64,000 nucleotides of DNA, taken from NCBI GenBank assembly GCA_028279215.1, contig JANQOF010000054.1, positions 124,001-188,000 of the forward strand. The letters are read 5' to 3'. How positions within the stretch are numbered: position 1 is the stretch's first letter; the number at the start of each line of letters is the position of its first letter. Below are positions 1-64,000 of the stretch, one piece after another. The stretch is from Pirellulales bacterium (GTDB lineage: Bacteria > Planctomycetota > Planctomycetia > Pirellulales > Lacipirellulaceae). The notes under the pieces are model-generated. The model did no database searches. It was not told where the DNA came from and worked only from the letters and a program-made list of their open reading frames with translations. Both the position numbers and the translations under genes were made by a program.

Positions 1-762
1 GGTAACGCCCCGGGTGACCGTCCACGACTGAAAGATGAACTTGCGGAGCCGCTGCGTGCTGAAGTCTACGACTTGCCGCCAATCGAATTTGACGGTGGAG
101 AACTTGAAGTCGACGAAGAAGTTGAGAACGCGCCCGACGTCGATGACGAGTTTATATTCGAATACGATGAGAATCTCCCTGACTCATTTCCACCAGAGGA
201 AATCGCTGATGACCACGTCAATGGCGATACTGCAGAACAGCCGGCTTCGTCACGCTCGGAAGGAGCTGACGTCGATGAGTCTGCGGAGGACGCAGAGTTA
301 CCACCTACGCCGACTGGGCCGCTATCCACTCTCCCACCATCGCCCGATCCGTTCTTTGGGGCAGTACACAAGCTGCTTTCGGCAGGTGACCATCAGCCAC
401 TGTTCCCGCGACACACCCTTCGGCCGCCAACCGATCCAAGCACGAGCGGCGGTAAGGAGATGTTTGTCGACGCCTATGGCGACTTGATTGCGTTGGAGGA
501 ATTGCCCGTCATCGCGAACGCAGACATGCTCAGGTTCACCAGCGTCCGCGCCGCGGCCGACTCGCATGGCAAAGTGGTTTTGCTGGTCGATGGGCGGGCG
601 TTGCTGTTGGAGATCGACGATTGGCAGGACGGCACCGTCTTCGCCCAAATGCCACCGCTCGCGATAAGCAAGCCGAAGGTTGCTCGCGTGTACATGTCCG
701 ACGCGGGTGGCGTGGTGATCGACGCGGCGGACTTTGTGATGTTACCTCCGCTACAAGATTGA
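1..762 (+). CDS. Hypothetical protein, 5' end outside the window
   Basis: The reading frame is open from the first base, so the true start lies upstream; a TTG at 73 is in frame but need not be used. The visible 253 residues have a long acidic, proline-containing N-terminal half (Asp/Glu-rich to about residue 120), probably disordered. A more ordered C-terminal half carries short hydrophobic strands (VVLLVDGRALLLEID). No signal peptide can be judged and I recognise no family. It converges on the YhaN-like gene, ending 45 bp from it, and no clear terminator hairpin is visible between them. Confidence 0.6.
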   Translation, partial: GNAPGDRPRLKDELAEPLRAEVYDLPPIEFDGGELEVDEEVENAPDVDDEFIFEYDENLPDSFPPEEIADDHVNGDTAEQPASSRSEGADVDESAEDAELPPTPTGPLSTLPPSPDPFFGAVHKLLSAGDHQPLFPRHTLRPPTDPSTSGGKEMFVDAYGDLIALEELPVIANADMLRFTSVRAAADSHGKVVLLVDGRALLLEIDDWQDGTVFAQMPPLAISKPKVARVYMSDAGGVVIDAADFVMLPPLQD

Positions 763-807
763 AATTGTTGTGAGGAACGATAACCATTCGCGGAAAAGTC
801 GCTACTA

Positions 808-3800
808 CTACCACCGTGTGTAAATGAGCGGCTCGGCCATCGGCCGGCCGCTCAGGCTGTCGGGCTCGACTTCGTCGTAGGAGTGATATCTGGGATCATC
901 GTGCTCCCAGTCGTACTCGACGGCGCGACTTGGCACGCGGGGCGCGTCGTATACATGTTCCACCACTTCCTCCACGGCTTCAGATACCCTTTCGCGAGGG
1001 GCGATCGTCGCAGTGTAGAAGTAGTCGGGCTCTTCGGCCACTACTGCTTCGACCGGCTGTTCGACAACTTCGGGCTCGACTTCGACAGCCTCCGTCACCG
1101 GTTCTTCCTCGACGATTTCTTCAACGGCGTCGGGCTCTGGTTCCTCGTCGAACACGTCGCCAAAGCGGGTGGGCAAACGGCGGCAGTCGGCCGACTGCTT
1201 CTTGAAAATCTGAAGGATATGCTCGTGGCATGTGAATACGACGAGTTGATGGCCCGCGCCTGCGAATTCGCACAGCACCTTGGCGGCCACGGCTGCCCGG
1301 CGTTCGTCGTAATTCACTAATACGTCGTCGAGAATCATCGGCAATTGGATGCCACGACGAGCGAACATCGCCACCAGCGCCATCCGCACGCTCAGGAATA
1401 GCTGCTCCCGTGTTCCTCGGCTCAGGGATTCGACAGCCAGCGAACTGCCGTCTTCTCGATCGACGTACAGCACGTCGTCGGCCAGCGGTGTCCACACCCG
1501 TGTGTAGGTGCCGCCGGTTAGCTCGCGGAAGTAACCAGTCGCTTCAAGCAACGTATCGGGTTGGCGATGCTGTTCGTAGTCGTGACGAACGTGTTCGAGC
1601 ATTTGGCTGACGATCGCCCGCTCGCGCCACGCCTGTTGTGCGCGGTGGAGATTGGCCTCGACGATGCCCAACTCAATTTGCTTTTCGGCAAGGGTCGCAT
1701 CTTCTGCCAGGGAGCGTTGGCGTTCGACAAGTTGTGCCCGTTCGGTGAGCAACTCGTCGATCTGTTTTTCGGTGGATTCGTGATCGTCGGTGAGTTGTTC
1801 CCATTGCTTCTCGAGCGTCTCAGCCACCCCAGGGGCCATCAGCGGCGCGAAATCCTCTTCGGTGCCAAGCGACCCAATGGCGGCCAGGATCTCGCGGGTG
1901 AGCAGTTTACGCTCGTTTTCTAGCTGTGCCCGTTCGATGAGATCGGCGGCGAGCTTGCGGAACGCGGTTTCGTGTTCGACGCCCGCTTTTTGGAACATCG
2001 CTTCGCGCTTCCGAACCAGGCCGACCGCCGCACGTGCGTGTCGTGCTTCCTCGGCTTTCAGCTCTTTGGCCCGCTCGCGGAGTTTGTCACGGTGCTGAAT
2101 GCTCGCCTTCTGCACCCGGCTTTCGGTGAGCAGGTGTTCAAGCTGATCAAGTGGTTCGGCGTCCTCAATTACCAGCCCTGTTTCTTCGGCCAGCCGCTCG
2201 ATGCGCGTGACCACACGGTCGAACTCGCGCTGCCGACGAGACATGTCGTCGGCCCGACTGAGTGCTTTGGCTTCGAGCTGCGCCAGCTGCTCGTACTGAC
2301 CGGCGAGCAGGTTGAGTTCCTTGGGCGAGATGGCTTCGGGCAGCCCGAGCGCCTTGAGCGAACCACGCCAATCTTTGTAGGCAGCTTCGGCGCGAGCAGT
2401 AGCCGCATCGAATGCCGCTTTGGCGCTGCGGCTCGCTTCATTCGCCTGGCGAGCTTGGCTTTCGACCGGCAGTATGTCTTCCAACTCAGCCAAATGCTTC
2501 TCAGCGGTTTGCAACCGCAATACGATCGAGCCGTCTGCCACTGGCAAGTCGGCTTCGAGTTCGTCTTTCTCTTCACGAGCGGCGACAAGTTGCCGCTGCA
2601 CGTCGTCGAGTTGGCGGTGCACGCTGTCCAAGTCGTCGGCAGCGCGGCTCTCGCCGCTCCAACGAAACATGGGAATCAGTACACTAATGAGGGCCAGCAG
2701 GCCGCCTGCCTGCCCCAGTTCGGGGCGGCCCGTGCTAAACGCCCATGCGAATAGCAAGGCCGCTGCACCAAACACACATGCCCCCCATGCCACATACAGG
2801 CGCAGGGGCATCACCTGCCCATCCAGCATGTCGCGCGCTTGTTGTTCAAGCTCCACACCGCTTCGTCGTAGTTGATCGATCTTCTGCTCGGTGTTCAGCC
2901 GCCGACGCAGACGGGCCACCATATCTCCGGCGTCTTGCAAGTTGGTCGGCAAGCCAAGTCGTTCGCTGCTGGACGTGGCGGTTGCCAACTGCGACGCGTA
3001 TTTCTCTTCCTCGCCACGATGCGATTCGTAGTGCAACTCGGCCTGCTCCAATTGTCGCTCGGCTGTTTCCATGGCCGTGCGCTGCGGGGCGAGCTTCTCG
3101 AGTTGCTCGGGTGAGAGCACCAACCGTCGCTCGCTATCGCCGAACCACTGGTTCGCCAAGCGACTGGTTTCGCTCTCAAACCGCGCGGCGAGCTGATCGG
3201 CCTCCGCTTCGAACTCGGCGTTCTGAGCGGCGAGCGACTCGAGCCACTCTTGTTGCTCGGCCAGTCCTTCGATTCGGCAACAGTTCTGCACTAAGACTTC
3301 GTTGATGCCGAGCTGTTCTGCCTCGTCGCGCAATTGGTGGCGTTGCGCTTTGAGGACGTCTCGCCGTCGTTCGTGTTCCCCAATGCGACCGTTCAGTTCG
3401 TCAAGATCGGCGATGGCCGACGACTCCAACGGATACAAATCGCTTAGCGAATTGATGCGCGCGTCAGTTTCTAGGCGCTGCGTCCATTGCGGGCGGATGC
3501 TCATGGCGACTTCTACTCGGCGGGCCCGCTGCTCACGCTCGCGGGCCTCGCCGCGTAGGTCAGCGACCCGATCGTCGATCTCCGAGATTTCCACGCCTCG
3601 TTGGCACCAATTGCGGGTTTGGCTCGCCAGTTCCGCGATTTCGCCTTCGAGTCGCTCGCGTTCGGCCAGCAGCTTGGACGTTTCCGACGGAACGTCGTTG
3701 GGTGCGACAAGTTTTTTCCGGCTCGACCGTAGCCCGACGATCACGTCGTACAGCATAATGCGGTCGAGGCCCGACGTAAGGCGATAAATCCACTGCGCCG

Positions 3801-4236
3801 CTGCGCTTCCGCCCAGCGTGCCGAGGTGCTGGATTTCGTCCAGGCCCATGGCGAACACGTTGTGGAACGTGGCCTCATCAACGTTTTCAATTGCTTCGCG
3901 CAGCAGGCGGTCGCCTTGTTGCTCGCCGTCCGGCAGTTCGACCGTTACCCGTCCGACATCGCTATCGCTGCGATCGGCATAGCGGCTCACGGTGAGTGGC
4001 CCATCGTCGGTCACCACGCCAAGGCGGCCACCTGCGCGGCCGCCGTTTACCGGAGGCAAGTAGGTTACGCGGCGGTCGTCCGAAACGCCGTACAGCACGC
4101 TCCGCAGAAACTGCATGAGCGTCGTCTTGCCGGCTTCGTTGGGTCCGTGCAGCACGGTGATTTCTGGTGAGAGTCGACTCAAGTTCAAGTCGTGCCATAC
4201 ACCAAAACCATCGACGCAGATGTCTGTAAGTCGCAT
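808..4236 (-). CDS. YhaN/SbcC-like AAA ATPase with acidic C-terminal tail
   Basis: A 1142-residue SMC-like ATPase of the YhaN (AAA_27) type. The start is set at MRLTDICVDGFG; the frame is open about 100 codons further upstream, but that stretch overlaps the upstream gene and looks non-coding. A Walker A motif (GPNEAGKTT) lies at residues 31-39. Long Glu/Arg/Ala-rich coiled-coil arms follow, interrupted near residues 475-525 by two hydrophobic segments. A signature-like LSRGTREQLFL lies near 940 and Walker B (MILDDVL) near 970. After the ATPase head come about 110 strongly acidic, probably disordered residues. It lies 73 bp downstream of the YhaO-like phosphoesterase on the same strand, as in known YhaO-YhaN pairs. 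Inferred role: DNA-end or envelope-associated nuclease partner ATPase. Confidence 0.85.
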   Translation of the reverse strand: MRLTDICVDGFGVWHDLNLSRLSPEITVLHGPNEAGKTTLMQFLRSVLYGVSDDRRVTYLPPVNGGRAGGRLGVVTDDGPLTVSRYADRSDSDVGRVTVELPDGEQQGDRLLREAIENVDEATFHNVFAMGLDEIQHLGTLGGSAAAQWIYRLTSGLDRIMLYDVIVGLRSSRKKLVAPNDVPSETSKLLAERERLEGEIAELASQTRNWCQRGVEISEIDDRVADLRGEAREREQRARRVEVAMSIRPQWTQRLETDARINSLSDLYPLESSAIADLDELNGRIGEHERRRDVLKAQRHQLRDEAEQLGINEVLVQNCCRIEGLAEQQEWLESLAAQNAEFEAEADQLAARFESETSRLANQWFGDSERRLVLSPEQLEKLAPQRTAMETAERQLEQAELHYESHRGEEEKYASQLATATSSSERLGLPTNLQDAGDMVARLRRRLNTEQKIDQLRRSGVELEQQARDMLDGQVMPLRLYVAWGACVFGAAALLFAWAFSTGRPELGQAGGLLALISVLIPMFRWSGESRAADDLDSVHRQLDDVQRQLVAAREEKDELEADLPVADGSIVLRLQTAEKHLAELEDILPVESQARQANEASRSAKAAFDAATARAEAAYKDWRGSLKALGLPEAISPKELNLLAGQYEQLAQLEAKALSRADDMSRRQREFDRVVTRIERLAEETGLVIEDAEPLDQLEHLLTESRVQKASIQHRDKLRERAKELKAEEARHARAAVGLVRKREAMFQKAGVEHETAFRKLAADLIERAQLENERKLLTREILAAIGSLGTEEDFAPLMAPGVAETLEKQWEQLTDDHESTEKQIDELLTERAQLVERQRSLAEDATLAEKQIELGIVEANLHRAQQAWRERAIVSQMLEHVRHDYEQHRQPDTLLEATGYFRELTGGTYTRVWTPLADDVLYVDREDGSSLAVESLSRGTREQLFLSVRMALVAMFARRGIQLPMILDDVLVNYDERRAAVAAKVLCEFAGAGHQLVVFTCHEHILQIFKKQSADCRRLPTRFGDVFDEEPEPDAVEEIVEEEPVTEAVEVEPEVVEQPVEAVVAEEPDYFYTATIAPRERVSEAVEEVVEHVYDAPRVPSRAVEYDWEHDDPRYHSYDEVEPDSLSGRPMAEPLIYTRW

Positions 4237-4309
4237 GACGGGTAGTGGATTGTGAGGTAGATGTTCGGGGATTGGTGAGCCGCGCCATTCTGGGTCACGG
4301 CGTGTTGAC

Positions 4310-5557
4310 TCACGACGTCGATTCCAATTCAATCGTCGCCTCAGGCGAAGTAAGCAGATCGATTCCGAGCTTCTTGGCTCGCTGTAGGACAATGGTTCGA
4401 TGGTCGGCATGATCGAAGCTGGCGACCGCGCGAAGCGCGTTGTTCGTGAGCGGCGTGGGGAGTAGGGCTTCCAACTCCAGCGGCTTGCGCCCATCGTCTT
4501 CAAACGCGCTAAGTTGGCGCAGGAAGTCGCCAAGGATCGTTTCTTGGTCGTACCACTCTTCGGGCACGGTTGCGGGCGAATTACACTCCAGCCTCACCGT
4601 CCAACACAGCGGCGATCGCCGCGACGCTCGTTTCTGCAGCCGTTCAATTAAGGCATCCACCTCGGTGCCCGGCCGTAGTTGCGCGACGAGTGGCCCAGTT
4701 CCGCGCACATGCCAAGTCACGAGCAGATCGGTGCCTTGCGATTTTTGCCGTAGCTTATCGAGTCGTTCGTCGAGTCGTTCTTCCAGTTGTTCGAGAGTGG
4801 TCGACGCGGTGACCTCCAGCGTTTCGTCCACCCATCGTATAATGTCGGTCGAAATGAACTTGGTCGACGTCTTGCCGTCCACCACGTGCACCAGTGTGCA
4901 ACCACTCGGGCCCGCTTCGGACGGCGAGCGGCCTTGGGGCGACCCGCTGTAGTGCGCGATTCCCGGTTCGGTGTCGACCGTTGCCCGACGGTGTCGACCG
5001 CCGAGGGCCATGTAATGCACTCGGTCGCCTTCGCGGCCGGGCGCGTCGTTGGTGCTAAAGGCCACGCCGACAGTGAATAGCCCGTTGGCGTCGCGATGAA
5101 ATCCACTGGCGTCCACAGCGCCGGCGGCGTCGCTGCTGACACCCTGCACGCGGGCAATTATCTTACCTTCTCGCTTTAGCTCGACCGACTCGACTCGTCC
5201 CTTGCCAAACCGATGGACGTTTGGCGGCAGCTCCGCTACCATCGGCCAGTCGTCCGGCCCGTCGATCGCGCCACCCGCCCAGAACACTTCCACTCCGCGC
5301 GCTCGAAGTCGCTTGAATTGTTCCTGCAAGAACACGATGGCACGGGGGCCGCTGCGGTCGAGATCTACAACATCGCCCGAGAGCAACAGCGCGTCGGCAC
5401 CCTCGACCAGCGTGGTCTCGATCACCTGTTGCGCTGCCAGGTATGCCGCATCGCGGGCGACCTCGCGCAAATCGTCCGATAGACTTGGCAGCCCGGCGAG
5501 TGGCGCCTCGAGGTGCCAGTCGCTGGAATGCACAAGGCGGATTTCGGGCCGTTGCAT
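4310..5557 (-). CDS. YhaO-like metallophosphoesterase (SbcD/Mre11 type)
   Basis: A 415-residue calcineurin-like phosphoesterase preceding a YhaN-like ATPase. The first two metal motifs are normal: HSSDWHLE near residue 10 and SGDVVDLD near 60. The motif normally reading GNHD is replaced by AGGAIDGPDD, and the later GHxH motif reads GGRHR, so two metal or catalytic histidines appear to be missing. The region after it (YSGSPQGRSPSEAGP) matches the Mre11-type capping region. The start at 5557 has a good ribosome site (GGGAGG) 5 bp upstream. The two genes probably form one operon. The family cleaves DNA ends; activity here is uncertain because of the altered motifs. Confidence 0.85.
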   Translation of the reverse strand: MQRPEIRLVHSSDWHLEAPLAGLPSLSDDLREVARDAAYLAAQQVIETTLVEGADALLLSGDVVDLDRSGPRAIVFLQEQFKRLRARGVEVFWAGGAIDGPDDWPMVAELPPNVHRFGKGRVESVELKREGKIIARVQGVSSDAAGAVDASGFHRDANGLFTVGVAFSTNDAPGREGDRVHYMALGGRHRRATVDTEPGIAHYSGSPQGRSPSEAGPSGCTLVHVVDGKTSTKFISTDIIRWVDETLEVTASTTLEQLEERLDERLDKLRQKSQGTDLLVTWHVRGTGPLVAQLRPGTEVDALIERLQKRASRRSPLCWTVRLECNSPATVPEEWYDQETILGDFLRQLSAFEDDGRKPLELEALLPTPLTNNALRAVASFDHADHRTIVLQRAKKLGIDLLTSPEATIELESTS

Positions 5558-6286
5558 AACGCCTCCCTGCGTTGATGGTTGGTGGCAAGTGGCCTACGCT
5601 CCATGTCACTTGCCACTCGCCATAGGCCACTACTCGCCCACAATTTACATAGATTCACTGGCCCGGCCAACTTCAATCCGCCGGCGGGTGCTAGCACAGT
5701 GGAGGCGTTGCAAGAGCAGGCAAGGCGAGTCTTCGTTGCCGCCCGCTGCGTTCCGCCAACCGAAAATGTCCGTTTTGTCCCGCCTACAGAAAAACGATTT
5801 ATGGCGACTTTATTCACCTCTCATCATCCCTGTCGATTTTCGTTTCCCCCTGTGTTTCTCGACGTGTTTTCATTTCGCAAGCAACCGGTCGACGCAAGAA
5901 AAGTCCATTCTTGAGGGCCCGAAGGGACAATTGAAGTCGTGGCGGCAAGCGGATGGCTTGCGTTTGATCCCTAGCCACATTCCATTGGCCACTTGCCGCT
6001 ACTGCAGCGCAGCATGCAAATGGATGCATGTACACTAACACAGTTGGTGGCCCACTTTCTACAAAAATCGCCTCAGAATTCCGGCCCAATTGCCTGCTAC
6101 TGGTACCACAGATCTCAAGATGGAACGCAGTGTGCTACGCTGAGGCTTTGCCAGTCATCGATCACTGAAATTTGGGTTCTCTTCGCCACACTTGCTGGAC
6201 GCGATCCCGTTTCCACGGAACTTTCTTGCTGGAAGAGTCGTCAAACACTGTTGCAATACAGCCCTTCTTTTTCGGGTACCCTTCCA
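5558..6286. other. 729-bp intergenic region with short inverted repeats
   Basis: No convincing gene lies between the divergent phosphoesterase and the HEAT-like protein. It holds a tract with repeated words of the type GGCAAGTGGCC near 5584 and its inverse near 5987. Around 6046-6083 a block starts GTGGCCCACTTTCTACAAAA and recurs in diverged form at 32859. The frame of the downstream gene is open back to 5993, but that upstream stretch has no protein-like composition. The region should contain two divergent promoters; none stands out. Confidence 0.4.
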
Positions 6287-7282
6287 ATGCCGACTGGATG
6301 TTCCTCGTTCACACTGATCGTTCTGATGTTGCTCACGCCGCCAAGGGCTCTCGGCGAGTCGTTTCCGCATTACACCATCGATATGATGTGCGATAAGGCG
6401 GAGTTGATCGTCGCGGGCACCTACCAGGGAAACAACAACGTTGAAGTTGACGATATTCTTAAAGCGTCGCCGCGCGGGGAGCCGCAAGGGCAAGGTATTG
6501 AAGTAGCTCGGCTCGATGAACACAGCAGAGAACTCTTTAGCGGGTTCCAGAAGACAGGCAAGCGAGTTACTACCGACCGTCTGGTGTTGTTCCTAGAGTT
6601 CGACGAGGAGCAGGAGCAATGGCAGTCGATTGCAACAATCGGCGAGGCCAATACTGTTGGTAGCTGCGGCTTGTTTTGGGTCGAGGGCAAGCAGTGCTTC
6701 AGCTATGGTCAATTCATGAACCCTGGGCCATTTGTTCTAGTGGACAAGGATGGGCCTCACAGCCGCGTTTCCGAGTCTTACGAAGCGCTATTGAAGCAAG
6801 TCGAAATTGGACTAGCGAACTCTACGGAGTGGCGAAAGTCACTGGCGATCGAAGATCCCGCAGCACGCGCCGACGCGCTAGCAAGGTATCTATTGCAAAG
6901 CACTGCCCCCTACGGAGATCAGGGCAGTTACATGTCTGCTGTACGCAAGCCACTTGCTGAACTTGGTAGCGTTGCGGTCCCTGCAGTTCTAAGTGCATTG
7001 GATGCTTCCAAGCACGACGATCGATTGAATACGGCTGTGCTTGTCATCTACGACATTGGACCGCCCGCGATTGAAGCGGTGCCAAAACTTCGCGACTTGC
7101 TCGACGAGGCCGATAGTAAGGTCGCCAAATACTATCTGCTTGTTGCGATGGCGTCGACTGGCGATCCATCGGTCGAAGCAGACATTCAGAAGTATTCCGA
7201 TGGCAAACACGGAGTGCAGGCGTCTGAGGCGCGAGAAGCGCTTGATTTATTACGTAAGCGCATCCGCAAGTCGCAGGAGTAG
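6287..7282 (+). CDS. Exported HEAT-repeat-like protein
   Basis: A 331-residue protein with a predicted signal peptide (MPTGCSSFTLIVLMLLTPPRALG), which is why the ATG at 6287 is preferred over the longer open frame. Residues from about 25 to 190 form an unrecognised domain beginning with a Cys-containing segment (MMCDKAELIVAGTY). The C-terminal third carries Ala/Leu/Asp/Pro-rich helical repeats of HEAT type (AVPAVLSALD, AIEAVPKLRDLLDEA). Its base composition is lower in GC than its neighbours. It converges on the helicase gene with a 16-bp gap. Function unknown; HEAT repeats usually mediate protein contacts. Confidence 0.7.
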   Translation: MPTGCSSFTLIVLMLLTPPRALGESFPHYTIDMMCDKAELIVAGTYQGNNNVEVDDILKASPRGEPQGQGIEVARLDEHSRELFSGFQKTGKRVTTDRLVLFLEFDEEQEQWQSIATIGEANTVGSCGLFWVEGKQCFSYGQFMNPGPFVLVDKDGPHSRVSESYEALLKQVEIGLANSTEWRKSLAIEDPAARADALARYLLQSTAPYGDQGSYMSAVRKPLAELGSVAVPAVLSALDASKHDDRLNTAVLVIYDIGPPAIEAVPKLRDLLDEADSKVAKYYLLVAMASTGDPSVEADIQKYSDGKHGVQASEAREALDLLRKRIRKSQE

Positions 7283-7298
7283 GTGGACACAAAGCCCC

Positions 7299-9314
7299 TC
7301 ACCTCCTTTGAGTTGAACCCCTTCGCCGCTTCGTAGGCCCCGTCGGTCGCCGATTAAAATTCTCCGCCTGGCCGGTCATTTCGAATAGGAATCGGCTGGG
7401 GATGGTCTCACGAGGTTTGCCCCACCTTCGGCGGGTGAGGGCCATGGTCATGGTGAGTTCATCTTGGGCCCGCGTCACGCCTACGTATGCCAGTCGGCGT
7501 TCTTCGGCGATTTGGGTTTCGCCGCCGTCGAGCGATCGCTTGTGTGGCAGGATTCCCTCCTCCATGCCCACTAGGTAGACCACAGGGAACTCCAGGCCTT
7601 TGGCGCTGTGAAGCGTCATCAGGGCGATGGCGTTCTGTTCGAGTTGCTTTTGCTTCTCGCGGCTTTCGTCTTGGTTGCCAACGAGTAAGTCGTCTAAGAA
7701 GGCCACAATGCGATCGCGCGGCGACTTGCCACGGCTCTTCTTTCGCGTGTCGTAGCTGGCGGCCGCGTTGGTGATTTCTTCGACGGTTGCCCACCGCGCG
7801 TCGCGGTCGTTGGGGTCGTCGTACAGGCGCTGCAATTCCGCGTCGTAGCTAGTGTCGTCGACAATCCGCCGCAGCGCTTGTTCGATACTCTGTTGATTGG
7901 CAGCCGATTGCCAACCGCGGACCATATTCCGCAGCTTGATCACGCCTTCGGTGGCGATACGGCTTAGCCCGCTCACGCCGGTGGGGTTTTCTACCACATC
8001 CCATACAGCCTTGCCGCGCGACGCGGCTTCAGCCACTAGTGCTTTTCGCGCCGCATCGCCAATGCCGCGCGGCGGAGTGTTGAGCACGCGAAGCAAGGCA
8101 GGGTCGTCCGCTGGGTCGGCGACCAAGCGTAAGAAGGCCAGGATGTCGCGCACTTCGCGGCGGTCGAAGAAGCTCATGCCGCCGATCAGCACGTAGGGCA
8201 AATTGGCGGCCCGCAATTCGGTCTCGAAGGCGCGTGGTTGCTCGTTGGTGCGAAACAGGATTGAAAAGTCCCTCGCCGCTCGGCCCATTCCCAAAAGACG
8301 TTGGATGTCTTTCACCACGCTCACTGCCTCTTCGTGTTCGTCCTTGAACTGCAGGATTCGTGGCTTGGGTCCTTCGTGCCGCGCGGCTCTAAGGACTTTG
8401 TCGTGCCGATCGGCGTTGAACGCGATGAGCGTGTTGGCGTGATCGATAATCGCCGCGCTTGACCGATAGTTGTCTTCGAGTCGTACCACCTTGGCGTCGG
8501 GCCAGTCTTTGGCGAACCGCAGGATGTGCGTCACTTCGGCGCCACGCCAGCCGTAAATCGATTGGTCGTCGTCGCCCACCACGCATAGGTTGCGATGCCC
8601 CATCGCCAAGCCGCGAACAATCTCATATTGGCTGTGGTTGGTGTCCTGGTACTCGTCGATCAGCACGTGGTCGAATCGCGATGCCTCGGCTCGGCGAACC
8701 TTGGGATGCTTGGTGAAGAGCTGCTCGGTCAGCAGCAGTAAGTCGTCGAAGTCGACCACTCCGTTGTCGCGTAGCGCTCGTTGGTATCGCCGATAACCTA
8801 CCGCGGCCAAGTGTTCGCGGTCGGTCTCCGCAGCGCTCGTCGCCCCGTCGGGTGAAACGCTCGACATCTTCCAACGCCCGATGTACCCAAGTAAGTCCGC
8901 CGGCTTGAGACTATCGGCAGGCGCTCGAATCTCGCGCAGCGCCGCCCGAGCTTGGCTTTCCTGCTCTCCGCGATCGCAAATGCTAAATCTCTCTGGGTAG
9001 CCCAACGCTTTCGCGTGACGGCGAAGGATTTTGACGCACAGGGCGTGGAACGTCGATATTTGGGGCCGCGGCGCATCCTTCTTGCGACGCTTTGCGGTAA
9101 GCAGTTGTCCCGCCCGTTCCTGCATCTCGCCCGCCGCTTTGCGAGTAAAAGTGACCGCGAGAATGCGATCGGGCTTGGTGCCATGGCGGATGAGATTCGC
9201 AATGCGGAACGTCACCACGCGGGTTTTGCCTGTGCCGGCTCCGGCCAACACGAGCAGCGGACCGCTGAGGGTATCGACCGCGTCGCGTTGAGGTGGATTC
9301 AATCCGTCGGGCAT
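7299..9314 (-). CDS. UvrD/Rep family superfamily 1 DNA helicase
   Basis: A 671-residue ATP-dependent 3'-5' helicase. The Q-motif (LNPPQRDAV) starts at residue 5 and Walker A (AGAGTGKT) follows at about 24-31. Motif Ia is TFTRKAA, motif II is LIDEYQD, motif III is VVGDDDQSIYGWRGA, motif IV is LEDNYRS, and late motifs include MTLHSAKGLEFPVV and YVGVTRA. The GGMSFFDR segment fits both Rep and UvrD/PcrA. Length is close to E. coli Rep. It ends 16 bp from the convergent HEAT-like gene. Likely roles are restart of blocked forks or excision repair; the exact ortholog cannot be fixed by eye. Confidence 0.95.
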   Translation of the reverse strand: MPDGLNPPQRDAVDTLSGPLLVLAGAGTGKTRVVTFRIANLIRHGTKPDRILAVTFTRKAAGEMQERAGQLLTAKRRKKDAPRPQISTFHALCVKILRRHAKALGYPERFSICDRGEQESQARAALREIRAPADSLKPADLLGYIGRWKMSSVSPDGATSAAETDREHLAAVGYRRYQRALRDNGVVDFDDLLLLTEQLFTKHPKVRRAEASRFDHVLIDEYQDTNHSQYEIVRGLAMGHRNLCVVGDDDQSIYGWRGAEVTHILRFAKDWPDAKVVRLEDNYRSSAAIIDHANTLIAFNADRHDKVLRAARHEGPKPRILQFKDEHEEAVSVVKDIQRLLGMGRAARDFSILFRTNEQPRAFETELRAANLPYVLIGGMSFFDRREVRDILAFLRLVADPADDPALLRVLNTPPRGIGDAARKALVAEAASRGKAVWDVVENPTGVSGLSRIATEGVIKLRNMVRGWQSAANQQSIEQALRRIVDDTSYDAELQRLYDDPNDRDARWATVEEITNAAASYDTRKKSRGKSPRDRIVAFLDDLLVGNQDESREKQKQLEQNAIALMTLHSAKGLEFPVVYLVGMEEGILPHKRSLDGGETQIAEERRLAYVGVTRAQDELTMTMALTRRRWGKPRETIPSRFLFEMTGQAENFNRRPTGPTKRRRGSTQRR

Positions 9315-9478
9315 CTTCGGGCATGTGTTCGAGAGTGGGCCGGGTCACGCATGATAGCTTGGGCGAGCTATATTCATCGAGCCCCGGGGTCAGCTAAGTC
9401 TCAAGTTTCATATCTCAAGGTTCAACGTTGGATGGAACATCGGAACTTGCGACTTGGTCCTTCTCGACTATCCTCCGC

Positions 9479-9508
9479 TTGACGATAAAGTTCGCCAGAA
9501 TCTACACT
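9479..9508 (+). promoter_or_regulatory. Candidate sigma-70 promoter
   Basis: TTGACG at 9479-9484, an 18-bp spacer and TACACT at 9503-9508, 44 bp ahead of the start of the membrane TPR-like gene. Both boxes are close to consensus and well placed, but the match is by eye only. Confidence 0.4.
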
Positions 9509-9551
9509 TACGGTTTCTTGAGTCCCTCAGCGTCTTTATCAGGCGAGTGCG

Positions 9552-10511
9552 ATGAAATCGGAAGAACGTCACGACATCGAAACCAACGAGTTGGCCAAGT
9601 TGTTCGACAAGGGCCGCGACCAAGTTGGGCCGTATGTCTCGTACATCATTTATGGCTTGCTCGCCGTTGGGGCCATTTATGGCATTACACGGCTCACCAC
9701 GGGCAACATGCAAGCCAAGCAGTTGGAGGAGTGGAACACCTACATCATTGCCACGCTGCCCGGTAGATTCGATTCCGAACAGGTCAATTTGGCCGCCGGG
9801 GAATACTCCGGCACACTCGTTGGTGAGCTTGCCCAAATCGCCCGGGCTGATAGCCAGCTTACGGCCGGATGTAGAAACTTCTTCACCAACAAGAAACAGG
9901 CGATCAAGGAACTCAACGCGGCGCTCGACGAGTACAAGGAGCTCGCCACCTCGGCAAAAGACGAGAATCTCCGTGGCCGAGCCCAGCTGGGCGTTGGCAA
10001 AGCGCTAGAGGCGAAGGGCGAGATTACCGAAGCAATCGCCGCTTACGAAAAAGTTACCGGCGCATTTAGCGAAATGGCCGACCAGCGCGCCGAACAGCTC
10101 GGAGATATACAAGCGGCGACCTACGCCGACTGGCTTGCAAGTGCCGAGGGTGCGTCGCGCCCGACGAACTTCGACCGTAGGTCGCTCCCCGATTTCGCTG
10201 CCGATCGACTTGATTTGCCTGGCGACGACCCGGCGACCAGTGGCGTCGACGGAGGCGAGGACTTCCTGGAGATGTTGAAGCGATTCCAAGATGCGGCGCC
10301 AGACGTCAGCGACGGTCCCGATCGCTACGAGGAAGCTGATGCGGCCGCAGCTGAAATGGCCAACGAGGCCGCCGACGTAACGCCCACCGATGAATCGCTC
10401 GACGCGGTGGAAGTGGCCGACGATCCAGAGCTACAAATGGAAGAAGTGGCTGAAGAAGCGATCGATGGCAAGGTGGAGCAGCCAGCGAAAGACGCGACAG
10501 GTTCACCCTGA
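9552..10511 (+). CDS. Membrane-anchored TPR-like protein
   Basis: A 319-residue protein with a cytoplasmic N-terminus, one membrane helix at about residues 28-50 (SYIIYGLLAVGAIYGITRL), then alpha-helical repeats of tetratricopeptide type (RGRAQLGVGKALEAKGEITEAI, about residues 135-160). This layout resembles YfgM/TPR_21 proteins, which link to the outer-membrane assembly or Sec machinery in other bacteria. The last 80 residues are strongly acidic and low-complexity. It lies 26 bp ahead of the pseudouridine synthase and may be cotranscribed. The family assignment is an inference from architecture. Confidence 0.7.
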   Translation: MKSEERHDIETNELAKLFDKGRDQVGPYVSYIIYGLLAVGAIYGITRLTTGNMQAKQLEEWNTYIIATLPGRFDSEQVNLAAGEYSGTLVGELAQIARADSQLTAGCRNFFTNKKQAIKELNAALDEYKELATSAKDENLRGRAQLGVGKALEAKGEITEAIAAYEKVTGAFSEMADQRAEQLGDIQAATYADWLASAEGASRPTNFDRRSLPDFAADRLDLPGDDPATSGVDGGEDFLEMLKRFQDAAPDVSDGPDRYEEADAAAAEMANEAADVTPTDESLDAVEVADDPELQMEEVAEEAIDGKVEQPAKDATGSP

Positions 10512-10537
10512 ACGGCTAGGCCATCAAGTGGTTGAAC

Positions 10538-11545
10538 ATGGCGAACGCGTCGAGCGATCTTGAAGTCCCCAACTGGCCGCTCGAGATCACGGTTCCTGAA
10601 GAAGCCGCTTGCCTTCGGCTCGACGCGTATCTGACACAGACGCTCCATGGGTTCAGTCGGGCGAGCATCCAGCGGGCGATCGCCGCTGGGCAAGTCGAGG
10701 TCGAGGGTGAGCCGGCCAAGCCATCGCTCAAGGTCGAATCGGGTTGGGCGATTACCGTCCACGGTATCGAAACCGTTCGCCCGGGCCCCGAGCCCGAAGC
10801 GATTCCGCTCGACATTTTGTATGAAGACGATTGGTTGGTCGTTGTCAACAAACCCGCCGGGATGATCGTCCATCCGGCCAAAGGCCACTGGAGCGGGACA
10901 CTCGCTTCGGCCGTAGCCCATCGGTTCGGAGAGTTGAGCACCACCGGCGGATCTCAACGGCCAGGCATCGTGCATCGGCTTGATCGCGACACCTCGGGCG
11001 TCATCGTGGTGGCCCGACACGATCGAGCCCATGAAGCCCTGGCCGCGCAGTTTGCCGACCGCACGACCGAAAAGGAGTACTGGGCTATCGCCCGCGGTGT
11101 GCCCGACCGCGACGCCGATGTCGTCGACAAACCGATCGGCCCCCATCCAAGAATCCGCGAAGCGAAAGCGGTCCGGCCCGATATCCCCGACGCCAAACCC
11201 GCGCTCACCACCTTTGAAGTGCTTGAGCGATTCGACCGCTTCAGCCTCTTGAAGGTGCTTCCCAAGACAGGCCGCACGCACCAAATCCGCGTGCACCTGG
11301 CGAGTGTGGGACTGCCGATCCTGTGCGACAAGCTCTACGGTGGCTCGGACCGAATTGCGGAAGCCGAATTGAAGGGCGCCCCTGCTGGCTCGCCCGGAAG
11401 TACCGACGACCCAATACTCGTTCGCCAAGCCCTCCACGCGCGACGGCTCACGATAGCTCACCCCAGATCAGGTGAACGAGTTACGTTCGAAGCCCCGTTG
11501 CCGGAGGACATGAGCGCGGTGCTTGAGTGTCTACGCGACGAGTAG
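10538..11545 (+). CDS. RluA-family 23S rRNA/tRNA pseudouridine synthase
   Basis: A 335-residue protein with an S4 RNA-binding domain at about residues 18-75 (CLRLDAYLTQTL) and an RluA catalytic domain. It carries the signature HRLDRDTSG near residues 147-155, whose second Asp is the nucleophile. The conserved PKTGRTHQIRVHL lies near 245. The family converts uridine to pseudouridine in structured RNA; RluD modifies helix 69 of 23S rRNA and is the closest match by architecture. The ATG at 10538 is chosen over an in-frame TTG six bases earlier. It is probably in an operon with the preceding membrane protein. Confidence 0.93.
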   Translation: MANASSDLEVPNWPLEITVPEEAACLRLDAYLTQTLHGFSRASIQRAIAAGQVEVEGEPAKPSLKVESGWAITVHGIETVRPGPEPEAIPLDILYEDDWLVVVNKPAGMIVHPAKGHWSGTLASAVAHRFGELSTTGGSQRPGIVHRLDRDTSGVIVVARHDRAHEALAAQFADRTTEKEYWAIARGVPDRDADVVDKPIGPHPRIREAKAVRPDIPDAKPALTTFEVLERFDRFSLLKVLPKTGRTHQIRVHLASVGLPILCDKLYGGSDRIAEAELKGAPAGSPGSTDDPILVRQALHARRLTIAHPRSGERVTFEAPLPEDMSAVLECLRDE

Positions 11546-11553
11546 TTGGATTC

Positions 11554-12005
11554 TCACGCAGAGACGCAGAGGACAAATAGGGCGGGATACCTTACCCTAC
11601 CGCTCCGTTCTAAGATGCAGGTTGTCTTCGGGATCGTAGACCTCTATTGAGTATCCAATTCGATTCTCAGCACACGCTGCCGTTAGTTGTTGAACCTGCG
11701 ACAGCATCTCTTCCAAAGTACCAGCATCTGCTTCAATCCTATGCTCTGACTTTGAATACTCACGAAACATGACGTGTTCGAATTCCTCAATATGGACATG
11801 ACGGGTGTCACCTTCTGATGGTGTAAAACCCATTTGCCTTACCAGTTCTCGCAACTGAGAAATCGAGCCGCTGAACTTCAGAAATCCAAAAGCTATGGAT
11901 GGGGCGTTGTCCATACCTAATTGCTCGTCGTTGAGATTTGCGTAAATCACTGCGTGATAGACCGCCTAATTCCTCGCTACACCTTTCCTCCGCGCCTCCG
12001 CGTGA
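11554..12005. repeat. Inverted repeat pair flanking a small gene
   Basis: TCACGCAGAGACGCAGAGGA at 11554-11573 recurs inverted at 11986-12005 with 17 of 20 matches. The two arms lie just outside the small gene 11597-11950. The words resemble the dispersed CACAGAGGCACAGAGG family also seen at 17665-17837. It could be a palindromic element whose halves were separated by an inserted gene, or two independent copies. Confidence 0.55.
11597..11950 (-). CDS. Hypothetical protein, 117 residues
   Basis: A short protein with a GTG start, a length of 117 residues and no signal peptide or membrane segment. It alternates short strands and helices and contains two His/Glu clusters (DTRHVHIEEFEHVMF). I recognise no family. 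The region is visibly lower in GC than its neighbours and is enclosed by a 20-bp inverted repeat, which suggests acquisition as a small cassette. It converges on the pseudouridine synthase. Confidence 0.55.
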   Translation of the reverse strand: MIYANLNDEQLGMDNAPSIAFGFLKFSGSISQLRELVRQMGFTPSEGDTRHVHIEEFEHVMFREYSKSEHRIEADAGTLEEMLSQVQQLTAACAENRIGYSIEVYDPEDNLHLRTER

Positions 12006-12015
12006 CACCCCATCC

Positions 12016-12750
12016 CTACACCAGCCCCATCAAATCCGTCACCCCCACCGCCCGCGGGCTGGCCAATCGTTCGCCGCGTCCGAAGCCGGCGGCCTCGCCG
12101 AAGTAGTGCGACATGGCTTCGAGCCGCTCGAACAAGTGCTGCTTCTCGGGTGGGAACTGCGTTCGGTAAGCGCGAATCGATGCCATCTTCTTTTCGTAGG
12201 TCGAAGTGATGTCGACTACAAAGCTGTTGCCGTGCGGTGGTGGTTCGAGCGAGTGGAAGTTGAGTGAGTAGTAGATGAGGCCCGCGATCTTGTGGGGCGG
12301 CAGGTGTTCGAACTCGTGGTCCCACTTGGTGAGCCGCGAGTAAAACACGGCGGCTTCGGTAATCTGCACCGCCTGCCAATGATCGGGCGAAGCCATAGGC
12401 GTGCGATCGCCCAGGGCGAGCACCAGTTTGGGCCGCCAACGGCGAAACTCGTTGGCGAGCGCCACGCGAGTCTTGAAATCGTCGAACAGGCGGCGGTTGG
12501 GCAATTCGAGCGTGGTCCGATGGTGCACACCCAGAATCTCCGCCGCCTCCGTCGCCTCGGCCAGGCGCACGTCGGGCCCCGGCGAGGCTGGCGTCGGCTC
12601 GCCGTCGGTCAGATCGACAATCCCCACCCGATGACCCTGCTCCACAAGCTTGGCCACCGTGCCGCCGCAACCGATTTCGACGTCGTCAGGATGGGCGCCC
12701 ACGGCAATCACGTCGAGTGGCTCGATCGAAAGGTCCGATTCGTCGTTCAT
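12016..12750 (-). CDS. PIG-L family deacetylase (BshB1-like)
   Basis: A 244-residue zinc-dependent N-acetylglucosamine deacetylase family protein. The metal motif AHPDDVE lies at residues 19-25, followed by GCGGT and [10 protein letters not shown]. The [10 protein letters not shown] segment supplies the second metal site (PDHxxV), and the conserved HSLEPP region follows. In other bacteria this family makes bacillithiol (BshB1), mycothiol or lipid sugars; the BshB1-like segments point to small-thiol synthesis, but no bshA or bshC is in the window. The ATG at 12750 has a GGCAGAG site upstream; an alternative ATG lies at 12780. Confidence 0.88.
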
Positions 12751-13036
12751 AGATCTCTGCCGTTGTTCTTGAATCGGCATCCGACAAGCGGGCCGCAGTG
12801 GTCGTGAACGTCGTTCTACACGCTCTGGGTGTGCAATCCCGCGCTTGACAGACCGCCGTACTGCCCACGAAAATCGCCGTTTTCCCTAAATAGCACGGTA
12901 ACTAGCGGCCCGTCATTATTCAATTGCAGTCCACCTTTGGGTGAGCCGAACCCGCAGCGCCAGGTTGAATGCCTGCTCTTCGCCAAGCCTAGGCTTGCAC
13001 CCGCGGCTCACCGACACTCACCCCCCAGCGACTACC

Positions 13037-13321
13037 ATGCCTACTTTGACCGATTTGCCAACCGCCCCCTTGGACGAACCGACGGTGGCTCCTGTGTGTC
13101 TTCCACCTTATGCGTATGAAAAGGCATCAGACCCGTTCGACGACTTCGACGACGATGACTTCGACGACGATTTCGACGACGACTTCGAAGAGGAGTGGGA
13201 CGACGAAACGATCGAAGACGAATTCGCCGACGAGTTCGAACCCGACGAACCCGCCGAAGTTGACGGCGACGAAGATGAAGGCGGCGACACGTTTAATGAC
13301 GACGAGGACTTTGATGATTAA
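13037..13321 (+). CDS. Small highly acidic Asp/Glu-rich protein
   Basis: A 94-residue protein. After a plain N-terminus (MPTLTDLPTAPLDEP) about two thirds of the residues from 35 onward are Asp or Glu, with tandem DDDFDDDF-like units and regularly spaced Phe or Trp. Such composition suggests a disordered, strongly charged protein that might bind basic proteins or divalent ions, but nothing shows a function. It directly precedes ileS on the same strand, separated by an inverted-repeat element. The 5' region 12751-13036 has no other gene. Confidence 0.6.
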   Translation: MPTLTDLPTAPLDEPTVAPVCLPPYAYEKASDPFDDFDDDDFDDDFDDDFEEEWDDETIEDEFADEFEPDEPAEVDGDEDEGGDTFNDDEDFDD

Positions 13322-13421
13322 GAGGGGCCAGAGGTCGGGATTCAGGGGCCAGGGAATCGCGACCATTGCCAATTGGATCGCCTGCTTCCCTGACCCCCGA
13401 CCTCTGACTCCTGACCCCTCT
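13321..13421. repeat. Imperfect inverted repeat abutting the ileS start
   Basis: Left arm 13321-13356 and right arm 13386-13421 share words such as AGAGGGG, CAGAGGTC and TCAGGG in inverted order, with a roughly 30-bp centre. The left arm starts at the stop codon of the acidic gene and the right arm ends one base before the ileS ATG, so the element forms the whole spacer. It would fold into a long imperfect hairpin in the ileS leader. Confidence 0.6.
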
Positions 13422-13422
13422 T

Positions 13423-16400
13423 ATGTTCAAACCTGTCGAAGGCTCCGTTAGCTTTCCCAAGCTCGAAGAAGACGTCGGCGCGTTCTGGAAGCAGAACGAC
13501 ATCTACGAAAAGTCGCTCCAGCAGCGCGAAGGGGCTGAGCCGTTCGTGTTCTACGAAGGCCCGCCCACCGCCAACGGCATGCCTCACCCTGGGCATTGCT
13601 TGACGCGGGCGATCAAAGACTTGTTCCCGCGCTACAAAACCATGCGGGGTTACCGCTGCGAGCGGAAAGCCGGATGGGACACGCACGGGCTGCCGGTGGA
13701 AGTCGAAGTCTGTAAAGAACTTGGCATCCACAGCAAAGAGGAGATCGAAGCGTACGGCGTCGAGCCGTTCATCCAAAAGTGCCAGGCAAGCGTCTGGCGG
13801 TACATGCAAGAGTGGGAACGCCTAACCGAGCGACTTGGCTTTTGGGTCGACCTGCGGGAGGCTTACGTCACCTACCATCAAAGCTACGTCGAAAGCGTTT
13901 GGTGGAGTTTGAAGAATCTGTTCGACCGCGGGCTGTTGTACCAAGGCCATAAGATCGTCTGGTGGTGGGCGCAAGGCGGCACAGCGCTCAGCGCGGGCGA
14001 AGTAGGGCAGGGATACCGCGAGGTGGCGGACCCGAGTGTGTATGTCCGTTTTCAGTTGCTTGACGAGAATGCCAGCGAAGAATCTGACGAGAGTTTAGTC
14101 GTATGGACAACAACGCCTTGGACTCTTCCCAGTAACCATTTTGTGGCTGTCAACCCAAACCTCGAATACGCCGTACTTGGCACTGAAGTGGATGGCAAAG
14201 CGCATCGTTTGATCGTTGCAGCAGACCTCGTTGAAGCACTTCGCGAGAAAACGAAGCACGAACTACCTGAAGTTGATAAACGGCGAGAAGGTGCGTCGTT
14301 GATCGGGCACATGTATCGTCCGCCGTTCTCTTGCTACTACTCAAGCAAATCAAGAGACAAAGGCAAACGGCGTGATGGCTTGGAAGACGTCTTGGCGTGG
14401 CGTGTCGTAGGTGCTGAGTTTGTTACGACTGAGAGCGGAACGGGAGTCGTTCACCAAGCGCCAGCCTTCGGCGAAGTCGACTACGACGTTCTCGTTGCGG
14501 AGCGCGAACGATTTGTCGAGAACGAAGGCCCCCAACTCATCAACTGCGTTGGCCCCGACGGCAAATTCAATGACGAAGCCCCCGAGTTTGTCCAAGGCCG
14601 CTGGGTCAAAGATTGCGACAAAGACATCATCCGAAGTCTCAAAGAGCGTGGGCTGTTGTTTCACCAAGAGCAGTACTTGCACGATTATCCGTTCTGTTGG
14701 CGGGCAGAAGAGGATCCGCTGATTCAGTACCCGCGGGAAAGTTGGTTTATCAAGACCACCGCGTTCAGGGACGCGATGCTCGAGAACAACCAGGCGATCA
14801 ACTGGCTGCCAGAGCACATCAAGGACGGGCGGATGGGCAAGTTCCTCGAGTCGAACGTCGACTGGGCGCTAAGCCGTGAGCGCTATTGGGGCACGCCGCT
14901 GCCAATTTGGGAATGCAGCGAAACCGGCAAGCAAGAAGCGCTCGGCGGCTACAATGAGTTGCTCGCCAAGCCAGGCGTCGCTGGTACCGAAGTGTGGGAC
15001 GCCGCCAAGAAGGCGAACCCCGAACTGCCCGACGACCTCCGCGTGCACAAGCCGTACATCGACGAAGTCACCTACGACTCACCGTTTACGGAGGGCGCGC
15101 GGATGAAGCGCGTCACTGAGGTGATCGACTGCTGGTACGACTCGGGCGCAATGCCGTTTGCGCAGTGGGGATATCGGGGAGAGGGAGAAGATAGTTCCTC
15201 TCCCTCTCAGGGGGAGAGGTTAGGTGAGGGGGAGAAAGATCGAACGCGCTTTCACTCCCAGTTTCCCGCAGATTTCATTTCCGAGGCGCTTGATCAAACG
15301 CGCGGGTGGTTCTACAGCCAACTGGCCATCAGCACGATGTTGTTCGGCAAGCGACCAGCTTCGGAAGTCCCCAGCCCCGAGCCCCAAGCTCCGGCGGCGC
15401 AGCCGCCCCACCCGTTCAAGAACTGCATCGTCCTTGGTCTGATGCTCTCGGAGTGGTTTGAGGACAAGAAGGATCCAAAGAAGCTCTACCTGACCGAAGA
15501 CGAAGCGAAGAAGGCGTGCGGACCCAAGGGCTTTAGGCAAGTCGTCGGTAAGATGTCGAAGTCGAAGAGGAACTATCAGGAACCGACCGAGATATTCAAT
15601 CGCTACGGTGCCGACGCGCTGCGTTGGTACCTGTTCGCCAATCAGCCGCCTTGGACGTCGATTCGATACAGCGAACAGGCAATCAAAGACAGCATTCCCG
15701 AGTTTCTGCTTCGGCTGTGGAACTGCTACAGCTTCATGGTGATCTACGCGAACATCGATGAGTGGGATCCGGCGGTCGAAGTGGCCGAGGAGTTTACCAT
15801 TGCCCCAGGCGATACGCTCGAACAGCATTTTGTGCAGGCGAAGAGCTACCGCCCGATATTTGACCGCGATCAGATCGACCGTTGGATCATCAGCGACCTG
15901 CACCGCACGATAGCCTTGGTGAACGAGCGGATGGATGCGTACGACAACTTTGGGGCCTGCACGGCGATTAACGAGTTCGTCGACGCGCTCTCGAATTGGT
16001 ACGTCCGCCGTAGTCGCGACCGGTTTTGGGCGAAGGAAAAGCGCGCGGTCGATAAGCTCGACGCCTATTGGACGTTGTACGAGTGCCTACTGACGACCAC
16101 CAAGATGATCGCCCCGTTTGTGCCCTTCTTGGCCGAAGGCATGTGGCAAAATCTGGCCGGTGTTTTCTCCGGAGCGCTCGAATCGGTGCACTTGTGCGAC
16201 TACCCAGTTGCCAAGACGGCGCTGATCGACGAGAAGCTCTCGGAGCGGATGGCCGTGGTGCGGTTGATCTCCTCGCTCGGCCGACGCGCCAGAGAGTTGG
16301 AAAACCTCAAAGTCCGCCAACCACTTTCCAAAGTCACCGTCATCCTGGCCGACAATCAGCATCAGGAATGGCTAGTCGAAAACGCAACTGCCATCGCCGA

Positions 16401-16998
16401 CGAACTAAACGTCAAGGCCGTAGAATACTCCGACGACCCTGAGAAGTACGTTACCCATGAGGTGCTTCCCAACTACCGGCTCCTCGGCAAGAAATTCGGC
16501 AAGCTGATTCCCAAGGTCAAAGCGGCCCTAAACAAAGAGTCGGCCACCGAGCTGCTCGAGAACATCCGCAACAAAGGCAGAGTCAACATCAGCGTCGATG
16601 GCGCAGAACTAGAACTGCTGCCTGACGAGATACAAGTTCGCATCGCTGCTAGAGAAGGCTATGCTGCAGCCAACGACAAGGGAGTTGTGGTGGTGCTGGC
16701 CACTGAACTGACGCCAGAGCTCGAAGCCGAGGGCATCGCCCGCGACTTGGTTCGCGTGATTCAGGATACCCGCAAAGACAAAGGTTGCGAGTTCACCGAT
16801 CGCATCGAAGTGGGTATCGTTACTGACGATGCGAATATCAAAGCAGCTGTCGAGCAGTTTGCTGAGTATATCGCCGGTGAAACGTTGGCTGATAGTGTGA
16901 CGCTTGGCGAAATCGACGGTGTTGAGCCGATTGAGGTCAAACTCGGCGACGTCACGATCAAACTCTACGTTCACGTGAAGTCATCGAAGGAACACTAA
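13423..16998 (+). CDS. ileS: Isoleucyl-tRNA synthetase
   Basis: A 1191-residue class I aminoacyl-tRNA synthetase charging tRNA-Ile. The HIGH-type motif appears as PMPHPGH-like NGMPHPGH near residues 51-58, the CP1 editing domain includes [13 protein letters not shown], and KMSKS lies at about 710-714 followed by the anticodon-binding domain. It is longer than E. coli IleS (938) and nearer the long eukaryote-like type. Two unusual low-complexity insertions occur: residues about 586-610, encoded by a palindromic repeat, and residues about 645-663, Pro/Ala-rich. Both sit beside conserved catalytic segments ([35 protein letters not shown]). The stop codon is inside a perfect hairpin. Confidence 0.97.
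15195..15237. repeat. Palindromic repeat inserted in frame within ileS
   Basis: CCTCTCCC at 15198-15205 and GGGGAGAGG at 15211-15219 form a hairpin, followed by TTAGGTGAGGGGG. The same pattern, including the trailing GG-TG-GGGG part, occurs between genes at 31945-31983. Within ileS it is translated as a Ser/Gly/Glu-rich loop and leaves the frame intact. Confidence 0.65.
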
Positions 16999-17034
16999 TC
17001 CTCGCTAATCTTGATCAGCGAGGATTAGTGTTCC
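16989..17034. terminator. Perfect 18-bp hairpin across the ileS stop codon
   Basis: Left arm 16989-17006 (starts GGAACACTAATCCTCGCT) and right arm 17017-17034 are exact inverse complements with a 10-base centre. The ileS TAA lies in the left arm, and the purN ATG follows 11 bases after the right arm. No U-run follows, so it may act as an mRNA 3'-end stabiliser or attenuator rather than a classical terminator. Confidence 0.6.
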
Positions 17035-17045
17035 AAAGAATCATC

Positions 17046-17666
17046 ATGAAAATCGCCGTCCTCATCTCCGGCTCGGGTCGGACCTTGAAGAACTTCATCG
17101 ACCTCGCGGCCGAGGGTTCGCTCGCGATCGAGATTGAGCTGGTGGTTTCAAGCAATCCGCAGGCGGGTGGTTTGGAGTTCGCCAAGCAGGCCGGGATCGC
17201 GTCGGTGGTGCTGGAGCGTAGCGAATACGAGGGCCATCAGGCCTATGGGAAAGCTATTTTCGATAAGTGTCGCGAGGCGGGCGTCGATATGGTCGTCATG
17301 GCGGGTTTCTTAAAACTTGCCCCAGTGCCCGACGACTTCGACGGGCGTGTGGTGAACATTCACCCGTCGCTCATTCCGTCGTTCTGCGGCCAAGGCATGT
17401 ACGGCAACCGCGTCCACCAAGCCGTGCTCGACTACGGCGCAAAGGTCACCGGCCTCACGGTTCACTTCGTCGACAACGAATACGACGCCGGCCCCATCAT
17501 TTGGCAACAACCGGTCCCAGTATTCGAAGACGACACAGCCGACACGCTGGCTGCCCGCGTATTCGAGGCCGAGAAAGAGGCCTACCCGCACGTACTCGGT
17601 TTACTCGCCGCCGGACGGGTGCACCTGGACGGGCGACGGGTGACAATTGGGAAGAAGAGGGGTTAA
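17046..17666 (+). CDS. purN: Phosphoribosylglycinamide formyltransferase
   Basis: A 206-residue enzyme transferring formyl from 10-formyl-THF to GAR in step three of purine synthesis. The N-terminal ISGSGRTLKNFID binds the phosphate. The catalytic region has NIHPSLIPSFCG (His near residue 106) and the downstream active-site VHFVDNEYDAGPII, whose Asp is the general acid/base residue. The usual GxGMYG appears as GQGMYGNRVH. Length matches the family. The ATG at 17046 is chosen because MKIAVLISGSG is the canonical start; six in-frame codons upstream overlap the hairpin. It follows ileS by 47 bp, so readthrough is possible. Confidence 0.95.
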   Translation: MKIAVLISGSGRTLKNFIDLAAEGSLAIEIELVVSSNPQAGGLEFAKQAGIASVVLERSEYEGHQAYGKAIFDKCREAGVDMVVMAGFLKLAPVPDDFDGRVVNIHPSLIPSFCGQGMYGNRVHQAVLDYGAKVTGLTVHFVDNEYDAGPIIWQQPVPVFEDDTADTLAARVFEAEKEAYPHVLGLLAAGRVHLDGRRVTIGKKRG

Positions 17667-17837
17667 CCACAGAGGCACGGAGGTCTTGGCCACGGATTAA
17701 CACAGATACGCACGGATCAGAATTGTAAGCATCACTTGAGAATTTCAGCGACAAGCGTATCACACGCATCATCTGTGCCTATCCGTGTTCATCCGTGGCT
17801 AAACAACTCTTCCGAGTCCTCTGTGCCCTCCGTGGTT
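17665..17837. repeat. Nested palindromic intergenic element
   Basis: Outer arms AACCACAGAGGCACGGAGG (17665-17683) and its inverse ending 17837, inner arms around CCACGGATTAACACAGAT (17690-17707) and its inverse near 17771-17798. The words belong to a repeat type common in environmental bacterial genomes. It fills the space between the convergent purN and HD-domain genes and its first bases include the purN stop codon. Confidence 0.65.
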
Positions 17838-17853
17838 CATCCAAATGGTTAAC

Positions 17854-19005
17854 CTAATCCGCATCAAACATCCCACCCAACTCGCGCAAGTAATCCAGCG
17901 CCTCGTCCAGTTCCGGTGCTTCGACGCCCTTTTGGCGGCCAGCCCGGTCGCATTCGCCGAGTAGGATCAAGTCGTCGTACCATTCACACTCGCGTAGCCG
18001 TCGGTGTTTGCGGGCGCCGAGCGATCCGTCGGCGATCAAGTGGCAGTGCATGTGAAACTCGATCAGCCAAGCGGTGCGCTCGGTCACAAAACCGTCGAGC
18101 GCTTCAAGCCCGGCGTTCACGTGATCGCGAGAGTCGATTCCTTTGCCTACGTCATGCAGCAACGCAGCCATTAGGAACTCCTCGTCGTAAGGCATCTCGT
18201 TGCGGGCGTGATCGAACACCTGCAGGCTGTGGTACAAGACGTCGCCTTCGGGATGGTAACGTGGGTCTTGCTTCACGTCTTCGAGCGGCAACAGCAGCGA
18301 CTCGAACAGCCGATAGCAATCGACACCATCCTCCGCATCGGCCAGGGCCGCTTCGAGATTGAGGTCCGGGTACTCTTCACTGAGAAACTGTTCAAGCTGT
18401 GGGATGCTGGCCCGTTCGATTGCTTTGCCGGTGATCGAACTCTTGAATACGTAACTGTGCTGGTCGGGCGAATAGACGGTCAACTCAAATGCATGGTCGG
18501 AGCGGACATGAATATGGGTAAAGACCTGCTCCTGATCGTTCTTACGAATTTGCTTCCGCTCGACCTGATACGACAGGCCATCGTGGTCGAGTAAGTGCGT
18601 AATCGCCTCGGCCGAATCGCTAAAGACATGCAGATCGATGTCGGAACCTTGTCGAATGTGCCCGGTGAGCACGCTGCCAATCAAACGCGGCCGAAACGGC
18701 GAAAGCCGCCGCATCATTCGCAGCGCCGCCAGTCGCATCGACTGCAAGTTCTCGGTCCGCGAATCGCCTTCGAGCAGCCGCGCGAACGACTGAATAGCGT
18801 CGCGAATCTCGGTGTTCGAAGGCAGATCGGCCGGTTTGACCCAGCCTTTACAGAGTCGCTGCGCGGCTTTCTGCTTGGCGCGGTAGTACTCGGTCTCTTG
18901 CCGATCGTACATCAGCCGGGCGGCTTCGAAGGCGATTTGCCGCCGCAATTTCGAGTTTTTCACAGTCAGGTGCGTCGTAAGCCCAAGAACCGACGCGATG
19001 GGCAT
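17854..19005 (-). CDS. Nucleotidyltransferase-HD domain protein
   Basis: A 383-residue protein with a nucleotidyltransferase fold (GSVLTGHIRQGSDIDLHVF, about residues 110-128; G-S and D-x-D motifs) and an HD phosphohydrolase domain (ALLHDVGKGID, about 278-288). The N-terminal 75 residues are basic and helical. This order resembles tRNA CCA-adding enzymes with HD domains and PII-uridylyltransferases, but the RNA-binding body of the former is not evident. The start at MPIASVLG is tentative; no good ribosome site is seen. Likely substrate: nucleotides or tRNA 3' ends, inferred only. Confidence 0.8.
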   Translation of the reverse strand: MPIASVLGLTTHLTVKNSKLRRQIAFEAARLMYDRQETEYYRAKQKAAQRLCKGWVKPADLPSNTEIRDAIQSFARLLEGDSRTENLQSMRLAALRMMRRLSPFRPRLIGSVLTGHIRQGSDIDLHVFSDSAEAITHLLDHDGLSYQVERKQIRKNDQEQVFTHIHVRSDHAFELTVYSPDQHSYVFKSSITGKAIERASIPQLEQFLSEEYPDLNLEAALADAEDGVDCYRLFESLLLPLEDVKQDPRYHPEGDVLYHSLQVFDHARNEMPYDEEFLMAALLHDVGKGIDSRDHVNAGLEALDGFVTERTAWLIEFHMHCHLIADGSLGARKHRRLRECEWYDDLILLGECDRAGRQKGVEAPELDEALDYLRELGGMFDAD

Positions 19006-19155
19006 AGGGAGGGAGGTTGATGAATAAGTATAGCTACCACCCAAACAGCTGCAATCCAGTCGGCTCGACAAACGCCCGAATGAATGGGGAACCCGAAGGG
19101 ATGGCCCGGTTTGGCGATGGGAACACCGCGTGTAGTAGCTGCACGCGAGAAAGCC

Positions 19156-19773
19156 CTACTGTGTAAAATACTCCTTCGCTCCTTCCAGCACGCTCGTTGC
19201 CGCTACCGAAGCAAGGATCAATCCCATGACGCGGCTTACGATGCTGGCGCCGCCGGTGCCGATCACTCGCGCAATAGCACCAGCGAACAGCATGAACACG
19301 CACGTAATCACCAGCACCACTAGCATAACCGCCGTAGTCGTGAGTTGATCAAGAATCGTGTGCGCCTGGTTCTCCGTCAGCAGAACCACTGCCATCATGG
19401 CTCCGGGGGAGGCAATCGAAGGAGTGGCAAGCGGATAGACCGCGATATCGTGTAAACTGCGGAGCATCTTGGTTTCGCTCTCCGGTTTGCTCTCGCCGAA
19501 TACCATCGTCAAGGCGAAAAGAAACAGCACAATGCCACCGGCAATCCGGAAGGCGGCCAGCGGAACACCCATGGCCAGCAGCACGATCTCGCCGGCTACG
19601 ATGAAGAAAACGAGAATTGCCGCGGCCGACAAGGTGGCGATTAGCGCGATGCGGCGTCGTTCGTGAGGTGTTTGCTCGGCCGTTGCGGAAATGAACACTG
19701 GCAACGTGCCAATGGGATCGATCACGGCCCACAGGAAGATGAACTTACTGATTAGATCTTCGGATACGTTCAC
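19156..19773 (-). CDS. MarC family (UPF0056) integral membrane protein
   Basis: A 205-residue protein with six predicted membrane helices. The conserved family start FLWAVIDPIGTLPVFIS and the central PLATPSIASPGAMMAVVLL (helix 4 region) identify the MarC family, whose transport substrate is unknown. It uses a GTG start (MNVSEDLISK). It stands alone, with a 150-bp gap to the HD-domain gene on the same strand. Confidence 0.93.
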   Translation of the reverse strand: MNVSEDLISKFIFLWAVIDPIGTLPVFISATAEQTPHERRRIALIATLSAAAILVFFIVAGEIVLLAMGVPLAAFRIAGGIVLFLFALTMVFGESKPESETKMLRSLHDIAVYPLATPSIASPGAMMAVVLLTENQAHTILDQLTTTAVMLVVLVITCVFMLFAGAIARVIGTGGASIVSRVMGLILASVAATSVLEGAKEYFTQ

Positions 19774-19908
19774 AGTGCCGCGAGGCCCTTAAGGTGCGAT
19801 CAGGAGAACATGACGTCGCGAAGCATTGTAACGCCTAGTTGGAATCGCCGTCTAAGGGAGTACCAAGGCGAGAAACCGAACGACCTGACCCGATTTGCAG
19901 ACTCGCAC

Positions 19909-21036
19909 TCAAGCGTCGTCACCGGTGGCGATTTGCACGTAACTTTCGTACCGCCTAGTGTCGATTCGTCCGTCGGCCACGGCGTCTTTTACCGCGCAGA
20001 AGTCCTCGTGCGTGTGGGTGCAGTCGGGGAAGCGGCAGCGGGAGACGTATGGGCGTAGCTCGCGAAAGAAGCCGGCAACTTCTTCCGGAATCACATCCCA
20101 CAACTGGAATTGCCGAATGCCGGGCGTATCGATCACGTGCCCGCCGCCTTCCAGCGGAAACAGTTCGGCAGTTGTCGTCGTGTGGCGGCCCTTTTGCGAC
20201 TCGCCGCTTACGGTCTGCACGCGCAGTCCCAGGCCGGGCTCGATGGAATTGAGTAGCGACGACTTACCTACGCCACTTTGGCCGGTGAGCACGCTATCGC
20301 GACCCGTGACCAATTCGCGGAGCTGATCGACGTTCTGGCCCGTCGTCGCCGAAACCATCAGCACTTGATAGCCGAGCTGGCTGTAGACGCCTACCAGCGG
20401 CATCAAGTCGGCTGGCTCGACTAAGTCGATTTTGTTGATGCAGACCACGGGGCGAATATCGACCTTTTCGGATGTCAGAAGCATCCGGTCGATTAGGTTC
20501 GGCTTGATCCGCGGTTCGGCGGCACTGGTGACGATGATAATCTGGTCGACGTTCGCCACCAGCACGTGTTGCCGGCCGCGACTGGTGCGCGAGAGCAACC
20601 CGTGACGTGGTTCGACACGTTCGATGATGCCCTCGCCTTTGCCTTCGACGCGGAACCAAACGTGATCGCCAGCCGCAACGACGTGCCGTTGATCGGTAGC
20701 CATCGTCTTGAGCAGCCGCCGAGTGGCGCACGAGAATACCTCGCCCGCCTCGTCGCGCACGACGCTTACCAAACCCTGCACGCGAAGCACCCGTCCAGCG
20801 CGGCAGACCGACGCGTCGATCTCAGGCAACACGTAGGTGCCAGCTTCGTCCTCGACGATTTCAGCACCGGCAACTGTCCGCTTGCGAGTCAGCTTGCCCT
20901 TGCCGCTGATGCGTTCGCCGGTGGCATGGTCTTCGACCGCGTCCTCGCCGTACTGCTTCGTGAGATCGTTTTCGCGAGTGCGTACCTCACGATTCTTACG
21001 AAACGAGGTGCGAAGCTTTTTCTTCTTACGGGCCAT
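19909..21036 (-). CDS. rsgA: Ribosome small-subunit GTPase RsgA
   Basis: A 375-residue circularly permuted GTPase that helps late 30S maturation. The order is permuted as expected: an N-terminal OB fold, the NKxD motif (CINKIDL), then the P-loop GQSGVGKSSLLN near residue 250, switch DTPGIRQF, and a C-terminal zinc region (CRFPDCTHTHEDFCAVKDAV). The first 75 residues are very basic (MARKKKKLRTSFRKNRE), a likely RNA-binding extension. It starts 18 bp after the FHA gene ends, so the two are probably one transcript. Confidence 0.95.
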   Translation of the reverse strand: MARKKKKLRTSFRKNREVRTRENDLTKQYGEDAVEDHATGERISGKGKLTRKRTVAGAEIVEDEAGTYVLPEIDASVCRAGRVLRVQGLVSVVRDEAGEVFSCATRRLLKTMATDQRHVVAAGDHVWFRVEGKGEGIIERVEPRHGLLSRTSRGRQHVLVANVDQIIIVTSAAEPRIKPNLIDRMLLTSEKVDIRPVVCINKIDLVEPADLMPLVGVYSQLGYQVLMVSATTGQNVDQLRELVTGRDSVLTGQSGVGKSSLLNSIEPGLGLRVQTVSGESQKGRHTTTTAELFPLEGGGHVIDTPGIRQFQLWDVIPEEVAGFFRELRPYVSRCRFPDCTHTHEDFCAVKDAVADGRIDTRRYESYVQIATGDDA

Positions 21037-21054
21037 GCAGTAGTGCGAGCGGCG

Positions 21055-21537
21055 CTACACCGGCTTTTCCGGCAGCTCAATTTGGCCCGCTTCGTCGTTG
21101 GTGGGATCGTAACGCTTGGTCGCTTCTTGGACGCGTTCCTTCTTGCCCTCGAGTCCCGCGCGAGACAACAGGGACTCGCCCATGATCTCTTGCGAGAGGT
21201 GATCGTTTGGCGGTGGGCCCACCGCCCCGAGATCGGCGGGCGAGTAGCGTACTTCGTACCGATGCTTGGCCACCGCGAGCACGTCGCCAGGATCAAGGCG
21301 TTTGTCCTGTACGCGGACGTTGTTCACCTTGATGCCGTTGCGGCTCCCCAGGTCGCGGGCGTACCAATAGCCGCCATCGACGGTCAATTGGCAATGGTGT
21401 GCCGACACATTAGCGAATCGCAGCACGATATCACAGCTTTCGCGGCGGCCGACCAAGAGTTGTTGTTTTTTGAGCGGAATCGTATCACCGCCGCCCAGCG
21501 GTATGAGTTCACCGTATTCGGCATCGGAGCCGTACAT
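21055..21537 (-). CDS. FHA domain protein
   Basis: A 160-residue protein made mostly of one forkhead-associated domain (about residues 20-95), which binds phosphothreonine peptides. The core motifs are present: LLVGRRESCDIVL (GR), NVSAHHCQL (SxxH), DLGSRNGIKVN (NG). The remaining tail is hydrophilic. The start at 21537 has an AGAGAGG site. Being upstream of rsgA and in a genome with planctomycete kinases, it may tie phosphorylation to ribosome assembly, but this is speculation from context. Confidence 0.92.
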   Translation of the reverse strand: MYGSDAEYGELIPLGGGDTIPLKKQQLLVGRRESCDIVLRFANVSAHHCQLTVDGGYWYARDLGSRNGIKVNNVRVQDKRLDPGDVLAVAKHRYEVRYSPADLGAVGPPPNDHLSQEIMGESLLSRAGLEGKKERVQEATKRYDPTNDEAGQIELPEKPV

Positions 21538-21733
21538 GGTTGACCTCTCTTATCAGGCGCAGTAGTAACTAATGAAGCAACGAAAAAACCCAAATGAAAA
21601 AATGGAGCGGGTCTATGTGGTCGGCTGTCGTCCACTGCTCACGGCAGCCGCTTGCCCCCAACATGTACCCTGATGTTTATGATGTCCTTACCAGGACGCC
21701 GCCGCCAACCCCCTAATCTATGCGTCGACGCAA

Positions 21734-22705
21734 TTGCAGTCAACCAAACCACTTACGTCGACAAGTTTTTTTCCGCCATGGCGCCAGGCTGGGCTGCGGT
21801 TCTATAGCTACCGATTTCGCCTAAAGGAACTATTCGGCACCCGCGTGCAGAAGGTGAGCATCGACGCCGGTTTTACCTGCCCTAACGTCGATGGCACCGT
21901 GGCCAAGGGCGGTTGCACCTTCTGTGATAACCGCAGTTTTAGTCCGAGCCGCCGGCTCCCTCGGGCCGACATTCGTGGGCAGATTGAGCAGAGTCTTGCC
22001 CGAATGCGTAACCGCTATACCGATTGCGAAAAGTTTATCGCCTATTTCCAGCCCGCCACCAATACGTACGCCCCAGTCGAACGGCTTCGCCCGCTGTACG
22101 AACAGGCCCTCGCGCACCCGCAGGTCGTCGGCTTGGCCGTCGGTACGCGGCCCGACTGTGTGCCCGACGATGTCATAGGGCTGCTTAACGAGTTTGGCGA
22201 GCGGACCTACGTCTCGGTGGAGTATGGTATGCAAACCATGCACGATCGGTCGCTCGAATGGATGAACCGAGGTTGCGGGCACGATTCGATGATCGACGCC
22301 ATGCAGCGGAGCCAGCTTCGGAAGTTCGAGATTTCGGCGCACGCCATCCTTGATCTGCCCGGCGAATCTCACGCCGACATGCTCGCCACAGCGCGCGAGT
22401 TGGCCCGCCTCGAAGTCGACGGCGTTAAACTGCACAATCTGTACTGCGTCAAAAACACCAAGCTGGCCGATCAGGTGGCTACCGGCGAGGTGAAGCTGAT
22501 GGAGCAAGCCGACTACGTCAAGACAGTGGTGGATTTCATTGAACTCTTGCCGCCCACGATGGTCATCGAACGCCTGAGCGGCGACGCCCCCCCCGACTAT
22601 TTCATCGGGCCTAAGTGGTGCCTAAATAAGGGAGCCGTGAAGCGAGAGATTGATGCGGAGATGGAGCGGCGGGATACTTGGCAGGGGAAGTTTTGGGAGA
22701 GATGA
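21734..22705 (+). CDS. YhcC-type radical SAM protein (TIGR01212)
   Basis: A 323-residue radical SAM enzyme. The cluster ligands are in GFTCPNVDGTVAKGGCTFCDN (C-x11-C-x2-C), the spacing typical of the TIGR01212/YhcC family rather than the usual CxxxCxxC. Further family features are the GTRPDC and SVEYGMQTMHDRSL segments and HAILDLPGE. The substrate of YhcC is not established. No ATG is available before the conserved region, so a TTG start at 21734 is inferred. The following membrane protein begins 13 bp later. Confidence 0.93.
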   Translation: MQSTKPLTSTSFFPPWRQAGLRFYSYRFRLKELFGTRVQKVSIDAGFTCPNVDGTVAKGGCTFCDNRSFSPSRRLPRADIRGQIEQSLARMRNRYTDCEKFIAYFQPATNTYAPVERLRPLYEQALAHPQVVGLAVGTRPDCVPDDVIGLLNEFGERTYVSVEYGMQTMHDRSLEWMNRGCGHDSMIDAMQRSQLRKFEISAHAILDLPGESHADMLATARELARLEVDGVKLHNLYCVKNTKLADQVATGEVKLMEQADYVKTVVDFIELLPPTMVIERLSGDAPPDYFIGPKWCLNKGAVKREIDAEMERRDTWQGKFWER

Positions 22706-22718
22706 GTTCCAAAAATAT

Positions 22719-23339
22719 GTGAATTCTATTGTCCGCAACAGTCCGAACCTTCTCTACTCGGTGGGATCGCCGGGCAACAGGGAGTTAAGATTCGCAGTGC
22801 TTCAATCCATCGCCATCGTTGTACTCTCGATACTGGCGGCCGTAATCTATGGCATCGTACATGATCAAATCACGGCGCGGATTTGCATCGAGTACTTCAC
22901 GATCGGCCACCCGCCGATATTTGCTGCACCGGTCACTTCGCCAACCGTAATCGGGTTCGCTTGGGGTGTGATTGCGACCTGGTGGGTCGGACTGGGATTG
23001 GGAATACCGTTGGCGGTTGCGGCGCGTGCCGGCCGGCGACCGCAGCGCGATGTCGCGAGCTTGGTGCGGCCCATCGCGTTATTGATGGTCTTCACAGGCG
23101 TACTGGCGACAGTGTGCGGCGCGATTGGCTACTTCGCTGCCAGCCGCGGGTGGATTGTGTTGCTCGAACCGCTTGCCTCGCGCGTACCGGTAGACAAGCA
23201 TGTCGTGTTCCTTACCGATCTTTGGGCGCACTCGGCGAGCTACCTCTTCGGCGCGCTTGGAGGTATCGTGCTGATCATTCGAACGTGGATCTCACGCCGT
23301 TCCGCCACTGGCCAAGGGCCGAAAGCAATCCCAAATTAA
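22719..23339 (+). CDS. Conserved multi-pass membrane protein of unknown function
   Basis: About 206 residues with four hydrophobic segments: residues 25-45, 62-95, 115-145 and 170-192. The stretch EYFTIGHPPIF followed by a serine-proline turn and GVIATWWVGL looks like a conserved membrane family I have seen without assigned function. The start is uncertain: a GTG at 22719 is used because earlier codons overlap the radical SAM gene in another frame. Its 3' end overlaps the convergent PEP-CTERM gene by 65 bp. Confidence 0.65.
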   Translation: MNSIVRNSPNLLYSVGSPGNRELRFAVLQSIAIVVLSILAAVIYGIVHDQITARICIEYFTIGHPPIFAAPVTSPTVIGFAWGVIATWWVGLGLGIPLAVAARAGRRPQRDVASLVRPIALLMVFTGVLATVCGAIGYFAASRGWIVLLEPLASRVPVDKHVVFLTDLWAHSASYLFGALGGIVLIIRTWISRRSATGQGPKAIPN

Positions 23340-23967
23340 CCAAGCACCAGCTTGTTGGCTCGGGAATGCTGGTCGACGAGAACTGCAACGGCGCACCCGC
23401 GCCGAAGTTGCTCTTCCAAGCCGTGTAGTCCGCTTCGTCGATCACACCTCGACTACTCCCCGTATCATCGCCGTTGGCTGCAAGACTGGTCGTCGAACCA
23501 ATCGTATCCCGCCAGATGCTATAGTCGGCCAAGTTGACCAATCCATCGCCGTTGTAGTCGCCGGTGGGGCCGCTTACGACTTGGATGGAGAACGCAAAGT
23601 TGCTCATGCTGTAGTAGTCTGTTTCATCACCCGCGTTGTCCTGCCTTACCCGCACGAATGCGTTGGTGGTGTCGACGCTTGGGACCGTCCACTCAAACGA
23701 GTGCGGCGCTTGGTCGGTGTTTGTGGCCGGAAGATCCATGGCCACGTCGAGCCAAGGTCCGTCGTTACCGGTCGTCGAATACCAAAGATCGTAGTCGGTC
23801 GTGTTGTGCAGAATCCGCGGGTGCCACCTGATGGTGTAGGTCTCGCCTGCAGTCAGCATTTGCCCTCCAAGCGGGTCATCGAGATCGACGTGTGCCCCCG
23901 AGGGTGCGGATAGTAGCAATGCTAGATGCAACGCCAATACCCCCCGTCCAGCGGTATTCCAAGTCAT
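23275..23967 (-). CDS. Secreted Ig-like protein with dockerin and PEP-CTERM-like end
   Basis: A 230-residue exported protein. A signal peptide (MTWNTAGRGVLALHLALLLSAPSGA) is followed by an Ig-like beta domain (GGQMLTAGETYTIRW onward, about residues 37-125) resembling fungal Ser-Thr-rich/Kre9-type domains. A dockerin-like double repeat comes next (GDYNGDGLVNLADYSIWRD and VIDEADYTAWKSNFG) and a C-terminal PEP signal (IPEPTSWCL) with a hydrophobic stretch and Arg. The start at 23967 has a strong GGAGGAG site. Probably an envelope or exported matrix protein. Confidence 0.8.
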   Translation of the reverse strand: MTWNTAGRGVLALHLALLLSAPSGAHVDLDDPLGGQMLTAGETYTIRWHPRILHNTTDYDLWYSTTGNDGPWLDVAMDLPATNTDQAPHSFEWTVPSVDTTNAFVRVRQDNAGDETDYYSMSNFAFSIQVVSGPTGDYNGDGLVNLADYSIWRDTIGSTTSLAANGDDTGSSRGVIDEADYTAWKSNFGAGAPLQFSSTSIPEPTSWCLVNLGLLSALGQWRNGVRSTFE

Positions 23968-24086
23968 CGAACGCTCCTCCAATTGCTGGGTGTTCACGTT
24001 GCGACTCGGAACGGACTGGGTTCGCAGGGCGTTTGGATTTTATTCCATGATGTCCAGTTTTTTGGTTGAATAGATGGAAGAGTTGC

Positions 24087-25529
24087 CTAAGGTTCGCGTC
24101 TTGTAGCTCGCATGAGGGGGAGTGCTGCGGCGAAAACTGCCAAGAGTGCAAAAGCACGCGGTTCTGGAACGCCCATCGAGGTGACGGCCGCGGCCGACCG
24201 GTAAGCCGACTTCCAAGTCATATAGTCGGCGGAGTCAATTTCGCCGTTTCCGTTGCCATCGGCTCCGGCGCCATCGGCGACTTGGCTGCCCAGCGAGTCG
24301 CGCCAAACCGTATAGTCGGCCAGATTCACGACCCCGTCGCGGTTGTAGTCGCCGAGGATAGTGTCATAGAGCACTTCCGCGCTGAGGTGATAGAACTGAT
24401 TGCCTGCGCCGCTGCCTGTGACCTCCAGATAGTAAGTCCCGGCCGTCGATAGCGCGAAGCCGCTCAACGTTTCGGCTTCGCCGATGCCGGTCTGGTTGGC
24501 AGTTGCGATTGACGTCACTCCGTCGGCGGCAAGTAGGCGCAGTTGAAGATCGCTTTCTAGCATTGCATCGAGAAAGCCTGGGGAACCGCCCTGTGGGAAG
24601 TAGGTGTAGCTTGGCCCGCGGGGCGTAAGGGTAACGCCTAACTCGCCAGAGTTTGTCGTATCGAAGCGGTACAGGTCGACATCGCGAGAGTCGTCGATCG
24701 ATGCAAAGTCGGTTTCGCTTGGGTGTACTACCTGCGTGTCGGTGGCCGAGCCGATCTCGACGAGCACACTGTCTTCGAGCGTGCCGAGCAACGTCGCCAG
24801 TTCGGGCGTATCGTTTCCCGCGTCGGATTCGTAGCGATCGCCGTAAAGTCGCACGAGCGCATACAGATCGTCGAATTGCGGGCCGGCGGTGGGAATCGTG
24901 CTGGTATTCATCAGCACGGCCGTGCCCGGTACGGTGACGTGTAGCAGGCTGAGCGAGTGACCCACCTCGTGCTGAAACACTCCTCCGAGCAGCGTGGCGT
25001 TGCCGAGTGTGGCGTTGGCCGTGTCGAGCAACAAGTCGCCGCCAAACGCCGGCAAGTTGGCACGCCCTAACTCGCCCGGTGTGATTAGATCGTATCCGCC
25101 GATTCGTATGTCGCCGTGACCGCTAGTTGCCGCTTGATTGGTCCACTGGGCGCCGTCGTCCGTTACGTAGACGAACGAAAGCCCTGTGGTATCGGCAAGG
25201 CGACTAAACTGCGCTGCCAAGTTAGCGAACCACGGTCGCAGCGTAAGGTCGTCGCCACCGGGACCGGCGCCATACCATCCGTCGAGGTAGGACACAAGAT
25301 TGCTGACGCGTCCTTCAACAATGCTGTTGTCGGGGACAATGCTCCATCGTAGGGTAGTTGGATCCCCCTGGCCGAGCGACGAGCCATTGGTATAAGTGCT
25401 TCGCCAGCGAAACCCATCGACGAAGTTTGCCGCAGCCGCGGTTGGCGCCTCGAGCAGGAGTAGTCCGATAGCGCAGCAGTACCAGAGGTACCATGGAAGG
25501 TGCGATGGACAAAGAGAACGCTGAGGCAT
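24087..25529 (-). CDS. Matrixin-like secreted metalloprotease, dockerin and PEP-CTERM
   Basis: A 480-residue exported protein. A signal peptide (hydrophobic to about residue 33) is followed by a zinc-protease domain whose catalytic motif HEVGHSLSLLH (HExxHxxxxxH, near residue 188) and later Met-turn (VLMNTST) fit matrixin/metzincin peptidases. Then comes a beta-sandwich region (residues 250-390, with DVDLYRFD and TYYLEV, like pre-peptidase C-terminal domains). A dockerin-like pair (GDYNRDGVVNLADYTVWRD, EIDSADYMTWKS) and a PEP-CTERM anchor (VPEPRAFALLA, RATRREP) finish it. It lies 119 bp upstream of the related dockerin gene on the same strand. Confidence 0.88.
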   Translation of the reverse strand: MPQRSLCPSHLPWYLWYCCAIGLLLLEAPTAAAANFVDGFRWRSTYTNGSSLGQGDPTTLRWSIVPDNSIVEGRVSNLVSYLDGWYGAGPGGDDLTLRPWFANLAAQFSRLADTTGLSFVYVTDDGAQWTNQAATSGHGDIRIGGYDLITPGELGRANLPAFGGDLLLDTANATLGNATLLGGVFQHEVGHSLSLLHVTVPGTAVLMNTSTIPTAGPQFDDLYALVRLYGDRYESDAGNDTPELATLLGTLEDSVLVEIGSATDTQVVHPSETDFASIDDSRDVDLYRFDTTNSGELGVTLTPRGPSYTYFPQGGSPGFLDAMLESDLQLRLLAADGVTSIATANQTGIGEAETLSGFALSTAGTYYLEVTGSGAGNQFYHLSAEVLYDTILGDYNRDGVVNLADYTVWRDSLGSQVADGAGADGNGNGEIDSADYMTWKSAYRSAAAVTSMGVPEPRAFALLAVFAAALPLMRATRREP

Positions 25530-25636
25530 ACGAAACGGGACCGATAACCAAGGCCGGGAATCTATAGTATAACTGACGACTGCATAATTGAGTCCTTATC
25601 GCATCCCAATGCAGCAGGCAACCAACGAGGCACATC

Positions 25637-26677
25637 ATGATACGAATCGGGATCGCAGGTTTGGGATTTATGGGCATGGTCCATTTTCTCAACTATCAAC
25701 GTACCCGCGGCGCGAAAGTCACCGCGATTGCCACGCCCGAGTCGGAACGTCGGGCCGGCGACTGGCGGGCGATCAAGGGTAACTTTGGCCCGCCGGGAGA
25801 GAAGATGGATCTGTCGGGCATCGAAACCTACGAGTCGGTCGACGAGATGATCGGCTCGGCAAAACTCGACGCGGTGGACATCACGCTTCCGCCCAACCTG
25901 CATGCGGATGCGGCAATCAAAGCAACGAAGGCTGGCAAACACGTGTTCTGTGAAAAGCCGATTGCGATGACCATCGCCGACGGTCGCAAGATGGTCCGGG
26001 CGGCGGAGAAGTCGGGTCGCCAACTGCTGGTGGGACACGTGCTCCCGTTCTTCCCCGAATATGCTTGGGCCCTTAAGGTCATTCGCAGCGGCAAGTACGG
26101 CGAGGTGATTGGCGGAGCGTTTCGCCGGGTGATCTCCGACCCGGAGTGGCTTCCCAACTATTGGCAGGCCGATAAGGTCGGTGGGCCGATGCTCGACTTG
26201 CACATTCACGACGCGCATTTCATCCGGCTGGTGTTCGGTCGCCCGATTGCGCTTTCTACCATCGGTCGAACTCACAACGACTTGCCCGAGTTTTGGCACA
26301 CGCAGTTTCGATTCGAGTCTGGTTGTACCGTGGAAGCGACTAGCGGCACGATCGATCAACAAGGTAGGCCGTTCGATCACGGATTTGAGATTCATTTGGA
26401 GGATGCAACGTTGCTATTCGAGTTCGCCGTGATCGGCGACGAAGGACATTACTTGTGTCCGCCCACGATCCTCGACAGGTCGGGCAAGGCAAAGCGGCCG
26501 AAACTGGATGGCGGCGACCCAATGGATGCGTTTGCTGCGGAACTAAAGGAGGTGGTTCGGTCGTTTGCAGCCGAAGAGCCGAGCGAAGTGCTCGGCTGCC
26601 AACTGGCGCTCGACGCGGTGGAAATGTGCCACGCCCAGTCAAGAAGTCTGGCGACGAACAAACAAGTCAGGCTATAA
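25637..26677 (+). CDS. Gfo/Idh/MocA family oxidoreductase
   Basis: A 346-residue NAD(P)-dependent sugar oxidoreductase. The Rossmann motif GIAGLGFMG lies at residues 5-13, the catalytic lysine in the EKP motif (CEKPIAMT) near 100, and the conserved GGPMLDLHIHDAHFI in the C-terminal domain near residue 185. The family oxidises or reduces cyclitols and sugars; substrate unknown. No signal peptide, so cytoplasmic. It lies divergent to the matrixin gene and 65 bp ahead of the antiporter. Confidence 0.93.
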   Translation: MIRIGIAGLGFMGMVHFLNYQRTRGAKVTAIATPESERRAGDWRAIKGNFGPPGEKMDLSGIETYESVDEMIGSAKLDAVDITLPPNLHADAAIKATKAGKHVFCEKPIAMTIADGRKMVRAAEKSGRQLLVGHVLPFFPEYAWALKVIRSGKYGEVIGGAFRRVISDPEWLPNYWQADKVGGPMLDLHIHDAHFIRLVFGRPIALSTIGRTHNDLPEFWHTQFRFESGCTVEATSGTIDQQGRPFDHGFEIHLEDATLLFEFAVIGDEGHYLCPPTILDRSGKAKRPKLDGGDPMDAFAAELKEVVRSFAAEEPSEVLGCQLALDAVEMCHAQSRSLATNKQVRL

Positions 26678-26742
26678 CATAGCAGCCCACGTCGAGTGTC
26701 TACCTGTATGATGTTGCGTTCGCAATACGCAAAGCGTCTAAC

Positions 26743-28521
26743 ATGCAACTCGAATTCTCCCCAGACAATGTGCTTTATCAACTTGCGCTCGTGCTCATCG
26801 CGGGCGTGGTTGGTGGCGAGCTATTTGGTTTGCTGCGGCTACCCAAAGTCACCGGGTGGATTTGCACGGGGATTGTAATTAGGGCCACGTCTGACTTTCA
26901 CTCCTCTTCAACTGGTCTCACTAGCGATACCGTGCGCGACTTCGCGCCGTACATGAGCTTCGTGCTCGGGTACATCGCGTTTACGGTGGGTGCGGCGCTA
27001 CACTTTGCAAGTCTGCGCAATTCAGGCAAGCGGCTGGGTATGTTGCTGCTTGGCGAAGCCGTACTAACGCCAACGGTGGTCATTTTGCTGATGGTCGTCG
27101 TCGGTGGTTGGCTTGCGCCTGAGAAGATGACCCAGCGGGCTAGTCTTCTGTTGGCGGCCATTGCCATTGCCGGCGCGCCGGGAACCACAATTCTCGTGGT
27201 GCAGGAAGCCCGAGCGCGGGGAATCCTGACGCGCACACTGGTAGCGGCCGTGGCGTTGATCGACATGGTGGCCGTAGGGGCGTTCGCATTTGTTTCGTCG
27301 TATCTCGCGGAAGGTGGCGTCAGCGGTGGTGTGTGGCACACCAACTGGTCGACCGCCATCGCGTCAGTGGCTTCGGAGTTCGGCTTTGCGCTCGCAGTTG
27401 GTACGATTAGCGCCTTCGTTGCGCTTGGCCTGATACGCACGCTGGTAAGCCCCGCCTTCCTTGGCCCCACGATGGTGGCCGTGATTCTTGGCGCCTGGGG
27501 TGGAGCGGTTGGTTGTAAGGTGTCGGGCATTTTGGCCTGCACGTTTGCCGGCATTGTGGTTTCCAATGTGCGGCACGATGTGGTTCGTTCGGTCGAAGCC
27601 TACTTGCATTCGATCGGAGGTGTGTTGTTTGCCGCCTTCTACACGCTTGCCGGCATGAACTTGAACTTCTCCCTCGTGCTCCAAGCGGCGGGACTAGTGG
27701 CGTTGTATTTTGTGGCTCGCTTTATCGGGAAGTACGTAGGGGCATTCACGGCGATGTCGATTGCCGATGTGCCCGCCAAAGTGCGGAACAACTTGGGCCT
27801 CGCATTGATTCCCCATGGCGGCGTGGCAGTCGGTTTGATTCTGATCGTGCAAGCCGATCCGCGCCTGCAAGACGCGGCTGAAATCGTCACCACTGTCGGC
27901 CTGGCCGCGTTGGCGATAAACCAACTCGTGGGACCAAGTGCGGCACGCTTTGCATTGTTCCGTGCGGGCGAGGCGGGTAAAGACCTGCCCCGGCTGCTCG
28001 ATTTTCTCGACGAACACCATATTGCTGTGGATGTCACGGGCGATACCAAAGAAGACGTCATCCGCACGTTGGCCGCGCAACTCTACACCACCAAAGACAA
28101 ACCGGCGATTCCTCAGGAGGAGTTCGTCGAGAAGGTCTTCGAGCGCGAGCGCATCGCTTCGACTTGCTTGTCGCAAGGTTTGATGGTTCCGCATGCGATA
28201 CTTGACGATGGCCAGGACATTACGGGAGTGCTCGGAATCAGTTCCAAGGGATTGGATCTTGGCGCGCCGGACGGGCACCCGGTGCATGCTATTTTGCTGC
28301 TTGCGACTCCCCAAACCGACCGCAAACGGCACCTGGAGGTGCTAGCCGCGTTTGCTCGGGCCATCACGCGCGACATCAATCTTCGCGAACAGTTGTACCA
28401 CGCCCGCAGCGCCGCTTACGCTTACGACGTGCTGCACGCCGAAGCGGGCGAAGACATCAACTACTTTCTTGAAGACGCATTGGTCAAGGCAGGCGTGACT
28501 CAAGAATCGAAAAAGCTTTGA
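26743..28521 (+). CDS. CPA2-type cation/proton antiporter fused to a PTS EIIA domain
   Basis: A 592-residue fusion. Residues 1 to about 400 form a 12-13 helix Na+/H+ (K+/H+) exchanger domain of the monovalent cation:proton antiporter-2 type (GLLRLPKVTGWICTGIVI, PGTTILVVQEARARG). From about residue 415 a cytoplasmic PTS EIIA type-2 (fructose/Ntr-like) domain follows, with the phosphorylatable histidine in GLMVPHAIL near 484. In related proteins such a domain senses PTS or nitrogen-PTS phosphorylation. No other PTS gene is in the window. It ends one base before the convergent icd gene. Confidence 0.9.
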   Translation: MQLEFSPDNVLYQLALVLIAGVVGGELFGLLRLPKVTGWICTGIVIRATSDFHSSSTGLTSDTVRDFAPYMSFVLGYIAFTVGAALHFASLRNSGKRLGMLLLGEAVLTPTVVILLMVVVGGWLAPEKMTQRASLLLAAIAIAGAPGTTILVVQEARARGILTRTLVAAVALIDMVAVGAFAFVSSYLAEGGVSGGVWHTNWSTAIASVASEFGFALAVGTISAFVALGLIRTLVSPAFLGPTMVAVILGAWGGAVGCKVSGILACTFAGIVVSNVRHDVVRSVEAYLHSIGGVLFAAFYTLAGMNLNFSLVLQAAGLVALYFVARFIGKYVGAFTAMSIADVPAKVRNNLGLALIPHGGVAVGLILIVQADPRLQDAAEIVTTVGLAALAINQLVGPSAARFALFRAGEAGKDLPRLLDFLDEHHIAVDVTGDTKEDVIRTLAAQLYTTKDKPAIPQEEFVEKVFERERIASTCLSQGLMVPHAILDDGQDITGVLGISSKGLDLGAPDGHPVHAILLLATPQTDRKRHLEVLAAFARAITRDINLREQLYHARSAAYAYDVLHAEAGEDINYFLEDALVKAGVTQESKKL

Positions 28522-28522
28522 G

Positions 28523-29770
28523 CTACGCCATGTGCTCAATAATCGCCGAGCCGAACTCGCTGCACTTCAGTAACTTGGCGCCCTCCATCAAGCGTTCGAA
28601 GTCGTACGTTACGGTTTTTGCACCAATGGCTCCGTTCATGCCGGCGATGATCAGGTCGGCCGCTTCATTCCAGCCAAGGTGGCGAAGCATCATTTCGCCC
28701 GATAGAATCACGCTGCCCGGATTCACTTTGTCTTGCCCCGCGTACTTCGGCGCCGTGCCGTGCGTGGCTTCGAAAATGGCGTGACCAGTGTCGTAGTTGA
28801 TGTTGCCGCCTGGCGCAATACCAATGCCGCCGACGCAAGCCGCGAGCGCGTCGCTAATGTAGTCGCCGTTGAGATTGAGCGTCGCGATCACGCTGTACTC
28901 GGCCGGGCGCGTGAGTATCTGCTGCAGCATGGCGTCGGCGATGACGTCCTTCACAGTAATCGTGCTGCCGTCCTTCGGCGACTTGAACTCGCACCACGGC
29001 CCACCATCAACTTCCGTTGCGCCGAACTCTTCCTTCGCGCACTGGTAGCCCCAATCGCGGAAGGCCCCTTCGGTGAACTTCATAATGTTGCCCTTGTGCA
29101 CCAGTGTCACCGAGTCGCGACCGTTGTCGATCGCGTATTGAATGGCCGCCTTGGTCAGCCGCCAGGTGCCTTCCTTCGATACGGGCTTGATGCCGATGCC
29201 GGCCGTATTGGGAAAGCGGATCTTCTTGAATCGCTCAGGGAACGCCTCGGCGAACATGCTCTTGAACTTGTCGCAATCGTCCGAGCCGTCCTCGAATTCG
29301 ATGCCAGCGTAGATGTCTTCGCTGTTTTCGCGGAAGATCACCATGTCAGTCAGATCGGGTCGTTTGACCGGAGAGGGAACGCCTTCGAACCATCGGACCG
29401 GGCGCAAGCAGGTATAAAGGTCGAGAATCTGACGCAGCGCCACGTTCAGCGACCGAATGCCGCCACCCACCGGTGTGGTGAGCGGTCCTTTGATGCCAAC
29501 CAAGTACGTGCGGAAGGCGTCGAGCGTTGCGTCGGGCAGCCAGTTGCTCGTCGAGTTGAATGCCTTTTCGCCCGCCAGCACTTCCGTCCAAGCAATGCGC
29601 CGCTTGCCGCCGTAGGCCTTTTCGACCGCCGCATCAAATACCCGCACACTTGCCGCCCAAATGTCGGGTCCTATGCCGTCGCCTTCGATGAATGGAATGG
29701 TGGGCTGATCGGGAACCTGCAGTTTGCCGCCTTGCATAGTGATTGCCGTGCCAGCAGGGGCGTCGCTCAT
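28523..29770 (-). CDS. icd: NADP-dependent isocitrate dehydrogenase
   Basis: A 415-residue TCA enzyme of the E. coli Icd type, oxidatively decarboxylating isocitrate to 2-oxoglutarate. The substrate loop [13 protein letters not shown] (with the phosphorylatable Ser, near residue 105), the NENSED-like [10 protein letters not shown], the catalytic Lys region [13 protein letters not shown], and the nucleotide-binding HGTAPKYAG are all present. Length matches the family (416). The start MSDAPAG at 29770 fits. No associated regulators nearby. Confidence 0.97.
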
Positions 29771-30006
29771 GGTGGTTAGTCCTAATTCTGAAGTGATTGA
29801 AAAGGGTGTCGCCGGAGGTCGTACGATGTCCCAAGTGTGGCAAACAGCCGATTTTCGGCAGACCGATGCAAAGGGTCAATGGTCGCATGGATGGCTGTAA
29901 TCGGGTGCTGGCGAGTTGCGTTTGCGCGCCGTGGTGGACACAATCGGAGCAAGTCCACAGCCAACTTTGTTCTCGTCCGCCGTTCTTTCATCTGGAGACG
30001 AACCCT

Positions 30007-30918
30007 ATGTCGCCCATCATGCGCCGCCGCGATTTCCTCAAATCGACCGCCATCGCCGCCCTGTCGGCCAGCGGCCTGTCGCTGGCCCGGCCATCGCTGG
30101 CTCAGCAGTCCGGCGAAGAGCCACTCTACGGAATCTCGCTGGCCGAGTGGTCGTTGCACAAGACGATTCGCGCCGGAGAGATGACGAACATGGATTTTCC
30201 GGCCGTCGCCAAGAACGACCTGGAGATCGACGCCGTGGAGTACGTCAACCAGTTCTTCAAGGATCGAGCGAAAGACACCGACTACCTCACCGAACTGAAG
30301 AACCGCTGCGACGACCTCGAGGTCCAGAGCTTGCTGATTATGTGCGACGGAGAGGGGCAGCTTGGCGCAGCCGACGAGGCCAAACGATTGCAAGCAGTCG
30401 AGAACCACCACAAATGGGTCGAAGCGGCCAAGTTCCTCGGTTGCCACTCCATTCGGGTTAACGCCGCCTCGCAGGGTACCCGACAAGAGCAGCTGGACCG
30501 AGCCGCCGATGGCCTGAGTCGGTTGGGGGAATTCGCCGACCAATACGGAATCAATGTGCTGGTCGAGAATCACGGTGGACTGTCGTCCGACGGAGCCTGG
30601 CTCAAGGAGGTGATGGAGCAGGTCGGCCGACCGAACGTGGGCACGCTGCCCGACTTCGGCAATTTCTACGATTACGACCGCTACCAGGGTGTCAAAGAGC
30701 TCATGCCCTTCGCCAAGGCGGTGAGCGCCAAGAGCTACGGCTTCGACGCCGAGGGGAACGAAACGAAGGTCGACTACCGACGCATGATGAAAATCGTGCT
30801 CGACGCGGGCTACCGCGGCTACGTCGGCATCGAGTGGGAAGGCCCAGAGCCAGACGAAATGCAGGGCATTCGTCTCACCCGCGACCTGCTGCTCACCATC
30901 CGCGAGGAAATGAGTTGA
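30007..30918 (+). CDS. Tat-exported sugar phosphate isomerase/epimerase (AP endonuclease 2 family)
   Basis: A 303-residue protein. A Tat signal (MRRRDFLKSTAIAAL, twin Arg near residue 6, cleavage near A-Q-Q) precedes a TIM-barrel of the xylose isomerase-like family: EYVNQFF, NVLVENHGGLSSD and LPDFGNF carry the metal Glu/Asp/His. The conserved last strand is YRGYVGIEWEG. The ATG at 30007 has a GGAGA site 8 bp upstream. Such exported isomerases are frequent in planctomycetes and probably process periplasmic sugars. A strong terminator follows. Confidence 0.9.
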   Translation: MSPIMRRRDFLKSTAIAALSASGLSLARPSLAQQSGEEPLYGISLAEWSLHKTIRAGEMTNMDFPAVAKNDLEIDAVEYVNQFFKDRAKDTDYLTELKNRCDDLEVQSLLIMCDGEGQLGAADEAKRLQAVENHHKWVEAAKFLGCHSIRVNAASQGTRQEQLDRAADGLSRLGEFADQYGINVLVENHGGLSSDGAWLKEVMEQVGRPNVGTLPDFGNFYDYDRYQGVKELMPFAKAVSAKSYGFDAEGNETKVDYRRMMKIVLDAGYRGYVGIEWEGPEPDEMQGIRLTRDLLLTIREEMS

Positions 30919-31346
30919 GGTAACTGCCAATTCGGCAGCTCCCACCACAAGTTCGATGTCTTCGGCCGACCGGGGCTCTCTAGCCCGGTCGGCTTTTTGA
31001 ATTTTCGTCAGGGCGTTTTTCTCGGAATGTTGGGAAAAATCACTCAAGTTTGAAATTAGCCTTGTTTTGATAGTGCGATCTTGATACTAGCGACTTTGAC
31101 TGGGCGGGTGGACACTCGGCCAATGGGACAACTGTTTGCTGCACAAAAACTGTGCACGGCGGTGTGCCTGGCGATTGTGCAGCGGCTGCACCAACATAGG
31201 CAGTCGCATGGAATCGTCCTAAGTGCAAGCACTGTAACAGGATGCATGCAGTCGCTTGACAGCACCGGAAGATGTCCACAAACAACCGGGTCAGCGTCGA
31301 CCTGGGCCCCCCGTCATTTAAGCACTTTTGGAAGGAGACGAGTGCC
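30919..31346. other. Intergenic region ahead of the ribbon-helix-helix gene
   Basis: Besides the terminator near its start, this stretch carries five loosely related short words of the kind TGTGCA/CTGCAC between about 31137 and 31195, arranged as imperfect direct and inverted repeats. They lie upstream of a DNA-binding-type protein and could be operator sites for autoregulation. A TTGACA box occurs near 31256, without a good -10 partner. Confidence 0.35.
30965..30998 (+). terminator. Rho-independent terminator
   Basis: GCCGACCGGG (30965-30974) and CCCGGTCGGC (30984-30993) form a perfect 10-bp stem followed by TTTTT, 46 bases after the isomerase stop codon. Both stem and U-run fit an intrinsic terminator. 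Confidence 0.85.
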
Positions 31347-31892
31347 ATGATCACCGAACAGCAGGAACGTTACGAACAGGTCCTTACCGCAGCACGCCAA
31401 CTAGCCGAACGCGATTTGGACTGGGTGACATTTTTTCGCGAGGTGCTCGGAGTCGATGGGATTGTCCGCAAGGCGTTCCCCACGTTTGATGAGCTGGCCG
31501 AATTCGAGAAGAGCGAGCAGTTCTCGACCATTCAGCGCATCATCGTCAAACTGCGGGAGAAGAAGGGTACCGCCGACAACGATACCGAACCCACCCGCGT
31601 CATCACCGTTCGCTTGCCAAAGAGCATGCATGAGTACCTGCGGACCGAGGCACACGACCTGCGGACCAGCATGAACAAGCTTTGCATCTCGAAGCTGTTG
31701 CAGGTGGTTGAGCAGGATATGATTCCCGCCGAAAAAACCGCCCCAGCCCGTCGCCGCAGTGCTCCGGCTCCTCAGCCAGTGCAGCCACCTGCCGCCGTGG
31801 CCAGCACCCCTACGCCGGTGCCAGCCGCCACGCCTGCTAGCAGCCCGTTCACTTCCAACGGCGGCGTCAGCCCGTTGAAGACGAACTGGTAG
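31347..31892 (+). CDS. Ribbon-helix-helix-like DNA-binding protein
   Basis: A 181-residue protein. Residues about 1-70 are helical (AARQLAERDLDWVTFFREVLG). Residues 88-130 contain a ribbon-helix-helix pattern (TRVITVRLPKSMHEYLRTEA, NKLCISKLLQ) typical of Arc/MetJ/CopG-type regulators or antitoxins. The last 50 residues are Pro/Ala/Thr-rich, like a flexible linker. A strong GGAAGGAG site precedes the ATG at 31347; a longer frame begins at 31272. No toxin-like partner is adjacent. Likely a transcriptional regulator, possibly autoregulated. Confidence 0.75.
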   Translation: MITEQQERYEQVLTAARQLAERDLDWVTFFREVLGVDGIVRKAFPTFDELAEFEKSEQFSTIQRIIVKLREKKGTADNDTEPTRVITVRLPKSMHEYLRTEAHDLRTSMNKLCISKLLQVVEQDMIPAEKTAPARRRSAPAPQPVQPPAAVASTPTPVPAATPASSPFTSNGGVSPLKTNW

Positions 31893-31944
31893 CAGCTAGT
31901 CGTCAGCTATCAGCTTTCAGCCGCCAGCAGTCTCCTTCCCTTTT

Positions 31945-31983
31945 CCTCTCTCCCGCTCGCGGGGGAGGGGCCTGGGGTGGGGG
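31945..31983. repeat. Palindromic repeat, same family as the ileS insertion
   Basis: CCTCTCTCCCGCTCGCGGGGGAG... type palindrome (stem CCCGC/GCGGG region 31952-31965) with a trailing GGCCTGGGGTGGGGG. It matches the pattern at 15195-15237 in ileS. Upstream at about 31895-31925 lies another short tandem-like tract (CAGCTATCAGCTTTCAGC). Both lie between the RHH gene and rnpB. Confidence 0.6.
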
Positions 31984-32010
31984 CATCTGCCGAAAACAAA
32001 AAAAAGCCAG

Positions 32011-32457
32011 AGACAACCTGTAAGCCGGGTTTTGTCGCGGTGGGTCTTCGCGCTTGTGGAACACCCACCGCCGATAGCCATTCATCTACGCCGCGGGTTG
32101 CCCCGCAGCTCTAGCAGCCTACCCGAGAGTCGTAACGAGCCGAGCCAGCTCTGCTCTCTGTTTGGCCTTGCGCCGGGTGGGGTTTACCCTGCCAGGCGAG
32201 TCACCTCGCCCGCGGTGCGCTCTTACCGCACCATTTCACCCTTACCTGAAGGACTGTTGGCTCTCGGCTATCCATTTTCTTCAGCCGACGACCGACAGCC
32301 CCTCAGGCGGTATCTTTTCTGTGGCACTTTCCCTGGCCTCGCGGCCGGTGGACGTTATCCACCACCCTCGCTCTACGGCGCCCGGACTTTCCTCCCGCTT
32401 GGCCCAAGCTCCACGCAGTGGAAAACTCGGGGCAAGCCGGCGACCATCCGGTTGTCT
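32011..32457 (-). ncRNA. rnpB: RNase P RNA, bacterial class A
   Basis: On the minus strand the universal segment GAGGAAAGTCCGGGC (near 32378-32392) and the 3' segment with ACAAAACCCGGCTTACAGG are present. The ends AGACAACC and GGTTGTCT pair as helix P1. The roughly 447-nt length is above the E. coli 377 nt, so some peripheral helices are extended. A U-run follows the 3' end (31998-32005 as A's on the plus strand). The RNA is the catalytic subunit that trims tRNA 5' leaders; rnpA is not in the window. Ends are approximate. Confidence 0.93.
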
Positions 32458-32469
32458 CTAGCTATTTGT

Positions 32470-32498
32470 ATTGTATGTCGACCAAAGCGGGGTGTCAG
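32470..32498 (-). promoter_or_regulatory. rnpB promoter
   Basis: On the minus strand CTGACA (32493-32498), a 17-bp spacer and TACAAT (32470-32475) lie just upstream of the rnpB 5' end. Spacing and position fit a sigma-70-type promoter starting near 32460. Confidence 0.7.
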
Positions 32499-33035
32499 TT
32501 GTTCGCCGTTTGGTACCTAACGAGTAATGTCCCAGAATCACGAAAAACGATTCACTGTGGCAAAACCCGTCCCGCGCCGCACCAACTGCACAACGCTAAC
32601 GCATTTCCTGCCAACACTTTACCGATACGCAGCTAATCGCCCCTTCACGAGTTTTGCCCCACGTTTTGCCCCAGTTGGGGCAAAACCCCATTCGGCAGGA
32701 GGTTTGAACATGCCCGTGCAACAAGTCAACTCGCACAATCCTGCCGTACCATTGCGGGCTTGCCCAGCGGCGCAGAAGACGGACTTCGACATCCCCCACC
32801 GTTGACGAAGCCTTCATTGGCATCTGGCGTGGCCTGCCGCGTGCATGGAATTTACCACAGCGGGTGGCCCATTTTCCACAAAAAACCCGAGTGAGAATTC
32901 GCGGTTCGTGTTCGCGACGAGTGGCAACCATTCGCCTGCTACGCGGTTTGTGAGGTGGTGACCAACTTGAAGACTGTGTTATACATTCACCAGCTACACC
33001 TCCTGCAGCAGTAGATACCTTCTGGAGAGGGCCAA
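32499..33035. other. Intergenic region between rnpB and a zinc-ribbon gene
   Basis: No gene is supported. It contains the perfect palindrome TTTTGCCCCA-GT-TGGGGCAAAA at 32664-32685, preceded by a further TTTTGCCCC at 32652-32660. At 32859-32896 a block opens GTGGCCCATTTTCCACAAAA and recurs near 6046. Short open frames here show no protein-like composition. Confidence 0.4.
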
Positions 33036-33581
33036 ATGGATATGATCACCTGCCCGAAATGCAGGGTTCGCGTCGTAGCGATGGCCGACGGCAACTGTCC
33101 AAGTTGTCGCCAACTCATCCCAGAGACTGCCGGCAGCTCGAGCGGGGATCACCCAGAACCTCTTGCGGCCGCGGTTGCCGTCCAAAGGCGTCCAACGTCG
33201 ATTTCAGTCATCTCGTGGATACTCATTGTGTTGGGCGGCCTCGGGTTAATCACCACAACGATGATGTTGGGCAATCCCGCGGTACAGGAGGTGATGGAAA
33301 AGAGCCCAACGCCAGTACCCTTGCAATTGGCAATGAGCTACATAGGTCTTTGTGTGTTGCTTGCCAGCGGTGCCGCGATGCTCAATGGTCACAACTGGGG
33401 GCGGTGGCTATACATCGGTTGGACGGCGTTCGCACTCGGAATAGGTTTGGCGACCGCGCCGTCGAAGACCATATTACTTCCGAGCGCGCTCTTCTTTGCG
33501 GTTGTTGCCTTCTTCTTGTTCCGGCCGAATGCGTCATCTTACTTCACGGATGGCGGTGCAGGTGGTAGGACCAGTGTTTAG
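33036..33581 (+). CDS. Zinc-ribbon membrane protein
   Basis: A 181-residue protein. A zinc ribbon (CPKCRVRVVAMADGNCPSC, residues 6-24) is followed by a hydrophilic linker and four predicted membrane helices at about 55-75, 95-115, 120-140 and 145-165. The first Cys pair and second Cys pair are intact. The function is unknown. Its last 32 bases overlap the start of the next membrane gene, implying coupled translation. Confidence 0.75.
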   Translation: MDMITCPKCRVRVVAMADGNCPSCRQLIPETAGSSSGDHPEPLAAAVAVQRRPTSISVISWILIVLGGLGLITTTMMLGNPAVQEVMEKSPTPVPLQLAMSYIGLCVLLASGAAMLNGHNWGRWLYIGWTAFALGIGLATAPSKTILLPSALFFAVVAFFLFRPNASSYFTDGGAGGRTSV

Positions 33582-33987
33582 CATCCTGTGTTACTCCGTT
33601 GCAGGGTTTTTCCTGTATATCGTCATGGTGCTTTCGTTCGTCAATGCGGTGCCGCTGGCCGCAAAATACACACTGATCGGCGTTTTCGCGGCGATTGCTT
33701 TGGTGGGCTTGTTGCTGGGGCTACTGGCAACCGTCTTTGCACGTTGGCAACGCGACGTAGGTGTCGTATTCGTGTCCGCCGCACTATTCACAGCCTTCCT
33801 GGCTATTACTTTCGCCTGCCTGTGGTCGTCACCCGAGTTCGCCGAGCTGGTCCCCGACCATCAACGGGAATTCTTCAGCGACTACCTTGCAGGCTGTTCC
33901 AGTATTCTCATATTTCTGGCGCTAGGGAGCATCCTCCTTTGGCAGCACAACAGATCCAATCCGACTGAAAGCGGCGAAGCGAAATGA
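33550..33987 (+). CDS. Small membrane protein, translationally coupled
   Basis: A 145-residue protein with four hydrophobic segments (about 10-30, 35-60, 70-95 and 115-135) and a short basic/hydrophilic end (WQHNRSNPTESGEAK). The ATG at 33550 (MAVQVVGPVF) is preferred over an earlier in-frame start inside the upstream gene. The overlap with the zinc-ribbon gene suggests one transcript and perhaps a complex. No family recognised. Confidence 0.65.
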   Translation: MAVQVVGPVFSILCYSVAGFFLYIVMVLSFVNAVPLAAKYTLIGVFAAIALVGLLLGLLATVFARWQRDVGVVFVSAALFTAFLAITFACLWSSPEFAELVPDHQREFFSDYLAGCSSILIFLALGSILLWQHNRSNPTESGEAK

Positions 33988-33999
33988 CCAGCAGTCTGA

Positions 34000-34182
34000 T
34001 TCGTCGTGATCCCCACGCGCCACTGCCTGAACCTGGCCACCGCGGTGGCCACCGTGCTGTGGGATCGCCAATACAAACAATACCTCTCTGGTGACTTCGA
34101 CCCCCGCACCAACCCCGGCGCCTACGAAGGCCGTGGCCTAACCAAAACGCGCGGCGATTTGCTTTATGGTGGGGAGGACTGA
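34000..34182 (+). pseudogene. 3' remnant of a SpoU-type RNA methyltransferase gene
   Basis: An open stretch of 60 codons without a proper start, beginning just after a stop codon. Its text FVVIPTRHCLNLATAVATVL resembles the C-terminal knot motif of SpoU/TrmL methylases (IPM... SLNLxxAxAIVLYE). The rest of the gene, including the SAM-binding knot entry, is absent. It lies between a membrane gene and the RAYT element, so the loss may be connected to that insertion. The identification rests on one motif. Confidence 0.5.
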
Positions 34183-34192
34183 CGTCGCCCTG

Positions 34193-34865
34193 GCGATGGG
34201 TGGCACTGGTTGGCCGTAGGCCAACCAGTGTGACGAAGTCACAAGAGGTTGCACCCAGCCTAAGTTCGCCCGACAATCATCGCATGCGTGAAAGACGACG
34301 AGTCGCGGACGACCAGCTATATTGCCACTTCATCACCTTCTCAGTCTATCGACGAAGGCGTTTGTTGGAGCTTGATCCTCCGAAGCGAATCCTGCTAGGA
34401 GTACTCAACTTCGTTCTCGAAAAGCATGTCGCCAAATGCGTCGGATTTGTAGTCATGCCCGACCATGTGCATGTACTAGTATGGCTGCCCAAGACGGGCG
34501 AACTCAGCAAGTTCATGCACGAATGGAAACGGCAGTCGAGTCTTAAGATTCGCGCGTGGTATCGCGATGAAGAGACAAACTACTTCAGCAAGTTTGGCGA
34601 AGGCGACAAGTTCTGGCAGCCGAAGTACTATTCGTTCTCGATCGACAACCAGTCGAAGCTGGAAGAAAAGCTCCAATACATGCACAATAATCTCGTGCGT
34701 GCTGGGTTGGTTGATCGCGCAACCGATTGGCCTTGGAGTTCTGCTCGCTGGTATGCATCACAGTACTCGGTTGGCGTGAAGATCGAATGGGTCGATTAGC
34801 GACTCGGTGCTTCTTGTGACTACGTCACCCTGGTAGGACTACGGCCAACCAGGGCCACCCTTCGC
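34193..34865. mobile_element. RAYT transposase unit with REP-like terminal inverted repeats
   Basis: The left arm 34193-34245 and right arm 34813-34865 are inverse copies of 53 bp with about 47 matches. Each arm holds two small hairpins; in the left arm CTGGTTGGCC-GTA-GGCCAACCAG and TGTGAC-GAA-GTCACA are perfect. This is the arrangement of a REP doublet around its REP-associated tyrosine transposase. Confidence 0.8.
34284..34799 (+). CDS. REP-associated tyrosine transposase (RAYT, IS200/Y1 family)
   Basis: A 171-residue Y1 transposase. The HuH metal motif is VVMPDHVHVLVWLP (HVH near residues 60-62) and the catalytic tyrosine is probably in KYYSFSIDN or LQYMHNN near residues 115-135, as in the family. 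The C-terminal end (DRATDWPWSSARWY) is the standard RAYT signature. It lies inside the 53-bp inverted repeats. The family nicks single-stranded REP hairpins. The start at 34284 is the first ATG after the left repeat. Confidence 0.93.
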   Translation: MRERRRVADDQLYCHFITFSVYRRRRLLELDPPKRILLGVLNFVLEKHVAKCVGFVVMPDHVHVLVWLPKTGELSKFMHEWKRQSSLKIRAWYRDEETNYFSKFGEGDKFWQPKYYSFSIDNQSKLEEKLQYMHNNLVRAGLVDRATDWPWSSARWYASQYSVGVKIEWVD

Positions 34866-34873
34866 GATCAGAG

Positions 34874-35404
34874 TTACCACAGCGCCGGATCGCTCAATGG
34901 CCCGATGCAAACGATCTGGACAGGCAACTCGCCGGTGTCCATTTCTTTGAACTCCATTGCCTGCCATCCAAACGGGAACTCCAACTCGTAAGGTGGTAAG
35001 AAGCGCTCCGCGGCGTCGGTGCTGAATCCGAATCGACGGTAGTACTTAGGATCGCCGTACACGAACACGATGTCGGTGCCCTTCTCTGATAACTGCTCGA
35101 TGCCGTGTTCAATGAGCTGCGAGCCGACCCCACACTTTTGATGCTCCGGAGCCACGCCAACCGGTGCCAGAATGTAGCCCTGCAGGTTTTCCTGTTTGAC
35201 GAGAGTTACCGGGCTGAAAGCGGTGTGGGCAATCACTGCATCATTGTCTTCGCCAACCAACGAGATTGTTGGAGGGTCGGTGTTCTCCAACAGCAGATCA
35301 ACCGCCAGCTTCGCGACCAACTCTCGCTCGCTTTCTGGAAAAGCGGCCCGATGAACGGACTGGACGGCCTCGATATCGTTGGGGGTTGCTGATCGTAGAT
35401 GCAT
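34874..35404 (-). CDS. GNAT family N-acetyltransferase
   Basis: A 176-residue acetyl-CoA-dependent acetyltransferase. The fold markers are LRSATPNDIEAVQSVHRAAFP at the start, APVGVAPEHQKCGVGSQLIEHGI (acetyl-CoA loop, Q/RxxGxG/A variant QKCGVG) near residue 85, and VYGDPKYYRRFGF near 120, a trait of the YhbS-like group. The ATG at 35404 is preferred over 35419 because GGAG lies 9 bp ahead of it. Substrate unknown. It lies next to the RAYT element. Confidence 0.9.
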   Translation of the reverse strand: MHLRSATPNDIEAVQSVHRAAFPESERELVAKLAVDLLLENTDPPTISLVGEDNDAVIAHTAFSPVTLVKQENLQGYILAPVGVAPEHQKCGVGSQLIEHGIEQLSEKGTDIVFVYGDPKYYRRFGFSTDAAERFLPPYELEFPFGWQAMEFKEMDTGELPVQIVCIGPLSDPALW

Positions 35405-35478
35405 GAAGAAGTTCTCCATTTGCGACACAGTGTATTTGGAGGAAGCAGCGCCAAAAAGGGTGGCTCCAAACCTAGTGC

Positions 35479-35724
35479 CTAACGGCGAATTCCCCCCATG
35501 AAGTATCGCCACCAGAAGGTGAATCGCTCGAGAAAACTGCGTTTGGCGTGCGATCTCATTTCGGCGCGTGCTGAGTAAAGGCCCGCCGCGTCGGGGTCAA
35601 AATTGTGCGTGCCGCAGGCGACGCAGAAGCGAACGCCCTCGGCCAGAGTGTCGCCGCAACGGACGCACTTGTGGCTGCCAGGCAAGATGTTCTCAGCGCC
35701 ATCGTTGGAGGGATTGGTTGTCAT
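35479..35724 (-). CDS. Small zinc-ribbon protein
   Basis: An 81-residue protein with one zinc ribbon (CVRCGDTLAEGVRFCVACG, residues about 20-38, CxxC-x11-CxxC) and a basic aromatic C-terminus (FLERFTFWWRYFMGGIRR) that might associate with membrane or nucleic acid. The start is tentative among three in-frame ATGs (35772, 35739, 35724). Function unknown. Confidence 0.6.
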   Translation of the reverse strand: MTTNPSNDGAENILPGSHKCVRCGDTLAEGVRFCVACGTHNFDPDAAGLYSARAEMRSHAKRSFLERFTFWWRYFMGGIRR

Positions 35725-35942
35725 ACAGGCGATTCGCATTGAATCGAACGGTATTGGTTGGTCGTTGACCAAACTCCCGTTTTACCGACCCTTCTTCCGC
35801 TGCATAAACCCGATCACCTTGCGAGGGCGTCGTAACCTGAGACAATTGGGGCTCGCCCGGTCCATCATGTCGCGAACCTATCGCGGGGGTTGCTGGTCCG
35901 ACTGCTGTGTTCCCCGCTTTGGCCCCCTTGTGCCCCCCGCCC

Positions 35943-36935
35943 ATGGCCACCGTCTCAACATCCGCCACGCCAGCCGACGTGAGGAAGAGGGGCTTGATCA
36001 ATGGCGCCGCGGCGTTTGGCTGGTGGGGGTTCGTGTTTCCGCTATTGCTGCTCGCCACCCAGGCGCGACTTAAGGCCATTGGCTATCTCGGAACAAGCGG
36101 TGCGAACGGATTGGACTGGAGCTTGGAGTTTCTGTGTCAGCGGACCATCTGGGCCCTGGTGTTCTGCCTGGTGTTGCTAGCGTGGCTTGGTCGATGGAAC
36201 GAAGCGGGCGACTTGCTCGGCTCGCGGCGAAGCGTCACGTTTCTGTCGGCCACCGCACTACTGCTGGCCCTCAACTGGATAGGCTTCGTGTACGGCGCGG
36301 CGACAGAACGCTTAAGCCACGCGAGTCTAGGGTACTACATCAACCCGTTGTTTAGCGTCGCCCTTGGCGTCGTGGTGTTGGGCGAGCACTTGCGTCGGCT
36401 GCAGATGATTGCCATTGCCCTGGCCACGATGGGAGTCGCCTGGGAGACGTTCCGCCTTGGCCACTTGCCGTGGATTTCGCTCATTGTGGCCGGAGGGTTC
36501 GGGCTGTATGGACTGTTTCGCAAGCAGATTCGCGCGACGGCGATTGGCGGATTGACGGTCGAGACGCTTGCGTTGTTGCCGATTGCGGCGGCCTACCTGG
36601 CTTGGCGCGAATTTGCCGGGCCGACATTGGCGTTTGGCAGCGACACCGTGGTCACCGTGCTGCTCATCCTGTCAGGCGCCGCAACGGCCGCGCCGCTTAT
36701 CTGGTTCGCCAACGCCGCGAAACAGTTGCCACTATCGACTGTCGCGTTCCTGCAATTTGTTGTGCCTACCGGTCAACTATTGATGGCGGTAACGCTCAAT
36801 GGCGAGTCGCTCAGAACCGCGGCGCTCGTGTCGTTCGCTTTCATCTGGGCAGGCGTCGTCGCATTCCTTTACGACATCCGACTGGCTACTCGACGCGAGG
36901 CGCCCGAGGGCGGAGCGGTGCTTACGGAGTATTAA
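35943..36935 (+). CDS. rarD: RarD/EamA family drug/metabolite transporter
   Basis: A 330-residue integral membrane protein with about ten helices in two EamA halves. Family segments are GWWGFVFPLL, AATERLSHASLGYYINPLFSVALGVVVLGE and the second-half TAAPLIWFANAAKQLPLSTVAFLQF. RarD proteins are assigned to drug/metabolite export with unknown substrate. The ATG at 35943 (MATVSTS) is preferred over the upstream ATG at 35907. It converges on the phosphoesterase with a palindrome between. Confidence 0.88.
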   Translation: MATVSTSATPADVRKRGLINGAAAFGWWGFVFPLLLLATQARLKAIGYLGTSGANGLDWSLEFLCQRTIWALVFCLVLLAWLGRWNEAGDLLGSRRSVTFLSATALLLALNWIGFVYGAATERLSHASLGYYINPLFSVALGVVVLGEHLRRLQMIAIALATMGVAWETFRLGHLPWISLIVAGGFGLYGLFRKQIRATAIGGLTVETLALLPIAAAYLAWREFAGPTLAFGSDTVVTVLLILSGAATAAPLIWFANAAKQLPLSTVAFLQFVVPTGQLLMAVTLNGESLRTAALVSFAFIWAGVVAFLYDIRLATRREAPEGGAVLTEY

Positions 36936-36975
36936 GGCAGCCCGCGATTCGTCGCTGTATCTCCGAGGCCCTCGT

Positions 36976-36991
36976 CGGATAACGTTATCCG
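36976..36991. terminator. 16-bp perfect palindrome at a convergent gene end
   Basis: CGGATAACGTTATCCG lies between the RarD gene and the convergent phosphoesterase gene and includes the latter's stop codon (TAA, 36985-36987). It has no loop and no U-run, so it could equally be a protein site. Confidence 0.35.
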
Positions 36992-38145
36992 CTACGCAAC
37001 GTCAGCAGCACAAGTTGTGGCGGGCAGTTCCAGCGGATCACTGCCAGCGAGCAGGTGCCTTGACTCACGTGCATGGTGGTTCCGCCGTGACGGAATACGC
37101 CCGCGGAGTAGCGTGTACCATAGATGCTAGGTGCGAGAAGCGCGCCGAGGATCGGGAAACGGATTTGGCCGCCATGATTGTGACCCGCAAGCGCCAAGTG
37201 AAAGCCATGCTCTTGCGCCCAGCCGAAGTGGTCGGGCGAGTGGAGCAGCGCCAGGCGGAGAGCTTGATTGCTCTTCGACTGCTGCTCAGTGATTTCCGGA
37301 CGCGGGCCGAACCAGGGCATTTCGTTGCCGGCGGCGACGCAAGGGCCGCAGTCGAAGTGGAGTTGGACAACCCGCCTACCAATATCCACAAATCCGCCTG
37401 CTACCAAACGCCGTCGCGTCTCGGCCGGATCGGACTTCGTATCGTGGTTCCCCAGCACAAACAGTTTGGCCCGCTTCGCTTGAAGACGGGCGAGTGACTC
37501 GTCGATCCAGTCGAGGCATTCGACGCGCTCGACAATATCGCCAGTGATCGCCACCATGTCGGGCGCAAGAGAATTCGAAATCTCCACCACGCGATCGAAG
37601 TAAGCCCGCGTGATGCGGCCAGACATGTGTAGGTCGGACCAATGCGCAATCGTGAATCCGTCGAACGCAACAGGCAAGTCCGGCAGGCGAATCTCCAATT
37701 CCAGTAATTGTGGCCGAAGCACTTCGTTGCCCGGTAGCGTGCCCAGGGTGCGAACCACTCCAGGTATTAGCATTTCATCGGGCGTGGCCTGAAGGTCGAT
37801 TGGCGTGGTTCGGCGACTCTCGACGCCGCCACGTCGTTCGGGGTGCAACCGTCGCCAGAGGTTGTGCAGCGCGGCAATGAGTGCAGTGGCGACCGCTGTC
37901 CAACCGTAACCGGTGACAATTGCGTGCGGCAAATGGGGCCAGTTGCTCGGGTAGTGGTCGGCCGCCGCAAATTGCGCGAGTGGCCAAACGCCCAACACGA
38001 GTGCTAGGCCAATGGCGATGGTTAAGACATCGACCAGTTTGCGGTTCCAGCCGTAGGCATGCGTGCGATTGACGATCGCCACGCCAAGCACCGAGTGACC
38101 ACCTAACGCCACGGTAAACAACAACAGACGGGCGAGTAGCGGCAT
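36985..38145 (-). CDS. Membrane-linked metallophosphoesterase (YkuE-like)
   Basis: A 386-residue protein. Three to four hydrophobic helices fill residues 1-100 (LLLFTVALGG, TIAIGLALVLG). The phosphoesterase domain follows with complete motifs: HWSDLHMSG near 168, ITGDIVE near 200, LGNHDTKSD near 233 and LAGHNHGGQIRFP near 325. All expected metal ligands are present, unlike the YhaO-like protein in this window. Related enzymes hydrolyse phosphodiesters such as lipid intermediates at the membrane. It lies 24 bp downstream of the PAS/GAF/REC gene on the same strand. Confidence 0.9.
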   Translation of the reverse strand: MPLLARLLLFTVALGGHSVLGVAIVNRTHAYGWNRKLVDVLTIAIGLALVLGVWPLAQFAAADHYPSNWPHLPHAIVTGYGWTAVATALIAALHNLWRRLHPERRGGVESRRTTPIDLQATPDEMLIPGVVRTLGTLPGNEVLRPQLLELEIRLPDLPVAFDGFTIAHWSDLHMSGRITRAYFDRVVEISNSLAPDMVAITGDIVERVECLDWIDESLARLQAKRAKLFVLGNHDTKSDPAETRRRLVAGGFVDIGRRVVQLHFDCGPCVAAGNEMPWFGPRPEITEQQSKSNQALRLALLHSPDHFGWAQEHGFHLALAGHNHGGQIRFPILGALLAPSIYGTRYSAGVFRHGGTTMHVSQGTCSLAVIRWNCPPQLVLLTLRSG

Positions 38146-38169
38146 GACGGCAGCAACGTGCGAACTGGC

Positions 38170-39924
38170 TTACTCGGCGGCGACCGTTTGTTCGACCGCT
38201 TCGAGCAATTGATCGAGGCGGAACGGCTTATAGAGCACGTGCTTCAGGCCGGCTTGGCGGGCTTTGACAATCGAGTGGCCTGGATCGTAGCCGAATCCGG
38301 TCATCAGGATCATTGGGACGTGCTCGCTCATCTCCCCGAGCTTGACCATGAGCTGATGCCCCGACATGTCGGGCAGTCGAATGTCGGCGATGATTGCGTC
38401 GTACTTTTGCCCAGTGCCAAGGTTGCGAACCATGAAGATGGCTTCTTTACCATCGTGAGCCGTTTCGACCACGCAGTTGTATCGATCGAGCAAAGCGTGG
38501 GCCGCGCTGCGGACGCCTTCGTCTTCGTCGACCACCAGCACCCGCTTGCCAACCAAGATGGGCCGCTGATCGACGCGCGCCGACCCGGGGCGGGCTTCGA
38601 CCGGCGCCATCGCTTGGCCTACTTTGTGAATCACTTGCTTGATGTCGCGAGCGTTGAGCAAAATGTGCTGCAGGCGTTCGACTACCTCTGGTTCGTGGCC
38701 GATGTACTTCTCCATCACGTTCACCGCGTCGTTCAGAATGTCGTCGACTGGGCGTGCCACCGCACTGTGGATGGCTTCGACGCTGGCCGCCGCCGTAGTG
38801 GCCTTTTCCGCGGCCAACAGGTCGAGCGTGTTGAGCGCCACCGCCACATCGCGAGAGAAGATTTCGACAAACTGCAAGTCGCTCTCGTTAAACGCGCTAA
38901 TCTCGGGGCTTTCAACATTAAAAGTGCCGATCACGTTGTCGTGCAGCATCAACGGCACCGTTAGCGAACTCTTGGCCCCGTGGCTGCCCTCAAGGTATAG
39001 CCGGTCTTTGCTCGTGTCCTCGCACAGGTAGCTCTTTCCCGTACTGGCTACAAAACCGGTGACCCCGTTGTCCTCGACCGACGCTCGTAGCTCGCGAGCC
39101 GCGGCTTCGGGTTTCATGCCAACCGACAGCAGCGGTTTGAGTGTGCCGGTTGCCTGGTCGAGCATGCGAATTTCAACCACATCGAATTGCAACACGTCCT
39201 GCGTGCAATGCAGGATGTTGTCTTTCAGCAAATCAATTCGCCCGCGGAAGTCCATGTCGGTGACGTCTTCGGGCGTGAGGTCGGCCAATTCGATACCGGC
39301 CTGATGAATGTTGGCTAACTTCTGTTGCTCCAGGTGCTCGTCGGTCACATCGCGAATGGTCACAATCAAGTGACGCTGCGCGTCGCCACCTTCGAACACG
39401 GGCGCGGCGTGAACTCGATAACAACGATTGTCTCGTGATCGTAGCGTGCTGGCGCTGGGGTGGTCGGTCGTCAGCGCGCGGCTAAAGGGGCAGAAGTCAG
39501 AACCGAATATCTCGGGATCCGAAAGGACCGTGTAGATGTTTTGCCCAACCACGTCCGACGAACCAACCCATTCGCCAAGCCGGCCGTTACTCCACACGAC
39601 GGTGTTTTCGCTGTTCAGCAGCACGACGCCATCGGGCATGCTTTGCAGAATGTGCTGATTCTGCATGGCGCGGCCCGCATCGAATGCGGCAGAGAAGTGC
39701 TCGGCATCGGCGTACACGCCAATGAACTCGCCGCGCGACAACTCCGCGATGGCGCGCGTTGGCGATCCGACGCGAACGACCTTTACCTGGTCGCCAAATC
39801 GATCTTGAATGGCGACGACCTGATCGTGGCTGCCACCCAAACAAAGAATCTGCGGTTTTTCGTCGGCAACCGCTACCGGGCGAGGCTCGCTCTCGTTTTG
39901 CTGCTCATGCACGTCGTCAGGCAC
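38170..39924 (-). CDS. PAS-GAF-receiver signalling protein
   Basis: A 584-residue cytoplasmic protein. A PAS-like domain (MPDGVVLLNSENTVVWSN, about residues 95-195) and a GAF domain (about 230-370, TVPLMLHDNVIGTFNVE) are followed by a helical linker and a C-terminal receiver domain (residues about 455-580). The receiver acids are VDEDEG, the phosphorylation Asp in IIADIRLPDMSG, and Lys in LYKPF. No histidine kinase or output domain is visible, so the receiver is probably the output. It uses a GTG start. It is likely cotranscribed with the metallophosphoesterase. Confidence 0.85.
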   Translation of the reverse strand: MPDDVHEQQNESEPRPVAVADEKPQILCLGGSHDQVVAIQDRFGDQVKVVRVGSPTRAIAELSRGEFIGVYADAEHFSAAFDAGRAMQNQHILQSMPDGVVLLNSENTVVWSNGRLGEWVGSSDVVGQNIYTVLSDPEIFGSDFCPFSRALTTDHPSASTLRSRDNRCYRVHAAPVFEGGDAQRHLIVTIRDVTDEHLEQQKLANIHQAGIELADLTPEDVTDMDFRGRIDLLKDNILHCTQDVLQFDVVEIRMLDQATGTLKPLLSVGMKPEAAARELRASVEDNGVTGFVASTGKSYLCEDTSKDRLYLEGSHGAKSSLTVPLMLHDNVIGTFNVESPEISAFNESDLQFVEIFSRDVAVALNTLDLLAAEKATTAAASVEAIHSAVARPVDDILNDAVNVMEKYIGHEPEVVERLQHILLNARDIKQVIHKVGQAMAPVEARPGSARVDQRPILVGKRVLVVDEDEGVRSAAHALLDRYNCVVETAHDGKEAIFMVRNLGTGQKYDAIIADIRLPDMSGHQLMVKLGEMSEHVPMILMTGFGYDPGHSIVKARQAGLKHVLYKPFRLDQLLEAVEQTVAAE

Positions 39925-40301
39925 CGTCGCTTCCCGCTGGGGTGGGTCGATGGGGGAAACGGCGCAGAACTCCGGTGGGCAGGCAGAGGTGGAGCCCTAC
40001 GTCAAAAATTCAGGTTCTCAAGCACTTTCTTCACTGGAATTATAGGGCAAAGACGTATGAGCAACAAGCTTTTGCGCATCCGACGCCCTACTGCCGTATC
40101 GGTGCGCCGCGTCGCGGTAATTTGGCGGTGTCACACAGAATCTGCGGATTCTCAACCGGCGGCCAGTCATATTCCTACCGGGCTGTACAATCGGTCGGCT
40201 GGCGAATACAACAGCCGATCCTGACCGAGCCGAATTCGCGGCGATCAACGGTCTGCTCCCCGCCTGTGTCCCACTCTGCCCACCCGCGCGTGTCCTGCCC
40301 G
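39925..40301. other. Divergent promoter region, 377 bp
   Basis: Separates the receiver protein gene and typA, which diverge. The typA frame stays open into it but without protein-like content. No clear promoter pair, hairpin or repeat stands out beyond GC-rich sequence. Confidence 0.4.
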
Positions 40302-42176
40302 ATGACGACTCCCGGTTCGTTGCATTTGCGCAACGTCGCAATTATCGCGCACGTCGACCACGGCAAGACCAGTTTGGTCGACAAGCTGCTTTATCAGTCG
40401 GGGCTGTATCGTGCTGAGGAACTCGACCGCCGCGCCGGTGGCCAGCACGGGCTCGTGCTTGATACGGGCGATCTGGAGCGGGAACGCGGCATCACGATCC
40501 TCAGTAAGAACTGCGCCGTCAACTACACCGCCAGCGATGGCGAAACCTACCGAATCAATCTGATCGATACCCCGGGCCACGCCGATTTTGGGGGCGAAGT
40601 CGAGCGCGTGCTCACCATGGCCGACGGCGCGCTGCTAGTGGTCGACGCGTTTGAGGGACCCATGCCGCAAACCCGTTTTGTGCTCCAAAAGGCCCTTGCA
40701 TGCGGGTTGCGGCCGCTGGTGGTCGTCAACAAGGTCGACCGCCCAGACGGCAGACCCGACGAAGTGGTGACCGAGGTGTTCGACTTGCTCGCCGAATTGG
40801 GCGCGGACGACGAGGCGCTCGACTTCCAAACGGTGTTCGCGTCGGCCAAAGAGGGTTGGGCCGATCGCGAGGTCGATGGCCAGCGGAGCGACATGCGTGC
40901 CCTATTCGAAGCGATTGTCGAGTGGGTGCCGCCGCCACGGTTTGCCGACGTCGATGCGCCGACGCAGTTGTTGGTGACCAGTATCGACTATTCCGACTAT
41001 GTCGGCCGTATTGCAATCGGTCGCATTTTCGGTGGAGCGCTCACGGCGCGGCAGCGCGTGGCCGTAATCGATCACACAGGCGCAGTCACCGAGCAACAGA
41101 TCCTCCAACTGCTGGCATTCAACGGCCTGGAACGCCGTGAGACGTCGCGGGTCGAGGCCGGCGACTTGTGCGCAGTAGTAGGACTCGATCCGATCCACAT
41201 CGGCGATACCATTGCCGACGCGTCCCGCCCCGAGGCGCTACCTTCGGTGAAGGTTGACGAACCGACCTTGCACATGACGTTTCGAGTGAACGACGGGCCG
41301 TTCAGCGGTCGCGACGGCAAGTACCTCACCAGCCGCCAAGTTGGCGATCGCCTGGAGCGCGAGTTGCGGTCGAACGTCGCCTTGCGAGTCGAGCCGGGCG
41401 ACACCATGGAGCAGTATCGCGTCAGCGGACGGGGGCTGATGCACTTGGGTATCTTGATCGAAAACATGCGCCGCGAAGGCTTCGAACTGTGCGTGGGCAA
41501 GCCCCACGTGGTGGTCAGGGAACTCGATGGACACAAGGAAGAGCCGATCGAACTGCTGGTGGTCGACGTGCCCGACGAGCACCAAAGTGCGGTGATGTCG
41601 CTGCTTGGCGACCGACGGGCCGAGTTAATCAAAATGGGCTACAAAACCGGAACGAGCGGCTTTGTGCACATGGAATTCTCGATCCCGGCTCGGGCCATGA
41701 TCGGACTGCGGAGTCGGCTGCTCACGGCCACCCAGGGACACGCCGTGATTCACCACACCTTGCTTGGCTACCAGCGGGCGCGCGGCGGCGTGGTGCATCG
41801 GTCGGCTGGCGTCCTGATTGCGAACGAAACGGGCCCCGTAACTGCCTACTCGCTCGATGCGTTGTACGATCGCGGTTCCTTCTTCGTCAAACCTGGCGAC
41901 GAAGTGTACGAGGGGCAGATCGTGGGAGAGCATTGCAAGAGCGACGACCTTGTTGTCAACGTGGTCCGCGGCAAGAAGCTCACCAATATTCGCGCCGCCG
42001 GCAAGGACGACAACAGCCAGGTTCGTCCAGTGCGTGAAATGTCGCTCGAGGCGTGCCTGGAGTACATCGACGACGACGAGTTGGTGGAAGTGACACCGAA
42101 CAACATTCGGCTCCGCAAAACTCTGCTGAAGGAGTCCGACCGGCGACGCCAATCGCGACGGGCAGCTAGCACGTAA
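40302..42176 (+). CDS. typA: Translational GTPase TypA/BipA
   Basis: A 624-residue ribosome-associated GTPase. G1 is AHVDHGKTSLVDKLL near residue 15, G2 is the ERGITI segment, G3 is DTPGHADFGGEVERV, and G4 is NKVDRP near 141. The TypA-specific C-terminal region is recognisable (LRSRLLTATQGHAVIHHTLLGY and the last DDDELVEVTPNNIRLRK). It is needed in other bacteria for growth at low temperature and stress through 50S assembly. The longer frame upstream of the ATG at 40302 is rejected. It stands before the sigma-factor operon, 94 bp away. Confidence 0.97.
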   Translation: MTTPGSLHLRNVAIIAHVDHGKTSLVDKLLYQSGLYRAEELDRRAGGQHGLVLDTGDLERERGITILSKNCAVNYTASDGETYRINLIDTPGHADFGGEVERVLTMADGALLVVDAFEGPMPQTRFVLQKALACGLRPLVVVNKVDRPDGRPDEVVTEVFDLLAELGADDEALDFQTVFASAKEGWADREVDGQRSDMRALFEAIVEWVPPPRFADVDAPTQLLVTSIDYSDYVGRIAIGRIFGGALTARQRVAVIDHTGAVTEQQILQLLAFNGLERRETSRVEAGDLCAVVGLDPIHIGDTIADASRPEALPSVKVDEPTLHMTFRVNDGPFSGRDGKYLTSRQVGDRLERELRSNVALRVEPGDTMEQYRVSGRGLMHLGILIENMRREGFELCVGKPHVVVRELDGHKEEPIELLVVDVPDEHQSAVMSLLGDRRAELIKMGYKTGTSGFVHMEFSIPARAMIGLRSRLLTATQGHAVIHHTLLGYQRARGGVVHRSAGVLIANETGPVTAYSLDALYDRGSFFVKPGDEVYEGQIVGEHCKSDDLVVNVVRGKKLTNIRAAGKDDNSQVRPVREMSLEACLEYIDDDELVEVTPNNIRLRKTLLKESDRRRQSRRAAST

Positions 42177-42270
42177 TACTACGTGTCAATTTACAGCGCC
42201 AAACGCGCCTCTTTGAAGTTTTTCGGATTTCGTTCTGTGGTGGGCGGCGTGCGGCAATAATCTCCGTAGC

Positions 42271-42846
42271 ATGCACAGCCTCGACGATCAAACCGATCCT
42301 ACCCAAGTTCTCGAGTCCGACCGCCCGGACGTGTCGCACCATCGCTGCTGGCTCGATCGGGTAGTCGAGAACCGCGTAGGACGTGGCGAGGCGGCCGACG
42401 ATGTGGTGCAGGAAGTGGCACTTGCGGTAGCCAAGGCCACTTCCTGGCCGGCGGACGAATCGGAGCAGCGGGCTTGGCTCTGTACGATTGCCATTCGCCA
42501 GTGTGCCCTGGCGCTGCGGAACAATCAGCGGTACCGCGACCGCGTCGAGGCCGCTAGCCAAAACGGTGTACCTAAGGCTCAAGCTCAACACGAACCGACA
42601 CAAGATCCCATTTACTGGTTGCTCCACTCCGAGAGCAAAGAACTCATCCGCGAAGCGATCGGCAAGTTGGAGGCCGATGCCCGCGATTTGCTAATAGCGA
42701 AGTACTTGCATGGACGCACCTACCGTGAATTGGGTAACGCCCACAACCAACCACCGCACGCGGTGGAGTACCGAGTTGCCGTAGCCCGGAGGCAACTCCG
42801 AGGCCTGCTGCGCGACCTTGGTGTATCGACGGAAGACCTGCCATGA
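42271..42846 (+). CDS. ECF-type RNA polymerase sigma factor
   Basis: A 191-residue sigma-70 family protein. Region 2 matches CWLDRVVENRVGRGEAADDVVQEVALAV (DDVVQ core, residues about 30-60), followed by WLCTIAIRQCALALRNNQRYRDR. Region 4 (LIREAIGKLEADARDLLIAKYLHGRTYRELG, about 125-160) carries a helix-turn-helix. The recognition part is atypical. Its last codons overlap the start of the next gene in an ATGA pattern, a usual sign of sigma/anti-sigma operons. Confidence 0.85.
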   Translation: MHSLDDQTDPTQVLESDRPDVSHHRCWLDRVVENRVGRGEAADDVVQEVALAVAKATSWPADESEQRAWLCTIAIRQCALALRNNQRYRDRVEAASQNGVPKAQAQHEPTQDPIYWLLHSESKELIREAIGKLEADARDLLIAKYLHGRTYRELGNAHNQPPHAVEYRVAVARRQLRGLLRDLGVSTEDLP

Positions 42847-43424
42847 AACTTGAATCCGCTGAATCTATCGATCGGTTTTGCACCGGCAACGTGAGTATTG
42901 AAGAAGAAGCCATGATGCTCGCATACTGCGAGTCGAAGCCCGAGTTGTGGCGGCGCGTGGCGCTTGGGCTGGTCGAACAGCGGCGGATTGAGACGGCCCT
43001 AGATGACTTGGCCACAGCGGCTAACGATGCAAATGGGTCGCAACGTTCGCCTTCTGCCGCGCCGGTTGTGCGGCACGGGCTCCACCAACTAGCGATTGCC
43101 GCTAGTTTGCTGGTGGCAATCGCGGCTGGCGCAATTGGGGGATTCCGGTGGGGGCAAGCGACCTCCGACGCGAACGTGGCGATCGAACCGGCGCCACCGG
43201 TCGCCGCACCGACTTATGTGATGATCGAAACCCGGGCGCCTGCGCCCCGCATCGAACCGTGGGAACCTTTGATTCCGCACCAAGCCAAGCTGGAGCTTCG
43301 CGAGATGGGCATTGAGCTTATCGAAGATGGCGCGGTTTACTTGCTCGACAATGGCGAGGGCCGGCATGTGGCGATACCGGAACGAAAGATCGAACTGCGG
43401 TACATCGCCGATAGCGTGCCGTAG
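42843..43424 (+). CDS. Membrane anti-sigma-like protein
   Basis: A 193-residue protein encoded directly behind a sigma factor gene with a 4-bp overlap. The N-terminal 75 residues are cytoplasmic and helical (EEEAMMLAYCESKPELWRRV). One membrane helix follows (QLAIAASLLVAIAAGAIGGF, about residues 82-101). The outer part is Pro-rich with a C-terminal small domain. No CHCC zinc motif is present. The position and topology support a role as anti-sigma factor; this is inference. Confidence 0.7.
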   Translation: MKLESAESIDRFCTGNVSIEEEAMMLAYCESKPELWRRVALGLVEQRRIETALDDLATAANDANGSQRSPSAAPVVRHGLHQLAIAASLLVAIAAGAIGGFRWGQATSDANVAIEPAPPVAAPTYVMIETRAPAPRIEPWEPLIPHQAKLELREMGIELIEDGAVYLLDNGEGRHVAIPERKIELRYIADSVP

Positions 43425-43498
43425 GCCACCTACCTTCGGTGGCCGCCACGTGATCAACCAATGTTTGTTGTGTAACTTGCAATTAAGGAGAAGTGTAG

Positions 43499-44083
43499 AT
43501 GAATCGGCTACTTGTGTGCGCACTGATGACGGCCATGTTGACGCTGCCTGCTGCGACGGCGCTTAGTCACGACGATCACGGTGACTCGTCTGATGGTCAG
43601 GCCAAGACTGCAGAAGAGATCTTGATCAAGGCTTTTGTCGTCGGTCCTGATGGAGAGATGAAGTCAATCGAGAATTCCGAAAGAGTCCTCGAATTGCGGA
43701 CGCGTTTTGTGGAAGGTAAACCACTGAGAGAAGAAGTGGAGGAGCTGGAGGAGGTCCGTCTTTACGGAAATATCACAGTCATTGGGCCTGGCGGCAAGAA
43801 GTACACCCACGAACTTCCCACGAGCAAGGGGTTAGACGTTGTCTTTGAAAAAGCGCTGAAGAGCGCCGAAACGAAGGTTCCCGAAGAGGTAATCGAGGCC
43901 CTTCAGTCGAAGATGCGGGGAATCGAACTGGCCTCGGAAAATCTGGCCCGGGCTAAGAACGCGGAGCAGTTTTTCGAATTTGTGAGTGAAAGCGGCACGC
44001 AAAATGCCCTCGATTCCAAGCTCGACAAGATTTTGGAACGCTTGTCGAGCATCGAAGCGCGGCTTGAAGCGCTGGAGCAGTAG
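43499..44083 (+). CDS. Exported coiled-coil protein
   Basis: A 194-residue protein with a signal peptide (MNRLLVCALMTAMLTLPAATALS) and a good AAGGAG ribosome site. Residues 25-45 are Asp/His/Gly-rich (HDDHGDSSDG, possible metal binding). A short conserved-looking beta stretch follows and a C-terminal coiled coil (LDSKLDKILERLSSIEARLEALE). It lies 74 bp behind the anti-sigma-like gene and may be a target or partner of that ECF system. No family recognised. Confidence 0.65.
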   Translation: MNRLLVCALMTAMLTLPAATALSHDDHGDSSDGQAKTAEEILIKAFVVGPDGEMKSIENSERVLELRTRFVEGKPLREEVEELEEVRLYGNITVIGPGGKKYTHELPTSKGLDVVFEKALKSAETKVPEEVIEALQSKMRGIELASENLARAKNAEQFFEFVSESGTQNALDSKLDKILERLSSIEARLEALEQ

Positions 44084-44116
44084 GACCAGTCGTCTTTCGC
44101 TTCGCGATTGATTTCA

Positions 44117-44154
44117 AAACTCCGCCGTGGCGATTGCCTCGGCGGAGTTTCTTT
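44117..44154 (+). terminator. Candidate intrinsic terminator
   Basis: AAACTCCGCCG (44117-44127) and CGGCGGAGTTT (44140-44150) form an 11-bp stem with a 12-base loop, followed by a T-rich CTTTG. It lies 34 bases after the stop of the exported coiled-coil gene and would end the sigma-factor operon. Confidence 0.65.
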
Positions 44155-44371
44155 GTGCGCATGCACGCCGCGGGAGCGACTGCTTGTAGCGCGCAATTCC
44201 GGGTGGGTGACCGCACAATCGCCATAACCGCTACCAGCGCAACCCGGGCGAGCAGTCGGGATCGGCACAGGCAAGTTGGCGTGGAAGTCGGACCGCCATG
44301 AGCTACGCTTTAGCGCCTAGTTCAAATTTAGCTTCAGGCAGTTAGCGCCGTTCGCAGAAGGGGAATGCAAT

Positions 44372-45190
44372 ATGTCAGTTGTTAGCAGTGCATCGTTGAG
44401 AACGCGGCGAGGCGCTTCGCTCCTTGAAATCGCAGCTTGTATTTTCGCCGTGGCCGTTGGTGTATGGCTCGGCGCTCAGTACTTGGGCTTGAACCTGCAT
44501 GCGGCGGCCTACACAGCGCTCACCAAGACGGACGTCATGGATCAATTGCCGGAAGACTGGCGACTTGCCCCTCCGGCTGGCATGGAGCCGTTGACCGCCG
44601 AACAAGAAGCGCTCGCGTTGAGTGCCGAGTTGGAACAGCTGCGGCTCGAAGTGGCCCAGCTCAGTTCTGACGCAGAAGCGGAAGTCACGACGTTCAGCGT
44701 CGAGTCGACTGCCAATTTGCACCCCGATTTGCTGATCCGTCGTCAACACACGCTGGCATTCTGGTCGCAACTGGGGGGCATTCGCGACGAGGTCGATCGC
44801 CTCCAAGCCTCGGCCGACAACGCCATCAACCACAGCAATGTCTATAAGGTGTTGGACGTCCGCCGTAAGGCGTATGAGTACGGCGCCAAAGCCGTGAAGG
44901 TGGCTATGACCGACGCGGTCGATCCACAAGCGTTACAATTCGCCGAGCAACTCGTTTCGTGGTACGAACATGGCGCCGAACTCTACGGCGAGGCCATGAG
45001 CATCTGGCAGGGAGAGCACCCGCCGCTTGGCGGGTTCACGAGCGATCAGTTGCTCGAGCAGGTGCAGCAGCAGCACGATAACGAAGCGCTGCTCTTGTTC
45101 CAGAAAAGCGGCCGACTGTGCGAGGTGCTGTTTCGCCGCTATCAGGTCGCGTTCCCCAAAATCGACGACCCAACGGCTCGTCAAAATTAG
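44372..45190 (+). CDS. Prepilin-like protein
   Basis: A 272-residue protein. The N-terminus RTRRGASLLEIAACIF has the layout of a type IV prepilin/pseudopilin: a basic leader, a cleavage Gly (residue 14), then hydrophobic residues with Glu at position +5. One membrane helix (about 17-40) follows. The rest is helical and hydrophilic, with a low-similarity coiled-coil part. A prepilin peptidase is not in the window, so processing is inferred from the motif alone. Could also be a plain type II-anchored membrane protein. Confidence 0.6.
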   Translation: MSVVSSASLRTRRGASLLEIAACIFAVAVGVWLGAQYLGLNLHAAAYTALTKTDVMDQLPEDWRLAPPAGMEPLTAEQEALALSAELEQLRLEVAQLSSDAEAEVTTFSVESTANLHPDLLIRRQHTLAFWSQLGGIRDEVDRLQASADNAINHSNVYKVLDVRRKAYEYGAKAVKVAMTDAVDPQALQFAEQLVSWYEHGAELYGEAMSIWQGEHPPLGGFTSDQLLEQVQQQHDNEALLLFQKSGRLCEVLFRRYQVAFPKIDDPTARQN

Positions 45191-45463
45191 CCACTATCCG
45201 AGACCATTGGACATCCAACGAGGGGATGCTAGTACCTCGGCACATGGGCCACTGGGTGCGAGAATGGAGTGTTAGGCCGAGTAATTGCTGGGGTTGAATG
45301 GCGGCTGTCGGCCATTCGGTTGATTGCGTCGGCATGTCGTCGTGGGTACCATGGATGCGTTGATTTTTCGATTTCCGCTCACCTGGGGCTGGGAGCGATC
45401 AGTCCTAGGTTTCACCAACATATTGCAAGCCACATTTGGAATTTGAAACGAAGAGGGTTACTC

Positions 45464-46786
45464 ATGCGATTATTACGTCGCCGGTTGCGTGTTGTTTTGG
45501 TTATTGCTCTTTGTCTGGTGCTTACGGTCGACCCAGCGTCGGCTTGCCATTGGTTCGGAGCCCGCTGGTTCAATCGTTGCTCGCCTTGCGCTAGCTATTG
45601 TCAACCGGCCTGCTACACCGTTCACTCTTGCGCGCCTAGCTGCGGTTACACCAGGAGCTGTGACAGTGGCTGCTGGTCGGGATGCGAATCGGACGTGGTA
45701 ACATCGTCCGCGTGTGGATGCGGCGAGTCGGTGGTAGACCATTCGGCGACGGTGATTGAAGGTTCGCCGACAGCGTCTCACGCCGAGCCGACACCCACTT
45801 GGTCGGCGACCGAGCCAGCCACGGACCGCGCCGTCAACAAACCGGCCGAAGATATCAATCCGGCACCATTGCTGGTAGACGACGCCGTCGCCGAGCCAAT
45901 GCCGGTGCCCGAAGCTCCTGTCGACGATATGGTCGCCCCACTGGACAGCGGACCTATCGATGAGCCAGTGGCGGACGACAATATGTTCGCGGCACCCGTC
46001 GATGAGCCGGTGGCAGAAGCGCCCGCCGCAGTTCAGCCGGCCGACAACGTAGCCCCGGCCAACGAGCCAGCGCCAGCCGACGATGGATTGTTTGGTGCTC
46101 CGGCCGACGAGCCGCCCGACGACGGACTCTTTGGCGCCCCCGCCGACGAGCCCGCCCAGGAGCCTGTCGACGACGATGGCCTATTCGGCGCCCCCGCCGA
46201 CGAGCCGGCTGCCGACGATGGATTGTTCGGCGCACCCGCCGAAGGGCCGGCGCCTGAACAGGCCGCCCATGACGGTGGGCTGTTCGGTGCGCCAGCCGAC
46301 GACGCTGCCCCCGGGGACGACGGTTTGTTCGGCGCGCCGGTTGAAGAGGCCGCTCCGGCGGAGCAAGTTGAAGACGGCTTGTTCGGAGCTCCTGCTGAAG
46401 AAGCGCCGATGGATGATGGTTTGTTTGGTGCTCCGGCCGAAGAACCTGCCCCGGCCGACGACGGCCTGTTTGGGCCTGCCGACGAACCTGCCGACGATGC
46501 ACCCGCCGACGACGGAGAGGGCGACCTATTCAATTTTGGTTCGGTGCTTGAGTCGCCAGGCGGATTGAGTAGTCTTTCGCTTCGTCACTGGGTCGACAAC
46601 ACCGGCCAATACGCAGTCGACGCCCGACTGATCGCCGTCGCCGATGGCCATGTGCGATTGCTCAAAGCCAACGGCCGCACCGCCACGGTTGCCTTCAGTC
46701 GCTTAAGCGACGAAGACCTCTCGTTCGTCAATCGCCAAGCGGCAGCCGAGCGCGCGAAGACGCTCTCGCGAACGGCTCAGCGCTAA
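45464..46786 (+). CDS. Secreted Cys-rich protein with DDGLFGAPADEP repeats and SHD1 domain
   Basis: A 440-residue exported protein. A signal peptide (RLRVVLVIALCLVLTVDPASA) leads to a Cys-rich block (SCAPSCGYTRSCDSGCWSGC, residues about 35-75). Then come an acidic Pro/Ala linker and about nine near-tandem units of the pattern DDGLFGAPAxEP (residues about 205-345). A C-terminal SHD1 domain follows (LRHWVDNTGQYAVDARLIAV, about 370-430). SHD1 domains are widespread in planctomycetes. No enzymatic motif. The frame is open further upstream, but the ATG at 45464 starts the signal peptide. A structural or cell-surface role is likely. Confidence 0.85.
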   Translation: MRLLRRRLRVVLVIALCLVLTVDPASACHWFGARWFNRCSPCASYCQPACYTVHSCAPSCGYTRSCDSGCWSGCESDVVTSSACGCGESVVDHSATVIEGSPTASHAEPTPTWSATEPATDRAVNKPAEDINPAPLLVDDAVAEPMPVPEAPVDDMVAPLDSGPIDEPVADDNMFAAPVDEPVAEAPAAVQPADNVAPANEPAPADDGLFGAPADEPPDDGLFGAPADEPAQEPVDDDGLFGAPADEPAADDGLFGAPAEGPAPEQAAHDGGLFGAPADDAAPGDDGLFGAPVEEAAPAEQVEDGLFGAPAEEAPMDDGLFGAPAEEPAPADDGLFGPADEPADDAPADDGEGDLFNFGSVLESPGGLSSLSLRHWVDNTGQYAVDARLIAVADGHVRLLKANGRTATVAFSRLSDEDLSFVNRQAAAERAKTLSRTAQR

Positions 46787-46838
46787 AGCCGAGTCGCGCT
46801 ATCACGCGAAAGGCTAAGCTGCCGATCTCGATCGGTGG

Positions 46839-47004
46839 CCTAGAGCGTGCTTCGGCTAGCTGTAGCGATGTTGGCGCAAACGAGTCAAGTCTGGCAAGGT
46901 GGCCGAAGCAGGCGAATCTGCATGCATTCGTCGATGAAGGCCAACGTAGCCAGATGCGGACGCAGTAAGCGGGCACGCTACAGATAGGCGAAGGGCGCTC
47001 TAGC
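46839..47004. repeat. Convergent-end TIR element, copy A
   Basis: A 166-bp element with terminal inverted repeats of about 29 bp: left 46839-46867 ends in GCTAGCTGTAGCG, right 46976-47004 begins CGCTACAGATAGGCG and ends in GGGCGCTCTAG. The core contains GCAGGCGAATCTGCATG. A second copy at 55749-55912 agrees over nearly its whole length. It lies between the SHD1 gene and the convergent hemY gene, and its right end supplies the hemY stop codon TAG (47000-47002). Confidence 0.75.
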
Positions 47005-48427
47005 TTCTTGTTTGCGCAAGCGCGCCTGCCACACGCTCCGCGGCCTGTTCTCCGCTGTGAATACACTGCGGGATGCCCACGCCGTGATAGGCGTTGCCGG
47101 CGAGTTCCAGGCCGTGCAATTTCGCCACACGCGATTCGATCCGAGCAACGCGCTCAAGGTGGCCCAGATGATACTGCGGCATGCTGCGGCTCCAGCGACA
47201 CACCATCGACATCTCGGGCCTTCCCGATAGCCCAATCAACTCACCCAACTCGCGTATAGCCACAGCGATCGACTGTTTGTCGGGCAAGTCCGCCAACTCG
47301 GGTTGCAGCGCTCCGCCCATGAACACCCGCACGATCAACCGATCGCTCGGCGCGCGACCTGGAAACTTCAAGTTGCTAAAGCTGGCGGCGATGATTTGTC
47401 GGCGCTCCACGTTTGGAACGACGAACCCGAACCCTTCGATTGGCTTGGCAACCTGATCGCGACGGACTCCAAGCACCACCACTGAAGTACTCGCGTGTTC
47501 GATCTGGGCCAACTCGTCGCTGAGCTGCGGGTCGGCCTCTGCTAACAGTCTGCTGGCCCGGCTGGCAGGAGTCGCGACCACTACCGCCGAGGCCTCGAAG
47601 CATCGACCGTCCTCTGCGATGAGTTGCCACGCGCCTGGGGTGCGCCAGGTGAGGCGCTGGATGGGAACACCCAACTCGATCGTGCCCGAAGGGAGTCGCT
47701 CGGCCAGCGCGTTCACCAGTTGCGACATGCCGCCGCGCGGGGCGACGAACTTGCTGTAGGCGGCCCCGCTATCGGTGCGATTCGCATCGCCGCGCCGCGC
47801 GCGCCACAGGCTGCCGTACCGCGCCTCTTGCTCAACAAACTGCGGCATCGTGGCCCGCATGCTCAGTTTCTCAGGGTCGGCCGTGTAGATGCCGGCGACC
47901 AGCGGTTGTACTAAGCGCTCAAATACCTCTTTACCTAACCGCCTGCGAGCAAAGCTGGCCACGCTCTCGTCAGTCGTCTCCGGTCGCTGGGATACGAACG
48001 GCTCGAGCATGAGTCGTCCCTTGCCGGCGAGGCTCAACACCGGCGTAGTAAGTATCGGACCCAGGCGCCCCGCGGACATCAGTACAAAGGCCTCAGGCAC
48101 AGCGACTACACGGCCGCCGCTTACTACCAAAGCTCTGCGAAGCTTTGGATCGGTGGGTAGCAAGTCGCCGGCGATGCCGAGCCGCCCGCAAAGCTCCGTT
48201 GCCCACGGCAACTTGGTGATGAAGTTGTCGGCGCTCGTTTCGACTAAATAGTCGTCCTCCTGGACCGTCTGCAGAACGCCGCCCACGCGAGGACTTGCTT
48301 CGAACAACCTGACAGGGACGTCCCGTAACAGTTCGCTCAGGCGATGGGCGGCTGCCAGTCCGCTGATGCCGCCACCCACAACGGCGATCGGCAACGGGGC
48401 GTGATGTGTGGGCGATCGATCGGCCAT
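47000..48427 (-). CDS. hemY: Protoporphyrinogen oxidase (HemY/PPOX)
   Basis: A 475-residue FAD enzyme oxidising protoporphyrinogen IX to protoporphyrin IX. The FAD-binding motif VVGGGISGLAAAHRL lies at about residues 15-29. Family segments follow: ASPRVGGVLQT, VQEDDYLVETSADNFI, a conserved RLGKEVFERLVQPLVAGIY and the C-terminal GNAYHGVGIPQCIHSGEQAA that closes the FAD site. Length fits the family. The start MADRSPT at 48427 is the closest ATG to the FAD motif. No other heme gene is near. Confidence 0.95.
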   Translation of the reverse strand: MADRSPTHHAPLPIAVVGGGISGLAAAHRLSELLRDVPVRLFEASPRVGGVLQTVQEDDYLVETSADNFITKLPWATELCGRLGIAGDLLPTDPKLRRALVVSGGRVVAVPEAFVLMSAGRLGPILTTPVLSLAGKGRLMLEPFVSQRPETTDESVASFARRRLGKEVFERLVQPLVAGIYTADPEKLSMRATMPQFVEQEARYGSLWRARRGDANRTDSGAAYSKFVAPRGGMSQLVNALAERLPSGTIELGVPIQRLTWRTPGAWQLIAEDGRCFEASAVVVATPASRASRLLAEADPQLSDELAQIEHASTSVVVLGVRRDQVAKPIEGFGFVVPNVERRQIIAASFSNLKFPGRAPSDRLIVRVFMGGALQPELADLPDKQSIAVAIRELGELIGLSGRPEMSMVCRWSRSMPQYHLGHLERVARIESRVAKLHGLELAGNAYHGVGIPQCIHSGEQAAERVAGALAQTRS

Positions 48428-48587
48428 GTACCGGTTATCGCCATAAGCCTGAGCAGACTCAACCCACGACCAGTGTTCTACCAGAACTGAATGATAGGGT
48501 TGGGTGATGCGAGCCAAAGGCGCTAGCCTTGGCTTGTCTTGGCAACAACCGACGCTAGCGCGTTCGACTCAACCGACTCCTGGTCGG

Positions 48588-49448
48588 TTACCAGCCGCCG
48601 TGGTGGCGATTTGGCGACGACCACGAGTTGGTTGGCCGCCCACCAAATCGACATTCCAACCCGCAGGTGAGGGTGAAGTTGTTCATGCCCGACGCGGAAT
48701 TCTGAGCGAATGAAATGTGATCGACGACTTCGGCTCGCATCACCAGCCAGCGTCGCAGTTGGTGTTTGATGCCGATACCAACCGGCAACGTAAACAGAGT
48801 GTTGTCCTCGCGAACACCGGCCTGGTTAATGAAGTCGATGTCCGTCAGGCCGACGCCGAACCGCCAGTACGGTCGGGTACGCGAGTCGCCCCACGGGTAG
48901 TACAGCATGGTTACGTCGTATAACAGCACGTTGTTGCTGGCCGCGTTCGTCGCCGGCACGCTGCTTGAGAACTCGGGCGACGTCCAGGCCAAGCGAAACT
49001 GGGTGCCCCAATAATGGTCCCAATCCCAGCCTAAGTGCGCGGCCGCAAGTACATCGCCATTCTTGGTGTTATTCGGACTGACCGGCTTGGTCATCACGAA
49101 TGCGCCGAAATCTAGCCCGAACTCAAAAGGTCGATTGAGCCAACTCGTGCTGCGTAGCGGCCCCCCATGACCGCTCCACCGACCGTGGGTAGACGAATGC
49201 CGAAAGCGGCCATGTTCACAAAATCCGTGCCACCAATCCCGATCGACCCAACCCTCGTCGTACATCGCCGCACTTCCACAATGGGGATCGTCGCAGGCGC
49301 AACCGGGTTCATGGGGATAGCCTTTGAAGTTCGGCGAGTACTCGTAGGTTACGTCGCCATCGTGTTGCGCGCGCGCCGGCGTGCCGACGGCTACTAGAGT
49401 CGCCAAGAGAACAAGTACAAACGTCGAACTACGACCGAACTGGAGCAT
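48588..49448 (-). CDS. Outer-membrane beta-barrel-like protein
   Basis: A 286-residue protein with a signal peptide (to about residue 28), a Cys/His-containing segment (CACDDPHCGS) near 50, then alternating aromatic beta strands (FEFGLDFGAFVMT, YWRFGVGLTDIDF, TLPVGIGIKHQL) typical of small outer-membrane barrels, ending in a Gly/Asn/His-rich tail. Similar proteins occur in planctomycetes without known function. The ATG at 49448 is used; a TTG six bases earlier is possible. It lies downstream of the DUF1573 gene on the same strand. Confidence 0.7.
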   Translation of the reverse strand: MLQFGRSSTFVLVLLATLVAVGTPARAQHDGDVTYEYSPNFKGYPHEPGCACDDPHCGSAAMYDEGWVDRDWWHGFCEHGRFRHSSTHGRWSGHGGPLRSTSWLNRPFEFGLDFGAFVMTKPVSPNNTKNGDVLAAAHLGWDWDHYWGTQFRLAWTSPEFSSSVPATNAASNNVLLYDVTMLYYPWGDSRTRPYWRFGVGLTDIDFINQAGVREDNTLFTLPVGIGIKHQLRRWLVMRAEVVDHISFAQNSASGMNNFTLTCGLECRFGGRPTNSWSSPNRHHGGW

Positions 49449-49552
49449 CGACAACTTGGAGATCAGACAAACACGCAGAAAAGTCTCGATGCCAATTGGC
49501 CCCGAGGAATTGCGGCGGGAGTATGGCGAACAACCGCTTGGGCGTCAATGCA

Positions 49553-49586
49553 AAACGGGCCAGTCCTTGGCTGGACTGGCCCGTTT
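49553..49586 (-). terminator. Strong hairpin after the DUF1573 gene
   Basis: AAACGGGCCAGTCC (49553-49566) and its exact inverse complement GGACTGGCCCGTTT (49573-49586) form a 14-bp stem with a 6-base loop, 31 bp after the DUF1573 stop. On the minus strand TTTT follows, as expected of an intrinsic terminator, though the U-run is short. Confidence 0.7.
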
Positions 49587-49617
49587 GGGAACCCTTTTCT
49601 TTCACTCGCCTGCAATG

Positions 49618-50709
49618 CTAGCGGTTTTCGGCCAGATTGTTCTCCGGCGAGGCGGTCGACCCTGTCGCTGACTCGTCGTCGGACGCAATGGCGCCGGCCG
49701 GTGTCACATCGATGATGTTGGCGTAGGCCGTGCAGACGGCGTTGAAGGTTTCGCCGCGGTTGGTATGAATACAGATCTGCTTTTTCAGTCGGCCCGTCTC
49801 GGCTCCAGCCCTAAAAGCAACGGATACGACGTGCGTCTTGCGTGGCTCAGGATCGTACGTACAAACAAAGCAGTCGCTGTCGCAGTCGATTCCAGTAATC
49901 GTGAAAGGTGCCTTCCCGCGAACGATCAACTTCTTCTCCACGTCGCCGCCGGTATCCACGTCGCCCATCACCCAGCTGGCAGGCGTGACTGAGATTTCGG
50001 GAATCACTTTGCCTTCGATGTCGAGGGGGATTCGCGGGTTGCGGCTGTCGTTGGTGACCAGCGTCAACTGATCCTTGAGAAAGCCTGCCGGAGCGGTGTC
50101 TTTGAGTTGGACGGTCAAGTCGTAACGGGTCACGCCGCCGCGACGGTACGTTTCAGCAAGCTCCACCGCATAATAGTCGCTACTCTCGTTGGCGGTCACA
50201 ACGTCGCGAATTTCCCAGCCGCTACGGCCAGCGTAGCGCACCTGTACGGTTTGCTCTTTCGTAGTGCCTTGGTCGACGTCGCCAAAGTTGATGCTGCCCG
50301 GTTCGAAGACCACGTCCTGCCGTATGAACCCATCCACTCGCAACTGCACCTGCGCTGGGTAGGGCTTATCGATGGTCACAGTAAGCGTCGCGCCGTGGTG
50401 GCCGGTAAAGGTCCGGGTGTTGAACTTTGCGACGATGTAGGCCTTCTCGTAGGTCTTTATCAGATTGTTTTCGATAGACGGCGTGGTACACCCGCAACTC
50501 GAGCGGACGCTGGCAATATGGATGTCTTCGATGAACTTGTTGGTTACTTCAAACTTGTACTCGGTGTCCGAACCGCGGGCGACCGTACCGAAGTCGTGCT
50601 CCAGCGTTTCGAACATCTTCTTGGGCCACTCCTGAGCCCACCCGCTAACGGGCGTCGAAGCGGCAAACAGGCCCACGGCAAGGCACCTAGCGAGCGTACC
50701 GATTTTCAT
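49618..50709 (-). CDS. DUF1573 domain protein
   Basis: A 363-residue exported protein. The signal peptide (MKIGTLARCLAVGLFAASTPVSGWA) is followed by a DUF1573 domain (residues about 40-125, FETLEHDFGTVARGS and the Cys pair RSSCGCTTP) and further Ig-like domains (IPLDIEGKV and after). The C-terminal part has a Cys pair (CDSDCFVC). DUF1573 proteins are exported in planctomycetes and Bacteroidetes; their task is not established. Start MKIGTL at 50709 is preferred over MRIAMKI. Confidence 0.85.
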   Translation of the reverse strand: MKIGTLARCLAVGLFAASTPVSGWAQEWPKKMFETLEHDFGTVARGSDTEYKFEVTNKFIEDIHIASVRSSCGCTTPSIENNLIKTYEKAYIVAKFNTRTFTGHHGATLTVTIDKPYPAQVQLRVDGFIRQDVVFEPGSINFGDVDQGTTKEQTVQVRYAGRSGWEIRDVVTANESSDYYAVELAETYRRGGVTRYDLTVQLKDTAPAGFLKDQLTLVTNDSRNPRIPLDIEGKVIPEISVTPASWVMGDVDTGGDVEKKLIVRGKAPFTITGIDCDSDCFVCTYDPEPRKTHVVSVAFRAGAETGRLKKQICIHTNRGETFNAVCTAYANIIDVTPAGAIASDDESATGSTASPENNLAENR

Positions 50710-51148
50710 GGCGATTCTCAAAAATTGCGAACAACAAACGGCAAGCTAGCCCTTGCATCCCTCCGGCCCGCTGCCGGGAACACCTTTGGTGACGACGCTA
50801 CACGCCAACGAGCGTGGCCACAACGCCAGACACCCCAGTTTCCGGATCCATTCGGCATTATATAGCTCTAAAGCGCGTTCCCGGCGGGATATGGGCAGTA
50901 GTTTCCCTATTTATTTTTCGTAGTTCTGCCGTTTTTGGGAAGGCCAAAACCGATTGCGCCGCATGGGTGATGAGACTCGGCAGCACAAGGCGAATTACCC
51001 TCATGTTCCGACCACTCTACGAGCTACCAGAACGGAAGCAGCTAGCACCCCCCACGGCAGTCGGGATGCCATTTGGTATCATCGTGCACGTTGCCGCACT
51101 CCAATAGGTGCTCCAACTTCCCACGCGATTCCAGCGAGTTGCTTCAAG
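50710..51148. other. Divergent intergenic region, 439 bp
   Basis: Lies between the DUF1573 gene and tyrA. On the minus strand a TATAAT sits at 50857-50862 without a convincing -35 at the right distance. An AT-rich patch occurs at 50900-50935. The frame of tyrA is open to 50954 but without protein-like content. Confidence 0.4.
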
Positions 51149-51985
51149 ATGCCCGCCTTCGAACAGGTTGTGATAGTTGGAGTTGGCTTGCTGGGGGGGT
51201 CGATTGGTCTGGCGGTAAAAGAGCGGCAGGTGGCCGGCGAGGTGATTGGCATCGGTCGCAATCAGGCGAGGCTGGACGAGGCGATCCGGCGTGAGATTAT
51301 CGACCGCGCGACCACCGACTTGAGAGCCGGTGTCCAGCAGGCAGACTTGGTTGTCGTTTGCACGCCCGTTGAGTTAGTCAGCGAGACGGCGAAAGACGTG
51401 CTGCGGGCTGCGCCAGCGAATTGCCTGGTCACCGATGTCGGCAGCACGAAGCAAGCGATTGTCGACGCCCTGTCCGATTGGGCAATGCAGTTTGTCGGCA
51501 GCCATCCCTTGGCAGGCGATCATCGGTCGGGCGCGGAGTTTGCCCGCGGCGGCCTGTTGGAAGGCAAAATGGTTGTGGTGACTCCTACGCCTCAAACGAA
51601 TCCAACGACCGAGGAGCGAATCGGTGGGTTTTGGAGTGCTCTCGGCGCGAATGTGGTGACGCTCGCGGCCGACGAACATGACGCGGCCGTCGCGGTTACG
51701 AGCCACTTGCCCCACGCAGTGGCTTCGGCGCTCGCGGCAACGATGCCGAAGTCGATGCTGCCCCTCGCTGCCACTGGCTTTGCGGACACCACTCGGGTTG
51801 CGGCCGCCGATCCGCAATTGTGGCGACAGATTTTCTTGACCAATCGCGAGCAGGTATTGGCGGCGATCGACGATTTCGACCATCACTTGGCGGCGCTACG
51901 CGACGCACTGGCGGCGGGCGACGAACAACAACTCGAACAACTGCTCGCTGAAGGGAAACAGATACGCGATGCTTTGGGAAATTGA
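51149..51985 (+). CDS. tyrA: Prephenate dehydrogenase
   Basis: A 278-residue NAD(P)-dependent enzyme of tyrosine synthesis. The Rossmann motif [13 protein letters not shown] lies at residues 7-19, then [20 protein letters not shown] and the [16 protein letters not shown] substrate region (His near residue 116 in SHPLAG). A C-terminal helical domain follows. It lacks a chorismate mutase or ACT domain. The start [11 protein letters not shown] at 51149 fits the Rossmann start. Its last 17 bases overlap purL. Confidence 0.93.
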
Positions 51986-54884
51986 TGTGGTGCCGCTGCG
52001 CGCCGAACTCGACCAACCGGCGCGACGACTTCTTCGCGATGCCGCCCACTACGGAATGGCAGAGAGCTTCGTTGTCGCGTCTGCTCGTGTCTTCTTGCTC
52101 GAAGGCCACCATCTATCGGCGTCTGACGCGCAGCGGATTGCCAACGAGTTGTTGGCCGATCGCGTCGTGGAACGCGCCGTCGTAGCACAAGTGGGCGAAG
52201 GGGTTCTTAGCGCTCCGCCAGAGTGGATCGATGCCTCGCACTTGGCGCATGTGTTGCCGAAGCCTGGTGTGATGGATCCCGTCGCGCTCAGCACGCAAAC
52301 GGCGATCGTCGACTTGGGGATCGAGCCGCCGCTGGTGCGAACGTGCCACAAGTACTGGTTTGGTGGAATCGAGTCCGAAACGGTCGCCGACCTGGGCAAC
52401 CGATTCTTGGCAAACGACGCGATCGAGCAACTCGTTGTTGGCCCGCTTGTGGTGGATCACTTGGACGTGGGGCGGCCCTATACGTTTGATCTCAAGACGG
52501 TTGATCTCGACGCGCTGGACGACGATGGACTGGTACAACTGAGCCGTGAGGGCCAACTCTATCTGCAACTCGCCGAGATGCAGACGATTCAACGGTACTT
52601 TCGCGAGTTGGGAAGAAAACCGACCGACGTCGAACTCGAAACGTTGGCCCAAACCTGGAGCGAACACTGCAGCCACAAGACTCTGGCGGGGCGAATCCAC
52701 TACCAAGGGCCAGATGGCGAGCGGCAGTTCGACAACATGCTTAAGGAGACGATCTTTGCCGCCACCCAGCAATTGCGGCAGAAGTGGGGTCCGGGCGATT
52801 GGTGCGTGAGCGTATTCTCCGACAATGCTGGCGTGGTCACCTTCAACGACGCAAACCATGTGGCCTTTAAGGTCGAGACACACAATCACCCCTCGGCCCT
52901 TGAACCCTACGGCGGCGCGAATACTGGGCTGGGCGGCGTGATTCGCGATATCTTGGGCACAGGTTTGGGCGCCGAACCGGTCTGCAGCACTGACGTATTC
53001 TGCTTTGCCCCGCCCGATATGCCTGCCGATTCGCTTCCACCCGGCGTGCTTCAGCCGCGACGTGTAATGCAAGGCGTGGTCGAAGGCGTCCGCGACTACG
53101 GAAATCGCATGGGTATCCCCACGGTGAACGGCGCCGTCTACTTCGACGAGCGGTATCTTGGCAACCCGTTGGTGTATTGCGGCAACGTGGGTGTACTTCC
53201 TTGCGACAAAGCCTTCGGCGCGCCGCAGCCGGGTGACCATATCGTCGCCATTGGCGGCCGCACGGGGCGCGACGGAATCCACGGCGCTACCTTTTCTAGT
53301 GCGGAACTGACCAGCGAAAGCGAAGAACTATCGGGCGGAGCCGTACAGATCGGTAACGCCATCGAAGAGAAGATGGTGCAAGACGTGTTGCTTCAAGCTC
53401 GCGATCGCGGACTCTTCACCGCGGTAACCGACTGCGGGGCGGGCGGATTTAGTAGCGCCGTTGGCGAGATGGGCGAAGAAATTGGTGCGGAGGTTTGGCT
53501 CGAGCGAGCACCGCTCAAGTACGAAGGCCTGTCGTACACCGAGATTTGGATCTCCGAAGCGCAAGAGCGGATGGTGTTGTCGGTGCCCGATGCCAACTGG
53601 CCGGAGCTTCAAGCGATGTGCGATGCCGAAGGCGTCGAAGCGACGATCATCGGCACGTTCGCGCCAACCGGTAGGTTGGTGTTGAAGTACCACGGAGAAG
53701 TAGTAGGCGATCTGGCAATGGCTATGCTGCACGACGGTCGCCCGCCGGTCGTTCGCCAGGCCCAGTACGCGCCGCCTGAAGTCAAGCCGTTCGACGTTCC
53801 TGACCTAGCCGACTACACTCACGACTTGTTGAGCATTCTCGGTTCGCTGAACGTGGCCAGCAAACACTGGATCATTCGCCAATATGACCACGAGGTGAAA
53901 TCGGGTAGCGTGGTGAAACCGTTGGTCGGCAAGCTGAGCGATGGCCCGAGCGACGCAGCCGTTGTTCGCCCTGTGCTCACCAGCGAGCGTGCTCTCGTGG
54001 TCGCATGTGGCATGAACCCGCGCTACGGCGATTTCGACACCTATCACATGGCCGCCAGCGCCATCGACGAAGCGGTTCGCAACTGCGTGGCCGTTGGCGC
54101 CGATCCTACTAAGATCGCCATTCTCGACAACTTCTGTTGGGGCGATTGCGAAAAACCAGAGACACTCGGTTCGCTCGTTCGCGCAGCGATCGCTTGCCAC
54201 GACATGTCGGTGGCGCTCGAAACACCTTTCATCAGCGGCAAGGACAGCTTGAACAACGAGTTCAGTTATGTCGACGCCGACGGCGCACGGCAAACGATTG
54301 TGATTCCTCCGTCGTTGTTGATTAGCGCCATGGGACAGATGGACCGTGCCGATCAGGCCGTGACTATGGACTTGAAGCACCCGGGGAACCCGTTGTACCT
54401 GGTTGGCTCGACGAAGAATGAGCTCGGTGGTTCGCACTTTGCGATGGTCAACCAACTGTCGGGCGGCCGCGTGCCACAAGTCGATTCCGTCGTGGCGCGT
54501 CGCACGTTTGCCGCGATGCACACCGCGATTTCCTCCGGCACGGTGGCTGCCTGCCACGACCTCTGCGAGGGTGGGCTTGCCTGTGCGGCTGCCGAGATGG
54601 CGTTTGCCGGTGGGCTTGGCGCGGACCTCACCCTGAACGGAATCGAAGTCGACAGTGGCGGCGTCGTGGCCAAGTTGTTCAGCGAGTCGAACACGCGTTT
54701 CCTGGTGGAGGTTCGCGCGGAACGAGCCGATGATTTCGAGCAGTCACTCGCCGGTGTTGCCCGCGTGCCGATTGGTCAGGTGTCGGCCGGTGATCGGCTC
54801 GTCATCACAAGCGAATCGACGCGGGTGATCGACGCTGGCATCGACGAGTTGAGGCACGCCTGGCTGACTCCACTCGATTGGTAA
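51969..54884 (+). CDS. purL: Phosphoribosylformylglycinamidine synthase, PurL with PurS-like N-terminus
   Basis: A 971-residue purine enzyme converting FGAR to FGAM. Its first 185 residues look like PurS ([18 protein letters not shown]), so PurS seems fused, explaining the length over the usual 740 of PurL. The PurL body shows [13 protein letters not shown] near residue 232, [34 protein letters not shown] and [10 protein letters not shown] in the second half. The glutaminase PurQ is separate and lies 71 bp downstream. The ATG is 17 bases inside tyrA, with GAAGGGA ahead of it. Confidence 0.93.
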
Positions 54885-54955
54885 ACAACGTCTCCCGATA
54901 TGCGCTTTCCCTAGTGTTTCGGTCATCTAACTAGCTTCCTTCGTCCCACATCGCC

Positions 54956-55753
54956 ATGTCTTCCCCCAGCGTATTGGTACTCCGTGCACCAGGCACCAAC
55001 TGCGACAAGGAAACGGCATTCGCCTTCGAGCAATCAGGCGGCGAGGCCCAACTAGTGCATGTGGACGAGTTACTAAGTAGCAGCGAACTGCTGGCCAACC
55101 ATCAAATCATGTGTCTACCGGGTGGATTCAGCTATGGCGACGATATTGCCTCGGGGCGCATCCTGGGCAACAAGCTTCGCAAGCAGCTTGCCGAAAAGCT
55201 TATGGAGTTTCGCGACGCCGGCAAACTGGTTCTCGGCGTTTGCAACGGCTTTCAGGTGCTGATGAAGACGGGCCTGCTGGACGTCGACGACGAGGAAGGG
55301 CCGCAAGCGACGTTGGCGTGGAACAACAGCGGCCGCTACGAGGCGCGGTGGGTCAAACTGCGTTCGCGGCCAGGCAACTGCGTTTTGCTGCAAGGCATCG
55401 ACAGTATCGAGCTGCCTGTTGCCCATGCTGAAGGCAAATTCTTGGTTCGCGACCAATCGGCGCTCAACCAATTGGCGGCATCAGGGCGGCTTGTGTTGCA
55501 GTACACTTCGGCGCACGCATCCCCGGCGCATTCGCCTACCCTCAAACCTGCGATTGAATACCCGGCCAATCCTAACGGCGCGTCGGCCGACATTGCCGGT
55601 ATCTGCGACGCGAGTGGCCGCGTGCTGGGCCTGATGCCCCACCCCGAGCGATTCATCTTCGCCCACCAGCATCCGACTTGGACGCGCCTTGGCACGACCG
55701 GTGTGGGCGATGGATTGAAGTTGTTCAGGAATGCCGTGGCGTACTTCCGCTAG
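54956..55753 (+). CDS. purQ: Phosphoribosylformylglycinamidine synthase, glutaminase subunit
   Basis: A 265-residue class I glutamine amidotransferase that feeds ammonia to PurL. The nucleophile Cys is in LGVCNGFQVL near residue 96. The catalytic His/Glu pair lies in MPHPERFIF near 226. The oxyanion region PGGFSYGDDI precedes. Its length is a little above that of Bacillus PurQ (227). It follows purL with a 71-bp gap and ends in the left terminal repeat of copy B of the convergent-end element, which supplies its TAG. Confidence 0.97.
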   Translation: MSSPSVLVLRAPGTNCDKETAFAFEQSGGEAQLVHVDELLSSSELLANHQIMCLPGGFSYGDDIASGRILGNKLRKQLAEKLMEFRDAGKLVLGVCNGFQVLMKTGLLDVDDEEGPQATLAWNNSGRYEARWVKLRSRPGNCVLLQGIDSIELPVAHAEGKFLVRDQSALNQLAASGRLVLQYTSAHASPAHSPTLKPAIEYPANPNGASADIAGICDASGRVLGLMPHPERFIFAHQHPTWTRLGTTGVGDGLKLFRNAVAYFR

Positions 55754-55912
55754 AACGTACTTCCGCTAGCTTTAGCGATGTTGACGCCAACGAGTCAAAT
55801 CTGGCAAGGGGTTGAAGCAGGCGAATCTGCATGATTCGTGGATGCAGGCCAACGTAGCCAGGTGCCGACATAGTAAGCCAGTACGCTACAGCTAGGCGAA
55901 GGGCGCTCTAGC
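55749..55912. repeat. Convergent-end TIR element, copy B
   Basis: A 164-bp copy matching 46839-47004. Left repeat 55749-55777 (GCTAGAACG...TTTAGCG) and right repeat 55884-55912 (CGCTACAGCTAGGCG...GCTCTAGC) are inverse. The core GCAGGCGAATCTGCATG is identical in both copies. It lies between the convergent purQ and the large secreted protein gene. Its left TAG (55751-55753) is the purQ stop codon; the right TAG lies 18 bp past the stop codon of the other gene. Confidence 0.75.
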
Positions 55913-55927
55913 TGTTCACGACAAGCT

Positions 55928-58615
55928 TCATTCGGTTCGGTCGGTCTCGGTCCGTGTGGCCGTGCGCCGCGGACGAATCACTTCGCGCACCATCACGGCG
56001 TCGATATCGGCCGATGCGGGACCGGTCAACGCCAGGTTCAACTGCAACTGCCCGCTATCGTCGGCGGTGCGCACCATGCGAAACTGTCGCCAGCCGGTTG
56101 TCGCGGGGATGCGTATGGCAAGTTGTTCGCCGCCCAGCGTATCGACAATCAACAATTCGCCGCGCTGGCTTCCGGTTTGCGTGGCAACGCGCGCCCATCC
56201 AGTGACTTCAAACACGCCGCCGGGAGTGACTGCCAGTCGTGGCGAGGTGATCCAAACCACAGGCTGCGGAGCGACATCGTGGGCCATCATTTCTCCAATT
56301 ACTGCTCGGGAGTTGAGTCGCAGGCATGCGTTGCCGTGATAGGGCTCTTGAGGCGAAAGCTCCACGGCTGTGCTCACCTTCGCATCGGCGTAAGTGGCGT
56401 GCAACCAACCGGCGCTTACCGCAGTGTTCAGATCCTCAAAGTCGCCGCCGGCAAGCAGGTTAGGGCCTCGTGGCAGCCCGCGAATCGATTGTTCGATCGC
56501 TTGATGCGTTGGCAGTAGCTTCGGAACAAACTGCGTGGCCACGCTGCCGAATCCAGCAGATTGTTCGCCACTTCGAATGCGAGCCAACTCGGCCGCCGCG
56601 TCATATCGCACTTGACTGGCCATGTGTGCTACGCGCGGATAATCGCGCGACGCCAAATACTGATCGACCTTCTGCACCTTCTGTTTGAGACCTTTCATGC
56701 GAGCCGTTTGTGCGCGATCGCTGAGATCGACAAGCTGGCTGCGAAGCGCTTCGAGTTGCGCGACTTCCGACGCGGCGAGTCCACGCGAGACTTGCGCCGC
56801 TTGCGCCGCACTGCGACCGATACGCTTTTGGGCAACAGCGAGCGCCCGCGAATCGTCGGTCAACAGCACGAACCCTCCGGCAGCGAATTGGCCAAGTTGA
56901 ACTCGGTAGCCGCCCGCAACGCGACCGCCCGATAGCGGAAGTAAACCGGCAGGGCTGTAGGAGTGAGCCTTTGCGGTCTCCGGCACGCCCGCAACGACCA
57001 GCGTCATTGCCGACGGTTGGGCGGTCAATGGTAACGCTTGCTGCGGGATGTAAGTCAGGTGCGATTGGCCCAATTGCCAGACCGTCGCGGCGGCCTCGGC
57101 GCCGGTGACTTCGGCGCTTGGCGTCCGCTTGCCGGAAACTAACCATGGCTCGATCAACGTCAGTTCACGGTTGAGTAACTGCAGTTCTTCGATCAACTGG
57201 CGGGTTTCAGGGTAGGTGCGGCCAAGTCGCTCCGGTGTGCGTACGACAAGTCCGCGAGCGCCCGCCGCCACGGTTTGCAACGCGGCATTGTGAATCTGAT
57301 TGGGGTGGTGCCAGCCAAGATGGCGTGCCCGCGGAGCAAGCAGTTGGGCTTGGGTGGTTGCTTGTTCGCTCCAGCCTAACGACAGTTGCGTCCAAGGGGA
57401 GCAGCCCATGATGCTGAGGGCTTGCTGTCGCAGCGGTGGTGTCGAGTCGTCGAGCGGTTGTTCGGCGGGGCGGACCAAGACATCGGCCAGACGGCCGAAG
57501 CGACGCGGCCGATCGGCGGCGCCCACCAGCACTGGCCTCCCAAGCGGGTCGGTACGCCGCACCTCGTCGACGGTCGAAGCGACTTGGTCCAACGCTGCAC
57601 CGTTGTGGTCGAGACCAAGCGACCAGGCAAGCACGGTTTGCCAAATGCTGTCGACCGGTATCCTAGCAAGCTGATCCACGTTCGGCGGTGGGCAAACGAC
57701 CCATAGCCGCGCAGCGCGGGCCGCGTGAAGTTGAGCCTCGGTGGCCGGTTTTTCAAGCCACACCGCGTTGAATCCCATCTCGGCGACGAAGTCGAACGGC
57801 TCGCCACGGTGCTGCAGAACTCGCGGTACAATCGGTACACCTGCCACGGCGATGGTGTTACCGTTTCGGCGGATTGCAACCGGCTCGAACGACTTGCGCT
57901 GCTGTGAGGAGCCCGTGCCAGGAGCCTGCAGCAACGGGCCTTCGACGGCGTCGCTCGACGTCGTGCCGTTGTTCGTCCCGTCCTTCGACAGTGTGGGCGA
58001 TACGCCGACTACCGTTAACTGATCGGTCTCCACCAGCGACTCGTTCGGATCACCCGGAACCACCAGCACCACGTGGCTCACATAGGCTTCGGCTACATCG
58101 ACTTGAACTTTGGGATCGATGCTGATGAGCCTGGCCCTACGGCGGGCAAGCAGGGGGACATTCGTCAGCCGCAGGTTTTGCCACTGTCCAGGTTCCGAGT
58201 AACGAAGCCCGTGGACCATCGTGGAGACTGGTTTGCCAGTCGCCGGGTCATTCGTTCGCGGAAACACGATCTCAGCCGCCAACTGCACGCCTGGGCGATT
58301 GGCGCGGAGGACCACTTCGATCGTCAATTCATCGAGGACAGGTAGATTGCCAACAGTTCGCTCTAACTGCGCCGCATAACCGGGCGGACAGAGCAACACC
58401 AGTCGCTCGGCCGAGGTGGGGCGATCTGCATGGGGTGCTTGAGTTCGCTGCTGTGCAAGCACACGCACCCCTGCGGCTGGTCGCACTCGCCACGTGGGCG
58501 ACGGGCCATCGAACTGTTCGTCCAGCACGACATCGGCAGAAGTAGGCGCAGCCACTGCAACGATCAGAGCAACGGCCACCGCGGTGAGTCGACAAGTACG
58601 GCTTGCCCAGGACAT
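55928..58615 (-). CDS. Large secreted protein of unknown function
   Basis: An 895-residue exported protein. A signal peptide (MSWASRTCRLTAVAVALIVAVAAPTSA) precedes a beta-sandwich region (residues about 30-200). Residues 250-500 contain TIM-barrel-like strands (MGFNAVWLEKPAT, GARGLVVRTPERLG) like a glycoside-hydrolase-type barrel. A helical block follows (RSQLVDLSDRAQTARMKGLK, about 630-690). A C-terminal jelly-roll carbohydrate-binding-like domain (NLLAGGDFEDLNTAVSAGW onward) ends it. No catalytic residues can be assigned, so enzymatic activity is open. The ATG at 58615 is chosen for the signal peptide; one at 58651 is possible. Confidence 0.8.
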   Translation of the reverse strand: MSWASRTCRLTAVAVALIVAVAAPTSADVVLDEQFDGPSPTWRVRPAAGVRVLAQQRTQAPHADRPTSAERLVLLCPPGYAAQLERTVGNLPVLDELTIEVVLRANRPGVQLAAEIVFPRTNDPATGKPVSTMVHGLRYSEPGQWQNLRLTNVPLLARRRARLISIDPKVQVDVAEAYVSHVVLVVPGDPNESLVETDQLTVVGVSPTLSKDGTNNGTTSSDAVEGPLLQAPGTGSSQQRKSFEPVAIRRNGNTIAVAGVPIVPRVLQHRGEPFDFVAEMGFNAVWLEKPATEAQLHAARAARLWVVCPPPNVDQLARIPVDSIWQTVLAWSLGLDHNGAALDQVASTVDEVRRTDPLGRPVLVGAADRPRRFGRLADVLVRPAEQPLDDSTPPLRQQALSIMGCSPWTQLSLGWSEQATTQAQLLAPRARHLGWHHPNQIHNAALQTVAAGARGLVVRTPERLGRTYPETRQLIEELQLLNRELTLIEPWLVSGKRTPSAEVTGAEAAATVWQLGQSHLTYIPQQALPLTAQPSAMTLVVAGVPETAKAHSYSPAGLLPLSGGRVAGGYRVQLGQFAAGGFVLLTDDSRALAVAQKRIGRSAAQAAQVSRGLAASEVAQLEALRSQLVDLSDRAQTARMKGLKQKVQKVDQYLASRDYPRVAHMASQVRYDAAAELARIRSGEQSAGFGSVATQFVPKLLPTHQAIEQSIRGLPRGPNLLAGGDFEDLNTAVSAGWLHATYADAKVSTAVELSPQEPYHGNACLRLNSRAVIGEMMAHDVAPQPVVWITSPRLAVTPGGVFEVTGWARVATQTGSQRGELLIVDTLGGEQLAIRIPATTGWRQFRMVRTADDSGQLQLNLALTGPASADIDAVMVREVIRPRRTATRTETDRTE

Positions 58616-58818
58616 GAGTGGAGGAGTGTTGCTGGAAAGGACCACGGTCATTCGAGGCGAAGTGTCGACCAGCCTGATGCCAAAAGTCTACACGCCCCGC
58701 TGGCCGCCACTTGGCGACGTAAGTCGAGTTTCTAGCAAGGTTTTCGCCGCTCCCCCAGGCCATTTTGATGCTCAAACGCCACATGTGGCCGTGGAGGTGC
58801 TTTCACCGCGCCAACCCG

Positions 58819-58848
58819 TTGATCGATCGTAAGTTGTTTGCTTATAAT
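58819..58848 (+). promoter_or_regulatory. Candidate sigma-70 promoter
   Basis: TTGATC (58819-58824), an 18-bp spacer and TATAAT (58843-58848), 90 bp ahead of the small helical protein gene. The -10 box is perfect. Confidence 0.5.
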
Positions 58849-58938
58849 CGGTTGCGGGCGGTTCGAGCGGCCGTGGTGCGAAAAGGTGGCGCGCAGCGTG
58901 CATTAGTAGCAAGCATCCCCCAACCCCGGAGTTTGTCG

Positions 58939-59220
58939 ATGCCCGATTTGCACACCAATTCGTCCCCTGCCAGCGAAGAAGTTCCCGCCGACGTTCGTCA
59001 ACTTGCTGAGTTCATTCACGCATTGCCAGAGAACCACTCCGAGCAAATCCTGCCGGTGTTAGATCGAGTGCTGGAAAGCACCAAACGGCGCAGGCGGATT
59101 CTTACCTTGGTGCAAGACGCACTGGGCCAGCTTCGGCTCGACATGAAGTACCTGATGTTCGACCTCGAAGCGACGCGCCGCGAGCGGGATGAATACAAGG
59201 CCAAGTTGGAGAGCGAGTAG
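58939..59220 (+). CDS. Small helical protein of unknown function
   Basis: A 93-residue, largely alpha-helical protein: VRQLAEFIHALPENHSEQIL, a basic KRRRRILTLVQD stretch and a charged coiled-coil end (DLEATRRERDEYKAKLES). No signal peptide or membrane helix. The ATG at 58939 is the first that gives a sensible protein; the longer frame from 58765 is upstream leader. It precedes the kinase gene by about 206 bp. The function is not known. Confidence 0.65.
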   Translation: MPDLHTNSSPASEEVPADVRQLAEFIHALPENHSEQILPVLDRVLESTKRRRRILTLVQDALGQLRLDMKYLMFDLEATRRERDEYKAKLESE

Positions 59221-59426
59221 CGTCGCGCCACGGCAATAACCAATATCTTGTCTGGTGCCGGCGAATAAAAACTGTGCCGCCATGCGACCCCTAAGTTAGG
59301 GCCACTTGCCGGTCGAACGCTCACGTCACCTGGTGGCGGAAATCGAGAGAAAACCACGGGACAGTGCCCACAGGTCCTGCGTTGCCATCGCGACGCTCCT
59401 GCGGCAATGGATGAAGTTATCGCGTT

Positions 59427-60878
59427 ATGGCCACCGTCAATTCCGCGGATCAACTGGCACAACGCGCGATGGAGGCTGGGGTCCTCGATCATCGCGTGTT
59501 GCAGGCAGTGCGGGGGGAACTAGGAACCCGCACGGTGGATCTGCACACGCTTCAGCAAGAGCTTCTGCGTCGCAACCTGCTCACGCAATATCAGCTCGAA
59601 CGCCTGACGAAGGGTTTGAAGACTGGCTTCTTCTACGGCGACTATAAGGTGCTCTACTGTGTGGGAGCGGGAACGTTCGCGCGCGTATTTCGTGCAGTGA
59701 ACGTCAAGAACAATCAAATCTACGCGGTGAAAGTGCTGCGAAACCGCTGGCTGGCGGAAGCGGATTCGTTTCGACGCGAAGGCGAACTTGGGGCATCGCT
59801 CAAGCACCCGAATATCGTTCCAATCCACGAAGTCGTATCGAAGCGCGACACACACTTCTTCGTGATGGACTTCATCGAAGGGCGTAACCTTCGCGAATTC
59901 ACGCGAGTGCGCCGCGTTTTCGAGCCACTCGAGGCCGCCAACATCCTCGAGGGAATGATCGCCGGTTTGAACTACGCATTTCAGCAGGGCGTGACGCACC
60001 GTGATCTGAAAATGTCCAACGTCCTCGTATCAAGCGAAGGTGTAGCCAAATTGCTCGATTTCGGGCTCGCAGCGCTCGAAAGCGAAGCGGCAGGTGAAGC
60101 GGGTGTGAAGCGTACGGTTGAATACGCAGCACTCGAGCGAGCCACCGGAGTGCGAAAAGACGATACACGGAGCGACATCTTCTTTGCCGGTTGTATTTTC
60201 TATCACATGCTGGGTGGGCGTTCGCCTATTCCCGAAGGTCGGGATCGTGGCAAGCAAATGAGCAAGGCGACCTTCCAGAGCATACCGCCAATTCTGTCGG
60301 TGAACGCCGGTATTCCGCCGACGTTCGCCAAGGTGATCAACAAAGCGATTGAATTCGATCCCGCCAAACGGTACCAGACGCCTGCCGAGATGCTCACCGA
60401 TCTGAAGATCGCTGCCAAACGGCTTGCCGAGCGCGGTGCCGACAAGCCAGCGAAAGCCGAACTGTCGAGCGACGAGGGCCTGGACGAAAACGGCGAACCG
60501 CGTCGGCTAATGGTGGTCGAGGCCAACGTGAAAATGCAGGATTTGCTAAGAGGCCTGTTTAAGCAGAACGGATATCGTGTGCTAGTCGCTAGCGATCCCA
60601 ATCGTGCAATCGATCGATTCTACAACGACGTCAGCGCCGCGGAAGTCGTCCTGTTCAGCAGTGGGCACATTGGTCAACCGGCGCTTGAGGCGTTCAACCG
60701 CTTTGGCCAGGAACCCGGTACGCGCGAAATTCCGGCCATTCTGCTGTTAGACGAGCAGCATGGTAAGTGGGCAAGCGCCGCCGATATAGGCGAGCATCGA
60801 GTCGCCATCACCATGCCGGTCAAACAAAAGCAGTTGCGCCAAGTGGTACAGCAAGTTCTTAGCCGCCAGGCGGTCTAG
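59427..60878 (+). CDS. Ser/Thr protein kinase with pseudo-receiver domain
   Basis: A 483-residue protein. After an N-terminal planctomycete-typical region (LLTQYQLERLTKG) a complete kinase domain spans residues about 70-345: VGAGTFARVF, the Lys in YAVKVL, HRDLKMSNVL, DFGLA and a truncated activation region. The C-terminal 120 residues resemble a receiver domain (LMVVEANVKMQDLLRG... MPVKQKQL), but the position of the phosphorylation Asp is occupied by FSSG (EVVLFSSGHIG). The receiver Lys is kept. It is likely a signal sensor that binds partners without phosphorylation. No membrane segment. Confidence 0.9.
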   Translation: MATVNSADQLAQRAMEAGVLDHRVLQAVRGELGTRTVDLHTLQQELLRRNLLTQYQLERLTKGLKTGFFYGDYKVLYCVGAGTFARVFRAVNVKNNQIYAVKVLRNRWLAEADSFRREGELGASLKHPNIVPIHEVVSKRDTHFFVMDFIEGRNLREFTRVRRVFEPLEAANILEGMIAGLNYAFQQGVTHRDLKMSNVLVSSEGVAKLLDFGLAALESEAAGEAGVKRTVEYAALERATGVRKDDTRSDIFFAGCIFYHMLGGRSPIPEGRDRGKQMSKATFQSIPPILSVNAGIPPTFAKVINKAIEFDPAKRYQTPAEMLTDLKIAAKRLAERGADKPAKAELSSDEGLDENGEPRRLMVVEANVKMQDLLRGLFKQNGYRVLVASDPNRAIDRFYNDVSAAEVVLFSSGHIGQPALEAFNRFGQEPGTREIPAILLLDEQHGKWASAADIGEHRVAITMPVKQKQLRQVVQQVLSRQAV

Positions 60879-60936
60879 CTGTCTGCCGCATCGTCGCGTT
60901 TGTACCTAATGCTGACGATGGCGAAGGGCGCTCTAA
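60875..60936. repeat. Shrunken derivative of the convergent-end TIR element
   Basis: GGCGAAGGGCGCTCTAA at 60920-60936 equals the right end of copies A and B over 16 of 17 bases. At 60875-60882 CTAGCTGT equals part of the left terminal repeat. The roughly 62-bp stretch lies between the convergent kinase gene and the 90-residue gene, and the TAGs of both genes lie in the two pieces. The left match is short and could be chance. Confidence 0.55.
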
Positions 60937-61205
60937 CCTCGCTCTTCCACCCATTGCTTGGCAGCGCCGATGGCTTGCGCCGGCGACGAGAAGTCGCGAA
61001 GGTATCCGACGCGTAAGTTCTGTTTGTTGAAAATCCTTACGTGGTATCTCAGTCGCTTGATAGGGGCCGAGGATTCCATCGAAAGTAACTCAAAGCGGAA
61101 TTCGCCGTGTTGATGCTTTGTGCCTTGTTGCATGCCTAGCCGACGAAGGTGCCGAAACTTGCCCGAATCGTGCTGTTGAGGGCCAGATGTGTAAAACAGT
61201 GCCAT
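60933..61205 (-). CDS. Hypothetical protein, 90 residues
   Basis: A small basic protein with a GAGGCTGAATC ribosome site before its ATG. It contains a His/Arg/Gln-rich start and a beta-rich middle (FRFELLSMES, LRYHVRIFNKQNLRVGYLRDF), possibly a small nucleic-acid- or protein-binding fold. No family recognised. Its TAG stop lies in the right end of the TIR element derivative. Confidence 0.6.
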   Translation of the reverse strand: MALFYTSGPQQHDSGKFRHLRRLGMQQGTKHQHGEFRFELLSMESSAPIKRLRYHVRIFNKQNLRVGYLRDFSSPAQAIGAAKQWVEERG

Positions 61206-61345
61206 GATTCAGCCTCGCGGCGGAGTTTGGGGGAGACTTTCATTATGATCGGCACATCACGCTGTCGGCATTGAATTGCGACGGCGCGTGTAACTTGCTA
61301 GCAATTGCAACCTGGACGTATCGTCTGTGTGGATTGTTGCGTGCT

Positions 61346-62767
61346 CTAGGCCGGCGAGCCGTCGCGTATTCGCCAAGCGAGTCTCCCCAACAGGCGGAAA
61401 TAGAGAACCAGCGCCGCGAGTGCCGGGGCAATGGCGATCAACAGTCCCGGCACACCTTGATTCATCAGCAGCAACACCGCGATGCCCGTAATCACGAAGT
61501 CGATTGCCGACAGCAAATAGAACAGCAACCAATTGCCCGGCCAGCGCCCTAGGCTGCCAAGCACTCCCGGCATCACAAGGGAGAACGGCGACGAGGCTTC
61601 GAGCGTCGAGAGATGCATGATCGGAAACAGCAGCCAGGCACTTACGCCCATGGCAATCGCGATGACCGATCCCTCGGCGCTAAACACCCGAGCAACGATG
61701 TAACCAGGCGCGGCGGCGGCGGACGCGCCTACCAGTAAGTAACCAGACTCTCCCATCCAGTCGATAGGATTAATGCCGGGCCATTGCATTACCCGGTTGT
61801 TGCCCTCAGAACTCTCGGTGACAATCGTGACCGCGCAAGCGGCGGCCGAGGCAAGGCAAAGGGCAATGAACGTGGCCCCGCCACACAGCAAGCACATGCC
61901 AGCAATCGCTCCCATTGGCGAGAACATGACCGCCAGCCCAAACAGCACCACCGAGGTGAATATCGCGAGCAGCGCGGTAAGTGAAATCCAGCGACTAACG
62001 ACACTTGGGTCGAACAGGAACGCCATCCAGCCAGAGAGCAGCGGCCAACGTGGCATTTGCGGTCGTGCTTTTCGGTCGGTCGCTACTCGGCTAATCTCGC
62101 GTTGCTTCTCCTCTTCGCTCTTGCTTTCGAAATCCAGAAGTCGTGAATAAACCGGTGGAGCCGATGGGATCGCGAACTGCTCACTGACGCGCGGCGGTTC
62201 GACTTCCAGTTCTTCAGGCTCCTGAGTTGCCTGCTTGAGTCCGCCGGCTGGCTCGCGCACGCGAGTCTCGTGTCCGCAATCGGGGCACTTTACTTTGCTG
62301 CCCACCAAATCTGGGGTCACGTACTGCAGCGTATCGCACAGTTCGCAGTGTACCGCAATCGTTGCGGGCTCCATGGCGGCGAGCGTCGAACCCCAAGGCT
62401 GGTCCTCGCCCTCCCACAGTTCGTATTGGTCGCCCCGCATGGCCTCGGGCAAAACCGGCTTCCGCGGCGGTTTCAGTGCTGGCAACGTGGTTTCGGTGCC
62501 GCAATCGGGGCAGGTAAGCGGTTTGCCCACTTGGGCCGCCGTTCCGTACATTCGCGTGCCGCAGAGAAGGCAGTTAACTCCGATCTGCGTTGACTCGGGC
62601 GGCGAGGAATCGTTGCGGCCCGATGGCGGCGGTTCGCCGACCGGTTGCACTTCGAATGGCGCTTGGCAACTGGGGCACTTGGTTCGACGTCCGACGTGCT
62701 GGGCGGCTACACGGAATTTCGCGCGGCAGGCGGGGCACTGTGCCACGATGTTTGTATCTGCGGTCAC
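61346..62767 (-). CDS. Membrane protein with three zinc ribbons
   Basis: A 473-residue protein. Three zinc ribbons of near-identical pattern lie at residues about 11-34, 77-100 and 144-167 (CPACRAKFRVAAQHVGRRTK, CLLCGTRMYGTAAQVG, CELCDTLQYVTPDLVG, each closing with CPSC or CPDC). Six or so hydrophobic segments follow from about residue 260 (LTALLAIFTSVVLFGLAV onward). The start is a GTG at 62767 (MTADTNIVAQ), because longer upstream frames have no protein-like start. It diverges from holB. Function unknown. Confidence 0.8.
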   Translation of the reverse strand: MTADTNIVAQCPACRAKFRVAAQHVGRRTKCPSCQAPFEVQPVGEPPPSGRNDSSPPESTQIGVNCLLCGTRMYGTAAQVGKPLTCPDCGTETTLPALKPPRKPVLPEAMRGDQYELWEGEDQPWGSTLAAMEPATIAVHCELCDTLQYVTPDLVGSKVKCPDCGHETRVREPAGGLKQATQEPEELEVEPPRVSEQFAIPSAPPVYSRLLDFESKSEEEKQREISRVATDRKARPQMPRWPLLSGWMAFLFDPSVVSRWISLTALLAIFTSVVLFGLAVMFSPMGAIAGMCLLCGGATFIALCLASAAACAVTIVTESSEGNNRVMQWPGINPIDWMGESGYLLVGASAAAAPGYIVARVFSAEGSVIAIAMGVSAWLLFPIMHLSTLEASSPFSLVMPGVLGSLGRWPGNWLLFYLLSAIDFVITGIAVLLLMNQGVPGLLIAIAPALAALVLYFRLLGRLAWRIRDGSPA

Positions 62768-62880
62768 GGTTCGAGGTTCCGTCGAGGGGGTACTCTTGCG
62801 AGCTTCCCATTGAGTATAACGATGGTCGCCGCTAATCGCCCAATTTGCGTTCGCCACCCCGCCCCCCCCGCGCCGCTACC

Positions 62881-63861
62881 ATGTGGATGGACATCGTCGG
62901 TCACGATCAGGTGGCCAGCCGCTTTTCTCACGTGTTGCGCGAATGCCGCTTGGCCGGTACGTACCTGTTTGTTGGCCCAGGCGGGGTAGGCAAGCGTTTG
63001 TTCGCTAAGCGGTTGGCCCAATGCCTGTTTTGCTCCAGTTCCGCCCACAACGAGTTAGCCGCATGTGGCCATTGCGAATCGTGCAGGTTGATGTTGGCGG
63101 GCAATCATCCCGATTTGCTCGAGGTAGGGCTCAAGGCGGATAAGCGGACCTTGGAGCTCGAACAGTTGGTCGGCGATCGCGAACATCGGAACCGACAGGG
63201 CCTATGCCACGACATCTCGCTGAAGCCCTACCTGGCTAGCCGACGAGTTGCGATCATTGATCACGCCGACACGCTTACCACTGCTACTGCCAATGCCCTG
63301 CTCAAGACACTGGAGGAGCCACCGCCGGCGTCGCTAATCGTGCTGGTAGGCACAAGCGAGTCGCGGCAGCTTCCCACGATCCGATCTCGTTCGCAGGTCG
63401 TACGCTTTGCCCCGCTCGATGCCGGGGAAGTCGAACGATTGTTGGTCGAAAACGACCTGGTCACTGGCCCCGACGTCGCCCGATCGGTGGCGGAACTGGC
63501 CGACGGAAGTCTCGATCAGGCGGTCGCGATGGCCAGTCAAGAGCTTTGGCAAGCGCACATCGCCTCGGTCGAATTGCTTGACAAGCCAACGATCGACAGT
63601 GTTCGGCTAGCTGAACTCGTAAGTCAGTTCACGAACGCCGCCGGCAAGGAAGCTGGCCCACGTCGAACAGCGTTGATCGCCCTGTTGGGTTTGGTGGCTC
63701 GCCACTATCGACAGCAATTGCGCGCCAATCCGCACGGTTCGGTTGCACGAATGTCGATTCGGCGCATCGATCGGTGCTTGGAGGCCGAATATCAAGTCGA
63801 TCGAAATGCTCATTTGCAGACCGTGGTGCAATCTTGGGCCGACGATTTGGCGCGGGCGTAG
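62881..63861 (+). CDS. holB: DNA polymerase III subunit delta prime
   Basis: A 326-residue clamp-loader subunit. The N-terminal AAA+ fold shows DIVGHDQVASRFSHVLR, a Walker A region (VGPGGVGKRLFAKRLA), the zinc-binding CGHCESCRLMLAGNHPDL, Walker B (VAIIDHADTL) and the LLKTLEEPPP sensor segment; the SRC finger reads TIRSRSQ. The C-terminal helical collar domain follows. Start MWMDIVGHDQ at 62881 is the standard start; the frame is open 12 codons further upstream. It loads the sliding clamp at replication forks. Only 139 bp remain after it in the window, with no further gene visible. Confidence 0.95.
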   Translation: MWMDIVGHDQVASRFSHVLRECRLAGTYLFVGPGGVGKRLFAKRLAQCLFCSSSAHNELAACGHCESCRLMLAGNHPDLLEVGLKADKRTLELEQLVGDREHRNRQGLCHDISLKPYLASRRVAIIDHADTLTTATANALLKTLEEPPPASLIVLVGTSESRQLPTIRSRSQVVRFAPLDAGEVERLLVENDLVTGPDVARSVAELADGSLDQAVAMASQELWQAHIASVELLDKPTIDSVRLAELVSQFTNAAGKEAGPRRTALIALLGLVARHYRQQLRANPHGSVARMSIRRIDRCLEAEYQVDRNAHLQTVVQSWADDLARA

Positions 63862-64000
63862 CCAGGTTGGCTGGGTAGGGTGTAGGTTTTGCAAGCCGCG
63901 CATGCTGCCCGCATTGACAGCAAATGCCGGGGTGGTTTAGACTCCGCGCTAAACACTTGATTCGCGGGCGTGAAGGCATGCGGATGGGCCACCGGGCTCG

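Follow-up and report, generated by a model that had tools for sequence, protein, structure and literature searches.

The SHD1 domain has a described ligand in yeast: as stated in excerpts of a fungal review, the SHD1 domain of Sla1 recognises the peptide NPFX(1,2)D and, less effectively, the variants DPFxD, NPF and DPF (PMC7889276). In bacteria, SHD1 has been placed in secreted proteins with chromo-like domains, as an SH3-fold domain of extracellular proteins, and the excerpts of that work that bear on it mention no repeats, ligand or NPF motif (PMC5906684). Two further groups of proteins are close enough to the locus described here to be compared with it, namely the GLFG/FG nucleoporins of the Nup98 type and the Cys-rich YTV proteins, the latter reported, in excerpts of PMC8567305, from planctomycete cell-wall preparations. 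As of 2010 no Nup homologue was known in any planctomycete, according to excerpts of PMC2951903, and the terms 'FG-repeat', 'FG repeat' and 'FG-nup' are absent from a paper on pore-like structures in Gemmata (PMC5287468). Among the CC0, CC BY and CC BY-SA papers of PubMed Central, we found no printed statement of an SHD1-NPF pairing in planctomycetes.

The window analysed here, a stretch of 64,000 nucleotides from a Pirellulales bacterium, contains a gene for a 440-residue protein whose features are collected in Table 1. The original prediction had described it as a Cys-rich SHD1 protein with repeats, and this is confirmed by the ORF coordinates, the Cys count, the Pfam SHD1 match and LFG shuffles; the proposed exported, three-part anatomy, with a Cys-rich head, acidic repeats and SHD1, is likewise supported by the signal peptide, Pfam and alignment. 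The same ORF could mechanically begin at a GTG at 45269, but the ATG is favoured because it yields a signal peptide and because relatives align from about there. The N-terminus is basic, then hydrophobic, and ends in ASA, so that the protein is predicted to be exported; hydrophobic N-termini are found also in its relatives. A lipobox, and hence a canonical lipoprotein, is unlikely, since Cys28 is not conserved in an alignment of nine sequences. The head holds 12 of the 13 Cys of the whole protein, and a net negative linker is shared by 74 of the 76 relatives. Being exported and Cys-rich, the protein is similar to the YTV cell-wall proteins; Pfam includes a YTV model, which gave no match at E ≤ 1, and, unlike those proteins, the window protein shows at this threshold no Pfam family beyond SHD1 and Nucleoporin_FG.

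Table 1. Features of the SHD1 repeat gene and of its upstream neighbour, in positions of the window.
Feature	Position	Strand	Basis
CDS, 440 aa (P0001)	45464..46786	+	ATG 45464, stop ending 46786
Signal peptide, residues 1-27, ending ASA	45464..45544	+	judged by eye, of the signal peptidase I type
Cys-rich head, residues 28-86, 12 Cys	45545..45721	+	Cys count; heads of relatives likewise Cys-rich
Ala/Pro/Asp/Glu-rich linker, residues 93-371, net charge -65	45740..46576	+	composition
Nine GLFG repeat units, residues 206-345	46079..46498	+	motif count, codon comparison
Anchor motif DLFNFGSVLESPGGLSS before SHD1, residues 354-370	46523..46573	+	alignments, AlphaFold2 model, shuffles
SHD1 domain, residues 373-426	46580..46741	+	Pfam, PDB sequence search, Foldseek
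Upstream neighbour, 272 aa, N-terminal hydrophobic stretch, without Pfam match	44372..45190	+	ORF search, Pfam

The presence of an exported SHD1 domain and of nine ligand-like motifs on one chain offers a testable role for the unexplained bacterial SHD1, that of a receptor of short peptide tags. We propose that SHD1 serves outside the cytoplasm as the receptor of (N/D)(P/L)F motifs and that the window protein is a multivalent scaffold, receptor and ligand at once, of the wall or periplasm, a reading that we favour while rating it somewhat below an even chance. In this model the protein would be a multivalent linker located in the periplasm or in the cell wall; its SHD1 would be a peptide receptor, as in yeast Sla1, for a short (N/D)(P/L)F(G/A) motif and the GLFG repeats would be its multicopy ligand. 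Contacts between SHD1 and the motif would join the molecules to each other or to other SHD1 proteins, disulfides of the Cys-rich head could cross-link them, and the number of contacts would depend on that of the repeats. What the sequences show is the anatomy, its conservation, the interchange within the motif and the occurrence of NPF-class motifs together with SHD1; binding, partner, location and mesh are what we infer.

The identity of the domain is well supported. Pfam SHD1 (PF03983) matches with 57.3 bits against a curated cut-off of 23.7 (E 1.4e-15), a PDB sequence search finds the SHD1 of Sla1 (2hbp, E 3.6e-8), and this same structure is the only Foldseek match in the PDB at E ≤ 0.001 for the predicted SHD1 model (E 1.7e-4). 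The superposition of the predicted model on 2hbp, with a TM score of 0.70 by target length and an rmsd of 1.1 over 50 columns, indicates that the SH3-like SHD1 fold is present. The likeness to Sla1 thus extends to the sequence and predicted fold of the domain, to an F-centred motif flanked by acidic residues, and to the DPF and NPF forms that occur in relatives; it differs in that the window's SHD1 lies on an exported bacterial protein, with the motif in multicopy on the same chain and in the form GLFG, LFG being only putative as an SHD1 ligand. The statement of the original prediction that SHD1 is without known role fits the sparse literature but leaves aside the characterised yeast ligand NPFxD, which the repeats resemble.

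Structure prediction was less informative on the motif. In an AlphaFold2 model of the anchor plus SHD1, the SHD1 blocks reached a pLDDT of 93-96 and the VLESPGGLSS stretch 91, whereas the LF anchor had a block mean of 62, of low confidence; in a second model, of an SHD1 with a downstream NPF pair, the NPF blocks were at 51-56. Neither one-chain model placed the LF or NPF motif confidently on SHD1, and such prediction therefore neither supports nor excludes binding; the low confidence of the motifs counts against the receptor-ligand reading. The absence of a confident docking suits a different explanation, fairly unlikely in our judgement, according to which the repeats serve as structural spacers or are bound by another factor, while SHD1 has an unrelated task, for instance the binding of a wall polymer. 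The known pairing of SHD1 with NPFxD in yeast speaks against it, and further evidence on both sides is given below.

The repeats themselves cannot be ascribed to composition. LFG occurs nine times in residues 93-371, against a mean of 0.07 and a maximum of 2 in 20,000 shuffles, and the starts of the nine GLFG cores lie within residues 208-334, at irregular intervals of 13-19 residues. The nine units counted in the original prediction are thus all there, but the exact DDGLFGAPADEP is found in three of them only (208, 221 and 239); the other six depart from it at positions outside the core, the ninth being GLFGPADEP. The GLFG core itself, the Nucleoporin_FG call and an additional DLF just before SHD1 (residues 354-356, with F356 invariant in nine aligned sequences) had been overlooked.

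A neutral expansion of low-complexity sequence by slippage could be thought to have produced these units, and the number of repeats does differ between species: three genomes of a single genus have 9, 12 and 11 LFG, and the linkers of 76 relatives have 0 to 25 motifs each (median 5, shuffle mean 1.31). The original prediction had expected variation between strains; with a single genome for each species in the set, the differences seen here are all between species. It had named invariant repeats that are absent in relatives as speaking against it, and the repeats are neither. On the other hand, when the six core codons were compared among the nine units, 156 of the 216 pairwise comparisons differed, 140 of them synonymously and 16 non-synonymously, so that the core residues are fixed while nearly all the synonymous differences that the codons permit have arisen. 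The GLFG core is under purifying selection. That the amino acids were kept while the DNA drifted argues against recent slippage for the core, and the retention of the motif across eight families of the order stands against it as well. At the DNA level, Tandem Repeats Finder reported over the repeats only two two-copy arrays, with 83 and 84% matches. Slippage as the origin of the repeats is, in our opinion, very improbable: it is contradicted for the core by the codon comparison, and the spacers may still evolve in this way. Selection on the core argues also against the repeats and SHD1 having unrelated roles.

A second explanation of the repeats is that the protein is a bacterial relative of the FG nucleoporins. 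In fact, Pfam Nucleoporin_FG (PF13634) covers them with 60.2 bits against a cut-off of 32.2 (E 3.7e-16) and is called also in 7 of 9 close relatives, the best PDB sequence match is a nuclear pore protein (E 3.4e-17), and the window protein shares with the Nup98 type both GLFG cores at such distances and a linker without predicted fold. However, the match rests on biased repeats, with no nucleoporin domain beyond the repeat profile, and it concerns a protein that carries a signal peptide and is predicted to be exported. Unlike the Nup98 type, the protein is strongly acidic, lacks a nuclear pore context and is joined to SHD1, a union not demonstrated in the nucleoporin matches. Moreover, across relatives the motif core interchanges at the same places among DLFG, DPFG, DPFA and, occasionally, NPF. 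Nucleoporin homology was rejected on the grounds of export, of a match limited to the repeats and of this interchange of L and P before F; we consider it extremely improbable and judge the Nucleoporin_FG match to be convergent.

The protein belongs to a real, conserved, order-wide family. A first contig scan of the genomes confirmed no relative; 44 of 59 related genomes matched the protein at E ≤ 0.001, some via SHD1 alone, and the nearest named relative found was from Aeoliella straminimaris (Pirellulales), with 66% identity in the best segment (L094). Of 246 genomes of the order Pirellulales, 214 were matched by a profile built on the alignment of anchor plus SHD1, but of 392 genomes sampled phylum-wide Pfam SHD1 matched only 31; the abundance of SHD1 claimed for planctomycetes is to be qualified accordingly. 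Of the proteins matched within the order, 76 share the architecture of the window protein, 66 of them assigned by rule and ten moved by eye from 'other' to 'family', and the rule-based counts without these ten were similar; the labelled members fall in families f1, f3, f7, f8, f11, f13, f15 and f16.

In the linkers of this family the motif has a defined form. Around the linker F, D stands at -2 in 60% of cases (6.4 times background), L at -1 in 49% (13.5 times) and G at +1 in 48% (10 times), while P at -1 reaches 14%, only 0.8 times background, a value that counts against the receptor-ligand reading. String counts in 75 of the 76 linkers, one being too short, gave 277 DLF against 3.0 expected from composition shuffles, 82 DPF against 13.3 (maximum 22 in 300 shuffles) and 7 NPF against 1.5 (maximum 6), and the reversed strings FLD, FPD and FPN occurred 1, 0 and 0 times. 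An anchor-like motif within 45 residues before SHD1 was present in 61 of the 76 family proteins, where shuffles gave 11.4 on average and at most 20, a count to be read with the fact that the profile gathering the relatives (A2) contained the anchor columns and so favours members bearing it; the anchor F is conserved at or above 90% of 26 sequences. A charge complementarity between linker and SHD1 was also considered: the family SHD1 is the more basic, with a mean net charge of +2.3 against +0.25 and -0.13 in other SHD1 sets, but the idea, which fits this mean, fails for the window's own SHD1, whose net charge is 0.

In other architectures, too, NPF stands beside SHD1 far more often than by chance. 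In 43 SHD1 proteins outside the family, 18 NPF lie within 30 residues of SHD1, against 0.31 expected and a maximum of 3 in 2000 shuffles, and outside these flanks 22,085 residues hold a single NPF. A further 71 proteins, obtained phylum-wide with Pfam SHD1 alone after removal of the matches already found, gave 21 against 0.53 expected (maximum 4), with 4 NPF across the other 33,200 residues. This concentration beside SHD1, together with the rarity elsewhere in the same proteins, argues against unrelated roles of motif and domain. The carriers are 14 of 43 and 14 of 71 proteins, respectively; most SHD1 proteins outside the family (29/43 and 57/71) have no flanking NPF, as the unrelated-roles explanation would have it. 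When SHD1 and its flanks were masked, 25 of the 28 NPF bearers fell in one single-linkage cluster of 46 among the 114 non-family proteins, and only 4 of the 44 clusters contained NPF, a concentration that counts against the receptor-ligand reading. Two scanned members of the 46-protein cluster showed weak beta-propeller matches below Pfam's cut-off. The NPF occurs on either side of SHD1, at variable distance and often in two copies, and this varied placement makes a simple helix cap insufficient as an explanation. One protein (L236) has two SHD1 domains with two NPF motifs in between, and among the other SHD1 proteins of the window's genome one (L003) ends in NPFAP.

The motif was found also in exported proteins devoid of SHD1. 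One of them (L253, 607-1740 on the minus strand), from a genome of the same genus, has a row of DLFG motifs behind its signal peptide, has no Pfam domain above cut-off and by eye seems to resemble STN/secretin-type domains. It and its homologues (L254-L258, L260, L268, L272 and L284), which have no Pfam family above cut-off either, bear motifs of the forms DLFG, DPFG or NPFG, with several in succession behind the signal peptide. Among 30 homologues of at most 720 residues, longer ones being set aside, 14 contain [DN][LP]F, with 33 copies, 4 of them from the query, itself chosen for bearing the motif, against 4.9 expected and a maximum of 12 in 1000 shuffles; in seven, the motif is situated no more than about 70 residues from the start, and the ten homologues over 1000 residues that were left out hold together one related match, GGGLF. 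One such homologue, L284, comes from the genome of the window itself and has two motif copies, and the repeat region used as query in BLAST or HMMER found nothing else in that genome, which is weak evidence given the biased sequence. We regard these proteins as candidate ligands in trans.

As a control, the 163 other ORFs of the loci (85,279 residues) showed no excess of NPF, with 5 against 3.9 expected, and contained 38 [DN][LP]F against 34.0. In the 57 of them with a signal-like start, the counts were 22 [DN][LP]F against 11.4 (maximum 19), 13 DLF against 5.2 (maximum 11) and 4 NPF against 1.4 (maximum 5). These 57 ORFs may include unrecognised family members, but exported proteins in general may also have the motif somewhat commonly; the mild excess counts against the receptor-ligand reading and agrees with the alternative in which SHD1 and the repeats are unrelated.

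A further possibility is that the motif is indeed bound by SHD1 but that the repeats of the window protein dock a different SHD1 protein of the same cell, for example of the SHD1-beta-propeller type, making the window protein a display scaffold and not a self-assembling mesh. The window's genome has five SHD1 matches, and the motif on SHD1-less exported proteins implies that ligands are not restricted to SHD1 proteins. However, the window protein unites receptor and ligand in a single chain, and most of the family have a copy of the anchor next to SHD1; we hold this possibility to be unlikely.

If the receptor-plus-ligand scaffold is retained as the preferred reading, it could be extended to a planctomycete extracytoplasmic motif system of exported SHD1 receptors and (N/D)(P/L)F tags, with the window protein as its most multivalent form and a Cys-cross-linked mesh-builder. 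We consider this extension possible though doubtful. It would employ the same domain-ligand pair as the intracellular recognition of endocytic cargo in yeast and, if true, would mean that this peptide-recognition pair acts also outside the bacterial cytoplasm, would provide a function and a concrete ligand for a domain present in 214/246 Pirellulales genomes searched, and would give the unusual envelope of planctomycetes a further candidate for a component that forms a mesh.

The gene order around the gene is partly conserved: among 20 related loci, an ORF similar to the upstream neighbour was present in 15, a TypA-like neighbour in 14 and a protoporphyrinogen-oxidase-like neighbour in 13. In the TypA/BipA-like ORF of the window (39759-42176, plus strand) the GTPase domain begins only at residue 190, and its listed start is probably too far upstream. 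Elsewhere in the window, a short-period tandem array at 13138-13240, with periods of 12, 15 and 24 bases and the consensus CGACGACTTCGA, possibly codes for an acidic repeat with F, and a 12-base unit is present in three copies at 4758-4793.

Follow-up and report, generated by a model that had tools for sequence, protein, structure and literature searches.

The window (the whole 64,000-nucleotide stretch of DNA analyzed here) contains short repeats whose TAG trinucleotides coincide with the stop codons of adjacent genes. This raises the question of whether a dispersed element supplies stop codons to its neighbors, and, more generally, of what this element is and how it came to lie at gene ends.

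Element copies and neighboring genes in the window

The two full copies recognized in the preliminary description (at 46839–47004 and 55749–55912) are real, with boundaries at 46841–47002 and 55751–55910. Copy A (plus strand, 162 bp with the TA...TA ends included) begins with TAG and ends with CTA; its left terminal inverted repeat (TIR) spans 46841–46867 (plus strand; family consensus TAGAGCGTGCTTCGGCTAGCTGTAGCG), the right one spans 46976–47002 (minus strand; reverse complement of the family consensus TAGAGCGCCCTTCGCCTATCTGTAGCG), and the conserved hairpin tip, GAAGCAGGCGAAT..ATTCGTCGAT, identified by pattern match at 46905–46935 (plus strand), is near-invariant in alignments A1 and A2. Copy B (plus strand, 160 bp) has the same TAG and CTA ends, is diverged (88.8% to the family consensus), and carries the tip at 55814–55843 (plus strand) with one change, GTGGAT for GTCGAT. 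The TIRs, previously put at about 29 bp, are present, and in the genome consensus they are imperfect and 27 bp long, with 23 of 27 positions identical. A conserved core had been ascribed to three places in the window; it is seen in both full copies and is absent from the third, fragment C (60876–60935, plus strand), which is not a shrunken derivative, as had been proposed, since it has in common with the family just the last 16 bp, GGCGAAGGGCGCTCTA (60920–60935). Fragment C also contains, between the kinase gene and the 90-aa open reading frame (ORF) described below, a 7-bp stem CATCGTC/GACGATG (60889–60920) unrelated to the element core.

The TAGs of the repeats are exactly the stops of four ORFs, as described earlier. 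The stop of the hemY-like amine oxidase gene (47000–48517, minus strand; PF01593, E = 9e-56), at 47000–47002, is the right end of copy A; the stop of purQ (54956–55753, plus strand; GATase_5, E = 3e-78), at 55751–55753, is the left end of copy B; the stop of a protein kinase gene (59427–60878, plus strand; PF00069, E = 1.5e-44), at 60876–60878, starts fragment C; and the stop of the 90-aa ORF, which has no Pfam match and no support from the coding score, is the TAG at 60933–60935 in the same fragment. The upstream convergent SHD1-domain gene (45269–46786, plus strand) ends with TAA 54 bp before copy A, and the downstream convergent ORF (55928–58651, minus strand) ends 17 bp outside copy B; hence, each full copy has one stop-providing end. 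Two closely spaced occurrences of GTACTTCCGCTAG lie at the end of purQ (55735–55770), where the last codons of the gene resemble the left end of copy B; this doubling may reflect chance, conversion, or a small duplication.

The family, its hairpin, and its distribution

A genome-wide search for the right end GCGAAGGGCGCTCTA confirms the dispersed family, with 43 places at no more than one mismatch in this genome (G000; 4.56 Mb, 83 contigs) versus 0 for the reversed control. Copy B yields at least 40 strong matches (81–100% identity, E down to 5e-34; 40 of 74 candidates scored). The consensus, derived from 36 complete copies that are each 86–97.5% identical to it, is 161 bp long, individual copies ranging from 157 to 167 bp; with this length, 27-bp TIRs, no coding content, and at least 40 copies, the family has the general characteristics of a MITE. 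True deletion derivatives occur elsewhere in the genome (L054, ~98 bp; L052, 34 bp), and at L022 an element is nested in a short L052-type derivative, splitting it at the derivative's CTAG, with TA on both sides. One copy (contig C7, 47593–47622) has a different tip loop, TTCTA, which suggests a second subfamily in G000. At least 10 contig ends fall within element copies (contigs C3, C15, C21, C29, C32, C39, C43, C57, C72, and C79; loci L040, L047, L042, L043, L033, L050, L017, L012, L023, and L005, respectively), making the element a main cause of fragmentation of the G000 assembly; the true copy number is probably higher than counted.

Over its full length, the 161-bp consensus forms a single hairpin (−87 kcal/mol); for copy A, the single-strand DNA fold has −47.9 kcal/mol (z = −7.85). 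When 17 family representatives are aligned end to end, 84.3% of cells are paired, compared with 33–36% with partners slid, and 36 of 58 arm pairs are changed on both sides, compared with 21.4 in shuffles. The tip, GAAGCAGG...TCGATGCAG, is asymmetric and nearly invariant, being more conserved than both the arms and the TIRs; in genome G008, even the apical stem is changed on both sides.

The family is spread across Planctomycetota. The 23-base tip pattern is found in 60 stretches among 84,980 genomes, 59 of them from Planctomycetota and one from an unclassified bacterium (RI_54); viral contigs contain no exact match to the tip. Of the 298 genomes of the order, 30 (in 20 of 127 genera) are hit by a covariance model built on the 94 inner positions. 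The number of copies per genome varies from one to approximately 82 near-identical ones in G008, the latter pointing to recent mobility.

Target site, empty sites, and gene context

Among 99 copies from G000 and many other Planctomycetota genomes, the outer bases together with TA form YTAR in 94 (47 CTAG, 25 CTAA, 15 TTAG, and 7 TTAA), while the inner G is kept in 97 copies, and the inner C likewise in 97. In 52 of the 99, the 4-mer on one flank is not the same as that on the other, hence the duplication comprises TA, not 4 bp, and a 4-bp YTAR duplication, as in an IS5-type MITE, is ruled out.

For copies in G491 and G497, we also joined the two flanks and searched for the resulting sequence in seven congeneric genomes. 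Many matches span the junction, the sister species having a single YTAR site, with one TA. L198 and its empty counterpart L260 both read ATCGACGGC-TAG-TT (89% over 362 bp), L195 and the empty L253 are 93.5% identical across the junction, and further pairs are L196 with L268 and L262, and L192 with L269. In the pairs of all four copies, the stop of the gene is already at the site in the element-free relative (GGC-TAG in both, in the clearest cases); at L195, the insertion turned TAA into TAG in the same codon. Similarly, in G001 and G002, neither of which has the copy, purQ terminates at the position seen in the window, directly after YFR or YFK. The notion that the element supplies stop codons is thus correct letter by letter, but not as to cause: the stops precede the element at four empty sites for G497 copies and, by position, at purQ, so that the observation named earlier as speaking against this notion, i.e., the same stops in relatives lacking the element, is indeed made. 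Duplication of TA and insertion after YTA without duplication lead to an identical empty site; due to the symmetry of the TIRs, the former is favored. With G as the first and C as the last base of the element, duplication of TA preserves or restores a TAG on each side.

Gene context was assessed with a simple purpose-written codon-score gene finder (it places starts approximately and, in long genes, stops reliably), using individual loci and a 464-kb background sample. No analyzed copy in G000 lies inside a called gene; in the background, 450 of 693 CTAG sites do. In Pan216, one copy (L148) is called inside an ORF. The 34 full G000 copies with both neighbors comprise 17 convergent, 14 tandem, and 3 divergent contexts, versus 39, 130, and 67, respectively, for background CTAG sites outside genes, stops included (P = 4e-5). 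The location between convergent genes, seen at all three places in the window, is therefore a genome-wide bias, but not an exclusive one.

In six genomes, 50 of 111 copies have a TAG that coincides exactly with the stop of a neighboring gene, with 20.5 expected from CTAG/YTAR sites outside genes (G000, 19/42; MB_PLM_2, 10/19; Pan216, 4/15; G491, 5/12; G497, 9/10; G008, 3/13). The excess is significant singly just in G000 and G497 (P = 2.5e-6 and 1e-7), and not individually in the other four; in the convergent gaps of G000 it is weak (11/17 vs. 15/39, P = 0.06). The left and right ends provide stops about equally, and three G497 copies stop both convergent neighbors, one per end. CTAG outside genes is itself often a stop (15–33% in the three genomes with CTAG counted), and this, together with the elimination of copies that landed in genes or promoters, probably accounts for much of the pattern at stops and 3' ends. 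The context counts, the fold, and the covariation support the earlier suggestion of a miniature element that favors the 3' ends of genes and whose nested inverted repeats pair into a hairpin.

Mobilization and alternative explanations

Taken together, we consider it highly probable that this is a non-autonomous, non-coding MITE-type element of approximately 160 bp, forming one hairpin, targeting TA of YTAR, and duplicating TA. Insertion into the TA of YTAR, preferably of the rare CTAG, would yield, through TA duplication, YTAG...CTAR; a gene ending with TAG or TAA at the target would keep or regain its stop in the same codon, while convergent genes sharing one CTAG would each obtain their own TAG. 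The placement at stops and 3' ends would then follow from the target sequence and the loss of harmful insertions, perhaps with some 3'-end targeting. The tip and the paired arms would be kept because mobility needs folded DNA; as copies show no strand preference, the hairpin is likely needed at the DNA level. Mobilization would occur in trans, by a TA-specific enzyme with a target choice resembling that of Tc1/mariner/IS630.

The mobilizing enzyme was not found, no transposase being seen with the ends of the element. As to an autonomous IS630 partner, G000 has three DDE_3 genes, none of them with the TIRs of the element, and three of five high-copy genomes checked (G008, G491, and G497, all rich in near-identical copies) have no DDE_3 genes. 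No Y1 transposase partner emerged from 30 Y1 loci, none having an element within ~1.5 kb, and no recurrent helper gene, as the recurrent neighbors belong to generic planctomycete families only. In Aeoliella straminimaris (L220:1501–1862), an element lies ~100 bp from a DDE_3 (IS630-type) remnant with no sign of shared ends; the element probably inserted next to or within a defunct IS. The window itself encodes a Y1 (IS200/RAYT-type) tyrosine transposase domain (34314–34691, plus strand; E = 2.9e-17), with no element copy nearby.

Both-sided changes in the arms might stem from template switching in a quasipalindrome, not from selection for a folded substrate: template-switch correction is known for imperfect palindromes, and would yield such changes. 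However, asymmetric internal loops (GAA opposite A; GA bulge) recur uncorrected from one family to the next, and the tip is far more conserved than the arms, so that we regard this origin of the complementarity as rather unlikely. The chance is similarly small that gene 3' ends (terminators or convergent ends) are actively targeted, beyond target sequence and selection. The overlap with stops above background in G000 and G497 does imply that selection against harmful sites may be an incomplete explanation; yet the excess in the other four genomes is not significant singly, and the near-identical G008 copies are on stops in just 3 of 13 cases. An RNA element, i.e., a hairpin at mRNA 3' ends that is retained for ending transcription or for protecting or degrading the transcript, would fit the 3'-end location and the strong covariation, and MITEs such as Correia/NEMIS do work through RNA hairpins (PMC2229807). 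It is nonetheless very unlikely: in tandem contexts, the strand of the asymmetric tip is sense to the genes in 25 cases and antisense in 22, which argues against a strand-specific RNA role; copies A and B lack the intrinsic-terminator pattern (a GC stem followed by a T run), contrary to the bidirectional terminator also proposed; a search of Rfam with the region of one full copy (L014) yields no match up to E = 5; and the distribution is patchy (30/298 genomes), sister loci managing without the element.

The transposition mechanism might differ as well. The element could be REP-like, its single-stranded hairpins being handled by a tyrosine (Y1, HUH) transposase and inserted after YTA with no true duplication. 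Y1_Tnp genes are indeed present in all eight element-bearing genomes tested, the same empty site is expected, since YTA could be the target plus the element end, and RAYT genes can have long flanking TIRs, with REP ends giving TAG stops (PMC3733652). This is still unlikely, given the Y1 loci devoid of nearby elements and the 157–167-bp length with paired symmetric terminal repeats, as opposed to GTAG hairpins of 20–40 bp. It is also improbable, though conceivable, that a phylum-wide element moves via a folded single-strand hairpin with the conserved asymmetric tip, duplicating TA, by an enzyme of an undescribed type.

Several described systems share features with the MITE-type element favored here. 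IS630 prefers TA in CTAG (Tenzen and Ohtsubo, 1991, cited in PMC2170065), and, in the published features compared, IS630/Tc1-mariner-type MITEs (e.g., RUP of pneumococcus) likewise are non-coding and intergenic, with TA duplication, CTAG preference, and short TIRs. They differ in that here no partner IS630 has these ends, DDE_3 is absent from three high-copy genomes, the hairpin is full-length, and the tip is more conserved than the TIRs. The termini of GTAG REPs, reported also in Planctomycetes, often provide the TAG stop of neighboring genes, and REPs are mostly located between convergent or co-directional genes (PMC3733652); hence, the general behavior, initially held to be undescribed, has already been reported for REP elements. 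The REP definition (20–40-bp hairpin, GTAG or CGTC) does not match the element with its YTAG/CTAR ends, TA-bounded 27-bp TIRs, and no Y1 gene flanked by it. MITEs with TA termini are tabulated in PMC2229807; ERIC, Correia/NEMIS, and YPAL are similarly long-hairpin MITEs of 100–200 bp (YPAL, ~168 bp), ERIC and Correia having TA termini, while YPAL has none and produces duplications of 3–26 bp, and none of these is described there as phylum-wide with covarying arms and an invariant tip. The IS5-related MITEPsy1 (PMC3189936) has a similar CTAG/YTAA target, but a 4-bp duplication instead of the 2 bp seen here. We found no description of this element in the literature on Planctomycetes and MITEs, our coverage of which is incomplete.

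The family shows how mobile DNA can become widespread in bacterial chromosomes packed with genes while doing almost no harm, since the YTAR target and the TAG-restoring ends leave the protein intact even at a stop codon, and convergent genes that shared one CTAG become separated by the insertion. With its order-wide covarying hairpin and invariant tip, it offers a system, defined by sequence, high in copy number, and apparently active in recent times, for studying how DNA folding contributes to the mobility of MITEs.
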